The position numbers and the translations under genes are program-made. A stretch of 64,000 bases of DNA from NCBI RefSeq assembly GCF_002844235.1, contig NZ_PGTS01000007.1:62001-126000 (forward strand), written 5' to 3'. The notes beneath the pieces were generated by a model. The model was not told the origin of the DNA and searched no databases. It saw only the letters and a list, made by a program, of their open reading frames with translations. This stretch comes from Thalassospira povalilytica. Lineage in GTDB: Bacteria; Pseudomonadota; Alphaproteobacteria; Rhodospirillales; Thalassospiraceae. This document shows positions 1-64,000 of this stretch, one piece after another. Numbering within the stretch: position 1 is the first letter of the stretch; each line of letters starts with the position of its first letter.

Positions 1-375
1 GCCGCCATCGCCGGTGGTGGTCGATGTGCCCGCAAGGGTCGCCCCACGGCCAAGCGCCTCTTTGGCCGGACCGGAAAGGGACCCGAAACTCATGCCCGCG
101 ATGGTGATCGGGATTTTAAGTTCAATCGGCTTTTTGGCAAAACGGGTGCCCAGCGTGACCGCGGTTTCGCATTTCTCGCGATATCCCTCAAGCGGGTAGC
201 GTGACATGGATGCGCCAAGGAACAGCAAATCATCAAAATGCGGGACCTTGCGTTTGGCGCCACTGCCGCGAATGTCATAGATGCCGGTGGCCGCTGCACG
301 GCGGATTTCCGATAAGGTATAATCATCAAAGGTTGCCGATTTGCGCGGCGTGGTAACGGGATGTTTGTGGCTCAT
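1..375 (-). CDS. mgsC: FMN-binding glutamate synthase-family protein, MgsC/GlxD-type (N-terminal part, runs off left edge)
   Basis: Only the first 125 codons are present; the frame stays open to base 1. The start ATG (373-375 on the complement) has an AGGA ribosome site seven bases upstream. The peptide contains the IKIPITIAGMSFGSLS-like stretch (here ELKIPITIAGMSFGSLSGPA) that marks the FMN-binding synthase domain of glutamate synthase. In methylamine users this subunit forms N-methylglutamate synthase with MgsA and MgsB, moving glutamine or gamma-glutamylmethylamide nitrogen onto 2-oxoglutarate. It is the third gene of the minus-strand run mgsA-mgsB-mgsC, 47 bases after mgsB. The family is clear; the N-methylglutamate role rests on the dmm/tmm/tdm neighbours. 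The alternative is a glxD-like protein of unknown substrate. Confidence 0.85.
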   Translation of the reverse strand, partial: MSHKHPVTTPRKSATFDDYTLSEIRRAAATGIYDIRGSGAKRKVPHFDDLLFLGASMSRYPLEGYREKCETAVTLGTRFAKKPIELKIPITIAGMSFGSLSGPAKEALGRGATLAGTSTTTGDGG

Positions 376-422
376 GGTCTGATCCTGTTTCTGGGCTGAA
401 AGCATGGTTTCAGCGCTGCGCA

Positions 423-1109
423 TCAATAAGCGTCGGCATTGTCGATGTTGAAATTGTAAAGCTGGCGGGCAGAGCCATATCGCGTGAATTCTTCGGGCTT
501 CACATCCGTGATCCCCGCATCCGACAGAAGCTTGGCCAGAATTTCGATATGTTCGGGGCGCATGTCCTTTTTGATGCAATCCGCACCAAGCGATTTGACC
601 GTGCCGCGTACGAAAAGCCGTGCCTCATAAAGCGAATCACCAAGCGCGTCCCCGGCATCGCCCAGCACAACAAGATTGCCCGATTGCGCCATAAAGGCCG
701 ACATATGGCCGATATTGCCTTTGACGACGATGTCGATGCCCTTCATCGAAATGCCGCATCGTGACGATGCATTGCCTTCGATCACCAGCAATCCGCCATG
801 GGCGGTGGCCCCGGCATACTGGCTGGCATCGCCCTTGATCACGACCTTGCCCGACATCATGTTTTCGGCCACACCCGGACCGGCATTGCCATGCACCGTG
901 ATGTTGGCGGTCTCATTCATACCGGCACAGTAATAGCCGACACTGCCCTTGATCTGGACATCGACCGGGGCATCAATCCCGACGGCAACCGCATGGGCAC
1001 CGCGCGGATTGGTGACTTCGAATTCCTCGTTCCCACCGTCTTTATCAAGTGCATGAAGCGACGCATTCAGATCGCGCAGTTCGGTGGTTGCAAGATCAAA
1101 CACTGGCAT
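423..1109 (-). CDS. mgsB: GXGXG-motif glutamate synthase domain protein, MgsB/GlxC-type
   Basis: A 228-residue protein made almost wholly of the beta-helix GXGXG domain found at the C-terminus of large glutamate synthase subunits, here as a free-standing subunit. Repeating glycine-rich turns such as GSVGYYCAGMNETANITVHG and IVVKGNIGHMSAFMAQSGN show the right-handed helix pattern. In N-methylglutamate synthase this subunit bridges the amidotransferase and the FMN domain. The start has an AAGGAAGG ribosome site. It sits between mgsA (84 bases upstream) and mgsC, so the three are very likely one transcript. The length matches stand-alone GlxC/MgsB proteins. The family call is firm; the substrate is inferred from context. 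Confidence 0.88.
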   Translation of the reverse strand: MPVFDLATTELRDLNASLHALDKDGGNEEFEVTNPRGAHAVAVGIDAPVDVQIKGSVGYYCAGMNETANITVHGNAGPGVAENMMSGKVVIKGDASQYAGATAHGGLLVIEGNASSRCGISMKGIDIVVKGNIGHMSAFMAQSGNLVVLGDAGDALGDSLYEARLFVRGTVKSLGADCIKKDMRPEHIEILAKLLSDAGITDVKPEEFTRYGSARQLYNFNIDNADAY

Positions 1110-1193
1110 ATGTGTTCCTTCCTTATATGGCCGCCTGTCTGGAGCGGCCGGGGCGGGGCGCGATATCGCTGCACCCGACAGGGTTCTTGAAAA

Positions 1194-2090
1194 TCAGTGT
1201 TCCCAGAAATAAACCGTGGCCGGTTCCGGTTCCCAAACCCGCGCATCTTCAATGCCCGGCAGGTTCACAAGCGCGCGATATTCCGACCCGAATGCGACAT
1301 AGGCGTCGGTTTCGGCCATGACGGCGGGTTTACACGCAATCGGATCGCGTACCACGCCAAAGCCCGACTTGGTGCCAACGACGAATGTGAAAAACCCGTC
1401 AAGGTCATCAAGCGCGCTGGTCAATGCTTCGCCAAGGTTCTTGCCCTTGGCCATTTCCCCGGTCAGATAGGCGGCGGCGACTTCGGAATCATTTTCGGTT
1501 TCCATGCGAATGCCCTGATGGGACAGTTCACGGCGCAGATTGTTGTGATTGGAAAGTGAGCCGTTATGGACAAGGCACTGGTCCGATCCGGTCGAAAACG
1601 GATGGGCACCAAGGGTCGTGACCGCACTTTCGGTCGCCATGCGCGTATGGCCAATGCCGTGTGTGCCCGACATGTCGGTAATCTTGAACCGTTCGACCAC
1701 ATCCTTGGGCAGGCCGACTTCCTTATAGATTTCCATGACATTGCCGGTGCCCATCACCCGGATATTGGGGCGAAGTTCGGCAAGGGCGGTACGGGTGGCA
1801 TCGATCTGATCGGCGCCAACCGTGATCACGGCATGTGTGCTTTTGGGCAGGATCGATGCATTGGCAATGCCCGCAGCACGCAATGCATCGGTCAGGCCGG
1901 CAAAATCGGTTTCCGGTTCCGGGGACTGAATGGTGAGTTTGGCCAGATTGTTCTGATCTGCGCCATAAATGGCGATCCCCGCACTATCAGGGCCGCGATC
2001 GGTCATGGTCACCAGCATTTCCGACAGCAAAGCGCCGAGCTGCGGTTCCAGACTTTTATCTTTAAGGAATAAACCAACGATGCCGCACAT
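1194..2090 (-). CDS. mgsA: class II glutamine amidotransferase, MgsA/GlxB-type
   Basis: A 298-residue class II (Ntn-type) amidotransferase. The protein starts MCGIVGLF, so Cys2 becomes the N-terminal catalytic nucleophile after Met removal. The TRMATESAVTTLGAHPF stretch and the HNGSLSNHNNLRRELSHQG stretch match the glutamine-binding Arg and the Asn-Gly oxyanion region of the family. It would release ammonia or methylamine from a glutamine-type donor for MgsC. It is the first gene of the mgs run. A hairpin in its leader (2101-2126) contains the likely ribosome site. Context (dmm, tmm, tdm and a soxBDAG-type operon nearby) favours N-methylglutamate synthase over a generic glxB. The next gene upstream is an XRE-cupin regulator on the same strand. 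Confidence 0.88.
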   Translation of the reverse strand: MCGIVGLFLKDKSLEPQLGALLSEMLVTMTDRGPDSAGIAIYGADQNNLAKLTIQSPEPETDFAGLTDALRAAGIANASILPKSTHAVITVGADQIDATRTALAELRPNIRVMGTGNVMEIYKEVGLPKDVVERFKITDMSGTHGIGHTRMATESAVTTLGAHPFSTGSDQCLVHNGSLSNHNNLRRELSHQGIRMETENDSEVAAAYLTGEMAKGKNLGEALTSALDDLDGFFTFVVGTKSGFGVVRDPIACKPAVMAETDAYVAFGSEYRALVNLPGIEDARVWEPEPATVYFWEH

Positions 2091-2100
2091 GGCAGGACAG

Positions 2101-2126
2101 TCTCCATTCTGTTGCTTGAATGGAGA
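2101..2126 (-). promoter_or_regulatory. leader hairpin covering the probable ribosome site of mgsA
   Basis: A perfect nine-base inverted repeat (TCTCCATTC at 2101-2109, GAATGGAGA at 2118-2126) with an eight-base loop lies just upstream of the mgsA start. Read on the minus strand, the distal arm contains GGAGA, the only Shine-Dalgarno-like sequence before the ATG, so the stem would hide it. It could be a translational control element or a DNA operator; the sequence alone cannot decide. Confidence 0.45.
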
Positions 2127-2188
2127 CTAACTGTTCGCGATTGCGGAATCAACTCATAAGAATAAAAATTTCATCAGGGTGAATTATA

Positions 2189-2205
2189 TTCTTCACCGTG
2201 AAGAA
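2189..2205. promoter_or_regulatory. 17-bp palindrome upstream of the mgs operon, candidate operator
   Basis: TTCTTCACCGTGAAGAA is a perfect palindrome around a CCG centre. A further GGTGAA at 2178-2183 pairs with the overlapping TTCACC, giving three alternating half-sites. It lies just after the stop codon of the XRE-cupin gene and about 100 bases before mgsA, a fitting place for a regulator of the mgs genes. Confidence 0.4.
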
Positions 2206-2208
2206 AGT

Positions 2209-2913
2209 TTACGAGCGTGCCGGATAGCAGATGATCGACAGATAACGGATTGGAAATGAAAGAAGTTCTTCCGGTCCGTGCCGGGCATCGGCATCAAAAA
2301 ACAGGCTGTCACCGGCCTGCATGTAATAAAGCTGATCACCGTGGCGATAGCGTACTTCACCCTCAAGCATATAGATGAATTCCATGCCTTCATGCTGGAA
2401 GGCGGGGAAACTGCTCGACTCCTCGGTCAGCGTCAGCAAATAGGGCTCGACCACCACACCGCTGGTATTGTTATCAATATGCCCAAGCAGGTTATATTCA
2501 TGGCCTGCGCGCGTGCCGCGCCGTTCAATGGCAATGCCTTCGCCCGATTTGACAAACACCGCATTGCGCGGTTCTTCATAACGGCGGAAAAAGTCGGTCA
2601 ATGGCACGCCAAGTGCACTTGCCAATGCCTGAAGCGATGTCAGGGACGGTGACGTCACACCGTTTTCAATCTTGGACAACATCCCCATCGAAATGCCGGT
2701 TGCCGATGCCAGATCGGCAATGGTGATGCCAAGTTTCTTGCGCAGGGCGCGGACTTCATGTCCGATCGCGATTTCCAGATTGTTTTCCTTCGGCTCGCGA
2801 AGGGCGTGCGGGTCCTGGTTCAGGGCGGCCGGTTTGTTCATGGAGTCCATGGGTATTCCTTGCTCGCTGTTGGCGTTGGTTTTGGTTGGTTTCTGCGATT
2901 TGTTATCTGCCAT
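2209..2913 (-). CDS. XRE-family transcriptional regulator with C-terminal cupin sensor domain
   Basis: A 234-residue protein from the ATG at 2913, which has an AAGGAAG ribosome site; a GTG at 2934 would add seven residues. After about 45 polar, probably disordered residues there is a helix-turn-helix domain (EVRALRKKLGITIADLASAT, then GMLSKIENGVTSPSLTSLQAL), and the second half is a cupin barrel with the ligand pattern FQHEGMEFIYMLEGEVRYRH and a GDSLFFDADARHGPEEL turn. XRE-cupin proteins usually sense a small metabolite of the pathway they sit beside. Placed between the mgs genes and dmmDABC, it is the obvious candidate regulator of methylated-amine use. The inducer is unknown. Confidence 0.88.
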   Translation of the reverse strand: MADNKSQKPTKTNANSEQGIPMDSMNKPAALNQDPHALREPKENNLEIAIGHEVRALRKKLGITIADLASATGISMGMLSKIENGVTSPSLTSLQALASALGVPLTDFFRRYEEPRNAVFVKSGEGIAIERRGTRAGHEYNLLGHIDNNTSGVVVEPYLLTLTEESSSFPAFQHEGMEFIYMLEGEVRYRHGDQLYYMQAGDSLFFDADARHGPEELLSFPIRYLSIICYPARS

Positions 2914-3190
2914 TGTGGCGGCTTCCTTCGCCACCGTGCCCGTAATCGGCGTGCGGTGCGTTTCCTGATCGTTTCCTGGGTCATGCGCGGACCGCTTTGC
3001 TTGGCGGCCGTCTTTTGTTTTGTGCCGGTCTGCCCGTTGATCGTTACGATACGTGGTGCAGTGCGGCCTTCTGTTTCATTTAAACTGTCAGGAAAGATTT
3101 ATCAACTGAAGGGAAAATCATTTTGTGGAACAGGCGGGCGGTGGTGGCGCAATCAAATTGTTGCAATGCCGCAGAAAATAGCACTTGAGG

Positions 3191-3223
3191 AATAATTATT
3201 GAATTAAATGAAAAATAATTATT
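3191..3223. promoter_or_regulatory. twin AATAATTATT palindromes upstream of dmmDABC
   Basis: The ten-base palindrome AATAATTATT occurs at 3191-3200 and again at 3214-3223, a start-to-start spacing of 23 bases, or about two helical turns. Both lie about 120-145 bases before the dmmD start in an AT-rich promoter zone. Cooperative binding by a dimeric regulator would fit, or an UP-type AT-rich element. Confidence 0.35.
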
Positions 3224-3226
3224 GCG

Positions 3227-3236
3227 TTCGCGAACA
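3227..3236. promoter_or_regulatory. GTTCGCGAAC palindrome in the dmm promoter region
   Basis: A perfect ten-base palindrome directly after the twin AT-rich palindromes. The eight bases GTTCGCGA recur at 2133-2140 in front of mgsA, so both amine operons share the word. This would suit a common operator, but a chance match of eight bases in 1 kb is possible. Confidence 0.3.
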
Positions 3237-3335
3237 AGTTGCCGCCAGAATGGAGAACATAAAAAGCCAATAATTGCGCGCTGATTGCGCGACAAGGCTG
3301 CCAAATCAGGGCGACCAAATCAGGAGGCCATCACA

Positions 3336-4469
3336 ATGACTGCAAGCTGGAGATTCTCCGCCCTTGCCGACCGTCACCGCGCGCTTGGTTCCAATCTTGA
3401 AGACTGGAGCGGGATGGGCACGGCTTGGACCTATGACAAGGATTGGGACGAAGAATATATCGCCATCCGCACCAAGGCCGGGATCATGGATGTGTCGGGC
3501 CTGAAAAAGGTCCACATCACCGGTCCCCATGCTTCGCACGTCATTGATTATGCCACCACCCGCAATGTCGAAAAAATCTATCCGGGCAAATCGGTTTATG
3601 CCTGCATGCTCAATGATCAGGGCAAATTTACCGACGATTGCGTGATCTATCGCATGGGGCCGAATTCATGGATGGTGGTTCACGGATCGGGCACCGGGCA
3701 CGAAGAATTGACCCGTGCGGCCATGGGGCGCGATGTATCGGTCCGTTTTGATGACAATCTTCATGACCTGTCGCTTCAGGGGCCGTTGGCTGTCGATTAT
3801 CTGGCGGAATATGTGCCCGGCATTCGCGATCTTCCCTATTTCCATCACATGCAGACCCAGTTGTTTGGCGCACCGGTGATGATTTCGCGGACCGGTTATA
3901 CCGGTGAACGCGGTTACGAGATTTTCTGTCGCGGGCAGGATGCCGGGATGATCTGGGACCGGATCGTTGCCGAAGGGGCCGATATGGGCATCATTCCGAC
4001 CCGCTTTACCACGCTTGATATGCTGCGGGTCGAAAGTTACCTGCTGTTTTATCCCTATGATAACTCGCAGATGTACCCGTTCGAAAACGAAGGACCGGGC
4101 GATACCCTGTGGGAGCTTGGTCTTGATTTCACGGTCAGTCCCGGCAAAACCGGCTTCCGCGGCGCCGAGGAACATTACCGTCTCAAGGGCAAGGAACGCT
4201 TCAAGATTTTCGGCATCCTGTTTGACGGCAAGGAAGTCCCCGCCGAAGGGGCGGCTGTGTTCAAGGACGGGGCAAAGGTTGGCGTTGTGACCTGCGCGAT
4301 GTATAGCCCGCTCAAAGATCAGACCATGGCGATTGCCCGTCTGGCGGTTGAGTGCGCCGAGCAGGGGGTACGTCTTGAAATTGCCGGGGCAGACGGGATG
4401 CTGGGCGGTATGGCCCACACCATGCCCTTTGATGATCCGAGCAAATCCAAAAGAACCGCCAAGGGCTAG
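3336..4469 (+). CDS. dmmD: aminomethyltransferase (GcvT)-family protein, DmmD of dimethylamine monooxygenase cluster
   Basis: A 377-residue GcvT/YgfZ-type folate-binding protein from the ATG at 3336, eight bases after AGGAGG. The GIMDVSGLKKVHITGPHA segment, the SRTGYTGERGYEIFC segment and the TLDMLRVES segment are the usual landmarks of the T-protein fold. In dmm clusters this protein is thought to capture the formaldehyde released from dimethylamine as methylene-tetrahydrofolate. It heads dmmDABC, with dmmA 104 bases downstream. The order GcvT, DmmA, reductase, DUF3445 matches the dmmDABC order known from marine Roseobacter-group bacteria. The assignment is strong from gene order and moderate from this sequence alone, since GcvT paralogs are numerous. 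Confidence 0.85.
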   Translation: MTASWRFSALADRHRALGSNLEDWSGMGTAWTYDKDWDEEYIAIRTKAGIMDVSGLKKVHITGPHASHVIDYATTRNVEKIYPGKSVYACMLNDQGKFTDDCVIYRMGPNSWMVVHGSGTGHEELTRAAMGRDVSVRFDDNLHDLSLQGPLAVDYLAEYVPGIRDLPYFHHMQTQLFGAPVMISRTGYTGERGYEIFCRGQDAGMIWDRIVAEGADMGIIPTRFTTLDMLRVESYLLFYPYDNSQMYPFENEGPGDTLWELGLDFTVSPGKTGFRGAEEHYRLKGKERFKIFGILFDGKEVPAEGAAVFKDGAKVGVVTCAMYSPLKDQTMAIARLAVECAEQGVRLEIAGADGMLGGMAHTMPFDDPSKSKRTAKG

Positions 4470-4573
4470 GACATATCCCCCGGGGATCGGCTGGATCGAC
4501 CGGATCGGTCGGACCGGTTCCCCGGGGCTGTCATTTTATCCGTTGGTTTCTGACAGAATGGGATCCCGCGACC

Positions 4574-5185
4574 ATGTCTGAGAGTTTGATAGAAGAAAGC
4601 ATCCTTTCCCGCCCCAAATACGGGCAGTTGGCGATTGCCCCGGGGCTTGCGCATTATTTCGTTGCCGATGCATCGGGTGCGGAATGCGTCATCCGCGTGG
4701 CCCAGACCGCCCCGAAAGGCTTCATGGAAAAGGTCCATATCCTTTATGTGCCGACACCGGGTGAAAACGCCCTGATCACTGCCCTTTATGCCTTGGGGGC
4801 CAAACGGTTCGAACATGTCCCGACCATTGATGCGGCGATTGCCAAGCTGGGCGACTGGCTTTCGGAGTCCAAAATGGGAAGCCAGCTTTACCTTGCCGGG
4901 ACCGAAGGCCTGATTGGCAGGGCTGTCGCCAAGGGCGAGGAATGCGGGCTCGATCACACCGCTGTTCAGTGTGAACATCGCGGCAGTCTGGCGCGTCGGG
5001 TTCAATGCGTTCACTGCAAAACCATGATCGAAAAGGTCACGACACAGCCGGTCAAATGCCCGTCCTGTGATTTGCTGCTTTTGGTGCGCGATCATTATTC
5101 CCGGCGTCTCGCCGCCTTTCAGGGGGTGTGCATCAATGCCGAAGACCCGACCGAGGAAGTCGAAATCAGGGAGGTCTTCAAATGA
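4574..5185 (+). CDS. dmmA: dimethylamine monooxygenase subunit DmmA-family protein
   Basis: A 203-residue soluble protein. The first 130 residues form an alpha/beta domain. The C-terminus has two Cys pairs, CVHC at 145-148 and CPSC at 162-165, arranged like a zinc ribbon or rubredoxin-like site. This layout belongs to the DmmA family, part of the three-component dimethylamine monooxygenase that converts dimethylamine to methylamine and formaldehyde with NADPH and oxygen. The Cys site may relay electrons or stabilise the complex; which one cannot be told here. The gene ends with an ATGA overlap onto dmmB, so the two are translationally coupled. Confidence 0.85.
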   Translation: MSESLIEESILSRPKYGQLAIAPGLAHYFVADASGAECVIRVAQTAPKGFMEKVHILYVPTPGENALITALYALGAKRFEHVPTIDAAIAKLGDWLSESKMGSQLYLAGTEGLIGRAVAKGEECGLDHTAVQCEHRGSLARRVQCVHCKTMIEKVTTQPVKCPSCDLLLLVRDHYSRRLAAFQGVCINAEDPTEEVEIREVFK

Positions 5186-6147
5186 GCGCGTCCGATCATC
5201 TGATCCCGGTGGTGGTTTCCCGGGTTGTCGAAGTCAATTCGATCATCAAGCGGTTTGAATTCAAGCATATCCACGGCAACGAACTTCCGGCCTTTTCCGG
5301 CGGGGCGCACATCGTGGTGGAAATGCTTGATGGCCCGATCAAACGCAAGAATGCCTATTCCCTGATGAGTTCACCCTTTGATCGCGACCAATATGCCATT
5401 TCGGTGCGGCGCGATGATAACGGGCGCGGTGGATCGAAATTCATGCATGAAAAGGTCGAACCGGGCATGAGAATGAATATCTCGGCCCCGGTGAACCTGT
5501 TTGCGCTTGATCTGCGTGCCAGAAAACATCTGATGATTGCGGGCGGCATCGGCATCACACCGTTCATCGCCCAGATGACCCAGGCATCATCACTTGGCGT
5601 GCCGTTTGAACTTCATTACGCCGCGCGCAGCGCCTCGCAGGCGGCCTATATGGACAGCCTGCAAGACCGGTTTGGCGACCATGTCAGGTGCTATTGCGAT
5701 GATGCGGGCGGTGGTCCTGATCTGGCGGCACTTTTATCGGATCAGCCGCTTGGCACCCATGTCTATGTCTGCGGGCCCAAGGGCATGATCGAGGCGGTCG
5801 TTCAAACCGCAACCGATCTTGGCTGGCCTGCGGCCCATATCCATTTCGAACATTTCCTGTCCCCGCCGGTGGGCAAGGCATTTTCGGTCCATCTGGCAAA
5901 GGCCGGGATTGATATCACGGTCGGGCCGGAACAAAGCCTGCTTGAAGCGATCGAAGCATCGGGAACCCCGGTCAAATGCCTGTGTCGTGGCGGGGCCTGT
6001 GGGCAATGTGAAACAAAGGTCGTCACCTGTGATGGTGACATTGCCCATAACGATCACTGGCTTGATGACGATCAGCGTGCATCGAAACAGTTCATCATGC
6101 CCTGCGTGTCGCGGTTCAGCGGCAAGCGTCTTGAACTTGATCTGTAA
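5182..6147 (+). CDS. dmmB: PDR/VanB-family ferredoxin reductase, DmmB reductase of dimethylamine monooxygenase
   Basis: A 321-residue oxidoreductase. The N-terminal flavin domain shows KNAYSLMSSPFD (FMN contact), the middle shows MIAGGIGITPFIAQM (NADPH-binding loop) and VYVCGPKGMI, and the C-terminus carries a plant-type 2Fe-2S cluster motif in LCRGGACGQCETKV with a last Cys in MPCVSR. Electrons would flow from NADPH through flavin and 2Fe-2S to the haem subunit DmmC. The start at 5182 overlaps the dmmA stop (ATGA). The family and its place in the operon make this a confident call. Confidence 0.9.
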   Translation: MSASDHLIPVVVSRVVEVNSIIKRFEFKHIHGNELPAFSGGAHIVVEMLDGPIKRKNAYSLMSSPFDRDQYAISVRRDDNGRGGSKFMHEKVEPGMRMNISAPVNLFALDLRARKHLMIAGGIGITPFIAQMTQASSLGVPFELHYAARSASQAAYMDSLQDRFGDHVRCYCDDAGGGPDLAALLSDQPLGTHVYVCGPKGMIEAVVQTATDLGWPAAHIHFEHFLSPPVGKAFSVHLAKAGIDITVGPEQSLLEAIEASGTPVKCLCRGGACGQCETKVVTCDGDIAHNDHWLDDDQRASKQFIMPCVSRFSGKRLELDL

Positions 6148-6165
6148 GCAAGGGGGATCTGCGAT

Positions 6166-7206
6166 ATGACCATTCACTTCAGAAACGAGACATTCCGCAA
6201 CGATTTCACCTATGCCAACAGTCCGGGCAACATCCCGCGCTTTCCGTTCCCGTTTCCCGAAGACGTTTATATGTATTCGACCAATGTGGAACCGCATCAC
6301 GCCACACGGGCCGGAAGCCCGTTTGAACATGCCTTTGATGTCGACGAACATTATGTCTCGGAAATGAAGGATCGCGCCCTTGTCCTGGCCGACGACCCCG
6401 GCCGTTGTCAGGCCCTGCCGCATATGGAAACGGCGGCCTGGGATTTTGTCGAACTGGTGATGGTTTCCAAGGCGCGCGACTATCCTGATCTGTTTGAACT
6501 GACCATTGATGGTGATCGCTGGCACTGGATCAACAAGACGCTTCAGATTGATGACACCTTTGTCTTTGGCGACAGTTCGACCCTGCCATGTCATCCGATG
6601 GAATATATCGGCCGTCAGGTACAGGGCGATCACGCGATCCTTGATCAGCGCGATGGCAATCTTTGGATGGATGCCGGGATCATTACCGCACAGGCCGACT
6701 GGTCGCTTGATTTCGACATTGGCATGAACTTCTTTGAGTGGCATGCGCCCGTGCCGCTTGCCCATGAACTCGGCGTGTTTCAGCGCGCGTTGAAATTCCT
6801 GCTGTCCCTGCCGCAAGGCCAGCCGTCCCGGCGTCTGAACTGGACGCTGACGGTTAATCCAAGGCTTGATACCAGTCCGGAAAATTATCCCAAATGGGGG
6901 CCGGACAAGCTGACGGTGAATCCCGGCAATATTGGGGAAAAGGTCCATCTTCGGGTCGAACTTCAGACCTTCTGGCGTCTGCCGCGATCCAACGCGATCC
7001 TGTTTCCGATCCGCACCTATCTGATGGCGATGAACGAAGTTGTGACCCAGCCGAAATGGGGCCGTCGCCTGCATCGGGTGATGCGCGATCTGCGCCCGGA
7101 ACTGGTCGAATATAAGGGGCTGTCACGCTACCACCCGATGCTGGTGGACTGGCTTGCACAGTTTGACGACGGCGCGCCGACGTCACCGGGGATTTTTCCC
7201 GACTAA
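6166..7206 (+). CDS. dmmC: haem-dependent oxidative N-demethylase (DUF3445), DmmC catalytic subunit
   Basis: A 346-residue DUF3445 (HODM alpha-like) protein, 18 bases after dmmB with a GGGGG-type ribosome site. It shows FPFPEDVYMYSTNVEPHHA near the start, a WHWINKTLQIDDTFVFGD segment in the middle, and LRVELQTFWRLPRSNAILFP with FPIRTYLMAM towards the end, as in the family. It is the oxygen-activating component of dimethylamine monooxygenase. The partners DmmA and DmmB immediately precede it. No truncation is seen. The precise haem ligand cannot be assigned from the sequence by eye. Confidence 0.88.
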   Translation: MTIHFRNETFRNDFTYANSPGNIPRFPFPFPEDVYMYSTNVEPHHATRAGSPFEHAFDVDEHYVSEMKDRALVLADDPGRCQALPHMETAAWDFVELVMVSKARDYPDLFELTIDGDRWHWINKTLQIDDTFVFGDSSTLPCHPMEYIGRQVQGDHAILDQRDGNLWMDAGIITAQADWSLDFDIGMNFFEWHAPVPLAHELGVFQRALKFLLSLPQGQPSRRLNWTLTVNPRLDTSPENYPKWGPDKLTVNPGNIGEKVHLRVELQTFWRLPRSNAILFPIRTYLMAMNEVVTQPKWGRRLHRVMRDLRPELVEYKGLSRYHPMLVDWLAQFDDGAPTSPGIFPD

Positions 7207-7274
7207 CCAAAACCGGCACCAAAAAACAAGCCGGACGGAGGAAATAACCAGCCATCTATTGGGGATCTAAGGCA

Positions 7275-8639
7275 ATGACACTTCGCGTGGCGATTATTGG
7301 CGCCGGCCCGTCGGGCATGGCGCAGATGCGTGCATTTCAGTCAGCAGCAGCCAAAGGGGCCGAAATCCCCGAAGTGGTATGTTTCGAACGTCAGGAAGAC
7401 TGGGGCGGTTTGTGGAACTATACCTGGCGCACCGGACTTGATGAATATGGCGAACCGATCCACGGGTCGATGTATCGCTATCTGTGGTCAAACGGACCCA
7501 AGGAATGCCTTGAATTTGCCGATTACACGTTCGAGGAACATTTCGGCAAACCGATCGCATCCTATCCGCCGCGCGCGGTGATCTGGGACTATATCAAGGG
7601 CCGGGTCGAAAAGGCCAATGTACGCCCGTGGGTGCGGTTCAGAACCCCGGTGCGCCGGGTTGAATTTAATGATGCGTCACAGACCTTTACCGTGACCTCG
7701 CATGATCTCAAAAACGATATCATCGCATCCGAGGAATTTGATTATGTGGTGGTCGCCAATGGTCATTTCTCGACGCCGAATGTGCCGGAATTCCCGGGGT
7801 TCGAGACCTTTGGCGGACGTGTTTTGCATGCCCATGATTTCCGTGATGCGCTTGAATTCAAGGACAAGGATATCCTGATCATCGGCACATCCTATTCGGC
7901 CGAGGATATCGGATCGCAATGCTATAAATATGGCTGCAAATCCGTCACGGTTAGTCACCGCACCAATCCGATCGGCTTTGACTGGCCCGATAACTGGGCG
8001 GAAGTGCCGCTTTTGAGCCGGGTTGAGGGCAATACAGCTTATTTCAAGGACGGATCATCGCGTGATGTCGATGCGATCATTCTGTGTACCGGCTATCAGC
8101 ATCACTTCCCGTTCCTGACCGATGATTTGCGTTTGAAAACCGCTAACCGATTGTGGCCATTGGGTCTTTATAACGGGGTGGTGTGGGAAGAAAACCCAAG
8201 GCTGATGTATCTGGGCATGCAGGACCAGTTCTATACCTTCAACATGTTCGATGCCCAGGCATGGTATGCCCGTGATGTCATCATGGGCCGCATTCCGTTG
8301 CCGTCAAAGGACGCGATGAAGGCCGATAGCCAGGCCTGGCGCGACCGGGAAGAAAGCCTGAAAGACGATCATGACATGATCTGGTTCCAGGGCGATTACA
8401 CCGCCCATCTTATTGAAATGACAGACTATCCGATGTTTGACATCGAAGGGGTCAACAAGACCTTCGAGAAATGGGAACATGACAAGGCCCATGACATCAT
8501 GGGCTATCGCAACAAATCATATCGATCGCTTATGACCGGCAATATGTCGCCTGCCCATCATACGCCGTGGCTTGATGAACTTGATGACAGTCTGGAAGCC
8601 TATTTGCAGACCGGATTAAAAAGCAACGCTGCAGAATAA
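7275..8639 (+). CDS. tmm: trimethylamine monooxygenase (bacterial FMO)
   Basis: A 454-residue flavin monooxygenase. The FAD site [11 protein letters not shown] is at residues 7-17. The FMO signature F-x-G-x3-H-x3-F appears as [11 protein letters not shown] in the middle. The NADPH loop [12 protein letters not shown] follows. Length, signature and the neighbours dmmDABC upstream and tdm downstream point to Tmm, which oxidises trimethylamine to trimethylamine N-oxide with NADPH and oxygen in the cytoplasm. It lies 68 bases after dmmC and is followed by a strong terminator, so it probably ends the dmm transcript. Related enzymes can also oxidise dimethyl sulfide, so side activity is possible. 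Confidence 0.93.
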
Positions 8640-8706
8640 GCCGCATTATTAAAAAGAAACTAATAATCGCACTGACCTTCCCTTAGCAGAGCAAACTCGC
8701 AGTCAC

Positions 8707-8734
8707 CCCCGCGCCCGTCGCGGGGTTCTTTTTG
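8707..8734 (+). terminator. Rho-independent terminator after tmm
   Basis: A seven-base GC stem (CCCCGCG and CGCGGGG) with a five-base loop is followed by TTCTTTTT. It ends the dmmDABC-tmm transcript. Confidence 0.8.
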
Positions 8735-8799
8735 TATGAGGATTGAATTTTGCGGCGGCCATGATGCCCGCGGCATCCCGGTGTTGACGCTATGTGGAG

Positions 8800-8867
8800 G
8801 CGTGAAAAGGATAGGGCGCGGTTGGCGTTGGTAGCGTGAAAAGGCCAAGGCACGATTGGCGTAGGTA
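8800..8867. repeat. two tandem 34-bp units
   Basis: Units at 8800-8833 and 8834-8867 both begin GCGTGAAAAGG and end with GGTA, with several mismatches inside. A third copy begins but degenerates at 8868. This is non-coding and lies between converging operons. Confidence 0.55.
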
Positions 8868-8978
8868 GCGGGATGGAGCCAGAACGTCGGCGCTGCAGGA
8901 CGGTGCTTAAGGCAACACCAGCGCAGGCCGTGGTCCTGATGGTGCAAGGGATAGCGAGGGGCAACGGGGCGCGGGGCG

Positions 8979-9083
8979 GGCCAGCTCAGGGCTGGGGCAG
9001 GCCGGCTCAGAGGTGGGGCAGGCTGGCTCAGGGTTGGGGCAGCCCGGCTCAGAGGTGGGGCGGGCCGGATCAGGGTTGGGGAT
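8979..9083. repeat. five tandem 21-bp units (minisatellite)
   Basis: Five contiguous 21-base units (8979-8999, 9000-9020, 9021-9041, 9042-9062, 9063-9083) share the core GGCCGGCTCAGAGGTGGGGC with substitutions. Units alternate between CAGGG(C/T)T and CAGAGGT types, which suggests duplication as a dimer. Because 21 is a multiple of three, one plus-strand frame reads a seven-residue Pro-Ala-Gln-x-Trp-Gly repeat. Confidence 0.75.
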
Positions 9084-9245
9084 GGTCGGTGAAAGATCTG
9101 GAAAAGCGGGGCGAGGTTGGGCGCGGGTTATGATGCCCGAGGCATCCCGACTTGGAGATTGACGGTTCGGGGGCAGGAGAAGTGAGCCGGACCGGGAATT
9201 CGGGCGTGTTTGGGGTGGGATGTGAGAATGTGAGGATTCCTCGCG

Positions 9246-11627
9246 TTACGATCTTGGTTTGGTTTTTTCCGGGTCGTAATGCGGGAAGGCGGTGACTTTG
9301 GCGGGCAGGCGCATCATGTGACCGTCGAGCTTGCCGATCTCGACATCGGTGCCGATATCGGCATGGGCGATGTCGATGCGGGCAAGGGCGATGTTTTTGC
9401 CCAGAATCGGGGATCGCATCGCGCTGGTGACAACACCGATCTGGGCGCGGCCGATATGGACGCAATCGCCGTGGCTGGCCGCGACATTGCCATCAATCTC
9501 GATCCCGACCAGTTTGTGGGATGGATGGTCCTTGCGCCGGATCAGGGCATCGCGGCCGATAAAGTCATCTTCCTTGGATTTTAACGGCACGGTAAAGCCG
9601 ATCCCGGCTTCGAACGGGTCGGTCTGGTCGGAAAATTCGTAGTCGGCAAAAATCAGCCCGGCTTCGATGCGCACCATATCAAGGGCAGCAAGCCCCATCG
9701 GGGTCAGGCCGTGCGGTTCGCCGGCATCCCAGATTGCATCAAAAACGGTCAGCGCATCCTTGGGATGGCACCAGACTTCATAGCCGAGTTCCCCGGTATA
9801 GCCGGTGCGCGAAACGACAACCGGTGCGCCCTTGGCATCGCCGATGCGGCCAATGGTGAATTTGAACCAGCCGACTTCATCAAGCTTGGGCTGATGAGGG
9901 GGCGTCCAGATGACATCGCGCAGGATATCGCGGCTTTTGGGGCCCTGAACGGCGATATTGTGCATCTGAGCGGTCGATGAACGGATCAGAACATGCAGGC
10001 CAAGCTTGGCGGCCTGTTCGCGCAGCCAGACGCCGCTGTAATCATCACCGCAAATCCAGCGGAAATTATCCTGCCCAAGGCGCAGCAAAGTGCCGTCATC
10101 AATCATGCCGCCATGGGGATAGCACATGGCGGAATAGACGACCTGACCAATGCCGAGCTTTTTGACATTGCGGGTCAGGCAATGCTGCATCAGGGTTTCA
10201 CTGTCAGGGCCGGTGATTTCGAATTTGCGCAGGGCCGAAAGGTCGATCACGACCGCCTTTTCACGGCAGGCATAATATTCTTCGATCATGCCAAAGCCGG
10301 TATATTCATGCGCCAGCCAGAAGCCCTTGTAATCGACAAAGTTGCGGGTCAGTTCGCCAAAACGCGGATGAAAGGCGGTTTGTTTGGTCATTTTCGCTTC
10401 GGCCTCTGCTGTCGGGCGCCAGGCAACGGCATGGGTGAATTTTTCGGTGCTGTCATAGGCACGGATATGAATGTCGGTGGGTTTCCAGCCATTGGCCGCC
10501 GTGGTGTCATCCGGGCAGGCCGACGAAACACAGACCAGATCGGTCATGGCGCGCAAAAGCACATAATCCCCCGGACGCGACCATGGCTGATCGGCATACA
10601 TCACGCCGTGATCATCAATGCCGGTATTGAAAAAGAAATTGATCGCCATCCAGCCCGGGCGCGGATCAACCCCGTGCCCGGCAAGAGCCCCGTTGAAATT
10701 ATCGGTGCAGTTCACATGCCCCGGATAACCGATATCGTCGTAATATTTGGATGCGCAAGCCATGGCAAAGGCATCATGACGCCCGCAGGTATCCTGAATA
10801 ACCTCGACCAGCGGGTCCATGTCCTGATCATAGTATTTGCCATGTAATCCGGGCATGGGATAGGCGTGACCCATCAGGGTGCGCGTGGTGGTGACATCGA
10901 GCGGGTTCTGAAGACCGCGATCAAGTTTGCGGGCATCAAAGCACTGAAAATCGGTGCATTGCCGCCCGTCAACATCAAGGATCTGGATATAGTCACCGGC
11001 CCTGATTTCATAGGCGCGCGCGGTGGCCGCATGAATGCGCAGATCAAGCGTCGGATCGGCCAGCGGATCGGGCAGGGCAAAGCTGTATGTATCGTGATGA
11101 TGGGCGCGGTCAATGGTCACAATCACCGGGCTTGCCGTGTTGTGGGCATCAATCTGCATGATCGGGGCCGGGGTGGCGACAATGACAAAGCCGTCAAACT
11201 GGGCGCACAGCACTACCGTATCACCGGCCGGACTGGCATTGCCAAACATCCGCAAGGCCAGGCATTCATCAAGATTGACGTCGCGCCGTTTCAGGGTGCG
11301 GGCAAAGCGCGCCAGACTGTCATCAAAGGGATGGCTTAAAAGGTCAATCAGGCCGCGCGGTTTGCCGTGCGGCAGATATTCAAAAATCGAAGGCAGCGAC
11401 TTTCCCGACGGATCAAGGCCGATCAGCTCGACCGTCTGCATGCCTTCGCTGTTGGTCAGCGACAGCTGATCGCCTTCGCGCACCGCAATCAGTGCGGCAC
11501 CGCGTCCGGGAACCTCGTAACGTTCAATATTGCGCGCCATTGCAGTGCGCCCGGCATTGAGAATGCGGCTGGGACGTGCGGCGCGCACGGCATGCGCAGA
11601 TGACTGGGGATGTGAAAGCGCGATCAT
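9246..11627 (-). CDS. tdm: trimethylamine-N-oxide demethylase (TMAO aldolase)
   Basis: A 793-residue two-domain protein. I chose ATG 11627, which has an AGAGG site five bases upstream, over an earlier start that has none. Residues 30-390 form a DUF1989 (urea carboxylase-associated-type) domain; residues 400-793 are a GcvT-type folate-binding domain with SRTGYTGELGYEVWC and TPMGLAALDMVRIEAGL. This fusion is the hallmark of Tdm, which splits TMAO into dimethylamine and formaldehyde, the latter passed to tetrahydrofolate. Cys291, His304, Cys307 and Cys371 have the same spacing as the three-Cys-one-His zinc site I recall for the Methylocella enzyme. It converges on tmm, its substrate supplier. 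Confidence 0.93.
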   Translation of the reverse strand: MIALSHPQSSAHAVRAARPSRILNAGRTAMARNIERYEVPGRGAALIAVREGDQLSLTNSEGMQTVELIGLDPSGKSLPSIFEYLPHGKPRGLIDLLSHPFDDSLARFARTLKRRDVNLDECLALRMFGNASPAGDTVVLCAQFDGFVIVATPAPIMQIDAHNTASPVIVTIDRAHHHDTYSFALPDPLADPTLDLRIHAATARAYEIRAGDYIQILDVDGRQCTDFQCFDARKLDRGLQNPLDVTTTRTLMGHAYPMPGLHGKYYDQDMDPLVEVIQDTCGRHDAFAMACASKYYDDIGYPGHVNCTDNFNGALAGHGVDPRPGWMAINFFFNTGIDDHGVMYADQPWSRPGDYVLLRAMTDLVCVSSACPDDTTAANGWKPTDIHIRAYDSTEKFTHAVAWRPTAEAEAKMTKQTAFHPRFGELTRNFVDYKGFWLAHEYTGFGMIEEYYACREKAVVIDLSALRKFEITGPDSETLMQHCLTRNVKKLGIGQVVYSAMCYPHGGMIDDGTLLRLGQDNFRWICGDDYSGVWLREQAAKLGLHVLIRSSTAQMHNIAVQGPKSRDILRDVIWTPPHQPKLDEVGWFKFTIGRIGDAKGAPVVVSRTGYTGELGYEVWCHPKDALTVFDAIWDAGEPHGLTPMGLAALDMVRIEAGLIFADYEFSDQTDPFEAGIGFTVPLKSKEDDFIGRDALIRRKDHPSHKLVGIEIDGNVAASHGDCVHIGRAQIGVVTSAMRSPILGKNIALARIDIAHADIGTDVEIGKLDGHMMRLPAKVTAFPHYDPEKTKPRS

Positions 11628-12048
11628 TGTGGCCTCTGCGGTGAATGATCTGTGCAGATGCAAGGCAGCGATAACATGGGTGACTTGCGCGGGACCGGAT
11701 GGCAGGCACATGTGCCAGTCGGGTCGGTTGGCATTTATCGTCCGGCAGATGCCGGGGCAGCATTCAGGTCAGGTCGAGAGCAAAGGCCGGAGCAGAGCCA
11801 AGGTCGAGGCCAGAGCACAGGCCGGGTTGAGGGGCGTGACAGGAACCGGGACTAGGACCTGAACCGGGACCTGAGCCAGGGACAGAACCGGGGCCAGAAC
11901 CAGAACCGAGGCTGGAGCCGGAGCTACAACCAGAACCCTTGAAAGGCCAGTTTTGAGGCTGGCCTTTCAGAGTGGTCATGATGGGATGCATCACCGGGTG
12001 CAGTTGGGTTCAGGGCAGGCTGGTGATGCACCCCGTCAATGTCAAAGA
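11628..12048. other. 421-bp intergenic region with purine-rich low-complexity array
   Basis: Between tdm and the small membrane protein gene. From about 11765 to 11945 the plus strand is a degenerate array of six-base words around CCGGGA, CCAGAA and GGCCGGAG. One minus frame through it is little more than a Gly-Ser-Pro run, so I do not call it a gene. The left part should hold the tdm promoter. Confidence 0.6.
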
Positions 12049-12213
12049 TTACATGTCTTTGTAAGCTTTGTTCTCGTGGCTGGCCATCGAGGCGATGGTC
12101 CAGATGCACACGCCAATACCGACCAGCGTGAACAGAACGAGAAGGGCCGGTTTATCGGCAAAGGTGAAATAGGCCTCTGCGCCTTCCCAACTGGTAATCG
12201 GAGCTGTGTTCAT
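12049..12213 (-). CDS. 54-residue single-span membrane protein linked to Amt
   Basis: A short gene below usual length cut-offs. The peptide begins MNTAPITSWEGAEAYFTFAD, then has one strong hydrophobic helix (PALLVLFTLVGIGVCIWTIA, about residues 22-41), and ends in a polar tail with HENKAYKDM. It starts 37 bases after the amt stop on the same strand, so the two are very likely co-transcribed. An AGGAAA sequence six bases upstream of the ATG (complement of TTTCCT at 12220-12225) is the probable ribosome site. It could be an accessory or regulatory subunit of the transporter. I do not recognise a named family. Confidence 0.72.
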   Translation of the reverse strand: MNTAPITSWEGAEAYFTFADKPALLVLFTLVGIGVCIWTIASMASHENKAYKDM

Positions 12214-12250
12214 TTTACAGTTTCCTTATCTGGATTGATCAGAAACGAAC

Positions 12251-13597
12251 TTACTCGGCCGGGGTCGGCGAGGTCGGGTCGTTGGTGAATGCCGCCGGAA
12301 CAGAGCTTTCCGGATAGGCGCTGACCGGAACTTCGGCCTTGTCGAGACCGGCAAGTTCAGCCTTGTCGGTAACGCGCAGCAGGCCAACCATCTTCAGAAC
12401 GAAGGACAGGGCATAGCCCGGTACGAAACCAAGGATCATGAAGACAACGGCACTGGACAACTGACCAACGAACGAGATTTCCGGACCGGCAACGTTCGGG
12501 TAACCCGACGCAAAGATGCCAGCCATAACAAGACCCCAGACACCACCAAAGCCGTGAACGGCGACCGCGCCAACCGCGTCGTCGATCTTGAACTTGCCAA
12601 CGAGGATGTCGTTGAGTTTCGGCATGATGCAACCGCCGCCGAAGCTGACAAGGAAAGCGAGCCCCGGATAGTAGAGATCAAGTGCCGGAGCAGACGAGAT
12701 CACACCGATCAGCGCACCCGACATCATCCAGAACGGATCGCGGGTCACGAGATACGCACCGATCATGCCGCCAGCAACGCCCATCAGGGTGTTGAATGCG
12801 AATGCCGACAGGGTTGCCGGGGTGTTGTAGATGGTCATCCAAGTGTCGCCGGTATAGATGATGCAACCGCCGAGGAAGCCGAAGAAGCCCATGACGATCA
12901 GCATCAGACCGATCAGCGACATCGGCATGTTGTGGCCGTCAATATTATTGACCGAGCCATCCGCATTGAAGCGGCCGATACGCGGACCAAGATTGATCAG
13001 CACACCCAGGGTGAAGAAGCCGGCAATGGTGTGAACGGCACCCGCCGCACCAACGTCATGCAGGCCCCATTCGGTGGTCAGCCAACCGTCCGGATGCCAG
13101 CCCCAGGAAGCGCCGAAGACCCAGACAACCGCGCCCAGGAACAGGGCAAGAATGGTAAAGCCGGAAATACGGATACGTTCAATGACGGAACCCGACATGA
13201 TCGAGGCGGTGGTCGCCGCGAACAGGGTGAAGGCCGCATAGAAGATGCCTGACGCGTTATCGGTCAGGTTCGGACCCATATTTGCACTCCAGGGCAGGCC
13301 GGCTTCGGAACCGTCAGCGATGCTGAAGCCTGTCGGAAATGCCAGATAGATCCACCAGCCGACATAATAGAATGCCGGAATAAGGAAAGCGAACGCGATC
13401 AGGTTTTTCATACCCGATGCCAGCGCGTTCTTTGCGCGCGATGCACCCATTTCATAGGCAAGGAAGCCTGCGTGGATGGCAAGCATCAGTGCTGTACACC
13501 ACCAATAGAAAACTTCGGAATTGATGGTCGTTGCCATGCTGAGCGATGACTCAAGGCTATCGAGCCTCGCCATCAACTCCGGTACGGATTGTTCCAT
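12251..13597 (-). CDS. amt: divergent ammonium transporter (Amt/MEP family)
   Basis: A 448-residue integral membrane protein from ATG 13597, which has GAGAG upstream. About eleven membrane helices. The twin pore histidines are visible in GAAGAVHTIAGFF and VAVHGFGGVWGLVMAG, and the GHNMPMSLIG loop matches the family. The start is unusual: about 35 residues with a short amphipathic stretch (ELMARLDSLESSL) precede the first span, and the first span segment differs from classical AmtB. No glnK/glnB lies next to it. Within the methylated-amine island it could take up methylammonium or ammonium, or recapture ammonia leaking from demethylation. A 54-residue membrane protein follows in the same operon. 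Confidence 0.88.
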   Translation of the reverse strand: MEQSVPELMARLDSLESSLSMATTINSEVFYWWCTALMLAIHAGFLAYEMGASRAKNALASGMKNLIAFAFLIPAFYYVGWWIYLAFPTGFSIADGSEAGLPWSANMGPNLTDNASGIFYAAFTLFAATTASIMSGSVIERIRISGFTILALFLGAVVWVFGASWGWHPDGWLTTEWGLHDVGAAGAVHTIAGFFTLGVLINLGPRIGRFNADGSVNNIDGHNMPMSLIGLMLIVMGFFGFLGGCIIYTGDTWMTIYNTPATLSAFAFNTLMGVAGGMIGAYLVTRDPFWMMSGALIGVISSAPALDLYYPGLAFLVSFGGGCIMPKLNDILVGKFKIDDAVGAVAVHGFGGVWGLVMAGIFASGYPNVAGPEISFVGQLSSAVVFMILGFVPGYALSFVLKMVGLLRVTDKAELAGLDKAEVPVSAYPESSVPAAFTNDPTSPTPAE

Positions 13598-13902
13598 TTT
13601 AGTCTCTCCATCACATAATGCCCCCCGATGGACATTCCTTTTATTAAAAATCAATTCCCTATAGTGAACAAGTTCAAATGTGTTTTTTATTGTGCGTTGC
13701 AAAAAATATAATAAAAACAATTAGATAATAAAAATACGATATCCGTCACAGGATAAATGTTTAAAAAATAGTCGTTGAAAAATGATGCATATCAAATATG
13801 CAGACTCGTGGAATCGTGCCGATTCTATCGAAATCGCGTGCAGGGGAATGCACCCCTCGGTTGGATAGGGGGCCTTGCCGAACGGGGGATGGGGCGGAAT
13901 GG
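13598..13902. other. 305-bp AT-rich intergenic region upstream of amt
   Basis: The stretch 13640-13800 is strongly AT-rich and has no open frame of note; it should contain the amt promoter. I looked for a sigma-54 type TGGCAC-N5-TTGC pair and did not find a convincing one. The part 13800-13902 lies downstream of the GlxA-type regulator and shows no clear terminator. Confidence 0.5.
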
Positions 13903-15060
13903 TCAGTCGCCACGTGCCATGCTGGGCGTGACACCATAGGTTGCCTTGTAGCTGCGCGAGAAATGGCTGCTATTGGAAAAACCGGTGGCAAAGGCGATTT
14001 CGGAAATGGTCAGCGCACTTTGGGTCAGAAGCCGGTTGGCATGGTCCAGACGCACCTGGCGATAGGTTTCAAGAAACGATTTTCCAAGATGCTGATCAAA
14101 CAGGCGGTCAAGCTGACGGGTCGACAGGCGGGCAAACCGCGCCATTTCTTCGCGGGATTTGGGGTCTTCGATGGTGGTTTCCATCTTTTCGAGAACCCGC
14201 AACAGTCCCGGATGATGCACGTTATAGCGTTCGGCAAGCGATGCGCGCTGTGAGCCGGTTGATGTGCCGACCTGGGTATGGAGAAACCAGTCCGACACCC
14301 GGGTGGCGAAATCCGACCCCAGATGTTGCGCGATCATGGCATGCATCATATCAAGCGGTGCGACCCCGCCGCCGCATGTGATGCGATCACCATCAATGAC
14401 AAAGCGGGCGCGTTTTGGTTCCAGATCGGGAAAGGCTTCGATCAAAGCCGGGGCATGTTCCCAATGGATGGTGAATTGCCGCTGCCCCAGAAGCCCGGCG
14501 GCGGCCAGAACATAGGCCCCGCTTGAAATGCCGCCCATCCGCACCCCCCAGCGTGCGAGTTTGCGAAGACCCGGCAACATGCCCGGTGCCTGCCATTGTG
14601 ACGGGTGGCCGCCGGCGCAGACAAACAGGCTGTGCAGGCTTGTCGGGGCCTGGGCCAGCGGCGTGGTCGGCACCATGGTCCCGGTCGATGACAGCACATT
14701 GCCGCCGGTCGCCGAATAATTGAGGATCTTATAGACCGGGCGCCCGGCCAGAAGATTGGCCGCACGTAGCGGTTCAATCGCCGAGGCATAGGACATCAGC
14801 GCAAAATCAGGCAGCAGGAAAAAGCCGATATGTTGCGGGGCCGGGAACGCAGTCGGACCGGCAGGGGCGTTGGGATGGGCATCAGGCCTGGATGAGGATG
14901 ACTTGGCAGACTGGGCGGATCTGGTCGCCTGGGCTGTCCGGGTGAGCGGGGAGGCCGGGTTGGGATTGGCGCCGGTTTGCGTTTGCGTGTCCTCGTCCCT
15001 GTCTCTGTGCGTATCCCTGTGCGTATCCCTGAGCTTTTCCCTGTCCGTGCCTGATGTCAT
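13903..15060 (-). CDS. GlxA-family transcriptional regulator (DJ-1/PfpI domain plus AraC HTH)
   Basis: A 385-residue regulator from ATG 15060, with AGGGG seven bases upstream. After a repetitive hydrophilic leader (about 65 residues, with DTHRDTHRDRDED), a class-I glutamine-amidotransferase-like domain begins at HIGFFLLPDFALMSYASAIE and includes GGISSGAYVLAAAGLL and CGGGVAPLDMMHAMI. The C-terminal AraC domain has STRQLDRLFDQHLGKSFLET and ISEIAFATGFSNSSHFSRSY. Relatives (GbdR, SouR) control sarcosine, betaine and carnitine genes. It is divergent from the soxBDAG-type operon, so it probably activates that operon in response to a methylated amine or N-methyl amino acid. Confidence 0.9.
   Translation of the reverse strand: MTSGTDREKLRDTHRDTHRDRDEDTQTQTGANPNPASPLTRTAQATRSAQSAKSSSSRPDAHPNAPAGPTAFPAPQHIGFFLLPDFALMSYASAIEPLRAANLLAGRPVYKILNYSATGGNVLSSTGTMVPTTPLAQAPTSLHSLFVCAGGHPSQWQAPGMLPGLRKLARWGVRMGGISSGAYVLAAAGLLGQRQFTIHWEHAPALIEAFPDLEPKRARFVIDGDRITCGGGVAPLDMMHAMIAQHLGSDFATRVSDWFLHTQVGTSTGSQRASLAERYNVHHPGLLRVLEKMETTIEDPKSREEMARFARLSTRQLDRLFDQHLGKSFLETYRQVRLDHANRLLTQSALTISEIAFATGFSNSSHFSRSYKATYGVTPSMARGD
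14985..15050. repeat. short tandem repeats in the 5' end of the GlxA-type regulator gene
   Basis: A 12-base unit (TGCGTATCCCTG) is repeated in tandem around 15007-15031, within a wider run of TCCCTG/TCTCTG words. It encodes the DTHRDTHR leader of the regulator. The repeat length is a multiple of three, so copy changes keep the frame. Confidence 0.5.
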
Positions 15061-15202
15061 CACATGCCCCTGATCGCGCATTTGGCGGCATCGGATATGA
15101 TGTCCCAAATATGTTATTAGATGTCCTTTTTAGACAAGCTGGAAATTGTGTCTCTGTCAAGATCGGCTGGTACCCGTTGCGGGCAACAGCGAAAGATCAA
15201 AG

Positions 15203-16453
15203 ATGCGTTATTCAGCCCTGTCACTGCTTGGCAATACTTTTTCCAAGAACAAGAACTGGAAACCGGCCTGGCGCAATCCGGACCCGAAACCCCGTTATGA
15301 TGTGATCATCATTGGCGGTGGCGGGCATGGATTGGCGACGGCCTATTACCTGTCCAAGGTGTTTGGTGTCCGCAATGTTGCGGTTCTTGAAAAGGGCTAT
15401 CTGGGATCAGGGAATATCGGGCGTAACACGACGATCATCCGGTCGAATTACCTGCTGGAAGGCAATAACCCGTTCTATGAATTCTCGATGAAGCTGTGGG
15501 AAGGGTTGGAACAGGATTTCAATTTCAACGCCATGGTATCCCAGCGCGGGGTGATCAATCTGTATCATTCCGATGCCCAGCGCGATGCCTATACCCGGCG
15601 TGGCAATGCCATGCGTCTGCACGGGGTTGATGCAGACCTTCTTGATCGTGATCAGGTGCGTGAAAAGCTGCCATTTCTGGATTACGACAATGCGCGTTTC
15701 CCGATCATGGGCGGTTTGATGCAGGCGCGTGGCGGCACGGTGCGCCATGATGCGGTGGCCTGGGGATTTGCCCGCGGGGCCGATCAGAACGGTGTTGATA
15801 TCATCCAGAATTGCGAAGTCACGGCGATTGACCGTGATGGGGATCAGATCACCGGTGTTCAAACCACCCGTGGGGCGATCAAGTGCGGCAAGCTTGCGAT
15901 GGCGGTGGCGGGCAGTTCAAGCCATGTCGCAAGGATGGTCGATATGCATCTTCCGATTGAAAGCCACGCGCTTCAGGCGTTTGTGTCCGAGGGGTTGAAG
16001 CCGTTTATCGATACGGTCGTCACATTCGGGGCCGGGCATTTTTATGTGTCGCAATCAGACAAGGGCGGGCTTGTATTTGGCGGGGATATCGAAGGGTATA
16101 ATTCCTATGCCCAGCGCGGCAACCTCGCCTGTGTCGAACATGTGGCCGAGGCCGGAATGGCGATGATCCCGGCATTGTCGCGGGTGCGTATTCTGCGCAG
16201 TTGGGGCGGGATCATGGATATGAGCATGGATGGTTCCCCGATCATGGATCGGACCCATCTTTCCAACCTCTATTTCAATGGGGGTTGGTGTTATGGCGGG
16301 TTCAAGGCGACCCCGGCATCGGGATATTGCTTTGCCCATTTGCTGGCGACCGGGACCCCGCATGAAACCGCGACCGCATTTCGCATGGACCGGTTTGCAC
16401 GCGGTTATCTGCTTGATGAAAAGGGCGTTGGTGCCCAGGCCAACCTGCACTAA
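15203..16453 (+). CDS. mgdA: sarcosine oxidase beta-type subunit, probable N-methylglutamate dehydrogenase MgdA
   Basis: A 416-residue FAD-dependent amine dehydrogenase of the DadA/SoxB type; the ATG at 15203 gives the usual N-terminus. The dinucleotide site VIIIGGGGHGLATAYYL lies at about residues 34-50, and GNIGRNTTIIRSNYLLEGNN is the flavin-contact segment of the heterotetrameric SoxB family. MSMDGSPIMDRTHL and LYFNGGWCYGGFKATPASG complete the C-terminal fold. The gene order B-D-A-G equals mgdABCD, the N-methylglutamate dehydrogenase of methylamine users. With the mgs genes and the TMA pathway alongside, the N-methylglutamate substrate is preferred over sarcosine, though sequence by eye cannot exclude sarcosine. 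Confidence 0.88.
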   Translation: MRYSALSLLGNTFSKNKNWKPAWRNPDPKPRYDVIIIGGGGHGLATAYYLSKVFGVRNVAVLEKGYLGSGNIGRNTTIIRSNYLLEGNNPFYEFSMKLWEGLEQDFNFNAMVSQRGVINLYHSDAQRDAYTRRGNAMRLHGVDADLLDRDQVREKLPFLDYDNARFPIMGGLMQARGGTVRHDAVAWGFARGADQNGVDIIQNCEVTAIDRDGDQITGVQTTRGAIKCGKLAMAVAGSSSHVARMVDMHLPIESHALQAFVSEGLKPFIDTVVTFGAGHFYVSQSDKGGLVFGGDIEGYNSYAQRGNLACVEHVAEAGMAMIPALSRVRILRSWGGIMDMSMDGSPIMDRTHLSNLYFNGGWCYGGFKATPASGYCFAHLLATGTPHETATAFRMDRFARGYLLDEKGVGAQANLH

Positions 16454-16472
16454 GCCGCAAAGGAATTTGGAA

Positions 16473-16751
16473 ATGAGCAGTCTTGTCAAATGTCCCCATT
16501 GCGGTCTTCGCCCCCGTGAGGAATTTACCATCCGCGGCGAAGTGCCAACCCCGCGTCCAGCCGCCGGTGCCGATGAAAGCGTGTGGTTTGATCATGTCTA
16601 TCTGCGCGACAACCCGCGCGGGCAGCATCGGGAATATTGGCATCATTCGGGCGGGTGCCGTCGCTGGCTGGTGCTGGATCGCAATACGGTGACCCATGAA
16701 ACCGGTGATGTGGTCGATGCCAGCACCCTGAAATCGGAGGGCCGGGCATGA
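16473..16751 (+). CDS. mgdB: sarcosine oxidase delta-type subunit, probable MgdB
   Basis: A 92-residue zinc-binding subunit. CPHC near the N-terminus and the His/Cys pair in EYWHHSGGCRRWL form the expected zinc site; YLRDNPRGQHREYW is the family signature. In heterotetrameric sarcosine oxidase this subunit packs against alpha and beta. The start ATG at 16473 follows an AAGGAA site, 19 bases after mgdA. The stop overlaps the start of the alpha subunit (ATGA). A longer frame beginning upstream would run back into mgdA and is not the real start. Confidence 0.9.
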   Translation: MSSLVKCPHCGLRPREEFTIRGEVPTPRPAAGADESVWFDHVYLRDNPRGQHREYWHHSGGCRRWLVLDRNTVTHETGDVVDASTLKSEGRA

Positions 16752-19723
16752 CCAGTTTCCGGATTGATGGCGGTACGTTGATTGACCGCGATGATGTGCG
16801 TGAATTCACCTTTAACGGCGAGAGGCTTCGCGGTTTTGGCGGGGATACGGTTGCATCGGCCTTGCTTGCCAATGGCAGGCAACTGGTCGGGCGCAGTTTC
16901 AAATATCACCGCCCGCGTGGCATTCTGACCGCCGGGGCGGCAGAACCCAATGCACTTTTGACCATCGGGCGCGATGGGCGGCGTGATCCCAATACGCGGG
17001 CGACCATGGCCGAGCTGTTTGACGGGCTGGAGGCCCGATCACAGAATTGCTGGCCGAATGTGGATTTTGATATCGGGGCGATGAATGGTCTTTTGGGGCC
17101 GCTTTTGGGGGCAGGGTTCTATTACAAGACATTCATGTGGCCCGCGGCATTCTGGGAAAAGGTTTATGAACCGCTGATCCGCAAGGCCGCCGGTCTTGGC
17201 CGGGCAAGCTATGATCCCGATCCGGGGTCTTATGAAAAATGCTGGGCGCATTGTGATGTTCTGGTGATCGGGGCCGGCCCGGCCGGACTTGCCGCGGCAC
17301 TGACCGCCGGACGAGCAGGGGCACGGGTGATCATTGCCGATGAGGGCGCGCAGCTTGGCGGCGGGATGCTGGCCGAAGGCGGGATGATCGGCAATAAACC
17401 CGCCGATGCGGTTCTGGCCGATATGGTGGGGGAATTGCATGCCCTGCCCAATGTCGAGGTGAAAAAACGCACCACTGTTTTCGGGGCCTATGACGATCAG
17501 GTCTTTGCCGCGGTCGAGCAGGTGCAAAAGCATCTGTCTGACGCGGCGATCAATCCCGACCGGGCGATGGAACGGCTTTGGCGGATTGTTGCCAAGCAGG
17601 TCATTCTGGCCACCGGGGCCGAGGAACGCCCGATTGTGTTTGGCGGCAATGACCGACCCGGCGTGATGACGGCGGGCGCGATGCGGACCTACCTGAATGC
17701 GTTTGGTGTCGCACCGGGCAAGCAGGTTGCGCTTTTTGCCAATAACAATCAGGCCTATCAGACCGCGATGGACCTTGAGGCAAGGGGGATCGAGGTTGCA
17801 GCGATCATTGATCCGCGCAAATGCCCCGATATCGATTATGGTGGCAAGGCGCGCCTGATTGCAGGGGCCATGGTCCGTGATACGGCGGGGCGCAAGGCGA
17901 TCAAATCGATTGCCGTGCGTCATGATGATGGCCGTGATGAAATGATTGCGGTTGATGCGCTGGCGGTTTCGGGCGGTTATAGCCCGATTGTGCATCTGGC
18001 CTGTCATCGCGGGGCAAGGCCGGTCTGGTCGGATGAACATGTTGGTTTCATGCCGCCCGAAAATTGCGATGGCATGGTGCCCGCCGGGGCGGTTGCCGGA
18101 AAGGCCGGGATCGCATCGTGCTTTGTCGCCGGTGCGACGGCCGCAGTTTCGGTGTTGAATGCGCTTGGATTAAATGCCGCGCCAGCAGGTTTGCCCGATA
18201 CGCAAACAGCCGATGATATCGCGCAGGGAACGGTTGCGATCTGGTCGGTGCCATCAAGCAAAGGCAAGGCATTTGTTGATTATCAGAACGATGTGACGGC
18301 GGGTGATATCAATCTTGCGATGCGCGAAGGTTATGATCACGTCGAACTTGCCAAGCGCTATACCACCAACGGCATGGCGACCGATCAGGGCAAGACATCG
18401 AATGTGAATGCGATTGGCATTCTTGCCCAAAACAAGGGGGTATCGCCCGGCGCAATCGGCACCACGACATTCCGCCCGTTCTATACGCCGGTGTCGTTTG
18501 GCGCCCTTGTTGGCGCATCAAAGGGGTTTGAATTCCAGCCGGTGCGCAAATCGCCACTGCATGGCTGGGCCGAACGCAACGGGGCGAAATTTGTTGAAAC
18601 CGGGCTTTGGTACAGATCAAGCTGGTTCCCGAAAGACGGCGAGACATTCTGGCGCGACAGTGTCGATCGCGAAGTCATGAATGTGCGCGAAAATGTCGGG
18701 ATTTGCGATGTTTCGACCCTTGGCAAGATCGAGATTTTTGGTGCGGATGCGGCAGAATTCCTGAACCGGGTTTATTGCAATGCCTTCCTTAAATTGCCGG
18801 TTGGCAAGGCGCGCTATGGCATCATGCTGCGCGAGGATGGCTTGGTGTATGATGACGGCACGACCAGTTGTTTGGCCGAAAATCATTACTTCATGACCAC
18901 CACAACCGCCCTTGCGGCGGGGGTTTTGACCCATCTTGAATTTTGTGCGCAGGTGTTGTGGCCCGATCTTGATGTGCGGCTGGCATCGGCGACCGATCAA
19001 TGGGCGCAGATGGCCATTGCCGGGCCACGGGCCCGTGATGTTTTGGCCAAGATCATTGATGACGATATTTCAAATGATGCCTTCCCGTTCCTGGCAGCGC
19101 GTGACGTTTCGATGTTTGGCGGGCGGTTGACCGGGCGGTTGTTCCGAATTTCGTTTTCGGGCGAGCTTGCCTATGAAATTGCGGTTCCGGCCGGATATGG
19201 CGAAAGCGTTGCCGATGCCATCATGGTGGCGGGCAAGGAATTTGACATTGCGCCCTATGGCACCGAGGCGCTTGGCGTCATGCGGATTGAAAAGGGCCAT
19301 GTCACCCATGCCGAGATCAATGGCACGGTGACGCCGGCCGATCTTGGCATGGGGCGGATGGTATCAGCCAAGAAGGATGATTTCATCGGCCGGGTGATGA
19401 ATATGCGCGAAGGGCTTGTTGACCCGATGCGCCCGGCACTTGTTGGCATCAAGCCGAAATCACTGGCGGATAAATTCGCCACCGGGTCGCATATCCTGAA
19501 AATCGGGGATGAGGTCAGCCTTGCCAATGATCAGGGCTATGTGACGTCGATGTGTTATTCGCCAAACCTTGGTCATGCGATTGGCCTGGCGCTGGTGAAA
19601 GGCGGGCCGGAACGGTATGGTGAAGAAGTCGTCATCTGGAACGGTCTGGCCGGGACCAGCATTACCGGCATCCTGTGCAATCCGGCCTTTGTCGATCCAG
19701 AGAATGAGAAGCTCCATGCGTGA
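16748..19723 (+). CDS. mgdC: sarcosine oxidase alpha-type subunit, probable MgdC
   Basis: A 991-residue large subunit. The N-terminal domain resembles a 2Fe-2S fold that lacks the cluster cysteines (HRPRGILTAGAAEPNALL), followed by an NAD-binding domain with VLVIGAGPAGLAAALTAGRA at about residue 170 and a second dinucleotide domain. The C-terminal 380 residues are a GcvT-type folate-binding domain (NVGICDVSTLGKIEIFGADA; GTEALGVMRIEKGHV), where the oxidised methyl group is handed to tetrahydrofolate. It overlaps mgdB by four bases. Length equals SoxA/MgdC proteins, with no sign of damage. Confidence 0.9.
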   Translation: MTSFRIDGGTLIDRDDVREFTFNGERLRGFGGDTVASALLANGRQLVGRSFKYHRPRGILTAGAAEPNALLTIGRDGRRDPNTRATMAELFDGLEARSQNCWPNVDFDIGAMNGLLGPLLGAGFYYKTFMWPAAFWEKVYEPLIRKAAGLGRASYDPDPGSYEKCWAHCDVLVIGAGPAGLAAALTAGRAGARVIIADEGAQLGGGMLAEGGMIGNKPADAVLADMVGELHALPNVEVKKRTTVFGAYDDQVFAAVEQVQKHLSDAAINPDRAMERLWRIVAKQVILATGAEERPIVFGGNDRPGVMTAGAMRTYLNAFGVAPGKQVALFANNNQAYQTAMDLEARGIEVAAIIDPRKCPDIDYGGKARLIAGAMVRDTAGRKAIKSIAVRHDDGRDEMIAVDALAVSGGYSPIVHLACHRGARPVWSDEHVGFMPPENCDGMVPAGAVAGKAGIASCFVAGATAAVSVLNALGLNAAPAGLPDTQTADDIAQGTVAIWSVPSSKGKAFVDYQNDVTAGDINLAMREGYDHVELAKRYTTNGMATDQGKTSNVNAIGILAQNKGVSPGAIGTTTFRPFYTPVSFGALVGASKGFEFQPVRKSPLHGWAERNGAKFVETGLWYRSSWFPKDGETFWRDSVDREVMNVRENVGICDVSTLGKIEIFGADAAEFLNRVYCNAFLKLPVGKARYGIMLREDGLVYDDGTTSCLAENHYFMTTTTALAAGVLTHLEFCAQVLWPDLDVRLASATDQWAQMAIAGPRARDVLAKIIDDDISNDAFPFLAARDVSMFGGRLTGRLFRISFSGELAYEIAVPAGYGESVADAIMVAGKEFDIAPYGTEALGVMRIEKGHVTHAEINGTVTPADLGMGRMVSAKKDDFIGRVMNMREGLVDPMRPALVGIKPKSLADKFATGSHILKIGDEVSLANDQGYVTSMCYSPNLGHAIGLALVKGGPERYGEEVVIWNGLAGTSITGILCNPAFVDPENEKLHA

Positions 19724-20285
19724 TTTTCCGTTAAATAACGTATCGCCCTTTGCCACCATGCCGGACGGGCAGGCGCATGGCGCCATCCATATTGCACCGG
19801 TCAGAACGGGCTTTGTCTTTCATGTTCTGGGGCAGGCGACAGGAACAATCGATCAGACCCGTCAGCAGCAGCTTCAAAAGATGATGGATGCGATTGCGCC
19901 GGATCTGGGCGGGGAGCTTCGGGTATTATCGCCCGGTCAGTGGTTCTGGGTCGGGGAAAATGATGTGTCGCAAGGCCGGTTTGGTGAAATCGCCGGGCAG
20001 CTTCCGGGTGAATTCGCCCTTTCGGATCAGACCCATGGCCGGGTGCGGTTACGCGTTACAGGGGCGCGGGTATGTGATGTTCTGGCCAAGGGGGTGATGA
20101 TTGACCTTGATGAAGGTATCTTTGGTGTCGGGCAATCGGCGATGACCCAGATCGGGCATATCGGGGCGATGGTCACGCGCCTTGATCGCGACAGTTTTGA
20201 AATCACGGTCCTGCGCAGCTTTGCCGACAGCCTGTGGCACGAGCTTCATCACATGGCCGCCGAATTCAACGGGCCGCATTCCTGA
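19716..20285 (+). CDS. mgdD: sarcosine oxidase gamma-type subunit, probable MgdD
   Basis: A 189-residue SoxG-type subunit. I chose ATG 19716, which overlaps the alpha-subunit stop by eight bases and has AGAAG upstream; ATG 19704 would add four residues. GELRVLSPGQWFWVGE, DQTHGRVRLRVTGARVCDVL and HIGAMVTRLDRDSFEITVLRS match the family pattern. It completes the four-subunit enzyme. The family is poorly conserved, so the call rests largely on operon position and these segments. Confidence 0.85.
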   Translation: MRDFPLNNVSPFATMPDGQAHGAIHIAPVRTGFVFHVLGQATGTIDQTRQQQLQKMMDAIAPDLGGELRVLSPGQWFWVGENDVSQGRFGEIAGQLPGEFALSDQTHGRVRLRVTGARVCDVLAKGVMIDLDEGIFGVGQSAMTQIGHIGAMVTRLDRDSFEITVLRSFADSLWHELHHMAAEFNGPHS

Positions 20286-20334
20286 AACGCGGTGGTGTAT
20301 GCATCGATGAAGCCGGTTTTTTGATCCCGTGACC

Positions 20335-20348
20335 TTGTGATGTCACAA
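20335..20348. promoter_or_regulatory. TTGTGATGTCACAA palindrome before the dienelactone-hydrolase-type gene
   Basis: A perfect 14-base palindrome 52 bases upstream of the next gene start. The arms look like CRP/FNR half-sites (TTGTGA, TCACAA) but the spacer is only two bases instead of six, so a different regulator is more likely. Confidence 0.35.
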
Positions 20349-20399
20349 TCAGGGCATAACTGATTGGGCACAAAGATCAAAACAAGGAGGTTGATTGCG

Positions 20400-21092
20400 A
20401 TGACAAAGCTTGCTGTGAGCACCCCGGACGGGAATTTCGAGGCCTATGTGGCGATGCCGGCGAAACTTCCGGCACCGGTTGTTGTGGTGATCCAGGAAAT
20501 TTTTGGCGTCAATGCGGTGATGCGCGGCATTGCCGACGATTATGCCAAGCAGGGCTATATCGCGGTATGTCCGGACCTGTTCTGGCGGATCGAGCCGGGG
20601 ATTGATATCACCGATCAGACCGAAGAAGAATGGAAGCAGGCATTCGGCTATTATCAGGCATTTGATGTCGATAAGGGCGTTGAAGACATTGCCGCAACCA
20701 TGAAGGCCGCGCGCGGGATCGAAGGGGCCAATGGCAAGGTCGGGGTTGTCGGTTTCTGCCTTGGCGGATTGCTGACTTTCCTGTCGGCCACGCGGACCGA
20801 TGGCGATGCCTTTGCCGCCTATTACGGTGGCGGCATGAATAATTACATGAACGAGGCCGATAACATCAAAAAGCCGCTGATCGTGCATCTGGCGGGCAAT
20901 GATGAATATATCCCGGCCGAGGCCCAGGACGTGATCAAGGAAGCACTTGGCGATCATCCGCTGACCGAGCTTCATATCTATCCGGGGCGCGATCATGCCT
21001 TTGCGCGTAAGGGCGGGGCCCATTATGACGAGGCCGATGCCAATACGGCAAATGCGCGCACGGCGGAATTCTTTGAAGCCAATCTGGTTTGA
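20400..21092 (+). CDS. dienelactone hydrolase family protein
   Basis: A 230-residue alpha/beta hydrolase. ATG 20400 follows AAGGAGG at nine bases. The nucleophile is Cys in GVVGFCLGGLLTFL; the Asp is in HLAGNDEYIPAE and the His in YPGRDHAFARKGG, giving the Cys-Asp-His triad of dienelactone hydrolases. IQEIFGVNAVMRGIADDYA is the conserved N-terminal segment with the active-site Glu. The natural substrate is unknown, as this family is often named by homology only. It stands alone between a palindrome and a terminator. Confidence 0.88.
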   Translation: MTKLAVSTPDGNFEAYVAMPAKLPAPVVVVIQEIFGVNAVMRGIADDYAKQGYIAVCPDLFWRIEPGIDITDQTEEEWKQAFGYYQAFDVDKGVEDIAATMKAARGIEGANGKVGVVGFCLGGLLTFLSATRTDGDAFAAYYGGGMNNYMNEADNIKKPLIVHLAGNDEYIPAEAQDVIKEALGDHPLTELHIYPGRDHAFARKGGAHYDEADANTANARTAEFFEANLV

Positions 21093-21117
21093 TTCAGCAA
21101 TAATGTGCCAAACGACA

Positions 21118-21146
21118 AAGGGCTGCGAAATTCGCAGCCCTTTTTG
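21118..21146. terminator. Rho-independent terminator between converging genes
   Basis: AAAGGGCTGCGAA pairs with TTCGCAGCCCTTT in an almost loop-free 26-base palindrome, followed by TT; the A-rich left flank lets it work on both strands, for the hydrolase and the deacetylase genes. Confidence 0.75.
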
Positions 21147-21187
21147 TATTTGTGCGGTGATTTGTATATTGGCGGTGACTGGGCCGG

Positions 21188-22366
21188 TTACTTGACCAGA
21201 ACGGCCAGCAATTTATCGAGAAACACTTCGCAGCGGCCCAACTGATCAAGTTCGATGAACTCGTCCGGTTTGTGGGCCTGTTCGATATTGCCCGGACCAC
21301 AAACCACGGTCGGAATATCACCCATGGCGGAAAAGACGCCGGCTTCTGTACCGAAGCTGACCTTGCCCGTCGTGTTGGCACCGGTCAGCGCCATGACCAG
21401 TTTGGTGACTTCCTCGTCATCGCCGGTGGCAAGACCGGGCATGTCGGAAATGACTTCGATCTCGACCCCGACATCGTCATAGGTTTCGCGCATTTCCGGG
21501 ATCAACGTATTGTCGAGATAATCGAAAATCCTGGCCTTGAGCGCGTCGCGATCATCATTGGGCAGATTGCGGAATTCAAAATCGACAAAGCAGTTTTGCG
21601 GAATGATGTTCAGCTGGGTGCCGCCCTTGATCACGCCGGTATGGAAGGTGGTGTGATTGGGGGTGAATTCATCGTCATGCGGGCCTTCATCGCGGCATTG
21701 ACGGCCCAGCTTGCGCAGGAAGACCACAAATTCCGAGGCGAACTCAACAGCGTTAACACCTTCGCCCGGAAGCGATGAATGCCCCGATCGGCCGGTGAAA
21801 TGGGCACGGGCGGAATATTTGCCTTTGTGCTGGGTGATGACCTTCATCTCGGTCGGTTCACCAACGATGCACATGGCCGGTTTGTGGGGCAGGTTGTTGA
21901 TCGCCTCGACCAGACTTGGCACGCCAAGGCATCCGACTTCCTCGTCATAGGTGAAGGCCAGATGGATCGGCACGCGCAGATCGGCGTTTTTGAAAGTTTC
22001 GGCCTTGGCCAGCAGACAGGCGAGGAACCCCTTCATATCGCATGATCCGCGGCCATAAAGTTTGCCGTCGCGGATATCGATGTCATAGGGATCGGATGCC
22101 CAGTTCTGGCCTTCGGTCGGGACCACGTCACTGTGACCTGACAGGATCACGCCGCCATTCACGGCCGGACCGATGGTGGCATAGAGATTGGCCTTGGTGT
22201 TGCTGTCATCGCGAACAACAAGGGTTTCATAGCCAAGCCCGTCGAGGAAGGCTTTGACTTCTTCGATCAGGGCCATGTTCGGGGTCATGCTGACCGACGG
22301 GTGGGCAATCAGTTTGCGGCACCAGTCGATGGTGTCTTGTGACGGTGCAAGTGCGGCGGTGGTCAT
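21188..22366 (-). CDS. argE: acetylornithine deacetylase (M20 family)
   Basis: A 392-residue zinc amidohydrolase. The metal-binding pattern is present: [11 protein letters not shown] (His and Asp), [14 protein letters not shown] (bridging Asp), [11 protein letters not shown] (catalytic Glu pair). The dimerisation-domain segment [19 protein letters not shown] follows. It would remove the acetyl group from N-acetylornithine in arginine synthesis, or act on a related N-acyl amino acid. It begins with an ATGA overlap onto the NAD kinase gene upstream. ArgE versus a related deacylase cannot be settled by eye, and no other arg gene is nearby. Confidence 0.85.
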
Positions 22367-23136
22367 TCGACGAATTGTTCCTTAAGGATACGCTCTTCGA
22401 GATTATGTTCGGGATCAAATAGCAATTTGATCTTCATGTTGCGATCTTCGCGGATCTTCACATGGGACACATCGCGGACCTCGGTATAGTCGGCCACGGC
22501 AGAAACCGGGCGTTTTTCCGGGTTTTCGATGGTAAAGACAACTTCGGCCCCGTGCGGCAGCAACGCACCGCGCCAGCGACGCGGGCGAAACGGGCTGATC
22601 GGTGTTAAGGCCAGCAAACCACTGCCCATCGGCAGGATCGGACCATGGGCCGACAGGTTATAGGCCGTGCTGCCCGCAGGGGTGCAGACAAGTGCGCCAT
22701 CACAAACCAGTTCGGCCAGACGTTCAACCCCGTCGACCTTGATGCGCAATTTGGCGGCCTGACGGGTTTCACGCAAAAGGGAAACTTCGTTGATCGCAAG
22801 CGCGCACATGCTTTCGCCGGAAACCGTGTGGGCTTCCATCTGAAGGGGGTGAAGTTCGACGGTCTGGGCTTCGGTGATGCGGTCAATCAGATCCATCTCG
22901 CGGAATTCATTCATCAGAAAACCGACCGTGCCGCGGTTCATGCCATAGATCGGAACTTTCCGGCCCATATAGCGGTGCAGGGTTTCAAGCATGAAGCCGT
23001 CCCCGCCAAGGGCGACAATCACATCGGCCTTGTCGGGCGCAATGTGGCCATAACGATGTTTCAGCCGATACATCGCATCCTGTGCGATTTTGGTCTCGGC
23101 CGCGACAAAGGCGATGGAATCAAGCTGCATCTGCAT
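22363..23136 (-). CDS. nadK: NAD kinase
   Basis: A 257-residue protein from the ATG at 23136, which gives the usual alphaproteobacterial length; the open frame extends 29 codons further to an ATG at 23223. The GGDG motif ([16 protein letters not shown]) and the [17 protein letters not shown] segment identify the NAD kinase family, which phosphorylates NAD to NADP with ATP. The [12 protein letters not shown] segment is also typical. It overlaps the deacetylase gene by four bases. Full length, no missing motif. Confidence 0.93.
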
Positions 23137-23291
23137 GTCCGACGGGTAATTGGGGCGCGCCCATAAACGAGCATTTCCAACAATAGAGTATGCTTTGCAT
23201 TGAATTGCAAGGGGCTGCGTCATCGATCATGTCACACAGCGCATGCAATATACAGGTAGTCAGGTTGACCAGTGCGCGAAAAGAGAGGAAC

Positions 23292-23319
23292 CTGAAACTT
23301 ATCAATAATTTCGTTTCAG
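23292..23319. promoter_or_regulatory. 28-bp inverted repeat upstream of the TetR-type gene
   Basis: CTGAAAC (23292-23298) and GTTTCAG (23313-23319) form a perfect seven-base inverted repeat with a 14-base AT-rich centre, ending 22 bases before the regulator's start. This is a fitting autoregulatory operator for a TetR protein. Confidence 0.45.
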
Positions 23320-23341
23320 CAGTCATTTTCAGATTGGCGCA

Positions 23342-24082
23342 ATGACCAAAGAACCATTCAGCATCACAGCGGCACTTTCGCGGATCACCCGTGCGGATGA
23401 TCAATATGATGACGGGACGCTTGAGGTGGATGAAGGCATGGAGGTCGATGCGCTGTCAGAAGGCGCACTTGTGCCCAAGCGGGTGCGCGATCCCGATCTG
23501 ACCCGCCAGAAACTTCTTGATGCGGCCTTTGGCGAAATCCGCCGGGCTGGGTTTGGCGGAGCATCGATTGCCAATATCCTGGATGTCAGCGGCTGTACCA
23601 AAGGGGCGCTGTATCATCATTTTTCCGGCAAGGCCAAGCTGGTCAATGCGGTGATCGAGGAATGCCTGCCGGGCTATGTCGATCAGGTGTGGCTTGCCGA
23701 GCTTGAAGATGTGGATGACGTCCTGCCGGTCATGATGGGGCAGGTCGACCGGCTTGGCCGTCATGATGCGCCCGAACTGCTTGAAGGCGGCTGCCCGCTG
23801 GCACGGTTGGCATCGGGGGCAGGCGAACTTGACGAAGGATTGCGCAAACGGATTGACGGTGTTTACCGCTATTGGCGGCGTGGCCTGGCATCGCAGATCG
23901 GCAAGGCGCAATTCAACAAGACCGTGCGAACCGATATCGAACCATCGGCGGTGGCGGAATTTGTCATCGCGTCCCTGCACGGGTTTTTGACCCGCCCGCC
24001 AGCCTTGCGCACCCGGGAAACCCAGGATGCCTTTGCGCGCGAGTTTGCCCGTTATCTGAATAACCTGCGTCCGGTAGCCTAG
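23342..24082 (+). CDS. TetR/AcrR-family transcriptional regulator
   Basis: A 246-residue regulator. The helix-turn-helix domain spans about residues 52-100: RQKLLDAAFGEIRRAGFGGA, IANILDVSGCTKGALYHHFS, GKAKLVNAVIEECL. An acidic extension of about 45 residues precedes it, longer than the usual TetR lead. The C-terminal ligand domain has the LEGGCPLARLASGAGELDEGLR segment seen in a TetR subfamily. It is divergent from NAD kinase; the next gene is the secreted rhodanese 313 bases on. Its target is not evident. Confidence 0.87.
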   Translation: MTKEPFSITAALSRITRADDQYDDGTLEVDEGMEVDALSEGALVPKRVRDPDLTRQKLLDAAFGEIRRAGFGGASIANILDVSGCTKGALYHHFSGKAKLVNAVIEECLPGYVDQVWLAELEDVDDVLPVMMGQVDRLGRHDAPELLEGGCPLARLASGAGELDEGLRKRIDGVYRYWRRGLASQIGKAQFNKTVRTDIEPSAVAEFVIASLHGFLTRPPALRTRETQDAFAREFARYLNNLRPVA

Positions 24083-24395
24083 AACAATCTGTTTGGAATA
24101 TCCCGGCCCCGCACGGTTCGGTTTGGCGATGTTTTACGGCGTTCCATCGCTTGAACGGTGCCCCGCATCGCCCTTGCGCGCGGTGGTTTGCCAAACAATC
24201 CACCAAACACGACCAAAACGATCCAATCCAAATTGAAACTGTAGTGGGGAAACCTTGCACGGTTCCCGTCCATTAACCGGCCTGATAATTTTAAACAAAA
24301 AAATAGTGTATTAATTGAAATATTGACATTTTTCTGTGGGTGATTACATCTCTTTCACAGTTTCATGAATTTTTCGACATATGGAGACAGGCCCC
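24083..24395. other. 313-bp intergenic region upstream of the sulfurtransferase operon
   Basis: No gene is seen. The last 110 bases are AT-rich with a TTGACA at 24323-24328 that could be a -35 element for the rhodanese gene; the matching -10 is weak. No terminator was seen for the TetR gene. Confidence 0.4.
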
Positions 24396-25319
24396 ATGCG
24401 CTCTCTCATTCTTTCTGCTGTTGCAGTGGTGGCATTTGCCTTTGCTGGAAATGCTGCCCAGGCCGAGCGCCTGACGGAAAAGCCGCTGGTTGATGCCAAC
24501 TGGGTTGAAGCAAACCTCGATAATCCGTCGCTGGTGGTTGTTGATATCCGTTCGATGACCAAGGAAGGCAGCCCCTATGACGCCGGTCACATTCCGGGAT
24601 CGGTTTATGCGCCTTATGGCAAGTTCGGCTGGCGTGCCAAGGTCAATGATGTTGTCGGCATGTTGCCGCCTTTGGATGTGATTTCAAAGCGCATCGGGTC
24701 GCTTGGCATCGACAATGACAAACAGGTCGTGGTTGTCCCGGCCGGTCAGAACAGCTCGGACTTCGGGGCTGCAACCCGTGTTTATTGGACCTTCAAGGTT
24801 CTGGGCCATGATGCGGTAACCATTCTTGATGGTGGCCAGCGCGCATGGCTTGCCGCAGGCAAGGCGGTTTCGACCGATGCGGTCGCACCTGATGCGGTTG
24901 CGTTCAATGTCAATTTCCGTCCGGAACTTCTTGCCACGGCAGAAGACGTTGCCAAGGCACGTGAAAACGGTGTTGCGCTGATTGATGCCCGCCCGGAATC
25001 ACAGTTCAAGGGCGAAACCAAAAGCGGCGTAGTCGCACGTGCCGGTGCGGTTCCGGGTGCAAAGAACATTTCGCAGTCGGAATTCTATAGCGATCAGGAA
25101 GGTGCATTTGTTGCATCGGACGTGATTGAATCGCTGGTTTCGGATGCCGGTGTCGACAAGGATGCCAAGGAAATCACCTATTGCAATACCGGTCACTGGG
25201 CGTCGGTCGCATGGTTCGGTCTGTCCGAAGTGATGGGCAACAAGAACACCGCGATGTATGATGGTTCCATGACCGAATGGGCTGCTGATCCGAACCGTGA
25301 AATGGTTGTTTCGGAATAA
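24396..25319 (+). CDS. secreted two-domain rhodanese-like sulfurtransferase
   Basis: A 307-residue protein with a clear signal peptide (MRSLILSAVAVVAFAFAG, cleavage after AQA at about residue 23), so periplasmic. Two rhodanese domains: the first (about 30-165) has VVVPAGQNSSDFGAATRVYW and lacks the active Cys; the second (about 175-300) carries Cys263 in EITYCNTGHWAS, the persulfide-forming residue. It is the layout of thiosulfate or 3-mercaptopyruvate sulfurtransferases. It lies 123 bases before a YeeE/YedE transporter and an NPC-repeat protein, suggesting one sulfur-handling unit. Thiosulfate is the likely donor, but this is inferred. Confidence 0.88.
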   Translation: MRSLILSAVAVVAFAFAGNAAQAERLTEKPLVDANWVEANLDNPSLVVVDIRSMTKEGSPYDAGHIPGSVYAPYGKFGWRAKVNDVVGMLPPLDVISKRIGSLGIDNDKQVVVVPAGQNSSDFGAATRVYWTFKVLGHDAVTILDGGQRAWLAAGKAVSTDAVAPDAVAFNVNFRPELLATAEDVAKARENGVALIDARPESQFKGETKSGVVARAGAVPGAKNISQSEFYSDQEGAFVASDVIESLVSDAGVDKDAKEITYCNTGHWASVAWFGLSEVMGNKNTAMYDGSMTEWAADPNREMVVSE

Positions 25320-25442
25320 TTCCGGAATTCATATCAGCCCTGAAGGCACAGACATTTTGGACGGAATCGGGTTTGCCCCGGTTCCGTTCGTGTTCGTGGG
25401 CTTTGACCCGACAGATTTCCTTTAACGTTACTGAGCGTCACC

Positions 25443-26654
25443 ATGTCAGAAACGACACTTAAGGCCCGCCCGGACGTCCCGGGCTTTGACTTTGACAAGG
25501 GACCGGCGGCGATTACCGCGGTTCTGTTTGTTGTGGTCGGCATTGCCATTGCCCAGGCGGTGGATCTGCATCAGGCCGTGCTTTACGGTCTTGGCGGATT
25601 GCTGGGCATTTCACTTTATCATGCATCATTCGGTTTTACCGGCGGCTGGCGGCGTTTTTCGGTCGAGAAACGCGGACGGGCGATGCGCGCCCAGCTTTTG
25701 ATGATCGGGGTTGCGGCCGCGGCCTTTATTCCGATGCTGGCGCTGGGAAGCCCGCTTGGCAATCCGATTGTCGGGGCGGTGGCACCGGTGGGCACATCGG
25801 TGCTGGTCGGGGCCTTCATGTTTGGTCTTGGCATGCAGCTTGGCGGTGGATGCGGTTCGGGCACCCTGTTTACGGTTGGCGGTGGCAGTGCGCGTATGTT
25901 GCTGACGCTGGCCTTCTTTATTATCGGGGCGGTGATCGGAACGGCGCATTTGCCGATGTGGCTTGAACTGCCATCCTTGCCGCCGATGAGTGTCGGTCGT
26001 GAATTCGGTGTTGCGGGCGGCCTTGCCGTGACCTTTGGTGGTCTGGCGCTTGTCGCGCTGATGACGGTGATTGTTGAAAAGCGTGCCCATGGTTCGCTTG
26101 AAGCAACGCCCAAGGCGCCGCGTGCCGGTCTGGCGCGCCTGTTCCATGGTCCCTGGCCGCTGGTCTGGACCGGGTTGCTGTTGGCGGGGCTTAATATCGC
26201 GACCCTTCTGATTGCCGGTCATCCGTGGTCGATTACGTTCGGCTTTGGTCTTTGGGGGGCAAAGATCGCCCAGGGCATCGGTATTCCGGTTGAAACCTGG
26301 GAATTCTGGAACTGGGCGGGGCCTGCCAAGGCGCTTGGCAATTCGGTTCTCGAAGATAATACCTCGGTGATGAATTTCGGCATCGTGATCGGTGCGGCCT
26401 TTGCCGCGGCCCTTGCCGGAAAATTCGCGCCGAAGGTATCGGTGCCGATGGCGTCGCTTCTGGCGGCGGCAATTGGCGGACTTTTGATGGGCTATGGCGC
26501 GCGTCTGGCATTTGGTTGCAATATCGGTGCGTTCTTTAGCGGGATCGCATCGGGCAGCGTGCATGGATGGCTGTGGTTTGTTCTGGCCTTTGCGGGCAGT
26601 TGGGTCGGCATTGCGCTGCGTCCGGCATTTGGATTGGATGGATTCCGGAAATGA
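25443..26654 (+). CDS. YeeE/YedE family (TsuA-like) sulfur-compound transporter
   Basis: A 403-residue membrane protein with about nine or ten helices. The two half-repeats carry the family's key cysteines: Cys137 in LGMQLGGGCGSGTLFTVGG and Cys359 in GARLAFGCNIGAFFSGIASG. In TsuA these cysteines relay thiosulfate through the membrane. The downstream gene starts inside this stop codon (ATGA), and a rhodanese precedes it, so uptake and persulfide transfer appear linked. Thiosulfate as substrate is inferred; other members move selenium or unknown sulfur species. Confidence 0.88.
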   Translation: MSETTLKARPDVPGFDFDKGPAAITAVLFVVVGIAIAQAVDLHQAVLYGLGGLLGISLYHASFGFTGGWRRFSVEKRGRAMRAQLLMIGVAAAAFIPMLALGSPLGNPIVGAVAPVGTSVLVGAFMFGLGMQLGGGCGSGTLFTVGGGSARMLLTLAFFIIGAVIGTAHLPMWLELPSLPPMSVGREFGVAGGLAVTFGGLALVALMTVIVEKRAHGSLEATPKAPRAGLARLFHGPWPLVWTGLLLAGLNIATLLIAGHPWSITFGFGLWGAKIAQGIGIPVETWEFWNWAGPAKALGNSVLEDNTSVMNFGIVIGAAFAAALAGKFAPKVSVPMASLLAAAIGGLLMGYGARLAFGCNIGAFFSGIASGSVHGWLWFVLAFAGSWVGIALRPAFGLDGFRK

Positions 26655-27151
26655 GCGAGAAAAACACACTTCTTTTCGGTGCGGTCTTTTTAGCCGCGAC
26701 CGGTGCGGTTGCCCTTGATCATTACACCCATACGGCCAATGTCCCGGCAATCGCCAATCCGGCCCCGGCCAAGCGCCCGGCCGCCGGGGCAAACCCGTGC
26801 GCGGGAAATCCGTGTGCCGCCAATCCGTGTGGCGCGAATCCCTGTGGTGCCAATCCTTGTGGTGCGAACCCGTGCGGGGCAGGGTACAATCCGTGTGCGG
26901 CTAATCCATGTGCCGCAAGCCCGTGTGGTGCCAATCCCTGTGGGGCGGGCTATAACCCGTGCGCAGCGGCACCCTGTTCGGCAAACCCCTGTGCGGCAAG
27001 CCCGTGCAGCCCATGTGCCGCCAATCCGTGTGCTGCCTATAACCCATGTGCAGCCGTGCCGTGTGCGCCGGCCAGCAATCCCTGTGCTGCGGCCAATCCT
27101 TGTGCCGCATACAATCCGTGCGGTGCCGCGAACCCGTGTTCGGCCTATTGA
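26651..27151 (+). CDS. cysteine-rich Asn-Pro-Cys repeat protein of unknown function
   Basis: A 166-residue protein whose start overlaps the transporter stop (ATGA). Residues 7-22 form one hydrophobic segment (signal anchor or uncleaved signal; no lipobox). From residue 50 to 163 it is almost only Ala, Gly, Asn, Pro, Cys with some Tyr and Ser. It has 22 cysteines, every one preceded by proline: 17 NPC, three SPC, one APC and one VPC, mostly at five-residue spacing (NPCGA/NPCAA). No cysteine lies outside this array. Such a chain could bind soft metals or carry persulfide sulfur in the periplasm. I do not recognise an assigned function; the sulfur link is from operon context. Confidence 0.85.
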   Translation: MSEKNTLLFGAVFLAATGAVALDHYTHTANVPAIANPAPAKRPAAGANPCAGNPCAANPCGANPCGANPCGANPCGAGYNPCAANPCAASPCGANPCGAGYNPCAAAPCSANPCAASPCSPCAANPCAAYNPCAAVPCAPASNPCAAANPCAAYNPCGAANPCSAY

Positions 27152-27164
27152 TATTTTCTGTTTT

Positions 27165-27203
27165 CTAACCCTCTGGGAAGATCTATCGTTTCCAGAGGGT
27201 TAG
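27165..27203. promoter_or_regulatory. 12-bp perfect inverted repeat overlapping the HNH gene ribosome site
   Basis: CTAACCCTCTGG (27165-27176) and CCAGAGGGTTAG (27192-27203) form a 12-base stem with a 15-base loop. No T-run follows at once, so it is a poor terminator on the plus strand. The right arm runs into the AGGAG ribosome site of the HNH gene, so folding could limit its translation. Confidence 0.5.
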
Positions 27204-27214
27204 GAGAAATACTG

Positions 27215-28039
27215 TTGGCGAATAAAAAGTGGACCGATGAAGAGCGATACGCTGCTTTAAAGCTGTATTTTGAGCTCGACTTTGGTCAATTCCACGCGCG
27301 AAACAAGAATGTGATTGAGTTGGCGCAGGTTTTAGACCGCACGCCAGGTTCAATCGCCATGAAGCTTGGCAATTTTGCAAGCTTGGACCCGACACTTGAT
27401 CGTGGTGGGTTAAAGAATGTGAGCGCTGCTGACAGAGCGTTGATGGCGCGCTTTCACAATCAGCCTGCGCGAGTCATTGATGATATTGAACGGGCGGTCG
27501 ATAGAATTGAATATCGGTCTCTTTCCCTGCCTTCTGCAAATCCTGAAGATAATGTTCAAGACGGGATGCAAGATCAGCAAATCGGATTCGACATATCGGG
27601 GCGTCCTACAAGCGTTATGCGGGTTCGGGAAGAGCGGCTCAATCAAGGATTCTTTAGGCGAGCGGTTTTATCGGGCTACCATTTTCAATGCTGTGTGTGC
27701 GGCTTGAAGTTCGTGCGGTTGTTAGAGGCAGCGCATATTAAGCCGCATCACCAAGACGAAACTTTCAGACTAAGGCCCGACAACGGACTGTCTTTGTGCC
27801 GCAATCATCATAAGGCGTTTGATGAAGGTTATTGGACGCTTGGCGGTGACTTCGAGATCGAGCTTGATCCACGATTGCGCAAATTGGCCCGGCATGATGA
27901 AGCGATCAGTGATTTATTGATTGCGCATGAGGGCAAACAGATTCGCCAACCATTTCGCTATCTCCCTTTGAAGGAAGCAATTGATTGGCATAGAGAAAAT
28001 ACGTTTGCAAAGAATGAGCCGGTGTTGGGGAAGGGTTAA
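27215..28039 (+). CDS. HNH endonuclease
   Basis: A 274-residue protein starting at TTG 27215, with AGGAG (27202-27206) upstream. The N-terminal 65 residues form a small helical domain (KWTDEERYAALKLYFELDFG; RTPGSIAMKLGNFASLDP) seen in stand-alone bacterial HNH proteins. The nuclease domain is C-terminal: CCVCGLKFVRLLEAAHIKPH, then NGLSLCRNHHKAFDEGYWTL, giving the CxxC...H...N...H pattern of an HNH metal site. Codon use is AT-richer than the neighbours, so recent acquisition is likely. It may be a defence nuclease or a restriction remnant; no methylase is adjacent. Confidence 0.85.
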   Translation: MANKKWTDEERYAALKLYFELDFGQFHARNKNVIELAQVLDRTPGSIAMKLGNFASLDPTLDRGGLKNVSAADRALMARFHNQPARVIDDIERAVDRIEYRSLSLPSANPEDNVQDGMQDQQIGFDISGRPTSVMRVREERLNQGFFRRAVLSGYHFQCCVCGLKFVRLLEAAHIKPHHQDETFRLRPDNGLSLCRNHHKAFDEGYWTLGGDFEIELDPRLRKLARHDEAISDLLIAHEGKQIRQPFRYLPLKEAIDWHRENTFAKNEPVLGKG

Positions 28040-28374
28040 TCAAAAAGAGTGGCAAGTTTGTCCCTACGTCACGGGGGAGTTTCGAAGGTCTGGCGCGCAA
28101 TTCTGCCGGGCCTGTTTGCGTAAAACGCGGGGCTGTCACAAATATGGCGTTTGACAAGCCGGGCAAACTCTGCGCATGGTGTCGCAGAAATTTGATCGCT
28201 CCAGAAGCGTAGAGGGGACTGAAATCCCCCACTGTTGAGTGGTTGACCTAAGAACGCATTGAAGTGTCCAGCTACGCGGGTACTTCCTGAACTGCAAGGC
28301 GCAGACCTGATTACTACATTTCACCGGGCGTTGTCCCAGCTGTCTGCAGCCTCTAATTTACGAGTTACCCTTAT
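28040..28374. other. 335-bp region, probable long leader of the DEAD-box helicase gene
   Basis: No gene is seen. It includes a TTGACA at about 28151-28156 and a small GGGGA/TCCCC hairpin (28214-28229). Long structured leaders are common before cold-inducible helicase genes, so part of it may be an untranslated leader. Confidence 0.4.
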
Positions 28375-30207
28375 TTGACCCAGTTTTCCGAACTCGGCCT
28401 GGCCGAGCCGGTCCTTCGCGCATTGGCGCAAGAAGGCTATGACGCGCCGACACCCATTCAGGCGCAGTCCATCCCGTCCCTGCTTGAAGGTAAGGACCTG
28501 CTTGGTATCGCCCAGACCGGTACCGGCAAGACGGCAGCATTCGCGTTGCCGATTCTTGATCGACTTTCCAAAACCGAAGGCCGTACACCCAAAGGTGCCT
28601 GCCGTGTGCTGGTGCTTGCGCCGACGCGCGAGCTTGCCGCACAGATCGGTGACAGTTTCCGTGCCTATGGCCGTTTCCTGAATGTCCGTGTGGCTGTGGT
28701 TGTGGGCGGTGTTGCCCATGGTCCGCAGATCAAGGCAATTACGCCGGGCGTCGAAGTTCTGGTGGCGACACCGGGCCGTCTTCTTGACCATGTTGATAGT
28801 GGCAAGCTGACGCTTAAACATGTTGATGTGGTTGTGCTGGATGAAGCCGACCATATGCTTGATCTTGGCTTCTTGCCGCCGATCAAGCGCATCATCAAGA
28901 TGTTGCCGCGTGACCGTCAGAACCTGTTCTTCTCGGCGACCATGCCGACCCAGATCGGTCAGCTGGCTGGTGATATGCTGTCCGACCCGGTCAAGGTTTC
29001 CGTGACCCCGGTTGCAACCACCCAGGAACGTGTTGATCAGTCGGTTTACCTGATCGAGCGCACCCGCAAGCGTCAGCTTCTGGCAGAGCTTCTTGATAAT
29101 CCGGTCTTCAAGCGGACCCTGGTCTTTACGCGCACCAAGCGCGGTGCAGACCGTGTGGCCCGTCATCTTGAAGCCAATAAAATCAGTGCAGCCGCCATTC
29201 ATGGCAATAAAAGCCAGAACCAGCGCGAGCGCGCCCTGAACGCATTCAAGGATGGTCAGATCGGTGTGCTTGTCGCAACCGATATCGCCGCACGCGGTAT
29301 TGACGTTGATGGCGTGACCCATGTCGTGAATTTCGAGCTTCCCAATGTGCCGGAAAGCTATGTGCACCGTATTGGCCGTACGGCCCGTGGCGGTGCCAGC
29401 GGTACGGCGATTGCGTTCTGTGATGAAGAAGAACGCGGTCTTTTGCGCGATATCGAAAAAACCACCCGCCAGTCGATCCCGGTGATTGATCGCCGCGATG
29501 CCGAAGCTGCTGCCGAACAGGAAGCGCAATCGGCAGAAGCGCGTGAAGCCAACCGTGGCCGCCGTGCAAATGGTGGTGGTCAGGGGCGTTCTCAGGGCCG
29601 GGGACAGGGGCGCGGACCGAATGGTCAGGCCCGTGGCAATGGTCGTGGCAACGGCAACGGTAATGCCGGTCGTGGTCAGGGTGGCAATGGCCGCCGTGAT
29701 GGCGACGCAAACCGTGCAGCCGCCGGCAACCGTCCGGAGCGTTCCAATGATCGCCCGGTACGCCAGTCGTCGCAGCGTCGTGACGGGGAAGGCAATGCCA
29801 GCGCCGCACAGGCAGAGGTGAGCCCGGCACTCGAAAAATCCAGAAGCCGTTACAAGGGCGGGATCAAATCCGGCCCGACCAACGGTCGCGGGAGCGGCCC
29901 GGCAGGCAATGCCGGTTCGTCCGATGGGCGCAAGCGCCCGGTCAAGCGTGTTGATTCCGATGGAAACCGCCGCGACCGTGCACAGGGCGACAATTCAATT
30001 TCTTCCGGTCTTTCCTTTATGGGCAGTACCGAGGAACGCCGCGCGAAAGGCAACGGGGGCAATGGTGCCCGCAATGCCAAACCGCAAGGCAAGCGCGGCG
30101 GTGCGAACCGCAATCGCAATCCACGTGGCCCACAATCTGGCGGGCAGCCAGGGGGTGGTGGCCGCAACACATCTTCGAACAATCAGAGAAGACGCGACCG
30201 CGCCTGA
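28375..30207 (+). CDS. DEAD-box ATP-dependent RNA helicase (RhlE-type) with long RG/GN-rich tail
   Basis: A 610-residue helicase from TTG 28375, giving the usual N-terminus (MTQFSELGLAEPVLRALA). The motifs are all present: Q-motif PTPIQAQSIP, Walker A AQTGTGKT (47-54), PTRELAAQ, TPGRLLDH, VLDEADHMLD, FSATMP, VFTRTKRGAD, ATDIAARGID and HRIGRTARGG. From about residue 380 the rest is basic, disordered and rich in Gly, Arg, Asn and Gln, as in RNA-binding tails. It would remodel RNA structure in ribosome assembly or mRNA decay. The cold-shock gene follows 79 bases later, so a cold-adaptation role is plausible. Confidence 0.92.
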   Translation: MTQFSELGLAEPVLRALAQEGYDAPTPIQAQSIPSLLEGKDLLGIAQTGTGKTAAFALPILDRLSKTEGRTPKGACRVLVLAPTRELAAQIGDSFRAYGRFLNVRVAVVVGGVAHGPQIKAITPGVEVLVATPGRLLDHVDSGKLTLKHVDVVVLDEADHMLDLGFLPPIKRIIKMLPRDRQNLFFSATMPTQIGQLAGDMLSDPVKVSVTPVATTQERVDQSVYLIERTRKRQLLAELLDNPVFKRTLVFTRTKRGADRVARHLEANKISAAAIHGNKSQNQRERALNAFKDGQIGVLVATDIAARGIDVDGVTHVVNFELPNVPESYVHRIGRTARGGASGTAIAFCDEEERGLLRDIEKTTRQSIPVIDRRDAEAAAEQEAQSAEAREANRGRRANGGGQGRSQGRGQGRGPNGQARGNGRGNGNGNAGRGQGGNGRRDGDANRAAAGNRPERSNDRPVRQSSQRRDGEGNASAAQAEVSPALEKSRSRYKGGIKSGPTNGRGSGPAGNAGSSDGRKRPVKRVDSDGNRRDRAQGDNSISSGLSFMGSTEERRAKGNGGNGARNAKPQGKRGGANRNRNPRGPQSGGQPGGGGRNTSSNNQRRRDRA

Positions 30208-30286
30208 TCTGATTGTCGATCCAAAATAGGCGCGCCCAGTCGGGGCGTGTCGTAACGCCACTCAATACTCGATAGGAGATCTAAAG

Positions 30287-30496
30287 ATGGCAACTGGTAC
30301 CGTTAAATGGTTCAACGCAACTAAAGGTTTTGGTTTCATTCAGCCGGACGAAGGCGGAAATGACGTATTCCTGCACATCAGCGCTGTTGAGCGCGCTGGC
30401 ATGGGTCACCCGCAGGAAGGCGACAAAATCAACTACGAACTGCGCACCGATTCCCGTTCGGGTCGCGTTTCGGCTGACGACCTGTCGGCTGCCTAA
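30287..30496 (+). CDS. cspA: cold-shock protein, CspA family
   Basis: A 69-residue single OB-fold protein. RNP1 (KGFGFIQP) and RNP2 (VFLHISAV) are intact, and MATGTVKWFNATKGFGFI is the standard start. GGAG lies upstream. It binds single-stranded RNA or DNA and melts RNA secondary structure, complementing the helicase upstream. A strong terminator follows. Codon choice is near optimal, suggesting high expression. Confidence 0.95.
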   Translation: MATGTVKWFNATKGFGFIQPDEGGNDVFLHISAVERAGMGHPQEGDKINYELRTDSRSGRVSADDLSAA

Positions 30497-30535
30497 TTCG
30501 GTTTGTCCTTCCTTGTGAAGGGCACCGCGTTAATG

Positions 30536-30570
30536 AAACCCCCATCTGCGCAAGCGGGTGGGGGTTTTGT
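30536..30570 (+). terminator. Rho-independent terminator after cspA
   Basis: AAACCCCCA (30536-30544) pairs with TGGGGGTTT (30559-30567); an inner GC-rich loop and a T-rich tail follow. Confidence 0.75.
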
Positions 30571-30587
30571 TTTGCCCGGAATTCGGA

Positions 30588-31265
30588 TCAGGGGCGCAAA
30601 AAGGCGATCTTGGCCCGGGTCGCGGCACTGAGAACATGGAAATGCATGGCGTCGCGGGCGCCAGACGGGTTGTGTTCGCGGACATAGCGCAAAACCTGTT
30701 CATGTTCGGCCAGCGGGGCGGCAATCGCCTTGGCATTGGCAAAGGGCAGCATCTGGTTTTCATGGATGGTTTGGGCCGCAGGGTGCATGGCCTTGGCAAA
30801 CATCGGGTTGCCCGATGCCAGCAGCAATATCTCATGAAAGTCTGTATCAGCCATGGCCGCGGCAATCAGGTCGTCCTGTTCAAGGGCGGTGCGCATGTCG
30901 GTGATGCTGGTTTCAAGGGCGTCAAGATGATCCTTGCTGCGCATTTGTGCGGCCAGACCCGCCACATAAGGTTCGATTGCCAGTCGGAACTGATAGACCT
31001 GACCGGCCTGGCGGTTGCGGTCCTGATCAAGGGGTGTCTGATGGTGACGATCGGCAATGTATACACCCTTGCCAGCATGAATATGGACCATCCCCAAAGC
31101 TTCGAGGGTGGCCAGGGCTTCGCGCAGGCTGGTGCGGCTGATGCCCAGTTCGGTTGCCAGAACACGTTGGGCCGGTAACGAGTCACCTGCTTTCAGATCA
31201 TTGTTTTTAATCAGGTTTCGTATGTCCCGCGCGGCGCGTTCCGGGGCGGTTTCGCTGCGTGCCAT
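30588..31265 (-). CDS. GntR-family (FadR subfamily) transcriptional regulator
   Basis: A 225-residue regulator. The winged helix is at residues 1-75 (GDSLPAQRVLATELGISRTS; LREALATLEALGMVHIHAGK) and the all-helical FCD ligand domain follows, with metal-type ligands in MADTDFHEILLLASGN and HPAAQTIHEN. It starts ATG 31265 with AGGAA upstream. It is divergent from a polar amino-acid ABC operon, and a palindrome matching the FadR-type operator sits right in front of its start, so it probably represses that operon and itself. Confidence 0.9.
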   Translation of the reverse strand: MARSETAPERAARDIRNLIKNNDLKAGDSLPAQRVLATELGISRTSLREALATLEALGMVHIHAGKGVYIADRHHQTPLDQDRNRQAGQVYQFRLAIEPYVAGLAAQMRSKDHLDALETSITDMRTALEQDDLIAAAMADTDFHEILLLASGNPMFAKAMHPAAQTIHENQMLPFANAKAIAAPLAEHEQVLRYVREHNPSGARDAMHFHVLSAATRAKIAFLRP

Positions 31266-31280
31266 CTGTTGTTCCTGTTG

Positions 31281-31293
31281 CTGGTCAGACCAG
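31281..31293. promoter_or_regulatory. FadR-type operator CTGGTCAGACCAG
   Basis: A perfect 13-base palindrome containing TGGTCAGACCA, which fits the TxGTxxxACxA pattern of FadR-subfamily GntR regulators. It lies 15 bases upstream of the regulator start, in the divergent promoter shared with the ABC transporter. Confidence 0.65.
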
Positions 31294-31476
31294 TTTAATA
31301 GTTTTTGATATTCGAAAGTGGCCGGTTTTTCGGGGTTTAGGATTGATCTGATATTGAATTTACGCTGAAGAAAAAATTATTCATAGACAAAAGATCAAAA
31401 AATGTGCAGCGTCAGTATCAGGTTAAAAATAGTGCATAACAAATCCAGAAAATCACAGACAGACGGGTAGAGGCTT

Positions 31477-32259
31477 ATGAAACAGTTTTTCAAAACCGCG
31501 ATTGCAGCCGTTGCGATCCTGACCGCGCCGCTTGGTGCGGCGTCGGCAGGCGCGCTTGACAGCATTGCCGAGGCCGGGGTTCTCAAGGTTGCAGTCCCAC
31601 AGGATTTCCCGCCATTCGGATCGGTTGGTACTGACATGCAGCCCAAGGGCTATGACATTGATATGGCGGCCCTGATCGCCGAAGATCTTGGTGTGAAGCT
31701 TGAACTGGTGCCGGTGACGTCGGCCAACCGCATTCCGTATCTGACCACCGGCAAGGTCGATCTGGTGATTTCCAGCCTTGGCAAAAACCCGGACCGCGAA
31801 AAGGTGATCGATTTCAGCGCACCTTATGCCCCGTTCTATAACGGCGTTTTCGGGCCTGCTGATTTCTCGGTCGAGAAGGCCGATGATCTTTCGGGCATGT
31901 CGGTCGGTGTGACCCGCGGGGCGATCGAGGATCTTGAACTGACCAAGATTGCGCCGGCTGATGTTGATATCAAACGCTATGAAGACAATAACGGCACGAT
32001 TTCGGCATTCCTTTCGGGTCAGGTTGATCTGATTGCAACCGGCAACGTTACCGCCGCTGCGATCATTGAACGCAACCCGCCGCGCAAGCCGGAACCGAAA
32101 TTCCTGATCAAAAACTCGCCCTGCTATGTCGGTCTGAACAAGGACGAGCCGGAATTCATGGCCAAGGTCAACGAGATCATTGCCGCATCGATGGCCGATG
32201 GCCGTTTGAATGCGATTGCCGAAAAGTGGCTTGGCATTCCGCTTCCGGAAAAGCTCTGA
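31477..32259 (+). CDS. amino-acid ABC transporter substrate-binding protein (PAAT family)
   Basis: A 260-residue periplasmic binding protein. The signal peptide is MKQFFKTAIAAVAILTAPLG, with cleavage near ASA/AGA. The SBP_bac_3 fold shows AGVLKVAVPQDFPPFGSVG, MQPKGYDIDMAALIAEDLG and NRIPYLTTGKVDLVISSLGK, which are typical of polar amino-acid binders. It is first in a four-gene operon with two permeases and an ATPase. The substrate could be an amino acid or a derivative; GntR control favours a catabolic substrate. Confidence 0.9.
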   Translation: MKQFFKTAIAAVAILTAPLGAASAGALDSIAEAGVLKVAVPQDFPPFGSVGTDMQPKGYDIDMAALIAEDLGVKLELVPVTSANRIPYLTTGKVDLVISSLGKNPDREKVIDFSAPYAPFYNGVFGPADFSVEKADDLSGMSVGVTRGAIEDLELTKIAPADVDIKRYEDNNGTISAFLSGQVDLIATGNVTAAAIIERNPPRKPEPKFLIKNSPCYVGLNKDEPEFMAKVNEIIAASMADGRLNAIAEKWLGIPLPEKL

Positions 32260-32298
32260 GCAATTTCAAGCCACACCTGACGGGATCGTTGCAGATCA

Positions 32299-32970
32299 AT
32301 GGCATATAAATTCGACTTTGGCGCGATCGTGCCGCATTGGGAACTTCTGGTCGACGGGATGATCCTGACGACAGAATTGACAGTGATCGGTGCTGTTGTC
32401 GGCGTCGGATTGGGGATCATGGGGGCGTGGGCGCGGGCGTCGCGCGCCCCGGTGATCAGCCAGATTGTCGGTGTCTATGTCGAACTGATCCGCAATACCC
32501 CGTTTCTGGTGCAGCTGTTTTTCATCTTTTTCGGGCTTCCGGCCCTTGGCGTGAAGCTTTCCGAATTTCAGGCCGCCGTATTGGCGATGATCGTCAATCT
32601 TGGGGCCTATTCCACCGAAATCATCCGGGCGGGTATCCTTGCCATTCCGCAAGGTCAGATCGAGGCGGCCCAAAGCCTTGCCATGAACCGCGTGCAGATT
32701 TTCCGTTATGTGGTTTTGCTTCCGGCACTCAAGAAAATCTGGCCCGCTCTTTCAAGTCAGATCGTGATTGTGATGCTGGGATCGTCGGTCTGTTCGCAGA
32801 TTGCAGCCGAGGAGCTGACATTCGGGGCGAACTATATTCAGGCAATCAATTTCCGGGCCTTTGAAGTCTATTTCGTGGTGACGGGGCTTTATCTTGCGAT
32901 GTCGATCCTGCTTCGGATGGGGTTGAAAGTTTTGGGCAATTTCCTGTTTGAACGGCGGCGTCATGTCTGA
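32299..32970 (+). CDS. amino-acid ABC transporter permease (HisMQ type), first
   Basis: A 223-residue inner-membrane permease with five or so helices. The His/Glu/Gln permease signature region is visible in VELIRNTPFLVQLFFIFFGLP, and the EAA loop with SLAMNRVQIFRYVVLLPALK contacts the ATPase. It lies 39 bases after the binding protein and overlaps the second permease by eight bases. Two different permeases would form a heterodimeric channel. Confidence 0.9.
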   Translation: MAYKFDFGAIVPHWELLVDGMILTTELTVIGAVVGVGLGIMGAWARASRAPVISQIVGVYVELIRNTPFLVQLFFIFFGLPALGVKLSEFQAAVLAMIVNLGAYSTEIIRAGILAIPQGQIEAAQSLAMNRVQIFRYVVLLPALKKIWPALSSQIVIVMLGSSVCSQIAAEELTFGANYIQAINFRAFEVYFVVTGLYLAMSILLRMGLKVLGNFLFERRRHV

Positions 32971-33616
32971 ATTTTCCCTGTGGGACATTGTTTATAACCT
33001 GCTGCTTGCGGCGCGCTGGACGGTGTTGCTATCCCTGACCGCGTTCGTTCTTGGCGGGATTGTCGGGCTGTTGCTTTTGATGGTGCGCACGGCGGGCAAT
33101 CCGTGGGTCGTGCGGTTTGTACGCGGCTATGTCGAACTGTTTCAGGGCACCCCGCTTTTGATGCAGCTTTTCATCGTGTTCTTTGGCTTGCCGCTGATCG
33201 GGCTTGATGTATCGCCCTGGGTGGCCGCGACATTCGGGTTAACACTGTTTACCAGTGCGTTCCTGACCGAGATCTGGCGCGGATGCGTTGAATCGGTTGG
33301 CCGGGGCCAGTGGGAAGCATCGGCCAGCCTTGGCATGAATTTCACCCAGCAGATGCGCTATATCGTCTTGCCGCAGGCGCTTCGCATTGCCATTCCGCCG
33401 ACGGTCGGTTTTTCGGTCCAGGTCGTCAAGGGAACGGCCGTGGCATCGATTATAGGTTTTGTCGAACTGACCAAGGCCGGGACCATGATCACCAATGCGA
33501 CCTATGCGCCATTTACGGTCTATGGCTGTGTCGCGGTGATGTATTTCCTGATTTGTTATCCGCTGTCGCTGTTTGCCCGTCATCTGGAAGGAAAGTTCCG
33601 CAATGTCGCTCGTTGA
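32963..33616 (+). CDS. amino-acid ABC transporter permease (HisMQ type), second
   Basis: A 217-residue permease from ATG 32963. It carries the same landmarks as its neighbour: RGYVELFQGTPLLMQLFIVFFG and the EAA loop ASLGMNFTQQMRYIVLPQALR. It overlaps the first permease by eight bases and the ATPase gene by 14, so the three are translationally coupled. A start at 32948 would add five residues but lacks a better ribosome site. Confidence 0.9.
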   Translation: MSEFSLWDIVYNLLLAARWTVLLSLTAFVLGGIVGLLLLMVRTAGNPWVVRFVRGYVELFQGTPLLMQLFIVFFGLPLIGLDVSPWVAATFGLTLFTSAFLTEIWRGCVESVGRGQWEASASLGMNFTQQMRYIVLPQALRIAIPPTVGFSVQVVKGTAVASIIGFVELTKAGTMITNATYAPFTVYGCVAVMYFLICYPLSLFARHLEGKFRNVAR

Positions 33617-34331
33617 ATTGCATGCCATTCACAAAAGCTTTGGCGCGCTGGAAGTCCTTAAGGGCATTGATCTTTCCATTGACGAGGGGCAGGTGATTGC
33701 CCTGATCGGCAAAAGCGGGTCGGGCAAAAGCACGCTTTTGCGCACGATCAACGGGCTTGAGGCGATTGATGACGGTGTCATCATGGTGGGGGGCAAGAAA
33801 ATCAGCGAACGCGATACGGATTTGCTGGCCCTTCGGCTTCAGGTCGGCATGGTGTTTCAGCAGTTCAATCTGTTTCCCCATTACACCGCGCTTGAAAATG
33901 TGATGCTGTCCCCGCAGGTCGTCAAAAAGCAATCCAAGCCAGAAGCCCGCGAGATTGCCGAGGAAATGCTGACCAAGGTCGGGCTTGCCGACAAGATGAT
34001 GCATTACCCCGATCAGCTTTCAGGCGGGCAGCAACAGCGCGTGGCGATTGCGCGCGCCCTTGCCATGAAGCCCAAGGTGCTTTTGTGTGACGAGGTGACA
34101 TCAGCACTTGATCCGGAACTGGTCAACGAGGTGCTGGCGGTTGTCCGCCAACTGGCCGAAGAAGGCATGACCCTTGTCATGGTGACCCATGAAATGCGGT
34201 TTGCCCGCGAGGTTTGTGACAAACTTGTTTTCATGCATCAGGGCCGCATTCACGAAACCGGCGACCCGGAAGAGGTTTTCGCCAACCCGAAAACGCCGGA
34301 GCTTTCAAGTTTTGTCGGGGGGCTGGCATAG
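33603..34331 (+). CDS. amino-acid ABC transporter ATP-binding protein (GlnQ type)
   Basis: A 242-residue ATPase. Walker A is IGKSGSGKSTLL, the Q-loop is MVFQQFNLFPH, the signature is LSGGQQQRVAIARAL, Walker B is KVLLCDEVTSALDPE and the switch His is in MVTHEMRFA. ALDPELV is typical of the GlnQ/HisP group that powers polar amino-acid importers. It completes the operon controlled from the GntR side. ATG 33603 is the start, inside the second permease gene. Confidence 0.93.
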   Translation: MSLVELHAIHKSFGALEVLKGIDLSIDEGQVIALIGKSGSGKSTLLRTINGLEAIDDGVIMVGGKKISERDTDLLALRLQVGMVFQQFNLFPHYTALENVMLSPQVVKKQSKPEAREIAEEMLTKVGLADKMMHYPDQLSGGQQQRVAIARALAMKPKVLLCDEVTSALDPELVNEVLAVVRQLAEEGMTLVMVTHEMRFAREVCDKLVFMHQGRIHETGDPEEVFANPKTPELSSFVGGLA

Positions 34332-34456
34332 GGATTTGGCAGACCGTCCTGTGATGGTTTTATGACATCTTGCTGCCAAGTCCCGGAAGTCCTTCGCGAT
34401 TTTTGTTCCGGCGCGCTAGAACGAAACCCGATGCCATGGGCGAACAGGGGTGTTTT

Positions 34457-35707
34457 ATGCGCGAGGACGGGCATACCGAGAACGGAGTGACAAATACAGC
34501 AGCCCGAACAGGGGCGGTGATCGGGGTTCTGGATCGTTTCCCGGTGCTGGTGTTGGGATTGCTTCTGGTCGGGGCGTTTTGCGCGTCCAGTGCCGCACCG
34601 CTTGCCGGGCTTTATGTTGTTGAGGGGCTTGGTCAGCCGCCCTGGAAAATCAGCATGGTGGCGGTTGTTCAGGTCTGTGTGACACTTTTGGTCAATCGCG
34701 GGTTCGGGCGGGCCATTGATCGCGGATTTCCGGTCAAAATCCTTTTGATCACCAGCATCCTTTGTTTTGCGCTTGGCATGTTCATTCTGGGCGCGATCCG
34801 CAATTACTGGGTTTATCTGTGTCTGGTGTCGATCCTGCTTGGGATCGGGGCCGGGGCGCTTTCGGTGATGTATTCATTTGGCCGTCTGTTTGCCGAGCAG
34901 ACCGGGCGCGATGTTGTCAAATTCAACGGATTTTTGCGCATTCAGACATCGCTTGGCTGGATGGTCGGGCCAGCAGCATCGCTGTCGCTTTACGGGGCGT
35001 TCGGGTTTGCAGCGACCTATTTCACGATTTCGGGGCTGGCGGCGGTCTGGTTTGTGGTTTGTTTGCTGATTGTGCCATCAGCGTTCAAAACCCATCACCC
35101 GAACAGCCTGAAATCCGGTGCGAAAGTCCCGTTCAATTTCGGCCTTTTGCAGGCCTGTGTGCCGGTGTTTTTCATTGCGGCGGCCAATGTGGTGTTTGTA
35201 TCGGCGATGCCGCTTTATTTTTCGGCCGAGCTTGGGCTGGTGGCGTCATCGGCGGGGTTTGCGCTAAGTGTGAAATGCCTTGTCGAAGTGGTGGTGATTT
35301 ATTTCTGTGCCAAGCTGATCCGAAAGGTTGGCGAGCGTAAGGGAATGCTGATCTCTGCCGTGCTGGGCGCGATATTCTTTGGCCTGATCCATGAAGCCGG
35401 AACGCTGGTTGACGTGCTGGTGCTGGCGGTGCTTGACGGGGCCTATTACGGGATATTTGCCGGGATCAGCATGACATTCGTGCAAAACTTCGCCAAGGAC
35501 CAGCCCGGTATCGCCACCGGATATTATGTCAGCACGCTTTTTGTTGGCGGCTTGTTGGGGAATCTTTTGACCGGTGTTGTCGCCAGTGCATATGATTTTC
35601 GAACCACGGTTCTGATGGCATGCCTGTTTGCCGTGATCGGGGCGGTCATTTTGCTGATCAGCCGCGATGTTAACCCGGATGCCAAAACAGCGGCGTCATC
35701 AAGATGA
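34457..35707 (+). CDS. MFS transporter, sugar-efflux (SetA)-like
   Basis: A 416-residue twelve-helix carrier from ATG 34457 (GGGG six bases upstream); longer starts at 34436 and 34370 have no ribosome site. The loop between helices 2 and 3 reads VNRGFGRAIDRGFPVKILLI, a variant of the MFS A-motif. IATGYYVSTLFVGGLLGNLL near the C-terminus resembles Set-type sugar efflux pumps. It stands alone after the ABC operon with 125 bases between them. The substrate is unknown. Confidence 0.82.
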   Translation: MREDGHTENGVTNTAARTGAVIGVLDRFPVLVLGLLLVGAFCASSAAPLAGLYVVEGLGQPPWKISMVAVVQVCVTLLVNRGFGRAIDRGFPVKILLITSILCFALGMFILGAIRNYWVYLCLVSILLGIGAGALSVMYSFGRLFAEQTGRDVVKFNGFLRIQTSLGWMVGPAASLSLYGAFGFAATYFTISGLAAVWFVVCLLIVPSAFKTHHPNSLKSGAKVPFNFGLLQACVPVFFIAAANVVFVSAMPLYFSAELGLVASSAGFALSVKCLVEVVVIYFCAKLIRKVGERKGMLISAVLGAIFFGLIHEAGTLVDVLVLAVLDGAYYGIFAGISMTFVQNFAKDQPGIATGYYVSTLFVGGLLGNLLTGVVASAYDFRTTVLMACLFAVIGAVILLISRDVNPDAKTAASSR

Positions 35708-35742
35708 CTTGACTTTGTCGGGCGTGCGGCGATGATCGCACC

Positions 35743-36216
35743 ATGTCTGAACAAACCCAAAATACACGCCCGCGTTTGTTTGTGGATGCCGATGCCTGTC
35801 CGGTAAAGGCGGAATGTGAACGTGTGGCTGAACGCCACCGGATCGAGATGATCCTGGTGTCCAATGGCGGTATTCGTCCGTCGCGCAATCCGTTGATCAA
35901 AATTGTGATCGTGCCGCCCGAACCCGATGCCGCCGATGACTGGATCGCCGAGAATGCCCGGGCGCGCGATGTGATTGTCACCAATGACATTCCGTTGGCG
36001 TCACGCGGGCTTGAGATCGGAGCACGGGTGCTTAAAGCCAATGGCCAAGAATTTACGGAAGCCAATATCGGCAATGCATTGGCCGGGCGCGAGATCGCGG
36101 CCCATATGCGCGAAGTCACGGGCGAGCAGGGGCGCAATGCGGCCTTCACCCAGAAGGACCGGTCGAAATTTTCAAGCGCACTTGAGGTGCTGGTGCAGGC
36201 GGTTCTGCGCGGCTGA
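35743..36216 (+). CDS. YaiI/YqxD family protein (DUF188)
   Basis: A 157-residue protein. RLFVDADACPVKAECERVAE, RDVIVTNDIPLASRGLEIGA and REVTGEQGRNAAFTQKDRSKF are the conserved blocks of the UPF0178 family, which has a PIN-like nuclease fold with acidic active-site residues. No substrate is established. It is 35 bases after the MFS gene and ends at a strong terminator, so it may share that transcript. Confidence 0.92.
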   Translation: MSEQTQNTRPRLFVDADACPVKAECERVAERHRIEMILVSNGGIRPSRNPLIKIVIVPPEPDAADDWIAENARARDVIVTNDIPLASRGLEIGARVLKANGQEFTEANIGNALAGREIAAHMREVTGEQGRNAAFTQKDRSKFSSALEVLVQAVLRG

Positions 36217-36242
36217 TCAGACTGAGAGACAAAGACAAATGC

Positions 36243-36280
36243 AAAAGAGGCCGTCCTGTTTAAGGACGGCCTCTTTTTTT
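36243..36280. terminator. strong bidirectional terminator after yaiI-type gene
   Basis: A 14-base perfect stem (AAAAGAGGCCGTCC with GGACGGCCTCTTTT) and a seven-base loop, with T-runs on the plus and A-runs on the minus side. It separates the gene from the converging DUF4870 gene. Confidence 0.9.
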
Positions 36281-36315
36281 CAGGTCAGGATGCTGATGGT
36301 GATTTTGGCATTGCC

Positions 36316-36774
36316 TTAAAGGCTGGGTTCCTGACGTTCAGGCTGCGGGTTTGATGCGGTGGTGATGGCCGGGGTGCTGCCGGGCGTGAATGTTTCGCCA
36401 CGGCCAAGGGCGTTCATCCCCTTGATGACGCGGATCAGGGTCCAGACGAACCAGTAAATGCCCAGCGCCAGCGGCACGATATACAGAATTGCACCGATGC
36501 CAAGCGTCATGAAACTCAATGCGCCAATCAGCATGTAAAGCACGATATTGATGACCATGATGATCACGCCGCGCCAGAAAATGGCAATCTGGTGTTCGAA
36601 ATGATTGGCGGCAACCGCGTCGCTTGTCGTGCGGTTCATATAGGCCATGACGACCCCGGCCAGCGCCGTCAGACCGGTCACAAAGCCGACCAGATAAAGA
36701 ATGTAAACAATGTTCGCCAGATTGCGGCCTTCGCCGCTTGGCGCTTGCGGGGTGGAATTGGTGGTTGCTTCCAT
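36316..36774 (-). CDS. DUF4870-type membrane protein
   Basis: A 152-residue protein with a polar N-terminus, three to four hydrophobic helices (IVYILYLVGFVTGLTALAGV; IIMVINIVLYMLIGALSF; ILYIVPLALGIYWFVWTL) and a Pro/Thr-rich tail. The pattern HFEHQIAIFWRGV followed by two spans, ending RVIKGMNALGRGE, is that of DUF4870. Function unknown. Monocistronic: a 259-base gap separates it from the aldehyde dehydrogenase gene. Confidence 0.82.
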   Translation of the reverse strand: MEATTNSTPQAPSGEGRNLANIVYILYLVGFVTGLTALAGVVMAYMNRTTSDAVAANHFEHQIAIFWRGVIIMVINIVLYMLIGALSFMTLGIGAILYIVPLALGIYWFVWTLIRVIKGMNALGRGETFTPGSTPAITTASNPQPERQEPSL

Positions 36775-36879
36775 TATGTCCTCAAAATCTAATATGAAGA
36801 GAAAATAAACAAGTCGATACCACCTTAAAGAGAACTTCAGGTGAAGGCGAGGAAATAGTGATTGAAATCAATCGGCTGT

Positions 36880-36919
36880 AAAACAAAACAGGCCGCCGGA
36901 CATAAAGTCCGACGGCCTG
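36880..36919 (-). terminator. Rho-independent terminator of the liv/aldehyde dehydrogenase operon
   Basis: On the minus strand, a 13-base stem (arms 36889-36901 and 36907-36919, one mismatch) is followed by TTTTGTTTT. It lies about 115 bases beyond the aldehyde dehydrogenase stop. Confidence 0.8.
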
Positions 36920-36928
36920 CACACAGGT

Positions 36929-36961
36929 CCTGACTTGCAAGGGAACTCAGTGCAAGTCAGG
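36929..36961. repeat. 11-bp perfect inverted repeat in the aldehyde dehydrogenase 3' region
   Basis: CCTGACTTGCA (36929-36939) and TGCAAGTCAGG (36951-36961) form a strong hairpin with an 11-base loop. It lies between the stop codon and the terminator. It could stabilise the mRNA end or be part of a 3'-derived small RNA. Confidence 0.5.
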
Positions 36962-37033
36962 CTTCCCCCCTGCGTTAGCTGATTGAACGGGAGAGCCGGA
37001 CAGAAGTTCCATCCGGTTCCAGTTCCACTGGCC

Positions 37034-38491
37034 TTAGAACGGGTAGTGGCGTTTGCCGCTTTGGATGGTGATCCAGCGCATTTCGGTGAATTCGTCGATC
37101 GATGCCTGGGAGCCAAACCGGCCATAACCGGACGATTTCACACCGCCAAACGGCATCTGTGCTTCGTCCTGAACGGTCGGGCTATTGATGTGGCAGATGC
37201 CGCTTTCGATGCGTTTGGCAACGTCCATGGCACGCGGAATATTGGTCGAGAAGACCGCAGAAGACAGGCCATATTCGCTGTCATTGGCGATGCGAACGGC
37301 TTCGTCTTCGTTGCCGGCACGGATGACGACACAGATCGGACCAAAGCTTTCCTCGGAATAGATTTTCATTGCCGGGGTGACATGATCCAGAAGGGTCGCG
37401 TCCATCAGAACGCCATCCTTGGCCTTGCCCGAACCGGCAACCAGTTTGGCACCCTTGGAAACCGCGTCTTCGACCAGTTCTTCGATGCGATTGACAGCTT
37501 CGACATTGACCACACCGCCAAGGATGTGTTCGGCCTTGGCCGGGTCGCCAGCGGTAAGGGTTTTTGCCTTGGCAGCCAGTTTGGCAACGAATTCGTCGGC
37601 AACCGCATTGTCAACGATCAGGCGTTCGGTCGACATGCAAATCTGGCCCTGGTTCATATAGGCGCCGAATGCCGCACCATTGACGGCTTCGTCAAGGTCG
37701 GCATCGTCCAGAACAAGGAACGGTGCCTTGCCGCCCAGTTCAAGCAGAACCGGTTTGAGATGTTCGGCACCCAGCTTGGCGATGATGCGGCCAACACGGG
37801 TCGAGCCGGTAAAATTGATGCGACGTACCGCCGGATGGGCAATCAGGGTTTCGACGATTTCCGGGGCATCTTCCGGAGCGTTGGTGACAACGTTGACCAC
37901 CCCTTCGGGGGCACCGGCTTCGACCAGGCATTCACCGATCAGGCGATGCAGGGCCGGGCAAAGCTCGGACGCCTTGAGCACCACGGTATTGCCACAGGCA
38001 AGCGGCATGGCAATGGCGCGCGTGCCCAGAATGACCGGTGCGTTCCAAGGTGCAATGCCCAGAACAACACCGACCGGCTGACGTACACCCATGGCCATCA
38101 GGCCCGGATGATCGGACGGAATGATATCGCCGGTGATCTGGGTGGTCATGGCACCGGCTTCGCGGAGCATGTTGGCCGCAAGATGGGCGTTAAAGCCGCC
38201 CCACATGCGGGTACTTCCGGTTTCATCAAGGACAAGCTGGCCGAACTGGTCGCCCTTGGATTCCATGATGTCGGCTGCCTTGAGCAGGATCTTGCGACGG
38301 GCACCCGGGCCCATTTTTGACCATTCCGGGAAGGCCGCGGCAGCGGCATCGGCGGCCTTGCGGGCATCGGCGGCATTGGCCGCCGCCGCAACCGTTGCGG
38401 TTTCGCCGGTGACCGGGTTTTTGCGTTCAAACGTGCGGTTGTTTGACGCGTTCACATCCTGGTTGCCGATCAACAATTTTACATCATTCAT
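37034..38491 (-). CDS. aldehyde dehydrogenase, salicylaldehyde/vanillin dehydrogenase-like
   Basis: A 485-residue NAD(P)-dependent aldehyde dehydrogenase from ATG 38491 (AGGAG upstream); the open frame extends further but without a ribosome site. The catalytic Cys is in MNQGQICMSTERLIV, the general-base Glu in LLELGGKAPFLVL, the cofactor loop is FTGSTRVGRII, and GIAPWNAPVILGTRAIAMPL is the conserved N-terminal segment. INSPTVQDEAQMPFGGVKSS near the end resembles aromatic-aldehyde enzymes. It follows five genes of a branched-chain-type ABC transporter, so the imported compound may be an aromatic or related aldehyde precursor. The substrate is inferred. Confidence 0.88.
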   Translation of the reverse strand: MNDVKLLIGNQDVNASNNRTFERKNPVTGETATVAAAANAADARKAADAAAAAFPEWSKMGPGARRKILLKAADIMESKGDQFGQLVLDETGSTRMWGGFNAHLAANMLREAGAMTTQITGDIIPSDHPGLMAMGVRQPVGVVLGIAPWNAPVILGTRAIAMPLACGNTVVLKASELCPALHRLIGECLVEAGAPEGVVNVVTNAPEDAPEIVETLIAHPAVRRINFTGSTRVGRIIAKLGAEHLKPVLLELGGKAPFLVLDDADLDEAVNGAAFGAYMNQGQICMSTERLIVDNAVADEFVAKLAAKAKTLTAGDPAKAEHILGGVVNVEAVNRIEELVEDAVSKGAKLVAGSGKAKDGVLMDATLLDHVTPAMKIYSEESFGPICVVIRAGNEDEAVRIANDSEYGLSSAVFSTNIPRAMDVAKRIESGICHINSPTVQDEAQMPFGGVKSSGYGRFGSQASIDEFTEMRWITIQSGKRHYPF

Positions 38492-38543
38492 GACGTTTCT
38501 CCTGACTTTATCAATTACTGCTGCGAGGTGGCGAAAAGCGGCA

Positions 38544-39260
38544 TCATGCCGCCCCAAGGCCAAGGAAGGCCTTTTGCACAGCAGGGTCGGATTGCAGGGC
38601 CCGGGCGCTGTCTTGTCCGGTGATGGCCCCGTTTTCAATCAGATATCCCCGATCTGATATGGCAAGGGACTGGTGCGCGTTCTGTTCGACCAGAAGAACA
38701 CCAACCCCGGTTGTACGAATGGCGGCAAGCGCCTTGAACAGATCCCCGGTCATGATGGGTGACAGACCAAGGGAGGGTTCATCAAGCAGCAAGATATCGG
38801 GATTTGACATCAGCGCACGGCCAATGGCGACCATTTGCTGTTCGCCGCCGCTCATGGTGCGGGCGGCCTGGTTCAAACGTTCGGCCAGTTTGGGGAACAG
38901 ACCGATCACCCGATCAAGGTTTTGTTTTTCCGATGCGCGTGCCCGTTTGGCAAAGGCCCCGAGTTCAAGATTTTCACGCACTGTCAGTTCGCCGAAAATG
39001 CCGCGGCCTTCGGGGACAAGCGCCAGACCGGCTTCGACGATTTTGTGGGCGGAAAGATCGGTAAGCTCCGCCCCGGAAAGATTGATGCGCGTCCCATCCT
39101 GTGCGGTGACAAGGCCGGCACAGGCTTTGAGCAGGCTGCTTTTGCCCGCACCATTGGCGCCAAGCATCACAACGATTTCACCGCGATCAACGGTCAAGGA
39201 TACATCGCGCAGGGCTGCGTGTTTACCATAGGATACAGACAGGTTTTTGATATCAAGCAT
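38544..39260 (-). CDS. livF: branched-chain amino-acid-type ABC transporter ATP-binding protein (LivF)
   Basis: A 238-residue ATPase from ATG 39260, overlapping livG by eight bases. Walker A LGANGAGKSSLL, signature TMSGGEQQMVAIGRALM, Walker B DILLLDEPSLGLSP. Relative to LivG it lacks the long insertion before Walker B, as LivF should. It pairs with LivG on the heterodimeric permease LivHM. The substrate may not be an amino acid; this family also imports urea, amides and aromatic acids. Confidence 0.9.
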   Translation of the reverse strand: MLDIKNLSVSYGKHAALRDVSLTVDRGEIVVMLGANGAGKSSLLKACAGLVTAQDGTRINLSGAELTDLSAHKIVEAGLALVPEGRGIFGELTVRENLELGAFAKRARASEKQNLDRVIGLFPKLAERLNQAARTMSGGEQQMVAIGRALMSNPDILLLDEPSLGLSPIMTGDLFKALAAIRTTGVGVLLVEQNAHQSLAISDRGYLIENGAITGQDSARALQSDPAVQKAFLGLGAA

Positions 39261-39987
39261 GGCTGTCTCCCAGATAGGCGCGGACAACTTCGGGATCGGA
39301 AAGGACTTCGTCAGGCGTGCCATCGGCGATCTTGGCCCCGGCATTCATGACAACGCAACGATCGCACAGGCTTCTGATCGCATCCATCACATGTTCAACC
39401 ATGATGATGGTCAGGCCTTCTTCTTTGAGCTGCCGCACCAGGGCAATACCGTCCTGAAGTTCGGACGGGTTCAGACCGGCCAGCCATTCATCAAGCAAAA
39501 GAAGCCTGGGCTGAAGGGCAAGGGCGCGGCCCAGTTCAAGGCGTTTCTGATCGATATAGGTCAGATCACCGGCAGGCGTGTGGGCCTGTTTGGCAAGACC
39601 GATGCGGTCCAGCAGTTCAAGGGCAGCCGAATGGGCGGCATCCCCCCATAGCGGATTGGTGCGATAGGCAAGACCGGCTTCAATATTTTCCACGCAATCA
39701 AGATCAGGCAGAACGCGGACAAGCTGGAACGTGCGCGCAATGCCGGAATGGCTGATCTTGTGGGCGGGCAGGTTTGTGATGTCCTTGCCGCTGATGACGA
39801 CCTTTCCTTCGTTGGCCTGAAGGGCACCGGAAATCAGGTTCATCACCGTGGTTTTGCCCGACCCGTTCGGACCCAGAAGGCCGACAATTTCACCGGCATG
39901 GACATCAAATTGCATCTGATTGACCGCAATCAGACCGCCAAATGCCTTATGCAGGCCCGAGATCGAGAGAAGAATTTCGGTATTCAT
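39253..39987 (-). CDS. livG: branched-chain amino-acid-type ABC transporter ATP-binding protein (LivG)
   Basis: A 244-residue ATPase. Walker A LLGPNGSGKTTVMNLI, the LivG landmark GIARTFQLVRVLPDLDCVEN, and Walker B RLLLLDEWLAGLNPSE, where Trp-Leu replaces the usual Pro. The signature stretch DLTYIDQKRLELGRALAL has no LSGGQ, which is notable; a degenerate signature could make this the weaker ATP site. It overlaps livM by four bases (ATGA) and livF by eight. Confidence 0.88.
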   Translation of the reverse strand: MNTEILLSISGLHKAFGGLIAVNQMQFDVHAGEIVGLLGPNGSGKTTVMNLISGALQANEGKVVISGKDITNLPAHKISHSGIARTFQLVRVLPDLDCVENIEAGLAYRTNPLWGDAAHSAALELLDRIGLAKQAHTPAGDLTYIDQKRLELGRALALQPRLLLLDEWLAGLNPSELQDGIALVRQLKEEGLTIIMVEHVMDAIRSLCDRCVVMNAGAKIADGTPDEVLSDPEVVRAYLGDSHA

Positions 39988-40967
39988 GCTGTTTTCTCCC
40001 CTGATTTGCGGGTGGTTTCGGTGTCGGTTGAAAGCGTGCGTTTTTTCGGTGCACGGTATTTTTCATACAAACCAACCACACCACCGGGCAGAAGATAGAC
40101 AATCACCATGAACACACAGCCAAGCAGAATGCTGAAATGGTTCGGGAAGCTTGCGGTCAGAACTTCAAACAGAAGGGTCAGCGGAATGACCCCCAGAAGC
40201 GGACCCAGCAAACGGCGCGGTCCCCCCAGAAGTGCCATGATGACAACCTGGAATGACAGCATCGGGTTAAAGGCAATCACCGGATCGATATAGGTCCAGC
40301 GTGGTGCGATGATGGCGCCGGTCAGTGTCATGAATAGGGCAGACAGAACAAACAGCGCGACTTTGACGCGGGTAACATCAATACCGCAATGTTTGGCGAC
40401 GGTTTCGTCTTCGCCAATGATGCGAAGCGCAAAGCCAAGGCGCGAACGCCCAAGGACAAACCCGGTCAGAAGCAATACGGCAAACAGGGCCAGCAACTGC
40501 CAGTAAATGTCATTCTGGGTGATATCAAGGAAGACATAGCGGCCCATTTCACGGGTGACATTGACTTCGTACCAACTGACAACCTGACGGACCAGTTCGG
40601 TCAGGCCAAAGGTAAAGATCACGAAATAGACGCCCGCCAGTCGCAAGGTCGAAAAGCCGACCAGAAGGGCAACAACCGTTCCGGCAAGGCCCGCACACAG
40701 AAGAACAAGCGGGAAGGCCATGACTTCACCGAGGACTGCGACCGTATAGGCGCCAATGCCAAAGAACACGACAGTCGCAAGCGAGATATAGCGCGTCGGG
40801 CCGGAAAACATCGACCAGGCCGTGGCAAGCACGGCGAAGCTGACGACACTGATGGCAAGCGACATATAGTAGCTGTCAACAAGCGACGGCAGGAAGGCAA
40901 GGGCGGCAAAGATTGCGGCACCGATGGCCACCGGCCGGATGAAATCGGGTTTCAGAAAGGGAGTCAT
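39984..40967 (-). CDS. livM: branched-chain amino-acid-type ABC transporter permease (LivM)
   Basis: A 327-residue permease with eight or nine hydrophobic helices. GRSRLGFALRIIGEDETVAK and YIDPVIAFNPMLSFQVVIMALLGG are the LivM landmarks. The last 25 residues are basic (KYRAPKKRTLSTDTETTRK) and cytoplasmic. It overlaps livH by one base and livG by four, so translation is coupled throughout the operon. Confidence 0.9.
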   Translation of the reverse strand: MTPFLKPDFIRPVAIGAAIFAALAFLPSLVDSYYMSLAISVVSFAVLATAWSMFSGPTRYISLATVVFFGIGAYTVAVLGEVMAFPLVLLCAGLAGTVVALLVGFSTLRLAGVYFVIFTFGLTELVRQVVSWYEVNVTREMGRYVFLDITQNDIYWQLLALFAVLLLTGFVLGRSRLGFALRIIGEDETVAKHCGIDVTRVKVALFVLSALFMTLTGAIIAPRWTYIDPVIAFNPMLSFQVVIMALLGGPRRLLGPLLGVIPLTLLFEVLTASFPNHFSILLGCVFMVIVYLLPGGVVGLYEKYRAPKKRTLSTDTETTRKSGEKTA

Positions 40968-41836
40968 TATGCGGTCCTCCCGAACAGGCCGGATGGTTTG
41001 ATCAGCAAGACCAGAAGGAAGATCACATAGGTGACAGCAATGGTCAGGCCCGGATCGATATAGGTTGCCACCAGACTTTCGGCGATGCCAAGGATCAGAC
41101 CGGCAATCAGCGCGCCCAGAAGGTTACCCACCCCGCCCATGATCACAACGATCAGGGCCTTCATGGTAAAGACAACACCCATCGAGGTCGAAAAGGTCAG
41201 GAACATGCTGACCAGAACGCCGCCGACAGCTGCGACCGCACCGCCAAGCGCAAAGGCAAAGCAGGCTGCGAAATTGACATCAATGGCGACAAGGCGGGCC
41301 GAGGTCGGATCAACCGCAACCGCACGAAGGGCGGTGCCAATACGGGTACGCGTCAGGATCAGATAGAAACCAAGACCAATGACAACGGCAAAGCCAAGGG
41401 CAACCAGACGGTTGGCCGCGATGGCCGCGCCAAACACGTCAACCGCGTCATTAAGGAAATCATAGCTGTAATAATTGCCGCCAAACCAGACCAGCAGCAC
41501 ACCCTGAACGATGAACAGCAGGCCGAAGGTGGCCAGAATGCTGTCAACTTCAAGCATGCCACGGTTTTTGGCGCGCGCGACCAACGGGGTCAGCAAAAAG
41601 CGATAAATGCCCCAGTTCAGCGCGAAGCTGAGCGGAATGATGATCAAAAGACCAAGGATCGGGTTGATCCCGAGTGCGGTCATGAAAACAAAGGCAATAA
41701 AGGACGCGACGATCATCAGTTCGCCATAGGCGAGATTCATGATGCGCGAAACACCGTATTGCAGGGTCAGACCCATGGCGACAAGGGCATACATGCCGCC
41801 AAGCGTAATCCCCGATAATAATGCGTAGCTTAACAT
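40967..41836 (-). CDS. livH: branched-chain amino-acid-type ABC transporter permease (LivH)
   Basis: A 289-residue permease. SGITLGGMYALVAMGLTLQYGV and RIMNLAYGELMIVASFIAFV at the start, and the EAA-type loop RTRIGTALRAVAVDPTSARLV, are the LivH family pattern. It is the second gene after the binding protein, 103 bases downstream of it, with a strong hairpin in the gap. Together with LivM it forms the membrane pore. Confidence 0.9.
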   Translation of the reverse strand: MLSYALLSGITLGGMYALVAMGLTLQYGVSRIMNLAYGELMIVASFIAFVFMTALGINPILGLLIIIPLSFALNWGIYRFLLTPLVARAKNRGMLEVDSILATFGLLFIVQGVLLVWFGGNYYSYDFLNDAVDVFGAAIAANRLVALGFAVVIGLGFYLILTRTRIGTALRAVAVDPTSARLVAIDVNFAACFAFALGGAVAAVGGVLVSMFLTFSTSMGVVFTMKALIVVIMGGVGNLLGALIAGLILGIAESLVATYIDPGLTIAVTYVIFLLVLLIKPSGLFGRTA

Positions 41837-41879
41837 TCACTTCTTCCCAAAGGGGGTATCGGGTCCCGGACGGGGAGGT

Positions 41880-41921
41880 GTCGGGGTTCCCGTGCGGTTG
41901 TGCACACACGGAAACCCCGAC
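41880..41921 (-). terminator. hairpin between livJ-type and livH genes, likely partial terminator
   Basis: GTCGGGGTT at 41880-41888 pairs with AACCCCGAC-type bases at 41913-41921, and inner CCCGTGCG/CACACGG bases extend the stem. No long T-run follows, so it may trim or protect the binding-protein mRNA rather than end all transcription. This would give the higher binding-protein level usual in such operons. Confidence 0.55.
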
Positions 41922-41939
41922 AATCCTTTAAGGCTGCGA

Positions 41940-43157
41940 TCAGTTCGCGCCTTTCCAGGCCGGTTTCGGGAAGACAAGTTCATGGGCGCCTTCCATGCTG
42001 GTCGGGGCAACGCCGACAAATTTGCCGTCCTGCCACTGACCGACCTGCCAGAAGGTCTGGTCGCCCGGCTTGTAGGTGCCAAGGATGGTATCAAAGCCGC
42101 CTTTGGCCAGTTCGGCATTCACAGCTTCGCGGTCGGTGGAACCGGCACGCTCGATTGCCTGTTGCAGGGACTGAAGCGATGCCCAGTTGACGATCGATGC
42201 CCAGCGATCCGGTTCGCGACCGGCAAAGGCAATGTGACGTTTGATATAGTCGGCGATCTTCGGATCGTTTTCGCTGGCACCGCCAAGGCTTACGACGCCT
42301 TCGGCATCCGCGCCAAAGCGGTCCTTATACAGCGGGAAGGCCGTGCCGACACCGGCATAGAAAACTTTGGGGTTGAAGCCCAGAACGCGGGACTGCTCGG
42401 TCAGGCCAAGGGTGCCCGGCGGATAGGAGAAGGCAACAAAGGTGTCTGCACCAAGCGATTTGATGTCATTGACGATGGTTGCAAGATCCTGGGACCCCAG
42501 CGGATAGGTTTTGTCATAGACCAGATCAAAGTCGCGATCTTCAAGGGCGGCACGACCGGCCTTGGACAGTTCGATGCCAAAGCCGTCGGCAACGGCGATC
42601 ATGGCGACCTTGTCATTGATTTTGCCGGCGTCTTTCAGACCTTTGAGGAATTCGGCCATTTCGACGGCATATTGTTCACCGGTACCCAGCAGCCAATAGG
42701 AGTTTTTCCAGCGCTGAGCCAGTTGCGGTGCCTTGTCGGTCACAGCCGTACCGGCCAGATGGGCATAGCCCGCGCGATCAAGGATCGGCGCAACGGCAAG
42801 GTTCATGCCCGTGCCCCAGGGCGACAGGATGAAATCGACCTTGTCCTGGTTGATCAGGCGTTCAACCGCACGTACGGCTTCTTCGGAACTGGATCGGTCA
42901 TCATATTCGACGACTTCGATCGGGATCTGTTTGTCGCCGACTTTAAGGCCGCCGGCATCGTTGATTTCCTTGACCCACATTTCATAGTTGGGCGTGGTGC
43001 TGGTCGCAGCCCCCGGCGCGCCCGGCCCGGTTTTCGAAATGGCATAACCAATGCGATAGGTTTCCTGGGCATTGGCACCAAACAGCGTCGCGGTGCTCAT
43101 CAATGCGGTGGTCGCCGCAGCAATGGTCGCGATGCGCAGTTTTGCTGAAATTTGCAT
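41940..43157 (-). CDS. branched-chain-type ABC transporter substrate-binding protein
   Basis: A 405-residue periplasmic protein. The signal peptide is MQISAKLRIATIAAATTALM with cleavage after the ANA motif at about residue 29. ETYRIGYAISKTGPGAPGAA begins the Peripla_BP_6 fold, with EINDAGGLKVGDKQIPIEVV and DDRSSSEEAVRAVERLINQD following. It heads the liv-type operon with the aldehyde dehydrogenase at its end. The ligand is unknown; amino acids, amides and aromatic acids all fall in this family. A perfect inverted repeat lies 81 bases before its start. Confidence 0.88.
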   Translation of the reverse strand: MQISAKLRIATIAAATTALMSTATLFGANAQETYRIGYAISKTGPGAPGAATSTTPNYEMWVKEINDAGGLKVGDKQIPIEVVEYDDRSSSEEAVRAVERLINQDKVDFILSPWGTGMNLAVAPILDRAGYAHLAGTAVTDKAPQLAQRWKNSYWLLGTGEQYAVEMAEFLKGLKDAGKINDKVAMIAVADGFGIELSKAGRAALEDRDFDLVYDKTYPLGSQDLATIVNDIKSLGADTFVAFSYPPGTLGLTEQSRVLGFNPKVFYAGVGTAFPLYKDRFGADAEGVVSLGGASENDPKIADYIKRHIAFAGREPDRWASIVNWASLQSLQQAIERAGSTDREAVNAELAKGGFDTILGTYKPGDQTFWQVGQWQDGKFVGVAPTSMEGAHELVFPKPAWKGAN

Positions 43158-43473
43158 GCTTTTCCTCCTGATCTCTTTGCAGAGACGGTTTTCCCGTTTG
43201 CGCGTTATTTCAGGAGTTTAGGCAAAGAGATTCTGTTATTTACTTTGGGATTCAAAGTAAATCTCCGGCGTATCCTCCCGCCCATTAGTTCGCAGATGCA
43301 AAATAATGGGAACGCATTTTTAATATGTATTGTTGTTTTTGCGGTTCCTTTGACCGTCACTCTAGTAAGCGATGGAACCGTTCCAATGTAAAGATAGCGA
43401 AATTGACATTTTAAGACGAAAAATTGTACTTTTATACGTATAACCATTTGGAATGGATGGGCGATAAAAAGGC
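43158..43473. other. 316-bp divergent intergenic region between the liv-type operon and the AraC regulator
   Basis: AT-rich and without a gene. It contains the 25-base perfect inverted repeat at 43238-43262. The remainder, including a TTGACA at about 43404, should hold the two divergent promoters. Confidence 0.5.
43238..43262. promoter_or_regulatory. perfect 10-5-10 inverted repeat upstream of the liv-type operon
   Basis: ATTTACTTTG (43238-43247), spacer GGATT, CAAAGTAAAT (43253-43262). A perfect ten-base-arm palindrome in a promoter region is a strong operator candidate. The adjacent regulator is AraC-type, which more often binds direct repeats, so a second regulator is possible. Confidence 0.55.
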
Positions 43474-44451
43474 ATGTGTGCGCAGTCATCCCGCGATATC
43501 CCGGTATCCAGTCCGGCACGTCTGGCGGAAAATCCGTTTGAAGATCTGTTGCCGGTCACAGCACAGGCGATGATGGACCGGTTTGATCATCCGTTATCCC
43601 CGCAAAGCTGGGTGATGAATGATCCGGGGCGGCGCGACCGGTGTTATGCAGTGCTGTTATTGTCCGGGCGGGCGCAGATCGCCCTGCGCCAGGGGGTGAT
43701 TGATTGCAGGGCCCCGGCACTTGTGTGGTTGCCGCTTGGCGAAACGCAACGGTTTACGGTAACGGCGGGCAGCGAGGGTTATTTGCTGTCGGTGGCCGAT
43801 GATCTTGTCGCACGTCATTGCGGGGATGGGGCGGGTGTTGCCGGGGGTAGTATGGCCGGCGGGGGGCTTCCGCTTCGGCTTGCGGCCGATACGGTGCATA
43901 ATGTGACCCCGTCGGAAAACGGCGAAAACATTGCACATTTGCGCCGCAGTTTCGAGGCAATCCGGGCCGAGCTGATGCAAAATGCGCTGGGGGCCAGTCT
44001 TGTGGTCGGGGCGCATTTGCAGATCATTCTGACCATGGTGTTGCGTCTGGCCGAAAATGTGATGGAACAGCGCGACAAGCATCGACCGGGCTCGATTACC
44101 TTTCAGCGGTTCTTGCAGGTGCTTGAGCTTCATTTTCGCGAACACTGGAATGTGGCCGATTATGCCACCGCCCTTGGCGTCAGTGAAAGGCGGTTGGGAT
44201 CGGCTGTTTTGCGCGCAACCGGCAAGCCGCCGCTTACGGTTATTCATGACCGCGTGTTGCGCGAAGCCTGCATGCGGCTGGAACAAAGTCCGCTGGGTGT
44301 GGCACAGATTGCCTATGGGCTTGGTTTTCGCGACCCGGCCTATTTCAGCCGGTTTTTCAAACGCTATATGGGCGAGGCGCCCGGGGCATACCGGCGACTG
44401 CGCCGCGCGGCAGAACGGGTGCGCGATGATACCTTTGCCGCCTGGCCATAA
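43474..44451 (+). CDS. AraC-family transcriptional regulator
   Basis: A 325-residue regulator. The N-terminal half is a cupin-like ligand domain (YAVLLLSGRAQIALRQGVID; ALVWLPLGETQRFTV) and the C-terminal AraC domain spans about residues 215-315: WNVADYATALGVSERRLGSA and VAQIAYGLGFRDPAYFSRFF. It is divergent from the liv/aldehyde dehydrogenase operon and probably activates it in the presence of its substrate. The proteins carry no sign of damage. Confidence 0.9.
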   Translation: MCAQSSRDIPVSSPARLAENPFEDLLPVTAQAMMDRFDHPLSPQSWVMNDPGRRDRCYAVLLLSGRAQIALRQGVIDCRAPALVWLPLGETQRFTVTAGSEGYLLSVADDLVARHCGDGAGVAGGSMAGGGLPLRLAADTVHNVTPSENGENIAHLRRSFEAIRAELMQNALGASLVVGAHLQIILTMVLRLAENVMEQRDKHRPGSITFQRFLQVLELHFREHWNVADYATALGVSERRLGSAVLRATGKPPLTVIHDRVLREACMRLEQSPLGVAQIAYGLGFRDPAYFSRFFKRYMGEAPGAYRRLRRAAERVRDDTFAAWP

Positions 44452-44493
44452 AGGTATCTAGACTGTTGCGGATGCTTTTTAGGGGAGTAGACA

Positions 44494-44823
44494 ATGGGAA
44501 CACCGGAAAAATTTACAGAGGCAATGTTCGCCAACTACCGGGCGGCAAAAGCCGAGCTTGGCTACAATGCAACTTACTTTCTCAAAATGCTCAATGATAG
44601 GAAGGGCGTTGGTACTGCACGCGCGCTACTAGCTTCACCTCGGCATCATGATGGTTATACAGAGCTATACAAGCTTCAGAGACTTGACCTGAGCGTTGAG
44701 GCATTGGTGCTAAACGAAGAGTGGAGAGACTTGTTTTTGCCTGAAGAATTAGACATCGCCCGAAATAGGTTGCGCGAAGCTGGATGTGACGAAACTGGCA
44801 GGAGCTTGAAGTCAAAACCGTAA
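44494..44823 (+). CDS. hypothetical protein, small helical domain
   Basis: A 109-residue protein with AGGGGAG eight bases before the ATG. The pattern GVGTARALLASPRHHDGYTELY followed by LDLSVEALVLNEEWRDLFLP and ELDIARNRLREAG recalls a short domain that I have seen at the ends of various bacterial proteins of unknown role, but I cannot name it. Base composition is lower in GC than the flanks, so it may be acquired. It stands alone between the AraC gene and the DUF3750 gene, both in the same direction. Confidence 0.7.
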   Translation: MGTPEKFTEAMFANYRAAKAELGYNATYFLKMLNDRKGVGTARALLASPRHHDGYTELYKLQRLDLSVEALVLNEEWRDLFLPEELDIARNRLREAGCDETGRSLKSKP

Positions 44824-44881
44824 GGGTATGACATGGCGAATGTCGCGAAAATGTATCAACGGCTCACGGCTTGTTGAATGC

Positions 44882-44931
44882 CGATCAAAGTTGCGTTGCC
44901 TTTTTTTGATCTTACTTCTTCGCTTTGATCG
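44882..44931. promoter_or_regulatory. nested inverted repeats upstream of the DUF3750 gene
   Basis: CGATCAAAG (44882-44890) and CTTTGATCG (44923-44931) are a perfect nine-base inverted pair with a 32-base T-rich centre. A second, imperfect pair (TTGCGTTGC near 44891 and GCAACGCGAA near 44943) crosses it. They may act as terminator for the upstream gene or as alternate RNA folds before the downstream start. Confidence 0.35.
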
Positions 44932-44971
44932 TAATGTTATTGCAACGCGAAATCAGATTGGATGAAAAACC

Positions 44972-45820
44972 TTGGGTAAAGGCAAAACACTTCTTCTTGG
45001 GCTTGTCGCGGTTCTGGTCCTGCCATTCGGGATCAGTCTTGCCGAAGATCCGCCCGGTCAGGACAAGAAAGAAAGCTATACCTGGCGCAATGCGCCGCGC
45101 TATTCATCGGGGGTTGCGCCAAGTGCGCAGGATCATGCCAATCAGGCCATTGTCATGGTGATGGCAGCCGATACATTTGGCTGGCGCGGATATTTTGCGG
45201 TTCATCCATGGATCATTTTCAAGCGTGCCGGTGAAACCAGCTATACCCGTTATGACGTAGTTGGCTGGGGTGGCGGCAATGTGGTCCGCAAGAATTACGC
45301 GATCCCCGATGGCCTGTGGTTCGGGGCCAAGCCGAAAGTTCTGGCCGATCATCGCGGCGAGGCGGCAGAAGCCCTGATTGACGAGATCGAGGCCGCGGTG
45401 GCGAGCTATCCGTTCCCCAATGAATATCGCAGCTATCCGGGGCCGAACAGCAACACCTTCATCGCCCATATCGGACGCGAGGTCCCCGACCTTGATCTTG
45501 ATATGCCGGCCAATGCGATTGGCAAGGATTACCGCCCGATCACCAATCCGGTGGGCATGTCATCAAGCGGGCAGGGTGTTCAGGCCAATCTGCTTGGCGT
45601 TCTTGGATTGTCGGTCGGGCTTGAAGAAGGCATCGAGTTCAATGTGCTGGGCCTGAATTTCGGGATCGATTTCAATCGCCCGGCCTTGCGGTTGCCGTCG
45701 GTTGGACGGCTTGGCATGGATAATGTCGCATCCGAGGATAATGACGACGATGTTGCGACAAGCGAAGAAGCGCAGCATCGCAACGAACAGGCAGAAGTTC
45801 TTGCCGGACCAAGCAGCTAG
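44972..45820 (+). CDS. DUF3750 domain-containing secreted protein
   Basis: A 282-residue protein from TTG 44972; the signal peptide GKGKTLLLGLVAVLVLPFGI with cleavage near SLA supports this start, as the closer ATG at 44962 stops after five codons. The core shows HPWIIFKRAGETSYTRYDVV, YAIPDGLWFGAKPKVLADHR and YPGPNSNTFIAHIGREVPDL, matching DUF3750, a likely membrane-proximal or periplasmic family related in look to NlpC/lysozyme-like domains. The role is unknown. The last 40 residues are acidic and disordered. It precedes an MFS carrier by 112 bases. Confidence 0.8.
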   Translation: MGKGKTLLLGLVAVLVLPFGISLAEDPPGQDKKESYTWRNAPRYSSGVAPSAQDHANQAIVMVMAADTFGWRGYFAVHPWIIFKRAGETSYTRYDVVGWGGGNVVRKNYAIPDGLWFGAKPKVLADHRGEAAEALIDEIEAAVASYPFPNEYRSYPGPNSNTFIAHIGREVPDLDLDMPANAIGKDYRPITNPVGMSSSGQGVQANLLGVLGLSVGLEEGIEFNVLGLNFGIDFNRPALRLPSVGRLGMDNVASEDNDDDVATSEEAQHRNEQAEVLAGPSS

Positions 45821-45932
45821 TCCCTGATCCCGATAGCCGATCCCGTCGGGCGGCGTTTGGTTTAAATGCTTGCCATTTCGATGAAATGCGGCGAAATCTT
45901 GGGTTCATAAGAACCATTCGCAAGGCTTGGCC

Positions 45933-47150
45933 GTGTTTTCCCAAATCAGTCTGCTGGCCCGTCCGGGCCAAATCCCCGCGACCGTCTGGATCCTTGGGTT
46001 TGTCAGTCTTCTTATGGATGTGTCCTCGGAGATGGTGCAAACCCTGTTGCCGCTTTATATGGTTTCAGGGCTCGGATTGTCGGCGGTGACCATCGGACTG
46101 ATCGAGGCCATCGCCATCGCAACCGCAACCGCGACCAAATTATGCGCCGGTGTGTTTTCCGATCTGATCGGATCGCGCAAATGGCTTGTTGTGGTCGGGT
46201 ACGGGTTTGGCGCGCTGGCCAAGCCGTTCTTTCCCCTTGCCGAAGGCTTGGGCGCGATTGTTGCCGGACGGTTTGTTGACCGGGTTGGCAAGGGCATTCG
46301 CAGTGCGCCGCGTGATGCGCTGATTGCCGACGCCGCCCCGGCCGATAAACGCGGTGCCTGTTTCGGGTTACGCAAATCCCTTGATACGGTCGGCGGCTTT
46401 GTCGGGCCATTGATTGCCGTTCTGGTCATGATGGCTTCGGGCGGGGATTTCAGGCTGGTATTCTGGCTTGCGGTTATACCGGCTGTGCTGGCGGTGGCGA
46501 TGCTGGTGGCAGGTATCCGCGAACCGGAAACCGCACAGGGCCGCGACGGGCGTCAGACCATAATCGATCTTTTGAAACGTTCCGGTGATCTGGGGCGCGG
46601 TTTCTGGCTTGTCATGGCGGCAGCGGCAATTTTGATGCTGGCCCGGTTTAGCGAGGCATTTTTACTGCTGCAAGCAGGCACGGTCGGGATTGCGGCAAGT
46701 TATGTGCCGCTGGTTCTGGTGTTGATGCATCTGGTTTACGGCCTGTGTGCCTATCCGGTCGGGGTGATGTCGGACCGGATCGGGCGGCGCGGGCTTCTGG
46801 TGGGCAGCATTGCGGTGCTGGCGCTGGCCGATCTGGTCATTGCCTTTGCGCCGGGGATTGCCGGCTATGTGATTGGCATCGGGCTTTGGGGGCTGCATAT
46901 GGGCATGTCACAGGGGCTGATTGCGACGCTGGTTGCCGATCACAGTCAGGAACGTCTGCGCGGCACGGCCTTCGGGGTGTTTAACCTGGTCTGCGGCGTT
47001 GCGCTGATGCTGGGCAATGTGATGGCCGGGCTGATCTGGGAACAGTTTGGCACCTATATGACCTTTGTTGCCGGCGCCGTGGCCTGTGTGATGGCCCTGA
47101 TCCTGTTCGGGGTGGTGGTTATGCGGGGACAGACGCCGGGCGCGAGATAG
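45933..47150 (+). CDS. MFS transporter
   Basis: A 405-residue carrier with twelve helices. I chose GTG 45933, seven bases after AAGG; a TTG six bases earlier has no room for a ribosome site. The first span segment (GFVSLLMDVSSEMVQTLLPL) and GRFVDRVGKGIRSAPRDALI are typical of a subgroup often found near metal or drug resistance genes; the A-motif region reads GVFSDLIGSRKWLVVVGYG. The substrate is unknown. It converges on the TspO gene. Confidence 0.83.
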   Translation: MFSQISLLARPGQIPATVWILGFVSLLMDVSSEMVQTLLPLYMVSGLGLSAVTIGLIEAIAIATATATKLCAGVFSDLIGSRKWLVVVGYGFGALAKPFFPLAEGLGAIVAGRFVDRVGKGIRSAPRDALIADAAPADKRGACFGLRKSLDTVGGFVGPLIAVLVMMASGGDFRLVFWLAVIPAVLAVAMLVAGIREPETAQGRDGRQTIIDLLKRSGDLGRGFWLVMAAAAILMLARFSEAFLLLQAGTVGIAASYVPLVLVLMHLVYGLCAYPVGVMSDRIGRRGLLVGSIAVLALADLVIAFAPGIAGYVIGIGLWGLHMGMSQGLIATLVADHSQERLRGTAFGVFNLVCGVALMLGNVMAGLIWEQFGTYMTFVAGAVACVMALILFGVVVMRGQTPGAR

Positions 47151-47188
47151 GCGAGAGCGCAAAACAGGCCGTGAAATTGGCCCTGATC

Positions 47189-47728
47189 CTAGCCGTTAAG
47201 ATGCCAGATCGCCCCGTTCAGAAGGGTAGCAAACCCGACCCAAAGCACATAGGGGATCAGAAGGATGCCCGCCAGCCGGTCAATTTTGAGAAACATCGCG
47301 CAATTGACGATGATCAGGGCAAGCAGGATCACAATATCGACCAGCCCCCAAAAAGGTGACTGGGCGCCAAAGAACAAAAATGACCATGCGAGATTAAGCG
47401 TCAGCTGGAGCCCGTAAACAATAAACAGGCCCTTGGCATTGGCGATGCCGGCTTTGAGCCAGACCCGCCAGCCGCTAAAGGCGATCAGGAAATAAATGAT
47501 GGTCCACATCGGACCAAACAGCCAGTTTGGCGGATTGAAGGCCGGTTTCTGCAAGCCTGCGTACCAGTCATTGACACTGGTTGCGGTTACGGCACCACCT
47601 GCGGCCGATATGATCAGGCACAATACCATAAAGGCAATCAGCGCAAAGACCCGGGTGCGGTGATTGGGGGTACGGTGATTGGGGGTGCGGGTTTCGGCAT
47701 GTGGATCACGCATTTCCATTCCGATCAT
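47189..47728 (-). CDS. tspO: TspO/MBR-family tryptophan-rich sensory protein
   Basis: A 179-residue five-helix protein. WYAGLQKPAFNPPNWLFGPM is the family's signature, followed by WTIIYFLIAFSGWRVWLKAG and QLTLNLAWSFLFFGAQSPFWG. TspO binds porphyrins and is tied to oxygen, light and stress signalling. The N-terminus has a 12-base duplication that gives TPNHRTPNHR. Starts at 47728, 47719 or 47713 are possible; only the first was taken. It is 38 bases from the converging MFS gene and shares no operon. Confidence 0.9.
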   Translation of the reverse strand: MIGMEMRDPHAETRTPNHRTPNHRTRVFALIAFMVLCLIISAAGGAVTATSVNDWYAGLQKPAFNPPNWLFGPMWTIIYFLIAFSGWRVWLKAGIANAKGLFIVYGLQLTLNLAWSFLFFGAQSPFWGLVDIVILLALIIVNCAMFLKIDRLAGILLIPYVLWVGFATLLNGAIWHLNG

Positions 47729-47816
47729 TTGGGGCAGCCATGTGGTGATAGTCGCATGTTTCGGACATCATAACCACATGGCATGCGTTTCGAAATCGGC
47801 TTGGCTGGTACCCGGT

Positions 47817-49034
47817 TTATGCAGCCCTTTTGCCCCATCGCGGAAACGGATCAGGCAGATTGGCATAACGCGCCGGATCAAAGGATGAGGCCAGAATATC
47901 GTCAGCCTCATCGACAAGGCAGTCCGAAAGACGTTGGCGCAAGGCGGCTTCGTTCATGTTCTGACCGATAAAGACGATTTCCTGACGGCGATCGGCAAAG
48001 ACCGGATCCCATTTTGAAAATACCATATCGCGCCATGCCGGATTGTCAGGCCATTGATCACGCGGAACCGCGCACCACCATGTGCCAAGGGCCTCTGTCT
48101 TGACAGCAGCCCCGGCCTGACTGATTTCACCGACCCAGTCCGGGCGGGTCGCCAGCCAGAAATGCCCCTTTGCACGCAGGACGCCTGGCCATTCGCTATT
48201 GATGAAGGCGTGAAACCGTTGCGGGTGAAAGGGCAGGGATGTGCGGAAGGTAAAGCTTTTGATCCCGTATTCTTCGGTCTCGGGCACGTGATCGGCAAAG
48301 CCATAGAGTTCCTTGGCCCACAGCGGATGATTTTGCGCCCGTTCAAAATCAAACCGTCCGGTATTGAGGATGCGTTGTGGGTCTACGATGCTGTTGGTGG
48401 TTTCGATGATTTCGGCATCGGCATTCAGGGCCCTTAGAATGGCCAGTACCGATTGGCGTTGTTCGGTATCGACAAGATCAAGCTTGTTAACAACGATCAC
48501 ATCGGCGAATTCGATCTGATCAACCAGAAGATCAACAATCGATCTGTCATCCCCGTCGCCCAGGCTTTCGCCGCGGTCGGACAGAAAGTCGGTGGAACTG
48601 TAATCGGCAATCATGCGCGCGGCATCGACAACCGTCACCATGGTATCAAGACGGGCAATATCACCAAGCGACTGGCCGTTTTCATCGCGAAAATCAAAGG
48701 TAGCCGCGACTGGCAACGGTTCGGAAATACCGGTTGATTCAATCAGCAGATAGTCAAAGCGTCCCTGTTCGGCGAGGCGGCGGACCTCGGCCAGAAGATC
48801 ATCGCGCAAGGTGCAGCAAATGCAGCCATTGGTCATTTCGACCAGCTTTTCATCGGTCAGGGAAAGCTCCGACCCGCCATTGCGCACAAGGTCGGCATCA
48901 ATATTGACCTCGGACATGTCATTGACAATGACCGCAACTCGCAAGCCACGGCGGTTGTTGAGAACATGATTGAGAAGAGTGGTTTTGCCTGCACCAAGAA
49001 AGCCGGACAGAACAGTAACGGGAAGGCGTTTCAT
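47817..49034 (-). CDS. CobW/COG0523-family GTPase, probable zinc metallochaperone (ZigA/YjiA-like)
   Basis: A 405-residue GTPase from ATG 49034 ([11 protein letters not shown]); the open frame extends into the palindrome upstream. Walker [16 protein letters not shown], the CxCC metal motif in [33 protein letters not shown] and the guanine-specific NKLD in VVNKLDLVD are present. The C-terminal CobW_C domain includes [20 protein letters not shown]. Such proteins deliver zinc under starvation. A 30-base palindrome resembling the alphaproteobacterial Zur box covers the promoter, which strongly supports zinc. Confidence 0.9.
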
Positions 49035-49044
49035 CAGATCGACC

Positions 49045-49074
49045 ATAAATGTTATGTTATAACGTAACATTTAT
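49045..49074. promoter_or_regulatory. Zur-like 30-bp palindrome upstream of the metallochaperone gene
   Basis: The 30 bases ATAAATGTTA-TGTTATAACG-TAACATTTAT are palindromic except for one mismatched pair. The core GTTATGTTATAAC-type sequence matches the alphaproteobacterial Zur box as I recall it. It ends about ten bases before the chosen ATG at 49034, so bound repressor would cover the start region. A Zur-type zinc repressor would shut the gene off when zinc is plentiful. Confidence 0.75.
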
Positions 49075-49220
49075 GAGGAAGGGAGCCGTAATGCAATCAA
49101 AAAAGTAAGACGTCCCGAAAGGCTTGCCAGAAAGGCCTGGCAAAAGGCCTGGAAAAATGGGCGGGTAAAGGGGGAAGGTAATAGGTGGGGGCACAAGCTG
49201 CCGGTACAGACGATCCGGTC

Positions 49221-49253
49221 AAAAAAAAAGACCCGGCAGGGACCGCCGGGTCT
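49221..49253 (-). terminator. Rho-independent terminator of the minus-strand glutathione transferase gene
   Basis: On the minus strand, AGACCCGGC and GCCGGGTCT form a nine-base stem with a seven-base loop, then eight or nine T residues. A textbook terminator. Confidence 0.9.
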
Positions 49254-49262
49254 GTTTCGGTA

Positions 49263-49958
49263 TCAGGCCGGTTTGGATGTCTGTCCAAACAGGATTTTCT
49301 TGCCTTCTTCCGTCACAGCAGGCTGTGCGGTGAATGGTTCGGCGGCCTTGTAGGCGGCAATGGTGGCCGGGCGCGCCTTGATGGTTTCAAACCAGCGTTT
49401 CAGGTTCGGGAAGTCATTGAGATCCTGTTGCTGTTTTTCATGGCTGACGATCCACGGATAGGATGCCATGTCAGCAATGGTATATGCATCACCGGCAATG
49501 AAGTCGCGGCCTTCGAGACGCTTGTTCAGCACACCGTAAAGACGGTTGGTCTCGTTGACGTAACGCGTGATGGCATAGGGGATTTTTTCAGGGGCATAGG
49601 TGCCGAAATGATGGTTCTGCCCGGCCATCGGACCGAGTCCGCCCATCTGCCAGAACAGCCATTCCATTACCGTTTTGCGGCCGCGTATATCAGTCGGCAG
49701 GAACTTGCCGGTCTTTTCGGCGAGATATTGCAAGATCGCCCCGGATTCAAACACCGTTATGGCATCGCCGCCATCTGCCGGATCATGGTCGATGATGGCC
49801 GGCATGCGATTGTTTGGCGAAAAGGCCAGGAATTCCGGCTTGAACTGGTCACCGGCACTGATATTGACCGGGAAAATCTTGTAATCCAGCCCGGCTTCTT
49901 CAAGGAACAGCGTGATCTTGTGGCCGTTCGGGGTGGGCCAGTAATAAAGGTCAATCAT
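49263..49958 (-). CDS. glutathione S-transferase family protein, YfcG/YghU-like
   Basis: A 231-residue protein from ATG 49958. The N-terminal thioredoxin-fold domain shows MIDLYYWPTPNGHKITLFLE with the YfcG-type Thr/Asn active site, RMPAIIDHDP and ESGAILQYLAEKTGKFL (glutathione-binding Glu-Ser). The C-terminal helical domain has WQMGGLGPMAGQNHHF, typical of the nu-class enzymes that act as disulfide-bond reductases or organoperoxidases. It is divergent from a second, similar transferase, with 154 bases between. Confidence 0.88.
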   Translation of the reverse strand: MIDLYYWPTPNGHKITLFLEEAGLDYKIFPVNISAGDQFKPEFLAFSPNNRMPAIIDHDPADGGDAITVFESGAILQYLAEKTGKFLPTDIRGRKTVMEWLFWQMGGLGPMAGQNHHFGTYAPEKIPYAITRYVNETNRLYGVLNKRLEGRDFIAGDAYTIADMASYPWIVSHEKQQQDLNDFPNLKRWFETIKARPATIAAYKAAEPFTAQPAVTEEGKKILFGQTSKPA

Positions 49959-50112
49959 GGGCTTGGGGCTCCTGTGATGATTTTTGAGTGGCAGGGTCAA
50001 TAAAGGAACCTTGCCAACTGAGACATTATCGGTCAATTTAAAACGAACGTTCCAAAATGCAATACCGGGTCACAGCTTTGTGTTATCAGGCGGGCCCGCA
50101 AGGAGACCATTG

Positions 50113-50805
50113 ATGATCCGCTTCTATTTTCATCCGACCCCGAACCCGCAGAAAATCTCGATGATGCTTGAGGCATCCGGGCTTGAATATGAAGTTCTGC
50201 CGGTCGACACCCGCAAGGGTCAGCAACATGACCCGGCCTTTCGCGCGGTCAATCCCAATGGCAAGGTGCCAGCCATTGTCGATACCGACGGGGCCGGCGG
50301 CACGGAAGTCCGGGTGTTTGATTCCAATGCCATCCTGATGTATCTGGCCGAAAAGTCCGGCAAGTTTCTGGGCAAGCCGGAAGATCGTGGCGAGCTTCTT
50401 TCATGGTTGATGTTCATTGCCACCGGTCTTGGTCCGTTTTCCGGTCAGGCGGTGCATTTCCAGTATGTCGCCCCGGAAGGCAGCGATTATGGTGTGAACC
50501 GTTACCGCAATGAAATCGCCCGGCATTATCAGGTTCTTGAAGATCATATGAAGGGCCGTGAATTTATTGTCGGCGATGAAATGACCATCGTTGATATTTC
50601 GGCCTGGGGCTGGATCGACAAGGCGCCCTATGTGCACAAGAACCCGGATGTGATGGATAACTATCCCAACCTGAAACGCTGGTTCGCGGCGATGAACAGT
50701 CACCCGGCGGCAATTGCCGCACGCGATGTCGGCAAAGGTCACAGCTTCAAGACCGAAATGGACGAAGACGCCAAACGCGCAATGTTCCCGTCAAACTACG
50801 TTTGA
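50113..50805 (+). CDS. glutathione S-transferase family protein, nu-class-like
   Basis: A 230-residue protein from ATG 50113 (AGGAG eight bases before). It starts MIRFYFHPTPNPQKISMMLE, with NGKVPAIVDTDG and DSNAILMYLAEKSGKFLG for glutathione binding and a GLGPFSGQAVHFQYVAPEG segment like the YfcG group. It is related to its divergent neighbour by the same motifs at the same positions, so the pair may come from an old duplication and inversion. The exact substrate is unknown; oxidative or xenobiotic stress roles are likely. Confidence 0.88.
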   Translation: MIRFYFHPTPNPQKISMMLEASGLEYEVLPVDTRKGQQHDPAFRAVNPNGKVPAIVDTDGAGGTEVRVFDSNAILMYLAEKSGKFLGKPEDRGELLSWLMFIATGLGPFSGQAVHFQYVAPEGSDYGVNRYRNEIARHYQVLEDHMKGREFIVGDEMTIVDISAWGWIDKAPYVHKNPDVMDNYPNLKRWFAAMNSHPAAIAARDVGKGHSFKTEMDEDAKRAMFPSNYV

Positions 50806-50937
50806 TTGGGCATTCCTTTGTGAGAGCGATCACGCCGGGAAGTTTGGTCTTGCAATGAATGCATCTTTAAAGTGCAATAGTTGTTATATTTTGCAATCAA
50901 AAGGCCATGCCCAAACTTTTCGAAAGAGGTTGCTTGC

Positions 50938-51261
50938 ATGCAGGAACTCGAACTTACAGACGGGCGAATTGTGCGCGTATGGTGGCTGTTGACTTGGCGA
51001 TCGTTTGCGGGGGCGTTTGTCGGCGGCTTTGTGATCAGTTTCGTTATCCATTTTGGTATCGGCTTCTTTAACAAGGTATCTGGCGCAACGCTTGACGGCG
51101 GATTTATCGTTTGGCTTTTCAATGCTCTATGGATGTTTTTCTGGCAGTTCATCGTTGTACGGATGATGCTCCGAAAACATTATAAAGGTTTTCGTCTGGC
51201 GATTGTCGCCGATGACGTGCCTGAAGCGGCAGAAGCCAGTCACACCGTGACCTCCGCATGA
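50938..51261 (+). CDS. hypothetical small membrane protein
   Basis: A 107-residue protein from ATG 50938, with GAAAGAGG upstream. Two hydrophobic segments (AGAFVGGFVISFVIHFGIGF; GFIVWLFNALWMFFWQFIVV) are joined by a short loop with a basic stretch after the second (MMLRKHYKGFRL). I do not recognise a family. It lies alone after the transferase gene and ends before a strong terminator. Base use is similar to the neighbours. Confidence 0.65.
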   Translation: MQELELTDGRIVRVWWLLTWRSFAGAFVGGFVISFVIHFGIGFFNKVSGATLDGGFIVWLFNALWMFFWQFIVVRMMLRKHYKGFRLAIVADDVPEAAEASHTVTSA

Positions 51262-51302
51262 AAATCGCGCTGTCGGCTCGCGCGCTTCAGGTCGCCAGAT
51301 GT

Positions 51303-51336
51303 AAAAACACCCCGGTTTTGGACGGGGTGTTTTTCG
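51303..51336. terminator. bidirectional terminator before the MFS gene
   Basis: AAAAACACCCCG (51303-51314) and CGGGGTGTTTTT (51323-51334) form a 12-base stem with an eight-base loop. It serves the small membrane protein gene and the converging MFS gene. A near-identical terminator lies at 53642. Confidence 0.88.
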
Positions 51337-51367
51337 TTATCCGATCAAACAGGATCATGGTTGGTGA

Positions 51368-52591
51368 TCAGGACTGCGCCGCCTTGCGATCGGCGACCAT
51401 TCTGATGGTCAGGCTGATGATGCCAGCCAGGATACCGACCGCCATCACCGACAGATAACCGCCGCCGGCAAACAGCTGGGTGCCAAGAACCGAACCGGAT
51501 GCCATGCCGACAAACATCACGGTAAAGAAGACCGAGTTCAGTCTGCTGCGGGCTTCGGGGGCGATTTGATAGACAATGGTCTGGTGCGAAACCAGAGACG
51601 CCTGAACCCCCAGGTCAAAGCCGATGGTGCCAATGGCAAGGATGGCAAGCTGTGCACTGACCGATGACAGTGCGGGCACCATGCACATGATGGCAAAGGA
51701 CAGGATCAGGATGACGGAGCCCAGTTTGGTAACCCGTGCCGGGCCATGGCGATCGGCAAGGCTTCCGGCATAGCGTGCCATCAGGGCCCCGACAGCACCA
51801 AGCAAGCCAAAGGCACCGGCAACGTCACTGCCAAGCCCATAGCGTTGATGGAGGATCAGCGAAAGCGACGACCAGAACGCGCTGAAGGCAACCGCAAGGA
51901 ATGCCTGTGCAATGGCCGCATGGCGCAGCGATGGATGTTCAGCCCAAAGATGAGCAAGGGATTGCAGGAGTTTGGGATAGCTCATCGTTGCGTGGGTTTG
52001 GAACGGTGGCAGGATTTTCCAAAGCGCAAAGCCGATGATCAGGATTTGAACCGCAGCGAGTTGCAGCACAATCCGCCATCCGAAATATTCGGCGATCACG
52101 CCACTGACCGTGCGTGACAGCAGGATCCCGATCAAAAGACCGGTCATGACGGTACCAATGGTTTTGCCATGCAGATGTTTGGGCGACAGGATGGCGGCGG
52201 CCGGGACAATGTCCTGGGCCATGGTTGCGGTGATGCCGATCAGAAGACTTGTAAACAGGATGGTGTTCAGGCCCGGTGAAATGCTGCCGGTCAGAAGCAT
52301 GGCGGCAAGCAGGACACTTTTAAGAACGATCAGGGTCCTTCGATCATAACGGTCGCCAAGCGGCAACAGGAACAGAATGCCCAAAGCATATCCGACCTGG
52401 GTCACGGTCGGGATCAGTCCGGTTGTCCCGACACCAAGCCCAAGTTCGGTCCCGATCATGTTGAGAACCGGCTGGGTATAATAGATCGAGGCCACGGCCG
52501 ATCCCGCACCAAGGGCAAGCGCAAAGATGATGTTGCGCGACGGGGCCGCCGTGATCTGCTGCGGATCAGCAGTTGTTTGCGCGGTGGTCAT
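51368..52591 (-). CDS. MFS transporter, YnfM/DHA1-like
   Basis: A 407-residue twelve-helix carrier from ATG 52591; the longer open frame upstream overlaps the LysR promoter and is not used. The A-motif is LPLGDRYDRRTLIVLKSVL, and VASIYYTQPVLNMIGTELGL is the first helix start typical of YnfM/YgaY-type arabinose-efflux relatives. It is divergent from a LysR regulator with 112 bases between, so that regulator very likely controls it. It probably exports a small hydrophilic or toxic compound; the substrate is not known. Confidence 0.85.
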   Translation of the reverse strand: MTTAQTTADPQQITAAPSRNIIFALALGAGSAVASIYYTQPVLNMIGTELGLGVGTTGLIPTVTQVGYALGILFLLPLGDRYDRRTLIVLKSVLLAAMLLTGSISPGLNTILFTSLLIGITATMAQDIVPAAAILSPKHLHGKTIGTVMTGLLIGILLSRTVSGVIAEYFGWRIVLQLAAVQILIIGFALWKILPPFQTHATMSYPKLLQSLAHLWAEHPSLRHAAIAQAFLAVAFSAFWSSLSLILHQRYGLGSDVAGAFGLLGAVGALMARYAGSLADRHGPARVTKLGSVILILSFAIMCMVPALSSVSAQLAILAIGTIGFDLGVQASLVSHQTIVYQIAPEARSRLNSVFFTVMFVGMASGSVLGTQLFAGGGYLSVMAVGILAGIISLTIRMVADRKAAQS

Positions 52592-52676
52592 TGAAAGCTC
52601 CGTAAAGCGGAATTGATTTTGGCCCAGAATATGGATGACGCGCTGGTTTGGTAGAGGGTTGTGCGGTAAGATGGTT

Positions 52677-52691
52677 ATACGTAAAGCGTAT
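52677..52691. promoter_or_regulatory. ATACG-N5-CGTAT palindrome in the MFS/LysR divergent promoter
   Basis: A 15-base perfect inverted repeat 12 bases upstream of the LysR start, with the symmetrical look of a LysR-type binding site (T-N11-A class). Confidence 0.5.
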
Positions 52692-52703
52692 GATAGGTGA
52701 TGA

Positions 52704-53630
52704 ATGTCTTCCGTTGATCGTATGGAGTTGATGCAAACATTTGTGCGTATCGTGGATGGCGGAAGTCTGTCGGCGGCGGCGGGATTGCTTGGCACGACCC
52801 AGCCGACCATCAGTCGCCGGTTGCGGACGCTTGAGGATATGCTTGGTGTCGAGTTGATCCTGCGCAATACGCATGCGATCAAGCTGACCGATGACGGGGA
52901 ACGGTGTTATGCCCATGCCCGCACCCTGATCGAGGGGTGGGACGCCCTGACCGAAGAACTTTCGGGTACGGACGGAGAACCGGTCGGGCGGCTTGCGGTC
53001 AAGGTGCCCCATGCCTTTGGGCAGGATCAGTTGCTTCAGCCGCTGATCAAATTCCTGAAACGCTATGACCAGGTCAGTGTCGACTGGGTCCTGAGCGACC
53101 GCCCACCGGACTTTATTTCCGAACGGATCGATTGCGCCATTCATGTTGGCGCGGTGTCCGATCCGTCACATGTTGCCGTGCTGCTTGCGGAAATCCCGCG
53201 TATTGTTGTCGCCGCACCGGACATTCTGAAAAACAGACCCGTTTGTGATGTCGGGATGCTGGCGGATCTGCCATGGGTATCGCTCAAGACATTTTACGGG
53301 TCGGAAATATCGCTGCAAAATATCGGCAGTCAGGAACTAGTCCGGTTTCCGATCAAGCCGCGTCTGAGTACAGACAGTCTGTTTGCAACCCGTCAGGCGG
53401 TGCTTGGCGGGCTGGGGGCGGGGATTGTGTCGCGCTGGATCGTGACCGATGACCTGCGAACCGGAAAGCTGGTGCATTTATGCCCGGACTGGCAAGCGTC
53501 ATCCTTGCCGGTTTATCTGGTTTATCCCTATGCCAGCTATTATCCGGCACGCATGCGGAAGTTTTTTGAAATCCTGCGCGATTTCATGCCAGGCCTGGCT
53601 GAGGTCGAAGCCCCGGCGCACAGGCGATAA
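52704..53630 (+). CDS. LysR-family transcriptional regulator
   Basis: A 308-residue regulator. The N-terminal winged helix (DGGSLSAAAGLLGTTQPTIS, then RRLRTLEDMLGVELILRNTH) is followed by a periplasmic-binding-like ligand domain. The start ATG has AGGTGA nearby. It is divergent from the MFS carrier and shares the promoter region with a palindromic site. It probably activates or represses that carrier. The inducer is unknown. Confidence 0.92.
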   Translation: MSSVDRMELMQTFVRIVDGGSLSAAAGLLGTTQPTISRRLRTLEDMLGVELILRNTHAIKLTDDGERCYAHARTLIEGWDALTEELSGTDGEPVGRLAVKVPHAFGQDQLLQPLIKFLKRYDQVSVDWVLSDRPPDFISERIDCAIHVGAVSDPSHVAVLLAEIPRIVVAAPDILKNRPVCDVGMLADLPWVSLKTFYGSEISLQNIGSQELVRFPIKPRLSTDSLFATRQAVLGGLGAGIVSRWIVTDDLRTGKLVHLCPDWQASSLPVYLVYPYASYYPARMRKFFEILRDFMPGLAEVEAPAHRR

Positions 53631-53641
53631 AGCCACATATG

Positions 53642-53672
53642 AAAACACCCCGGCTTTGACCGGGGTGTTTTC
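53642..53672. terminator. bidirectional terminator after the LysR gene
   Basis: AAAACACCCCGG and CCGGGGTGTTTT form a 12-base stem with a six-base loop. It is nearly the same sequence as the terminator at 51303, so the MFS/LysR pair is bracketed by two copies of one terminator. Confidence 0.88.
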
Positions 53673-53699
53673 GGTTGGATTGGATACGGGATCCGGTGA

Positions 53700-55040
53700 T
53701 CAATCGGTATTTTTGGATCCGAAATGTTTGTTGAAGTGCAATACCAGCAGGGTAACGATTGCCCCTGAAAGCAGGTAAGCACCAACACCGGGCAGGCCGA
53801 ACTTGTCACACAGATACAATGCGATCAGTGGGGCAAAACCGGCACCGAGCAGCCAGGCCAGATCGGATGTCAGGGCAGACCCGGTATAGCGGTATTCGCG
53901 TTTGAAGTTTGAGGCCAGCGTCCCGGCCGCCTGACCAAAGCACAGGCCAAGCACGGCAAACCCGCCCAGAACGATCATGCCTTCATTGATGATGTTGAAG
54001 GAATAAAGCAGCGGGGTCAGAACAGCACCCAGGAAGATGATCCCGGCACTGTATCCCAGCAGGCGACGACGACCGAGCTGATCGGCGATGAAGCCCGATG
54101 CGACAATGCCAAAGGCGCAAAGCACGGCACCGACACCCTGGGTCAGAAGGAACTGCCCCGGATTGCCGTTGGCATACAGATAAACCCAGCTGAGCGCAAA
54201 GACCGTGACCAGATGGAACAGCGCGTAGCTGACCATCGGGACCAGTGCCCCAAGCACAACGGTACGACCATTATGTTTGAGCGTGTCCATCACGCGGGCG
54301 GCTTCGAGTTCGTTCTTTTCAAGAAGATGGCCGAACTCCGAGGTGGCAACCAGACGCAGGCGGGCAAACAATGCGACCACGTTGATGGCAAAGGCCACGA
54401 AGAACGCATAGCGCCAGCCAAAGGCCAGGAAGTCATCGGGATGCAGGGTCAGAAGCAGATAGGCAAACAGTGAAGATGCCAGCATGAAGCCAAGCGGTGC
54501 GCCCAATTGCGGGATCATCGCATACCAGCCCTTGCGGTTGTCCGGCGCATTGAGTGCCAGAAGCGATGCAAGACCATCCCAGGCACCACCCCATGCAAGA
54601 CCTTGCAGGAAGCGGAAGCTGCACAGCAGATAGATCGCAAGAACACCGGCCGAGGCATAGCTTGGCAGGAAGGCCATCGCCGCGGTCGAACCGCCGAGCA
54701 TGAACATGGCAATCGTCAGTTTGACGCCACGGCCATAATGCCGGTCAACCGTCATGAAGACCAGCGAGCCCACCGGGCGGGCGATAAAGGCCAGAGAGAA
54801 GATGGCAAAGGAATACATGGTGCCGACCAATGCCGTTTCGCCGGGAAACAGCAATTGCGGGAACACAAGTACCGATGCGATGCAGTAAACGAAAAAGTCG
54901 AAAAATTCCGAAGTCCGGCCGATAATCACGCCAAGCGCGATCTGACCGGGATCGTTGGTTGCGTCGGCATTAAGATGCCGTGCGTCGCGTTCCAAACCTG
55001 ATGAGGTGGCGGTCGCGTAGTTTTCTGTTGTTTGGTTCAC
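53700..55040 (-). CDS. MFS transporter, metabolite:H+ symporter (MHS) type
   Basis: A 446-residue carrier starting at GTG 55040, with GGGAG eight bases upstream. It shows the MHS-type features: a long cytoplasmic lead, GVIIGRTSEFFDFFVYCIAS in helix 1, the A-motif region in FIARPVGSLVFMTVDRHYGR, and a RFLQGLAWGGAWDGLASLLA segment. Members import organic acids or osmolytes such as proline, betaine, citrate or shikimate. No metabolic gene is adjacent to name the substrate. Its promoter region is shared with cyoABCD on the far side. Confidence 0.86.
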   Translation of the reverse strand: MNQTTENYATATSSGLERDARHLNADATNDPGQIALGVIIGRTSEFFDFFVYCIASVLVFPQLLFPGETALVGTMYSFAIFSLAFIARPVGSLVFMTVDRHYGRGVKLTIAMFMLGGSTAAMAFLPSYASAGVLAIYLLCSFRFLQGLAWGGAWDGLASLLALNAPDNRKGWYAMIPQLGAPLGFMLASSLFAYLLLTLHPDDFLAFGWRYAFFVAFAINVVALFARLRLVATSEFGHLLEKNELEAARVMDTLKHNGRTVVLGALVPMVSYALFHLVTVFALSWVYLYANGNPGQFLLTQGVGAVLCAFGIVASGFIADQLGRRRLLGYSAGIIFLGAVLTPLLYSFNIINEGMIVLGGFAVLGLCFGQAAGTLASNFKREYRYTGSALTSDLAWLLGAGFAPLIALYLCDKFGLPGVGAYLLSGAIVTLLVLHFNKHFGSKNTD

Positions 55041-55481
55041 GCCGTTCTCCCTAAATCACTGGTCGGACCTTTTGGTCCTAACTACTTTTGATTGGATCAC
55101 AAATTCGGATCAAAGGACGATACGACTTTGGATCGAGTCTAAGTATAGACATGTGAATTGCAAACGTCAGTGTCAATTATCTTTCTGCACCGCACAACGT
55201 TAGGTTTACATTGGAATGATAATTGTCATTAAGACCCAGCTATGCACGGCGGGTATCTTGACATTGTTGCGATGCAGCTATAGCAATTCCCGCGAAATTC
55301 CGACCTGGCGGGTTTTTGAAAAAAATTTGCCAAAATTGTGCCCTTTCCGTGGATGTTTGGAATGATTATTCCTATATGCCGTTGCGACGGGGTACGACGT
55401 GTGGCGATCTCCGATGGGTCGTTCATGCGGCTCGCAGGCATATTGTTGCCTGTGAGAACATCTTCCAGAAACTGACAAAGT
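55041..55481. other. 441-bp divergent intergenic region between the MHS carrier and cyoA
   Basis: No gene is seen. A GGACC-TTTT-GGTCC palindrome is at 55065-55078, close to the MFS start, and several GGATC words follow. AATGATAATTGTCATT at 55215-55230 is a near palindrome with a Fur-box look. The cyo promoter should lie in the right half; no convincing -35/-10 pair was found by eye. Confidence 0.4.
55065..55078. promoter_or_regulatory. GGACC-N4-GGTCC palindrome upstream of the MHS carrier
   Basis: A perfect five-base-arm palindrome with four T in the centre, 25 bases before the MFS start codon on the complement. It may be an operator or a leader hairpin. Confidence 0.3.
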
Positions 55482-56621
55482 ATGAAGCGCATGCTTTCAA
55501 AACTTGTACGCGGCGTCGCTGTAGCCTCGATGTTTTCGCTTCTGGCCGGTTGCAACCTGGTTGTTATCGACCCGTCGGGTGATATCGCGTCCCAGCAGTC
55601 CGATCTGATTATCGTTTCCACGATCCTGATGCTGCTGATCATCGTTCCGGTGATGGCACTGACTGTCTTCTTTGCCTGGAAATACCGTCAGGGCAACAAG
55701 GACGCGGAATATGATCCCGAATGGCACCATTCCACGAAGCTGGAAGTCGTCATCTGGTCCGCACCACTGGTGATCATTATTGCGCTTGGCGCGATCACCT
55801 GGGTTACGACGCATACGCTTGACCCGTATCGTCCGCTGGACCGTATTGACGCTGAACGTCCGTTGGCCAAAGATCACGAACCGATGGTGATCGAAGTCGT
55901 TTCCCTCGATTGGAAATGGCTGTTCCTGTATCCGGAACAGGGCATTGCGACCGTCAATGAACTTGCAGCTCCGATTGATACCCCCATTCAGTTCAAAATC
56001 ACTTCTTCGGGTATCATGAACTCCTTCTTCATTCCGGCTCTTGCGGGCCAGATTTACTCGATGGCGGGTATGGAGACCAAACTCCATGCCGTGATCAACG
56101 AAGAGGGCGTTTATGAAGGCTTCTCGGGGAACTATAGCGGTGAGGGATTCTCTCACATGCGCTTCAAGTTCCACGGCCTGAGCGAAGAAGGCTTTGACAA
56201 ATGGGTTGCTGATGTGAAGTCCGACGAGAACTTCCTTGGCCGTTCCCAGTATCTTGAACTCGAAAAGCCGAGCGTCGCCGAGCCGGTTCACTACTACAGC
56301 GCAGTGGACCCGGAACTCTATACCGCGATCCTCAACATGTGCGTCGACCAGTCGAAAATGTGCATGAACGAGATGATGGCGATCGACGCGAAAGGCGGCG
56401 GTGGACTGGCTGGCATCTATAACGTGATGTCGCTGACCTATGACGTGCCGCATATGCGCGGAAGTCAGCCGTTGCCCGAAAGCAAGTCCTATGTGGCGTC
56501 GCTTTGCACCACGCCTGAAAGTGGTTTTTCTGGCGAGCTTGCCAATCTGCCCTTGTTTGACAATGGACAGAGTGCACGCGCCATGAGCATTGCGCCCGCA
56601 GGCGTTTCGACAGGGTTCTGA
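55482..56621 (+). CDS. cyoA: cytochrome bo3-type ubiquinol oxidase subunit II (CyoA)
   Basis: A 379-residue lipoprotein-type subunit: MKRMLSKLVRGVAVASMFSL with the lipobox LLAGC, then two membrane helices (IIVSTILMLLIIVPVMALTV; LEVVIWSAPLVIIIALGAIT) and the cupredoxin domain. The domain contains EVVSLDWKWLFLYPEQGIA and lacks the CuA Cys-x3-Cys set, so it accepts quinol and not cytochrome c. At 379 residues it is longer than the about 315 of E. coli CyoA, owing to a C-terminal extension. It heads cyoABCD. Confidence 0.94.
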   Translation: MKRMLSKLVRGVAVASMFSLLAGCNLVVIDPSGDIASQQSDLIIVSTILMLLIIVPVMALTVFFAWKYRQGNKDAEYDPEWHHSTKLEVVIWSAPLVIIIALGAITWVTTHTLDPYRPLDRIDAERPLAKDHEPMVIEVVSLDWKWLFLYPEQGIATVNELAAPIDTPIQFKITSSGIMNSFFIPALAGQIYSMAGMETKLHAVINEEGVYEGFSGNYSGEGFSHMRFKFHGLSEEGFDKWVADVKSDENFLGRSQYLELEKPSVAEPVHYYSAVDPELYTAILNMCVDQSKMCMNEMMAIDAKGGGGLAGIYNVMSLTYDVPHMRGSQPLPESKSYVASLCTTPESGFSGELANLPLFDNGQSARAMSIAPAGVSTGF

Positions 56622-56712
56622 AGCAGTGCCGGTTGGTGAAAGCCAACCGGCCCTTCGCAGTTTTCGCACCGGGTATCTGGTGCCTTGCTGCATTTGAAAG
56701 AAGAGTAATCCG

Positions 56713-58722
56713 ATGTTCTCTAATCCGGACCTTTTACATTTTATATTTGGCCGGCTGTCAATCGACTCCATCCCGATGTTCCACGAGCCGATTGTCGCCG
56801 TGACATTTGCTGCCGTGGTGCTGGGCGGGCTCGTCGTTGTTGGCGCGCTTACCTATTTCCGTTTGTGGGGATATCTCTGGAACGAGTGGATCACCTCGAT
56901 CGATCATAAAAAGATCGGCATCATGTATATCATTCTGGCGATCGTCATGCTTCTGCGTGGCTTTGCCGATGCACTGATGATGCGCGCCCAGCAGGCGATC
57001 GCGTTTGGGGATGTTGCCGGTTATTTGCCGCCCGACCACTATGACCAGATCTTTACCGCGCATGGCGTGATCATGATCTTCTTCGTGGCGATGCCGCTGG
57101 TGACCGGTCTGATGAACTTCGTTGTGCCGCTGCAGATCGGCGCGCGCGACGTTGCATTCCCGTTCCTGAACAATTTCAGCTTCTGGATGACCACCTGTGG
57201 TGCCGTCCTGATCATGGCATCGCTGTTTGTCGGTGAGTTTGCAAAAACCGGTTGGCTGGCCTATCCGCCGCTTTCGGACATTGTCTATAGTCCGGGTGTG
57301 GGGGTTGATTACTATATCTGGGCCTTGCAGATTGCCGGTGTCGGTACGTTGCTTTCGGGGGTGAACCTGATTGTGACCATCGTCAAAATGCGTGCACCGG
57401 GCATGTCGATGATGAAGATGCCGGTCTTTACCTGGACCTCGCTTTGCACCAACATCCTGATTGTTGCAGCATTCCCGGTTCTGACCGCGGTTCTGGTTCT
57501 GCTTGGTCTTGACCGTTATGCAGACACCAACTTCTTCACCAACGATCTTGGCGGTAACGCCATGATGTACATCAACCTGATCTGGATCTGGGGTCACCCG
57601 GAAGTGTACATCCTGATCCTGCCGGCGTTTGGTGTGTTTTCCGAAGTTGTATCGACCTTCTGCCGCAAGCGCCTGTTTGGCTACAGCTCGATGGTTTATG
57701 CCACGGTGGTTATTACCATCCTGTCCTACATCGTCTGGCTGCACCACTTCTTCACCATGGGTTCGGGCGCAAGTGTGAACGCCTTCTTTGGCATCACCAC
57801 CATGATCATCTCGATCCCGACCGGTGCAAAGGTCTTCAACTGGCTGTTCACCATGTATAAGGGCCGCATCAGCTTTGATGTGCCGATGCTGTGGACGATC
57901 GGTTTCATGCTGACCTTTGTCATTGGTGGCATGACCGGTGTTATGCTGGCGGTTCCGCCGGCTGACTTCGTGCTCCATAACAGCCTGTTCCTGATTGCCC
58001 ACTTCCACAATGTGATTATCGGTGGTGTGGTCTTCGGGATGTTTGCCGGTATCGTTTACTGGTTCCCGAAAGCATTCGGCTTCAAGCTTGATGAATTCTG
58101 GGGCAAGATGTCGTTCTGGCTGTGGACCATCGGCTTCTACTTTGCCTTCATGCCGCTTTATGTTCTTGGCCTGATGGGCGTTACCCGCCGCATGAGCCAC
58201 TTTGACGATCCGTCGCTTCAGATCTGGTTCGTTATTGCGGCCTTTGGTGCGGTTCTGATCGCCGGTGGTATCGGTTCGTTCCTGATGTCGATCGTGGTTG
58301 CCGTTATCAATCGCGAGAAGCTGCGTGACGAAACCGGTGACCCGTGGGGTGGTCGTACGCTGGAATGGTCGACTTCGTCGCCGCCCCCGGCTTACAACTT
58401 CGCCTTTACCCCGGTTGTTCATGAACTGGACGCCTGGGCGGATATGAAAAAGCGTGGCTTTGTACGTCCGACATCGGGCTTCATCGATATCCACATGCCG
58501 AAAAATACCGGCGCTGGCTTTATCCTGGCTGCGATTTCGCTTGTCCTTGGTTTCGCCCTTGTCTGGCACATCTGGTGGCTGGCTGCTGTCAGCTTCATCG
58601 TGCTGGTGGTTGGTGCGATTGCGCATACCTTCAACTATGACCGTGATTATCACATCCCGGCAGATGAAGTTGTGAAGACCGAAGACGAACGTACCGCCCT
58701 TCTGGCAAAACAGCAGGCGTAA
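56713..58722 (+). CDS. cyoB: cytochrome bo3-type ubiquinol oxidase subunit I (CyoB)
   Basis: A 669-residue haem-copper oxidase subunit with about fifteen helices. The ligands are in the expected places: [40 protein letters not shown] (CuB His with the His-Tyr crosslink region), [20 protein letters not shown] (the CuB His pair) and [20 protein letters not shown] (high- and low-spin haem His). It oxidises ubiquinol and reduces oxygen while pumping protons. The helical extensions at both ends are those of quinol oxidases. Length fits E. coli CyoB (663). Confidence 0.96.
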
Positions 58723-58732
58723 GGGAATGACA

Positions 58733-59353
58733 ATGGCGAATAATACTGCCTCTCAGACCGAAACGCCGGTCTTTTACCTGAAAGAAGAGCATCACCCGGA
58801 AACCGGCACGATGCTTGGCTTCTGGATCTATCTGATGAGCGATTGCCTCATCTTTGCGATCCTGTTTGCAACCCATGGCGTGCTTGGCCGCAACTATGCG
58901 GCCGGGCCTTCGCCGGCGGATCTGTTCGATCTTGAACTGGTGGCGATTAACACCTCGATGCTGCTGTTCTCGTCGATCACCTATGGCTTTGCCATGCTTC
59001 AGATGGAAAAAGGCAAGATTGCCGGCACCCAGCTGTGGTTGGCGATTACCGGTCTGTTCGGGATCGCGTTCGTCGGGCTGGAACTTTACGAGTTCCATCA
59101 CCTGTGGAGCATTGGGGCAACCCCGATGCGCAGTGGCTTCCTGTCGGCGTTCTATACGCTGGTTGCGACCCACGGTCTGCACGTGACATTCGGCATCATC
59201 TGGCTTGTGACCCTGATGGTTCAGGTGTCCCAGCGCGGACTGATCCCGGAAAACAAGCGTCGTCTGATGTGCCTGTCGATGTTCTGGCACTTCCTTGACG
59301 TGGTCTGGATCGGTGTCTTCTCTGTCGTTTATCTGCTGGGAGTTCTGGGATGA
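58733..59353 (+). CDS. cyoC: cytochrome o ubiquinol oxidase subunit III (CyoC)
   Basis: A 206-residue subunit with five membrane helices. ATG 58733 is preferred to ATG 58727, since the AAGGGA ribosome site is directly before the latter. GTMLGFWIYLMSDCLIFAIL opens the fold, and ATHGLHVTFGIIWLVTLMVQ with SMFWHFLDVVWIGVFSVVYL is the family signature. It overlaps cyoD by four bases. Structural subunit of the oxidase. Confidence 0.95.
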   Translation: MANNTASQTETPVFYLKEEHHPETGTMLGFWIYLMSDCLIFAILFATHGVLGRNYAAGPSPADLFDLELVAINTSMLLFSSITYGFAMLQMEKGKIAGTQLWLAITGLFGIAFVGLELYEFHHLWSIGATPMRSGFLSAFYTLVATHGLHVTFGIIWLVTLMVQVSQRGLIPENKRRLMCLSMFWHFLDVVWIGVFSVVYLLGVLG

Positions 59354-59730
59354 GTGCACATTCACACGCACATGATGACCATCACGGCGATGGTGCCTCT
59401 CACGGTACTTTCAAAAGCTATCTGATCGGTTTCATCCTGTCGGTTATCCTGACAGCGATCCCGTTCTGGCTGGTGATGGATGGCGTTCTTGACAGCAAGG
59501 TCGCGACCGCACTTTGGATCATGGGTCTTGGTGTGGTTCAGATCGTGGTTCACATGATCTACTTCCTGCATATGAACACCAAATCCGAAGGTGGCTGGAA
59601 CATGCTGGCGCTGATCTTCACCATCGTGATCGTGGCGATTGCCATCGCCGGTTCGCTGTGGGTGATGTATCACCTCAATACCAACATGATGCCGCAGATG
59701 GATCATGAAATGATCAAAAGCTTTGGCTAG
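59350..59730 (+). CDS. cyoD: cytochrome o ubiquinol oxidase subunit IV (CyoD)
   Basis: A 126-residue subunit with a His-rich start (HSHAHDDHHGDGASHG) and three membrane helices. SYLIGFILSVILTAIPFWLV and VVQIVVHMIYFLHMNTKSEG fit CyoD, which helps CuB assembly. It overlaps cyoC by four bases. The His-rich N-terminus may bind metal. A strong terminator follows, and SURF1 lies just beyond. Confidence 0.95.
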   Translation: MSAHSHAHDDHHGDGASHGTFKSYLIGFILSVILTAIPFWLVMDGVLDSKVATALWIMGLGVVQIVVHMIYFLHMNTKSEGGWNMLALIFTIVIVAIAIAGSLWVMYHLNTNMMPQMDHEMIKSFG

Positions 59731-59752
59731 GCCGTTGCTTGATATCTGAAGG

Positions 59753-59786
59753 GGGCGCGATACTTTACCGGTATCGCGCCCTTTTT
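59753..59786 (+). terminator. Rho-independent terminator after cyoD
   Basis: An 11-base stem (GGGCGCGATAC with GTATCGCGCCC) and a seven-base loop, then TTTTT. It probably sets a lower level for the SURF1 gene downstream. Confidence 0.85.
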
Positions 59787-59823
59787 CGTTCGCAGACACA
59801 GATGCCCTTGGAAAGAAAGCGAG

Positions 59824-60633
59824 ATGACGGACAACCGCCTTTCCCGAACCGCCAAAACGACCACAGCGCCGCAACCATCGCGGCGCGGACCATCCATGAC
59901 CACCCGGATTGTGGTTCTGGCACTGGCGGCCATTCTGTTTTCCGGGTTTTGCGCCCTTGGATACTGGCAGATCGAACGCCGGGCCTGGAAACTTGATCTG
60001 ATTGCGCGGGTTGATGCACGCGTGCATGGCGAAGCCCAACCGGCCCCACGCCGCGATGACTGGGCCAATGTCAGTCGCGAACGCGATGAATACCGCAAGG
60101 TGACGGTTACCGGCACCTATCGCAATGACCTGGAAAGCCATGTCTATGCCGCGACCGATTACGGGGCGGGCTATTGGGTGATGACGCCGCTTGAACGCGA
60201 CGATGGCACGATTGTCATGGTCAATCGCGGCTTTGTCCCGACCGACCGCCGCAACCCCGCCACCCGCAGCGATGGCATGGTTGACGGGGAGGTCACGGTG
60301 ACGGGGCTTCTGCGTCTTGACGAGCCGGTCGGGACATTCATGCGTGACAATGTGCCCGGGGATGATCGGTGGTATTCGCGCGATGTCCGCGCCATGGCCG
60401 AAAAGCGCGGGCTTGATGCCAATGATGTGGCCCCGTATTTCATTGATGGCGACGGGGCGGAAAACCCGGCAAAGCTTCCGGTCGGCGGACTGACCCGGAT
60501 CAGTTTCCCCAACAATCACATGTCCTATGCGCTGACCTGGTTTGGCATGGCGGCATTGACGATTGTTGCAGCCTGGATCGTGTTGCGCCCGCGCCGGCGC
60601 CGCGAAGAGGGTGACGACCCGGGCGAGGATTGA
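59824..60633 (+). CDS. SURF1 family protein (oxidase assembly)
   Basis: A 269-residue protein with two membrane helices at the ends (IVVLALAAILFSGFCALGYWQIERR; LTWFGMAALTIVAAWIVLRP) and a periplasmic domain. GYWQIERRAWKLDLIARVDA and GYWVMTPLERDDGTIVMVNR are SURF1 landmarks. SURF1 helps insert haem a in aa3-type oxidases. Here it sits right after cyoABCD, so the oxidase may take haem A, or SURF1 may serve an aa3 enzyme elsewhere. No haem A synthase is seen in the window. Confidence 0.88.
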   Translation: MTDNRLSRTAKTTTAPQPSRRGPSMTTRIVVLALAAILFSGFCALGYWQIERRAWKLDLIARVDARVHGEAQPAPRRDDWANVSRERDEYRKVTVTGTYRNDLESHVYAATDYGAGYWVMTPLERDDGTIVMVNRGFVPTDRRNPATRSDGMVDGEVTVTGLLRLDEPVGTFMRDNVPGDDRWYSRDVRAMAEKRGLDANDVAPYFIDGDGAENPAKLPVGGLTRISFPNNHMSYALTWFGMAALTIVAAWIVLRPRRRREEGDDPGED

Positions 60634-60663
60634 TCCTTCCGCGACCTGATACCGAAGAACAAA

Positions 60664-60697
60664 AAAGCCCGGCATTTCAGTTGCCGGGCTTTGTTTT
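60664..60697. terminator. bidirectional terminator between SURF1 and the peroxiredoxin-like gene
   Basis: AAAGCCCGGCA and TGCCGGGCTTT form an 11-base stem with a seven-base loop, followed by TGTTTT on the plus strand and preceded by A residues for the other direction. Confidence 0.85.
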
Positions 60698-60751
60698 GCA
60701 GATTACGTCGCGACCGGTTGGGGAAGGGACCTGTTCGCGTGTTGGGCAGGA

Positions 60752-61309
60752 TCACGGATTGGTGTGATCAACCACTTCGCCGCGTGCCGGGTAGCCCTTG
60801 GCAATCACGAAATCAAGCGCGCCAAGGATCTGGTCAAAGGCCGGGCGGGCAAACGGCATGGTCTGGACCGTGCCGAAATAAAGGGTGCCGTCCGGGCGGA
60901 CCAGAAACAGACCGGGTTCGGAAAAGATCGCCGGTTCTTCATAGCCACTTGAGGTCACGCCGTTCGAGGTCGAGATGTAAAGACCCCATTCGCGGGCCTT
61001 ATCAAGATCAAGCCCATAGCCGAGATCAAGGTTTTCAAGGCCCCATTTTGCCTTGGCCTCGGTCGCACGGTCTTCGCCGTCCGAGGACAGGACGACAACA
61101 TTCACGCCGCGTTTGGCAAAATCGGCGAGCTTGTTATCAAGGTCCTTAAGATATTTGCCGCAGATCGGGCAATGCAGGCCGCGATAAAACACGACCATGG
61201 TGAAGTTTTCCGGTTTCTGATCGGCCAGCGACCAGGTGCCGCCCCCGACCAGCGGAACGCTGAGAGACGGGACAGGCTGACGGGGCAGAAGCGGGGTAAT
61301 TGCAGACAT
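60752..61309 (-). CDS. peroxiredoxin-like AhpC/TSA family protein
   Basis: A 185-residue thioredoxin-fold protein; ATG 61309 follows GAGG at six bases. The redox pair is in FYRGLHCPICGKYLKDLDNK (Cys-Pro-Ile-Cys), the position of the peroxidatic Cys, and VVVLSSDGEDRATEAKAKWG follows. It belongs to the group of PRX-like2-type proteins common in Alphaproteobacteria. It probably reduces peroxides or protein disulfides. A TetR gene lies upstream on the same strand with a palindrome between, suggesting control. Confidence 0.87.
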   Translation of the reverse strand: MSAITPLLPRQPVPSLSVPLVGGGTWSLADQKPENFTMVVFYRGLHCPICGKYLKDLDNKLADFAKRGVNVVVLSSDGEDRATEAKAKWGLENLDLGYGLDLDKAREWGLYISTSNGVTSSGYEEPAIFSEPGLFLVRPDGTLYFGTVQTMPFARPAFDQILGALDFVIAKGYPARGEVVDHTNP

Positions 61310-61354
61310 TTCGTTCCTCAAGACTTGGTGTATGTGCTGTTTGATTTTATTATG

Positions 61355-61366
61355 GAATGATCATTC
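61355..61366. promoter_or_regulatory. GAATGATCATTC palindrome upstream of the peroxiredoxin-like gene
   Basis: A perfect 12-base palindrome 46 bases before the start codon, in the promoter zone of the gene. Candidate operator of the adjacent TetR protein. Confidence 0.45.
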
Positions 61367-61440
61367 TATAATGCAACATGTTTCGAGACCGATCACTGAA
61401 CCGTGATCGGAAACAGCGGTCTGCGGGGTTCACAAACCGG

Positions 61441-62022
61441 TCAGTTCAGGACTTCGAGAATGGTGTTGGTGTAATCTTCAAGCGTTTCACGATCCGCACC
61501 GCGGCGCGACATCAATTGAACGCCCTGGATCGACCCTGCAAGAAAGCGCGCCAGTGCGCGGATGTTCTTGTCCTTTGAAATCGTACCATGTTTGATGCCG
61601 CGGCTAAGCGCGGCGGCGAACATGTCTTCGACCCGGCGAAAGGCCTGATGGGCGATGGCCGCGGTTTCGGGATCATGCGGGGCCAGTTCCATGCCCGAAT
61701 TCACAATCAGACAGCCTTTATGTTTGCCTTCTGCGCAGCCGGTTTTGGCAGTGTCGCGGAAAGTCTTTTCAATTGCTTCGCGGCCGTCTTCGATTTCGCG
61801 AAGATTGGCAAAACGCTCGGAACTGATTTTCTGGCTGTAATGGTCAAGCACGCGCAGGAAAAGAGCCTTTTTGTCGCCAAAGCTTGCATACATGCTTGCC
61901 CGGTTCAGGCCGGTTTCTTCCACCAGATCCTGAACAGAGGTCGATTCAAAGCCTTTGCTCCAGAAGATGTTCATTGCGTTATCAAGAACGCTTTCTTCAT
62001 CAAATCCGCGGGGGCGCGCCAT
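61441..62022 (-). CDS. TetR/AcrR-family transcriptional regulator
   Basis: A 193-residue regulator. The helix-turn-helix is at residues 8-55: ESVLDNAMNIFWSKGFESTS, VQDLVEETGLNRASMYASFG, DKKALFLRVLDHYSQ. EGKHKGCLIVNSGMELAPHD in the ligand domain is typical of the subgroup with a Cys at this place that responds to electrophiles (NemR/AcuR-like). It precedes the peroxiredoxin-like gene on the same strand, 131 bases apart. A strong inverted repeat lies just upstream of its own start. Confidence 0.9.
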   Translation of the reverse strand: MARPRGFDEESVLDNAMNIFWSKGFESTSVQDLVEETGLNRASMYASFGDKKALFLRVLDHYSQKISSERFANLREIEDGREAIEKTFRDTAKTGCAEGKHKGCLIVNSGMELAPHDPETAAIAHQAFRRVEDMFAAALSRGIKHGTISKDKNIRALARFLAGSIQGVQLMSRRGADRETLEDYTNTILEVLN

Positions 62023-62044
62023 GACATTTCCTTGGGTAGTGACG

Positions 62045-62066
62045 AGAACACTGGAACGAGTGTTCT
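62045..62066. promoter_or_regulatory. AGAACACT-N6-AGTGTTCT inverted repeat upstream of the TetR gene
   Basis: A perfect eight-base-arm inverted repeat of 22 bases, 23 bases before the regulator's start. The arm size and spacing suit a TetR dimer. It is unlike the GAATGATCATTC site, so one of the two may belong to another factor. Confidence 0.55.
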
Positions 62067-62151
62067 ATAACTGTTTTAAAGATGGATCGGCTGGCCTGGA
62101 AAATCAACCGCTGTGGCATCACGGCAGGGTGCAGCCACACGCATATCGGGC

Positions 62152-62679
62152 CTATATCCGATCAAGGGTCACGAAACTGTAGTCCGGACCATCGGGATTG
62201 TCGATCCTTTGACGGGCGGTTTCGCGCCATTCATCTTCTGCCAGCGGATCAAGGAATGTGTCGCCGTCGATCTTTGCGTGAACTTCGGTCAACTCAAAGC
62301 GCGTCGTAAAAGGCAGGGCGAGGTGATAAATCTGGGCGCCACCGGCAATGATGACTTCATTGATCCCGTCGCGCAGCGCAATTTCGTCGGCAAGCCTGAT
62401 GGCCGTTTCGATGTCATGGCAGACGCGGACATTTTCATGATCAAATGACCAGTCTTTATCGCGGGTAACGACGATATTGGTCCGTTTGGGCAACGGGCGC
62501 CCAATGGCTTCAAACGTGACGCGGCCGAGGATCATCGGTTTGCCAAGGGTCAGGGCCTTGAACCGTTTAAGGTCTTCGGGCAGTTCCCACGGCATCCAGC
62601 CATCCTTGCCGATGGCGCCATTTTCGGCCGCAGCAACAACCGCAACCCGTTCAATCCGTTCATTGTTGTTTGCAGGCAT
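62152..62679 (-). CDS. folA: dihydrofolate reductase
   Basis: A 175-residue enzyme. VAVVAAAENGAIGKDGWMPW, GKPMILGRVTFEAIGRPLPK, RTNIVVTRDKDW and EVIIAGGAQIYHLALPFTTR are DHFR motifs in order; WELPEDLKRFKALT holds the substrate Glu. It reduces dihydrofolate to tetrahydrofolate with NADPH. It overlaps thyA by one base (TGATG), so the thymidylate pair is coupled. The island at the other end of the window needs tetrahydrofolate, but no regulatory link is visible. Confidence 0.95.
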   Translation of the reverse strand: MPANNNERIERVAVVAAAENGAIGKDGWMPWELPEDLKRFKALTLGKPMILGRVTFEAIGRPLPKRTNIVVTRDKDWSFDHENVRVCHDIETAIRLADEIALRDGINEVIIAGGAQIYHLALPFTTRFELTEVHAKIDGDTFLDPLAEDEWRETARQRIDNPDGPDYSFVTLDRI

Positions 62680-63473
62680 CAGACAGCAACCTTGCCGGCA
62701 ATATGCGGGTGCGGGTCATAACCGACCAGTTCGAAATCCTCGAACTTGAAATCAAAGATCGATTTGACATTGGGATTGATTTTCATGGTCGGCAGCGGGC
62801 GGGGATCGCGCGAAAGCTGCAATTCAACCTGTTCAAGGTGGTTGGTATAAAGATGCGCATCGCCAAGGGTATGGACAAAATCGCCAACACCAAGATCACA
62901 AACCTGGGCAATCATCATGGTCAAAAGCGCATAGGATGCGATGTTGAACGGCACACCAAGGAAGATATCGGCACTGCGCTGATACAGCTGACAGGAAAGC
63001 TTGCCGTCCGCGACATAGAACTGGAACAGGCAATGGCAGGGCGGAAGCGCCATATTGGGCACGTCGGCCACGTTCCAGGCCGACACGATCAGGCGGCGGG
63101 AATCGGGATTGTTTTTGATCTGATCGATCAGGCCGGTGATCTGGTCAATGGTTTCCCCATTGGCCCCGCGCCATGACCGCCACTGGCCGCCATAGACCGG
63201 GCCAAGATCGCCGTTTTCATCGGCCCATTCGTTCCAGATGCGCACACCGTTGTCTTGCAAATATTTGACGTTGGTGTCGCCATCAAGGAACCACAGCAAC
63301 TCATGAATGATTGATTTCAGATGCAGTTTCTTGGTGGTGACCAGCGGGAAACCTTCGGACAGATCAAACCGCATCTGATGGCCGAAAATCGATACGGTGC
63401 CTGTACCCGTGCGGTCTTCCTTGCGCGTGCCGGTGTCGCGCACCAGACGCATCAGATCAAGATATTGCTGCAT
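62679..63473 (-). CDS. thyA: thymidylate synthase
   Basis: A 264-residue enzyme from ATG 63473 (AGGA six bases upstream), the same length as E. coli ThyA. The catalytic Cys is in [20 protein letters not shown], with the Arg pair in [19 protein letters not shown] and the folate site in [40 protein letters not shown] is the phosphate-binding start. It methylates dUMP with methylene-THF, producing the dihydrofolate that FolA recycles. Confidence 0.97.
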
Positions 63474-63683
63474 GCTCAGTCCTGCGTTTTTCGGAATCGT
63501 CTTTGGGGCAGCATAGTCAGGTCGGCGGTCATCGGCAAGCAACGCAGTGTCCCCTTTGATATCGCGTTTTAAACACGCCCCTGCTGACGGTTCCTGTCAG
63601 GAGAGATCGCGCAAATTCACCCCGTGTGGCTATACTTGATCGCATGAAATTTTGGCGCGTTTAACGCAGGGAGTGTCGGTCAT

Positions 63684-64000
63684 ATGCGAACAGAAGTTCA
63701 GTGGGTTGATTGGGACGGAAAGGGGCTTGAACATTGTGTCTGCGAAACCGACGCCGACGGGATCAAGCTTGAGGGTGTGGTGATTGGCACGCGTGAAGGC
63801 CAGTATGGCGGATCATACCTTGTTGTGACCGACGCGTCATATGCAACGCGCGAAGTCCGGGTAAGCTATGTCGGCGGGGCGCATATGCATGTCACCTCTG
63901 ACGGCAAGGGAAACTGGTTTGACTGTCTGGCTGATCGGGATTTGCCGGCTCTGACGGGCTGTTTTGATGTGGATATCGGCATCACGCCAGCAACAAACAT
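63684..64000 (+). CDS. putative glycolipid-binding domain protein (DUF1089), truncated at the right edge
   Basis: The first 105 codons of an open frame that runs off the window. The start ATG 63684 follows CAGGGAG. The segments VQWVDWDGKGLEHCVCETDA, DGIKLEGVVIG, YLVVTDASYATREVRVSYVG and, near the edge, GCFDVDIGITPATN are those of the PF06475 family, which has an RNase-E-like fold and has been reported to bind glycolipid-like ligands. Function in the cell is unknown. It is divergent from thyA. Confidence 0.75.
   Translation, partial: MRTEVQWVDWDGKGLEHCVCETDADGIKLEGVVIGTREGQYGGSYLVVTDASYATREVRVSYVGGAHMHVTSDGKGNWFDCLADRDLPALTGCFDVDIGITPATN

Follow-up and report, generated by a model that had tools for sequence, protein, structure and literature searches.

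Sulfur import into the cytoplasm has been called poorly understood (PMC11582611), and the described systems that come closest to the present locus share parts of its organization. In StYeeE-YeeD (TsuA-TsuB), a YeeE channel is co-encoded with a small thiol partner and thiosulfate is relayed between cysteines, with C293 reported as the first and C91 as the second cysteine of the relay (PMC11073785) and a third placed at the cytoplasmic YeeD interface. SoxT1A and SoxT1B of Hyphomicrobium denitrificans are YeeE-like importers with a periplasmic DsbA-like thioredoxin encoded nearby, and a short single-helix protein of unknown role adjoins SoxT1A (PMC11582611). YedE1E2 is a two-cysteine transporter reported to import zero-valent sulfur, both cysteines being essential (PMC10812762), and bufferins are cysteine-rich periplasmic chains that have a metalloenzyme partner and are modified by MNIO enzymes (PMC12452194).

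The locus described here lies in a window of 64,000 nucleotides, the whole stretch of Thalassospira povalilytica DNA that was analyzed, and consists of three genes, hereafter the module, with the following features:

24396..25319 (ORF from 24381), + strand: secreted two-domain rhodanese (PF00581), single Cys 268, active loop CNTGHWAS
25443..26654, + strand: YeeE/YedE sulfur transporter, 403 aa (PF04143, E 1.6e-74)
26651..27151, + strand: small anchored Pro-Cys tail protein, 166 aa, 22 Cys, each after Pro
26651..26728, + strand: N-terminal anchor of the small protein, residues 1-26 (MSEKNTLLFGAVFLAATGAVALDHYT), conserved across families, model helix 3-26
26729..27148, + strand: Pro-Cys tail of the small protein, residues 27-166, predicted disordered

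The module resembles StYeeE-YeeD in pairing a channel with a small thiol partner; however, YeeD is folded, cytoplasmic, and TusA-type, whereas the partner in the window is disordered by prediction, membrane-anchored, and probably periplasmic, and the third YeeE cysteine is absent from the window's YeeE. The short protein beside SoxT1A lacks cysteines, according to the cited part of that source, and SoxT1B has three essential cysteines and serves thiosulfate oxidation, whereas the window's genome has no SoxY match. YedE1E2 and PmpAB are alike in their two conserved cysteines, essential in YedE1E2, but are split into two short proteins, and a Pro-Cys partner is not described for them in the cited parts of PMC10812762 and PMC11582611. 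No description of an anchored Pro-Cys protein beside YeeE was found in the titles and abstracts of the open-licence literature.

The rhodanese, the channel, and the small protein

The rhodanese carries both the PF00581 domain and the active-site cysteine, and, among solved structures, the chains closest to it in sequence belong to thiosulfate and mercaptopyruvate sulfurtransferases. Its ORF (24381-25319) stops 123 bases upstream of YeeE; translation probably begins at an inner Met (MRSL..., base 24396), where most of the aligned homologues shown begin, and the start resembles a signal peptide as judged by eye. The cysteine is kept in 29/29 aligned copies, in which the CNTGH loop is invariant.

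The window's YeeE matched PF04143 at 251.7 bits, against a curated cut-off of 27, and contains two cysteines in all: C137 aligns with C91 of StYeeE and C359 with C293, whereas the position of the third StYeeE cysteine, C22, is occupied by Gly64 in the alignment with the StYeeE chains. Both cysteines are present in 42/42 module copies, and the C22 position is Gly in all 42 of these and in 41/41 other YeeE proteins. With two cysteines, the window's YeeE does not belong to the TsuA/SoxT type, which has three conserved cysteines, and the TsuA NCBIfam models scored below cut-off (72.1 of 400 and 56.3 of 645 bits). No TusA/YeeD-type gene lies beside the operon; the two TusA-family matches of the genome are on contigs C2 and C3, and the operon is on C7. 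In the YeeE tree, the split between module and other YeeE proteins received weak support (87/68). Elsewhere in the same genome, two short stretches (G000:C3:432830-433650) match Sulf_transp weakly, below its cut-off, and perhaps represent a YedE1E2/PmpAB-like pair.

The gene order in the window is as the initial annotation read it, and the ATG of the small gene (26651) does overlap the YeeE stop (TGA, 26652-26654) in an ATGA. The annotated precedence of every cysteine by proline was also recovered (22/22; 17 NPC, three SPC, one APC, and one VPC), together with a single hydrophobic N-terminal segment at residues 6-22. Its description of the tail as mostly NPC units every five residues held in part: the spacing between cysteines is five residues in 13 of 21 cases, and 3, 6, or 7 in the rest, but the constant unit is Pro-Cys and not Asn-Pro-Cys. 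Composition alone is insufficient to explain the tail, since 20,000 shuffles of its 140 residues yielded at most 11 Pro-Cys pairs versus the 22 observed. In the orthologue from Thalassospira profundimaris strain 35 (L095), the first 85 codons differ from those of the window by 36 synonymous and one non-synonymous changes, so that purifying selection acts on the small protein and on its early repeats; the comparison is confined to this pair because, among the other Thalassospira rows, at least L012, L016, L018, and L024-L027 are shifted by indels. Codon choice also differs from repeat to repeat, and a chance pattern or a wrong frame was ruled out by the shuffling, the codon differences, and this variation among repeats; the long ORFs overlapping 26651-27151 are interpreted as echoes of the repeat in other frames.

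The structure model of the small protein contains a single helix (residues 3-26) followed by a tail that is unstructured at low confidence, with pLDDT <50 in 106 of 166 residues, all past residue 55, and no strand or repeat fold. A pentapeptide-repeat solenoid was rejected on this disordered tail and on the absence of any Pfam family match at E 1. The only NCBIfam family match, a weak one, was to CefA, a RiPP with Cys at every fifth residue (NF038108; 16.8 bits, cut-off 30), and across 60 genomes the CefA model had no match above cut-off and matched below it in four.

Distribution of the module within and beyond Thalassospira

The small gene was found in 29/29 Thalassospira-like genomes searched (G000-G028), and among other genomes of the same order it was matched in 2 of 31. 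L008 lies at a contig edge; the other 28 genus loci include sequence upstream of the small gene. In each of these 28, a YeeE 71-100% identical to that of the window ends 4 bases inside the small gene, and 25 show the rhodanese, whereas the flanks of the remaining three do not extend far enough to include it. The N terminus of the small protein is near-invariant among these close relatives, and the tails carry 14 to 31 cysteines, with proline before 652 of 660. Among the genus genomes searched, SoxY was detected in 8/19, versus 29/29 for the small gene, and selD was not above cut-off in any of 19, the window's own included. MNIO (PF05114) had no match in the window's genome and occurs in 16/18 genus genomes, each time on a different contig from the YeeE locus or >1 Mb away. 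As the window's own genome lacks SoxY, selD over cut-off, and MNIO alike, the module is independent of SoxY, selenophosphate, and MNIO. Directly behind the small gene, an ORF at 27215-28039 of the window has a Cys/His pattern that we take to be an HNH-endonuclease-like motif; in L097 and L098, the next gene lies within about 330 bases of the small gene, so this ORF is absent there.

Named genomes were scanned with the YeeE alignment, and counts were made on the best 80 of 573 confirmed relatives. In 39 of these 80 loci, the YeeE match is followed after 0-20 bases by a small protein beginning like MSxRNTLLFGAALxxATAAVAxDH, the usual order being rhodanese, two-Cys YeeE, small protein, and DUF6969. 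A rhodanese is present in 36 of the 39, directly upstream and on the same strand in 30; the other six, in Ochrobactrum/Aminobacter J41-type loci, are distant matches (23-26% identical) on the other strand. L122, L123, and L131 have no rhodanese match, nor do the related L272 and L292 in the DNA examined, and the rhodanese is therefore not obligatory. DUF6969 is present in 32 of the 39, within 1.5 kb downstream in 31 (elsewhere in the locus in Caenispirillum), and CcdA/DsbD_TM plus thioredoxin in 11; in L125 (4626-5761) and ten further module loci, these two genes, the thioredoxin with a signal-like start, are encoded upstream of the YeeE operon in the opposite orientation. The other 41 of the best 80 loci contained rhodanese in three, DUF6969 in one, and CcdA/thioredoxin in one. 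Of those three rhodanese loci, L119 is unjudgeable at a contig end, L137 is a variant module missed by the pattern (rhodanese-YeeE, then a variant ending PCGM), and the third is L158. The genera with the module include Devosia, Pelagibacterium, Aminobacter, Mesorhizobium, Chelativorans, Bauldia, Aureimonas, Caenispirillum, and Pseudothauera, and an oddity restricted to Thalassospira was thus ruled out.

Since these loci were found via YeeE, the link was checked in reverse with an anchor-only model (A3; 30 residues, no YeeE sequence), whose rows come from YeeE-linked loci, so that family members without a YeeE linkage might escape detection. In 385 genomes of the class, A3 gave ten matches at E 0.01; YeeE adjoins all seven with E ≤4e-4, five of which are outside the genus, in four genera. 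The three weak matches (E 0.005-0.01) without an adjoining YeeE were treated as chance. The link that the initial annotation had noticed between the small protein, the YeeE transporter, and the secreted rhodanese is accordingly real and recurs across families.

Conservation is concentrated in the anchor (R/K-N-x-x-L-F-G ... A-x-D-H/Y) and in the Pro-Cys unit, whereas Asn and the number of repeats vary. Mean pairwise identity of the anchor is 0.53 (30 residues, 38 copies; the incomplete L105 is the remaining one of the 39). The neighboring rhodaneses (28 loci plus the window) reach 0.36 in their signal region and 0.59 in their domain, which argues that the anchor is conserved beyond the need of a cleaved leader. 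Proline precedes 305 of 309 cysteines across the 38 complete copies, and every cysteine in 34 of these proteins. The tails range from 1 to 31 cysteines, with ≤3 in 13 of the 38, and include NPC arrays (Thalassospira, Devosia limi), APC/SPC arrays (Aminobacter niigataensis), two NPC motifs (Ochrobactrum), and a single Pro-Cys (Pseudothauera). NPC-rich tails do not form one clade; they require four changes on the YeeE tree, at least two of them forced by well-supported branches, and were therefore gained or lost more than once.

Pro-Cys chains and DUF6969 outside the module

NPC repeats by themselves occur more widely than the YeeE module. In the 23 loci from the NPC search with wide flanks, an NPC ORF was present in 21, only three of which have YeeE, whereas DUF6969 was nearby in 13 of the 23 and a cytochrome P460-like domain in 13 (tblastn), PF16694 being confirmed in the one P460 representative scanned. 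The recurrence of YeeE or rhodanese neighbors that the initial annotation proposed to look for thus stands when homologues are defined by the N-terminal anchor and fails when they are defined by NPC repeats alone. Repeat-search matches in 25 non-genus genomes (wide flanks cover 19 of them) comprised a Pro-Cys ORF in 20 loci and none in five. The repeat-based homology search was set aside as a main tool because it was misleading, returning mainly P460 fusions and stand-alone NPC proteins and missing orthologues with few repeats. As similar Pro-Cys repeats adjoin DUF6969 or form part of P460 fusions in loci that lack YeeE, the repeat itself need not concern YeeE. NPC repeats and a cytochrome P460-like domain share one ORF in many alphaproteobacteria (L084:5657-6646, and similarly L033, L034, L077, L081-L083, and L089-L094), and in L051 (1015-1806) NPC repeats precede another domain, presumably of dual-specificity phosphatase type. 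A secreted protein with an IELTQxxCQF start lies beside YeeE or NPC genes (L089:7914-8549, L240:2756-3250, L086:5997-6494); the two scanned, from L089 and L086, had no Pfam family over cut-off.

A census of DUF6969 (PF22308 in the representative scanned) covered 77 places in the class with up to 4 kb on each side, leaving out NPC-search places, those of the genus itself, and small fragments. A Pro-Cys ORF was present in 22, P460 in 16, an FGE-type gene in 21, YeeE in four, and rhodanese in one, and 39 of the 77 had none of Pro-Cys, P460, FGE, or YeeE. By the same rule, no Pro-Cys ORF was found within 4 kb in 40 control YeeE loci, partly from other taxa, although control locus L158 has Pro-Cys ORFs and a piece of DUF6969 just beyond the counted 4 kb. 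DUF6969 genes and Pro-Cys chains therefore tend to co-occur, with or without YeeE, and half of the DUF6969 genes are without such company. The FGE-sulfatase-type genes (among L205-L281) contained PF03781 in the two representatives scanned.

DUF6969 is His-rich, with no signal peptide seen, and is modeled as well folded (pLDDT 95); five residues that resemble a metal site (His61, His63, His74, His76, and Cys77) do not vary across 30 aligned rows. Its model found no match to solved PDB structures by Foldseek at E 0.001 (best 0.18), which, together with the lack of MNIO in the window's genome, sets the system apart from bufferins. No paper on DUF6969 was found in the open-licence literature, and the present loci provide this uncharacterized domain with its first genomic context. 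DUF6969 is absent from the operon in all five named Thalassospira loci, and the single DUF6969 gene of the window's genome lies on another contig, beside a secreted NPC paralogue. This second Pro-Cys protein (L031:6056-6454; G000:C1, about 808998-809312) has a secretion-signal-like start and NPCAAK repeats, and its neighbors are TRAP-transporter, universal stress, FGE-type, and DUF6969 genes.

A possible sulfur relay and competing explanations

The small protein could plausibly act as a thiol tail in the periplasm, tethered to the membrane, that cooperates with the adjacent YeeE and relays sulfane sulfur, a reading that we hold tentatively. From the gene order, the placement of the cysteines, and the partners, we infer a topology with the N terminus inside and the tail outside, binding to YeeE, persulfide chemistry, and a direction of transfer. 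The secreted rhodanese would load sulfane sulfur from thiosulfate or polysulfide onto its own single cysteine, and the conserved anchor helix would hold the disordered tail at the mouth of YeeE, where the Pro-Cys thiols would take up sulfur as persulfide and offer it to the outer cysteine, C359, which would hand it inward through C137. Where present, CcdA and thioredoxin would keep the tail reduced, and DUF6969 may mature it. Extra repeats would raise the chance of capture, and one Pro-Cys would be enough in principle. SoxY, with which no sequence relation is claimed, similarly carries sulfur on a periplasmic cysteine on a mobile arm; it has a folded domain and one carrier cysteine, on a C-terminal GGCGG arm. 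CcdA and thioredoxin, as genes of periplasmic thiol reduction, were counted in favor of the relay, and the many tails with far more cysteines than a relay needs were counted against it. The 13 of 38 copies with one to three cysteines fit a relay or tether better than a store, and the storage role suggested in the initial annotation is doubtful for the same reason, as these copies occur in the same setting. Its sulfur link stands and is broader than the window alone showed, with persulfide chemistry the favored reading of the tail; the small protein probably passes sulfur on to YeeE, along a path that has yet to be described. The defining feature is accordingly restated as an anchored Pro-Cys tail. 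Conceivably, and with greater doubt, such disordered tethered chains constitute sulfur carriers of a new class, each serving as a tunable antenna where the channel opens to the outside, within a wider Pro-Cys/DUF6969 thiol system that is also fused to P460 in alphaproteobacteria. The outer half of the import route becomes testable through a conserved accessory protein that has little beyond one helix and Pro-Cys thiols and that many genera encode immediately after the channel.

Alternatively, the Pro-Cys proteins might be made as precursors, and DUF6969 or another enzyme would then alter their cysteines, either ahead of export or in the course of it, to yield a bufferin-like, thiol-derived chelator or carrier. 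We regard this as unlikely, although modification of the tail by DUF6969 has a real chance of occurring and would be compatible with the relay. The company of DUF6969 and Pro-Cys proteins (32 of 39 anchor loci among the best 80 YeeE loci, 13 of 23 wide loci, and 22/77 versus 0/40 controls), its confident fold and metal-site-like residues, and the FGE-type genes near 21 of 77 DUF6969 places all speak for modification; FGE-type enzymes act on cysteine in known cases. The CefA match points the same way but is sub-cut-off, as are those in four of 60 genomes; moreover, the window's genome lacks the MNIO mark of bufferins, its sole DUF6969 gene adjoins the paralogue on another contig, and modification alone leaves the YeeE link unexplained.

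The relay is likewise to be weighed against a metallothionein-like role in buffering soft metals such as Cu or Zn in the periplasm, which the initial annotation had entertained and which we consider improbable: 22 thiols in 140 residues, mostly at every fifth residue, would suit metal binding, but no metal gene was recognized by eye among the neighbors recurring in at least 4 of 39 loci, a sulfur channel adjoins 7/7 good anchor matches, and the copies with ≤3 cysteines could hold little metal. It is highly improbable that the operon handles selenium instead of sulfur; the best NCBIfam match of YeeE is selen_YedE_FdhT (124.7 of 350 bits) and the second of the rhodanese is ExtH, a selenite-operon rhodanese (81.1 of 200), but both are below cut-off, and selD over cut-off is absent from the 19 genus genomes. 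An envelope or redox role without sulfur transfer, in which the protein would form a disulfide-linked mesh or serve as a membrane-located oxidant sink, seems quite improbable, though less so than the selenium version; the chain is disordered and rich in Pro, Ala, and Cys, and the cysteine-rich CdeC of Clostridioides difficile is reported to self-assemble, but the small gene sits directly behind YeeE and its anchor is conserved.
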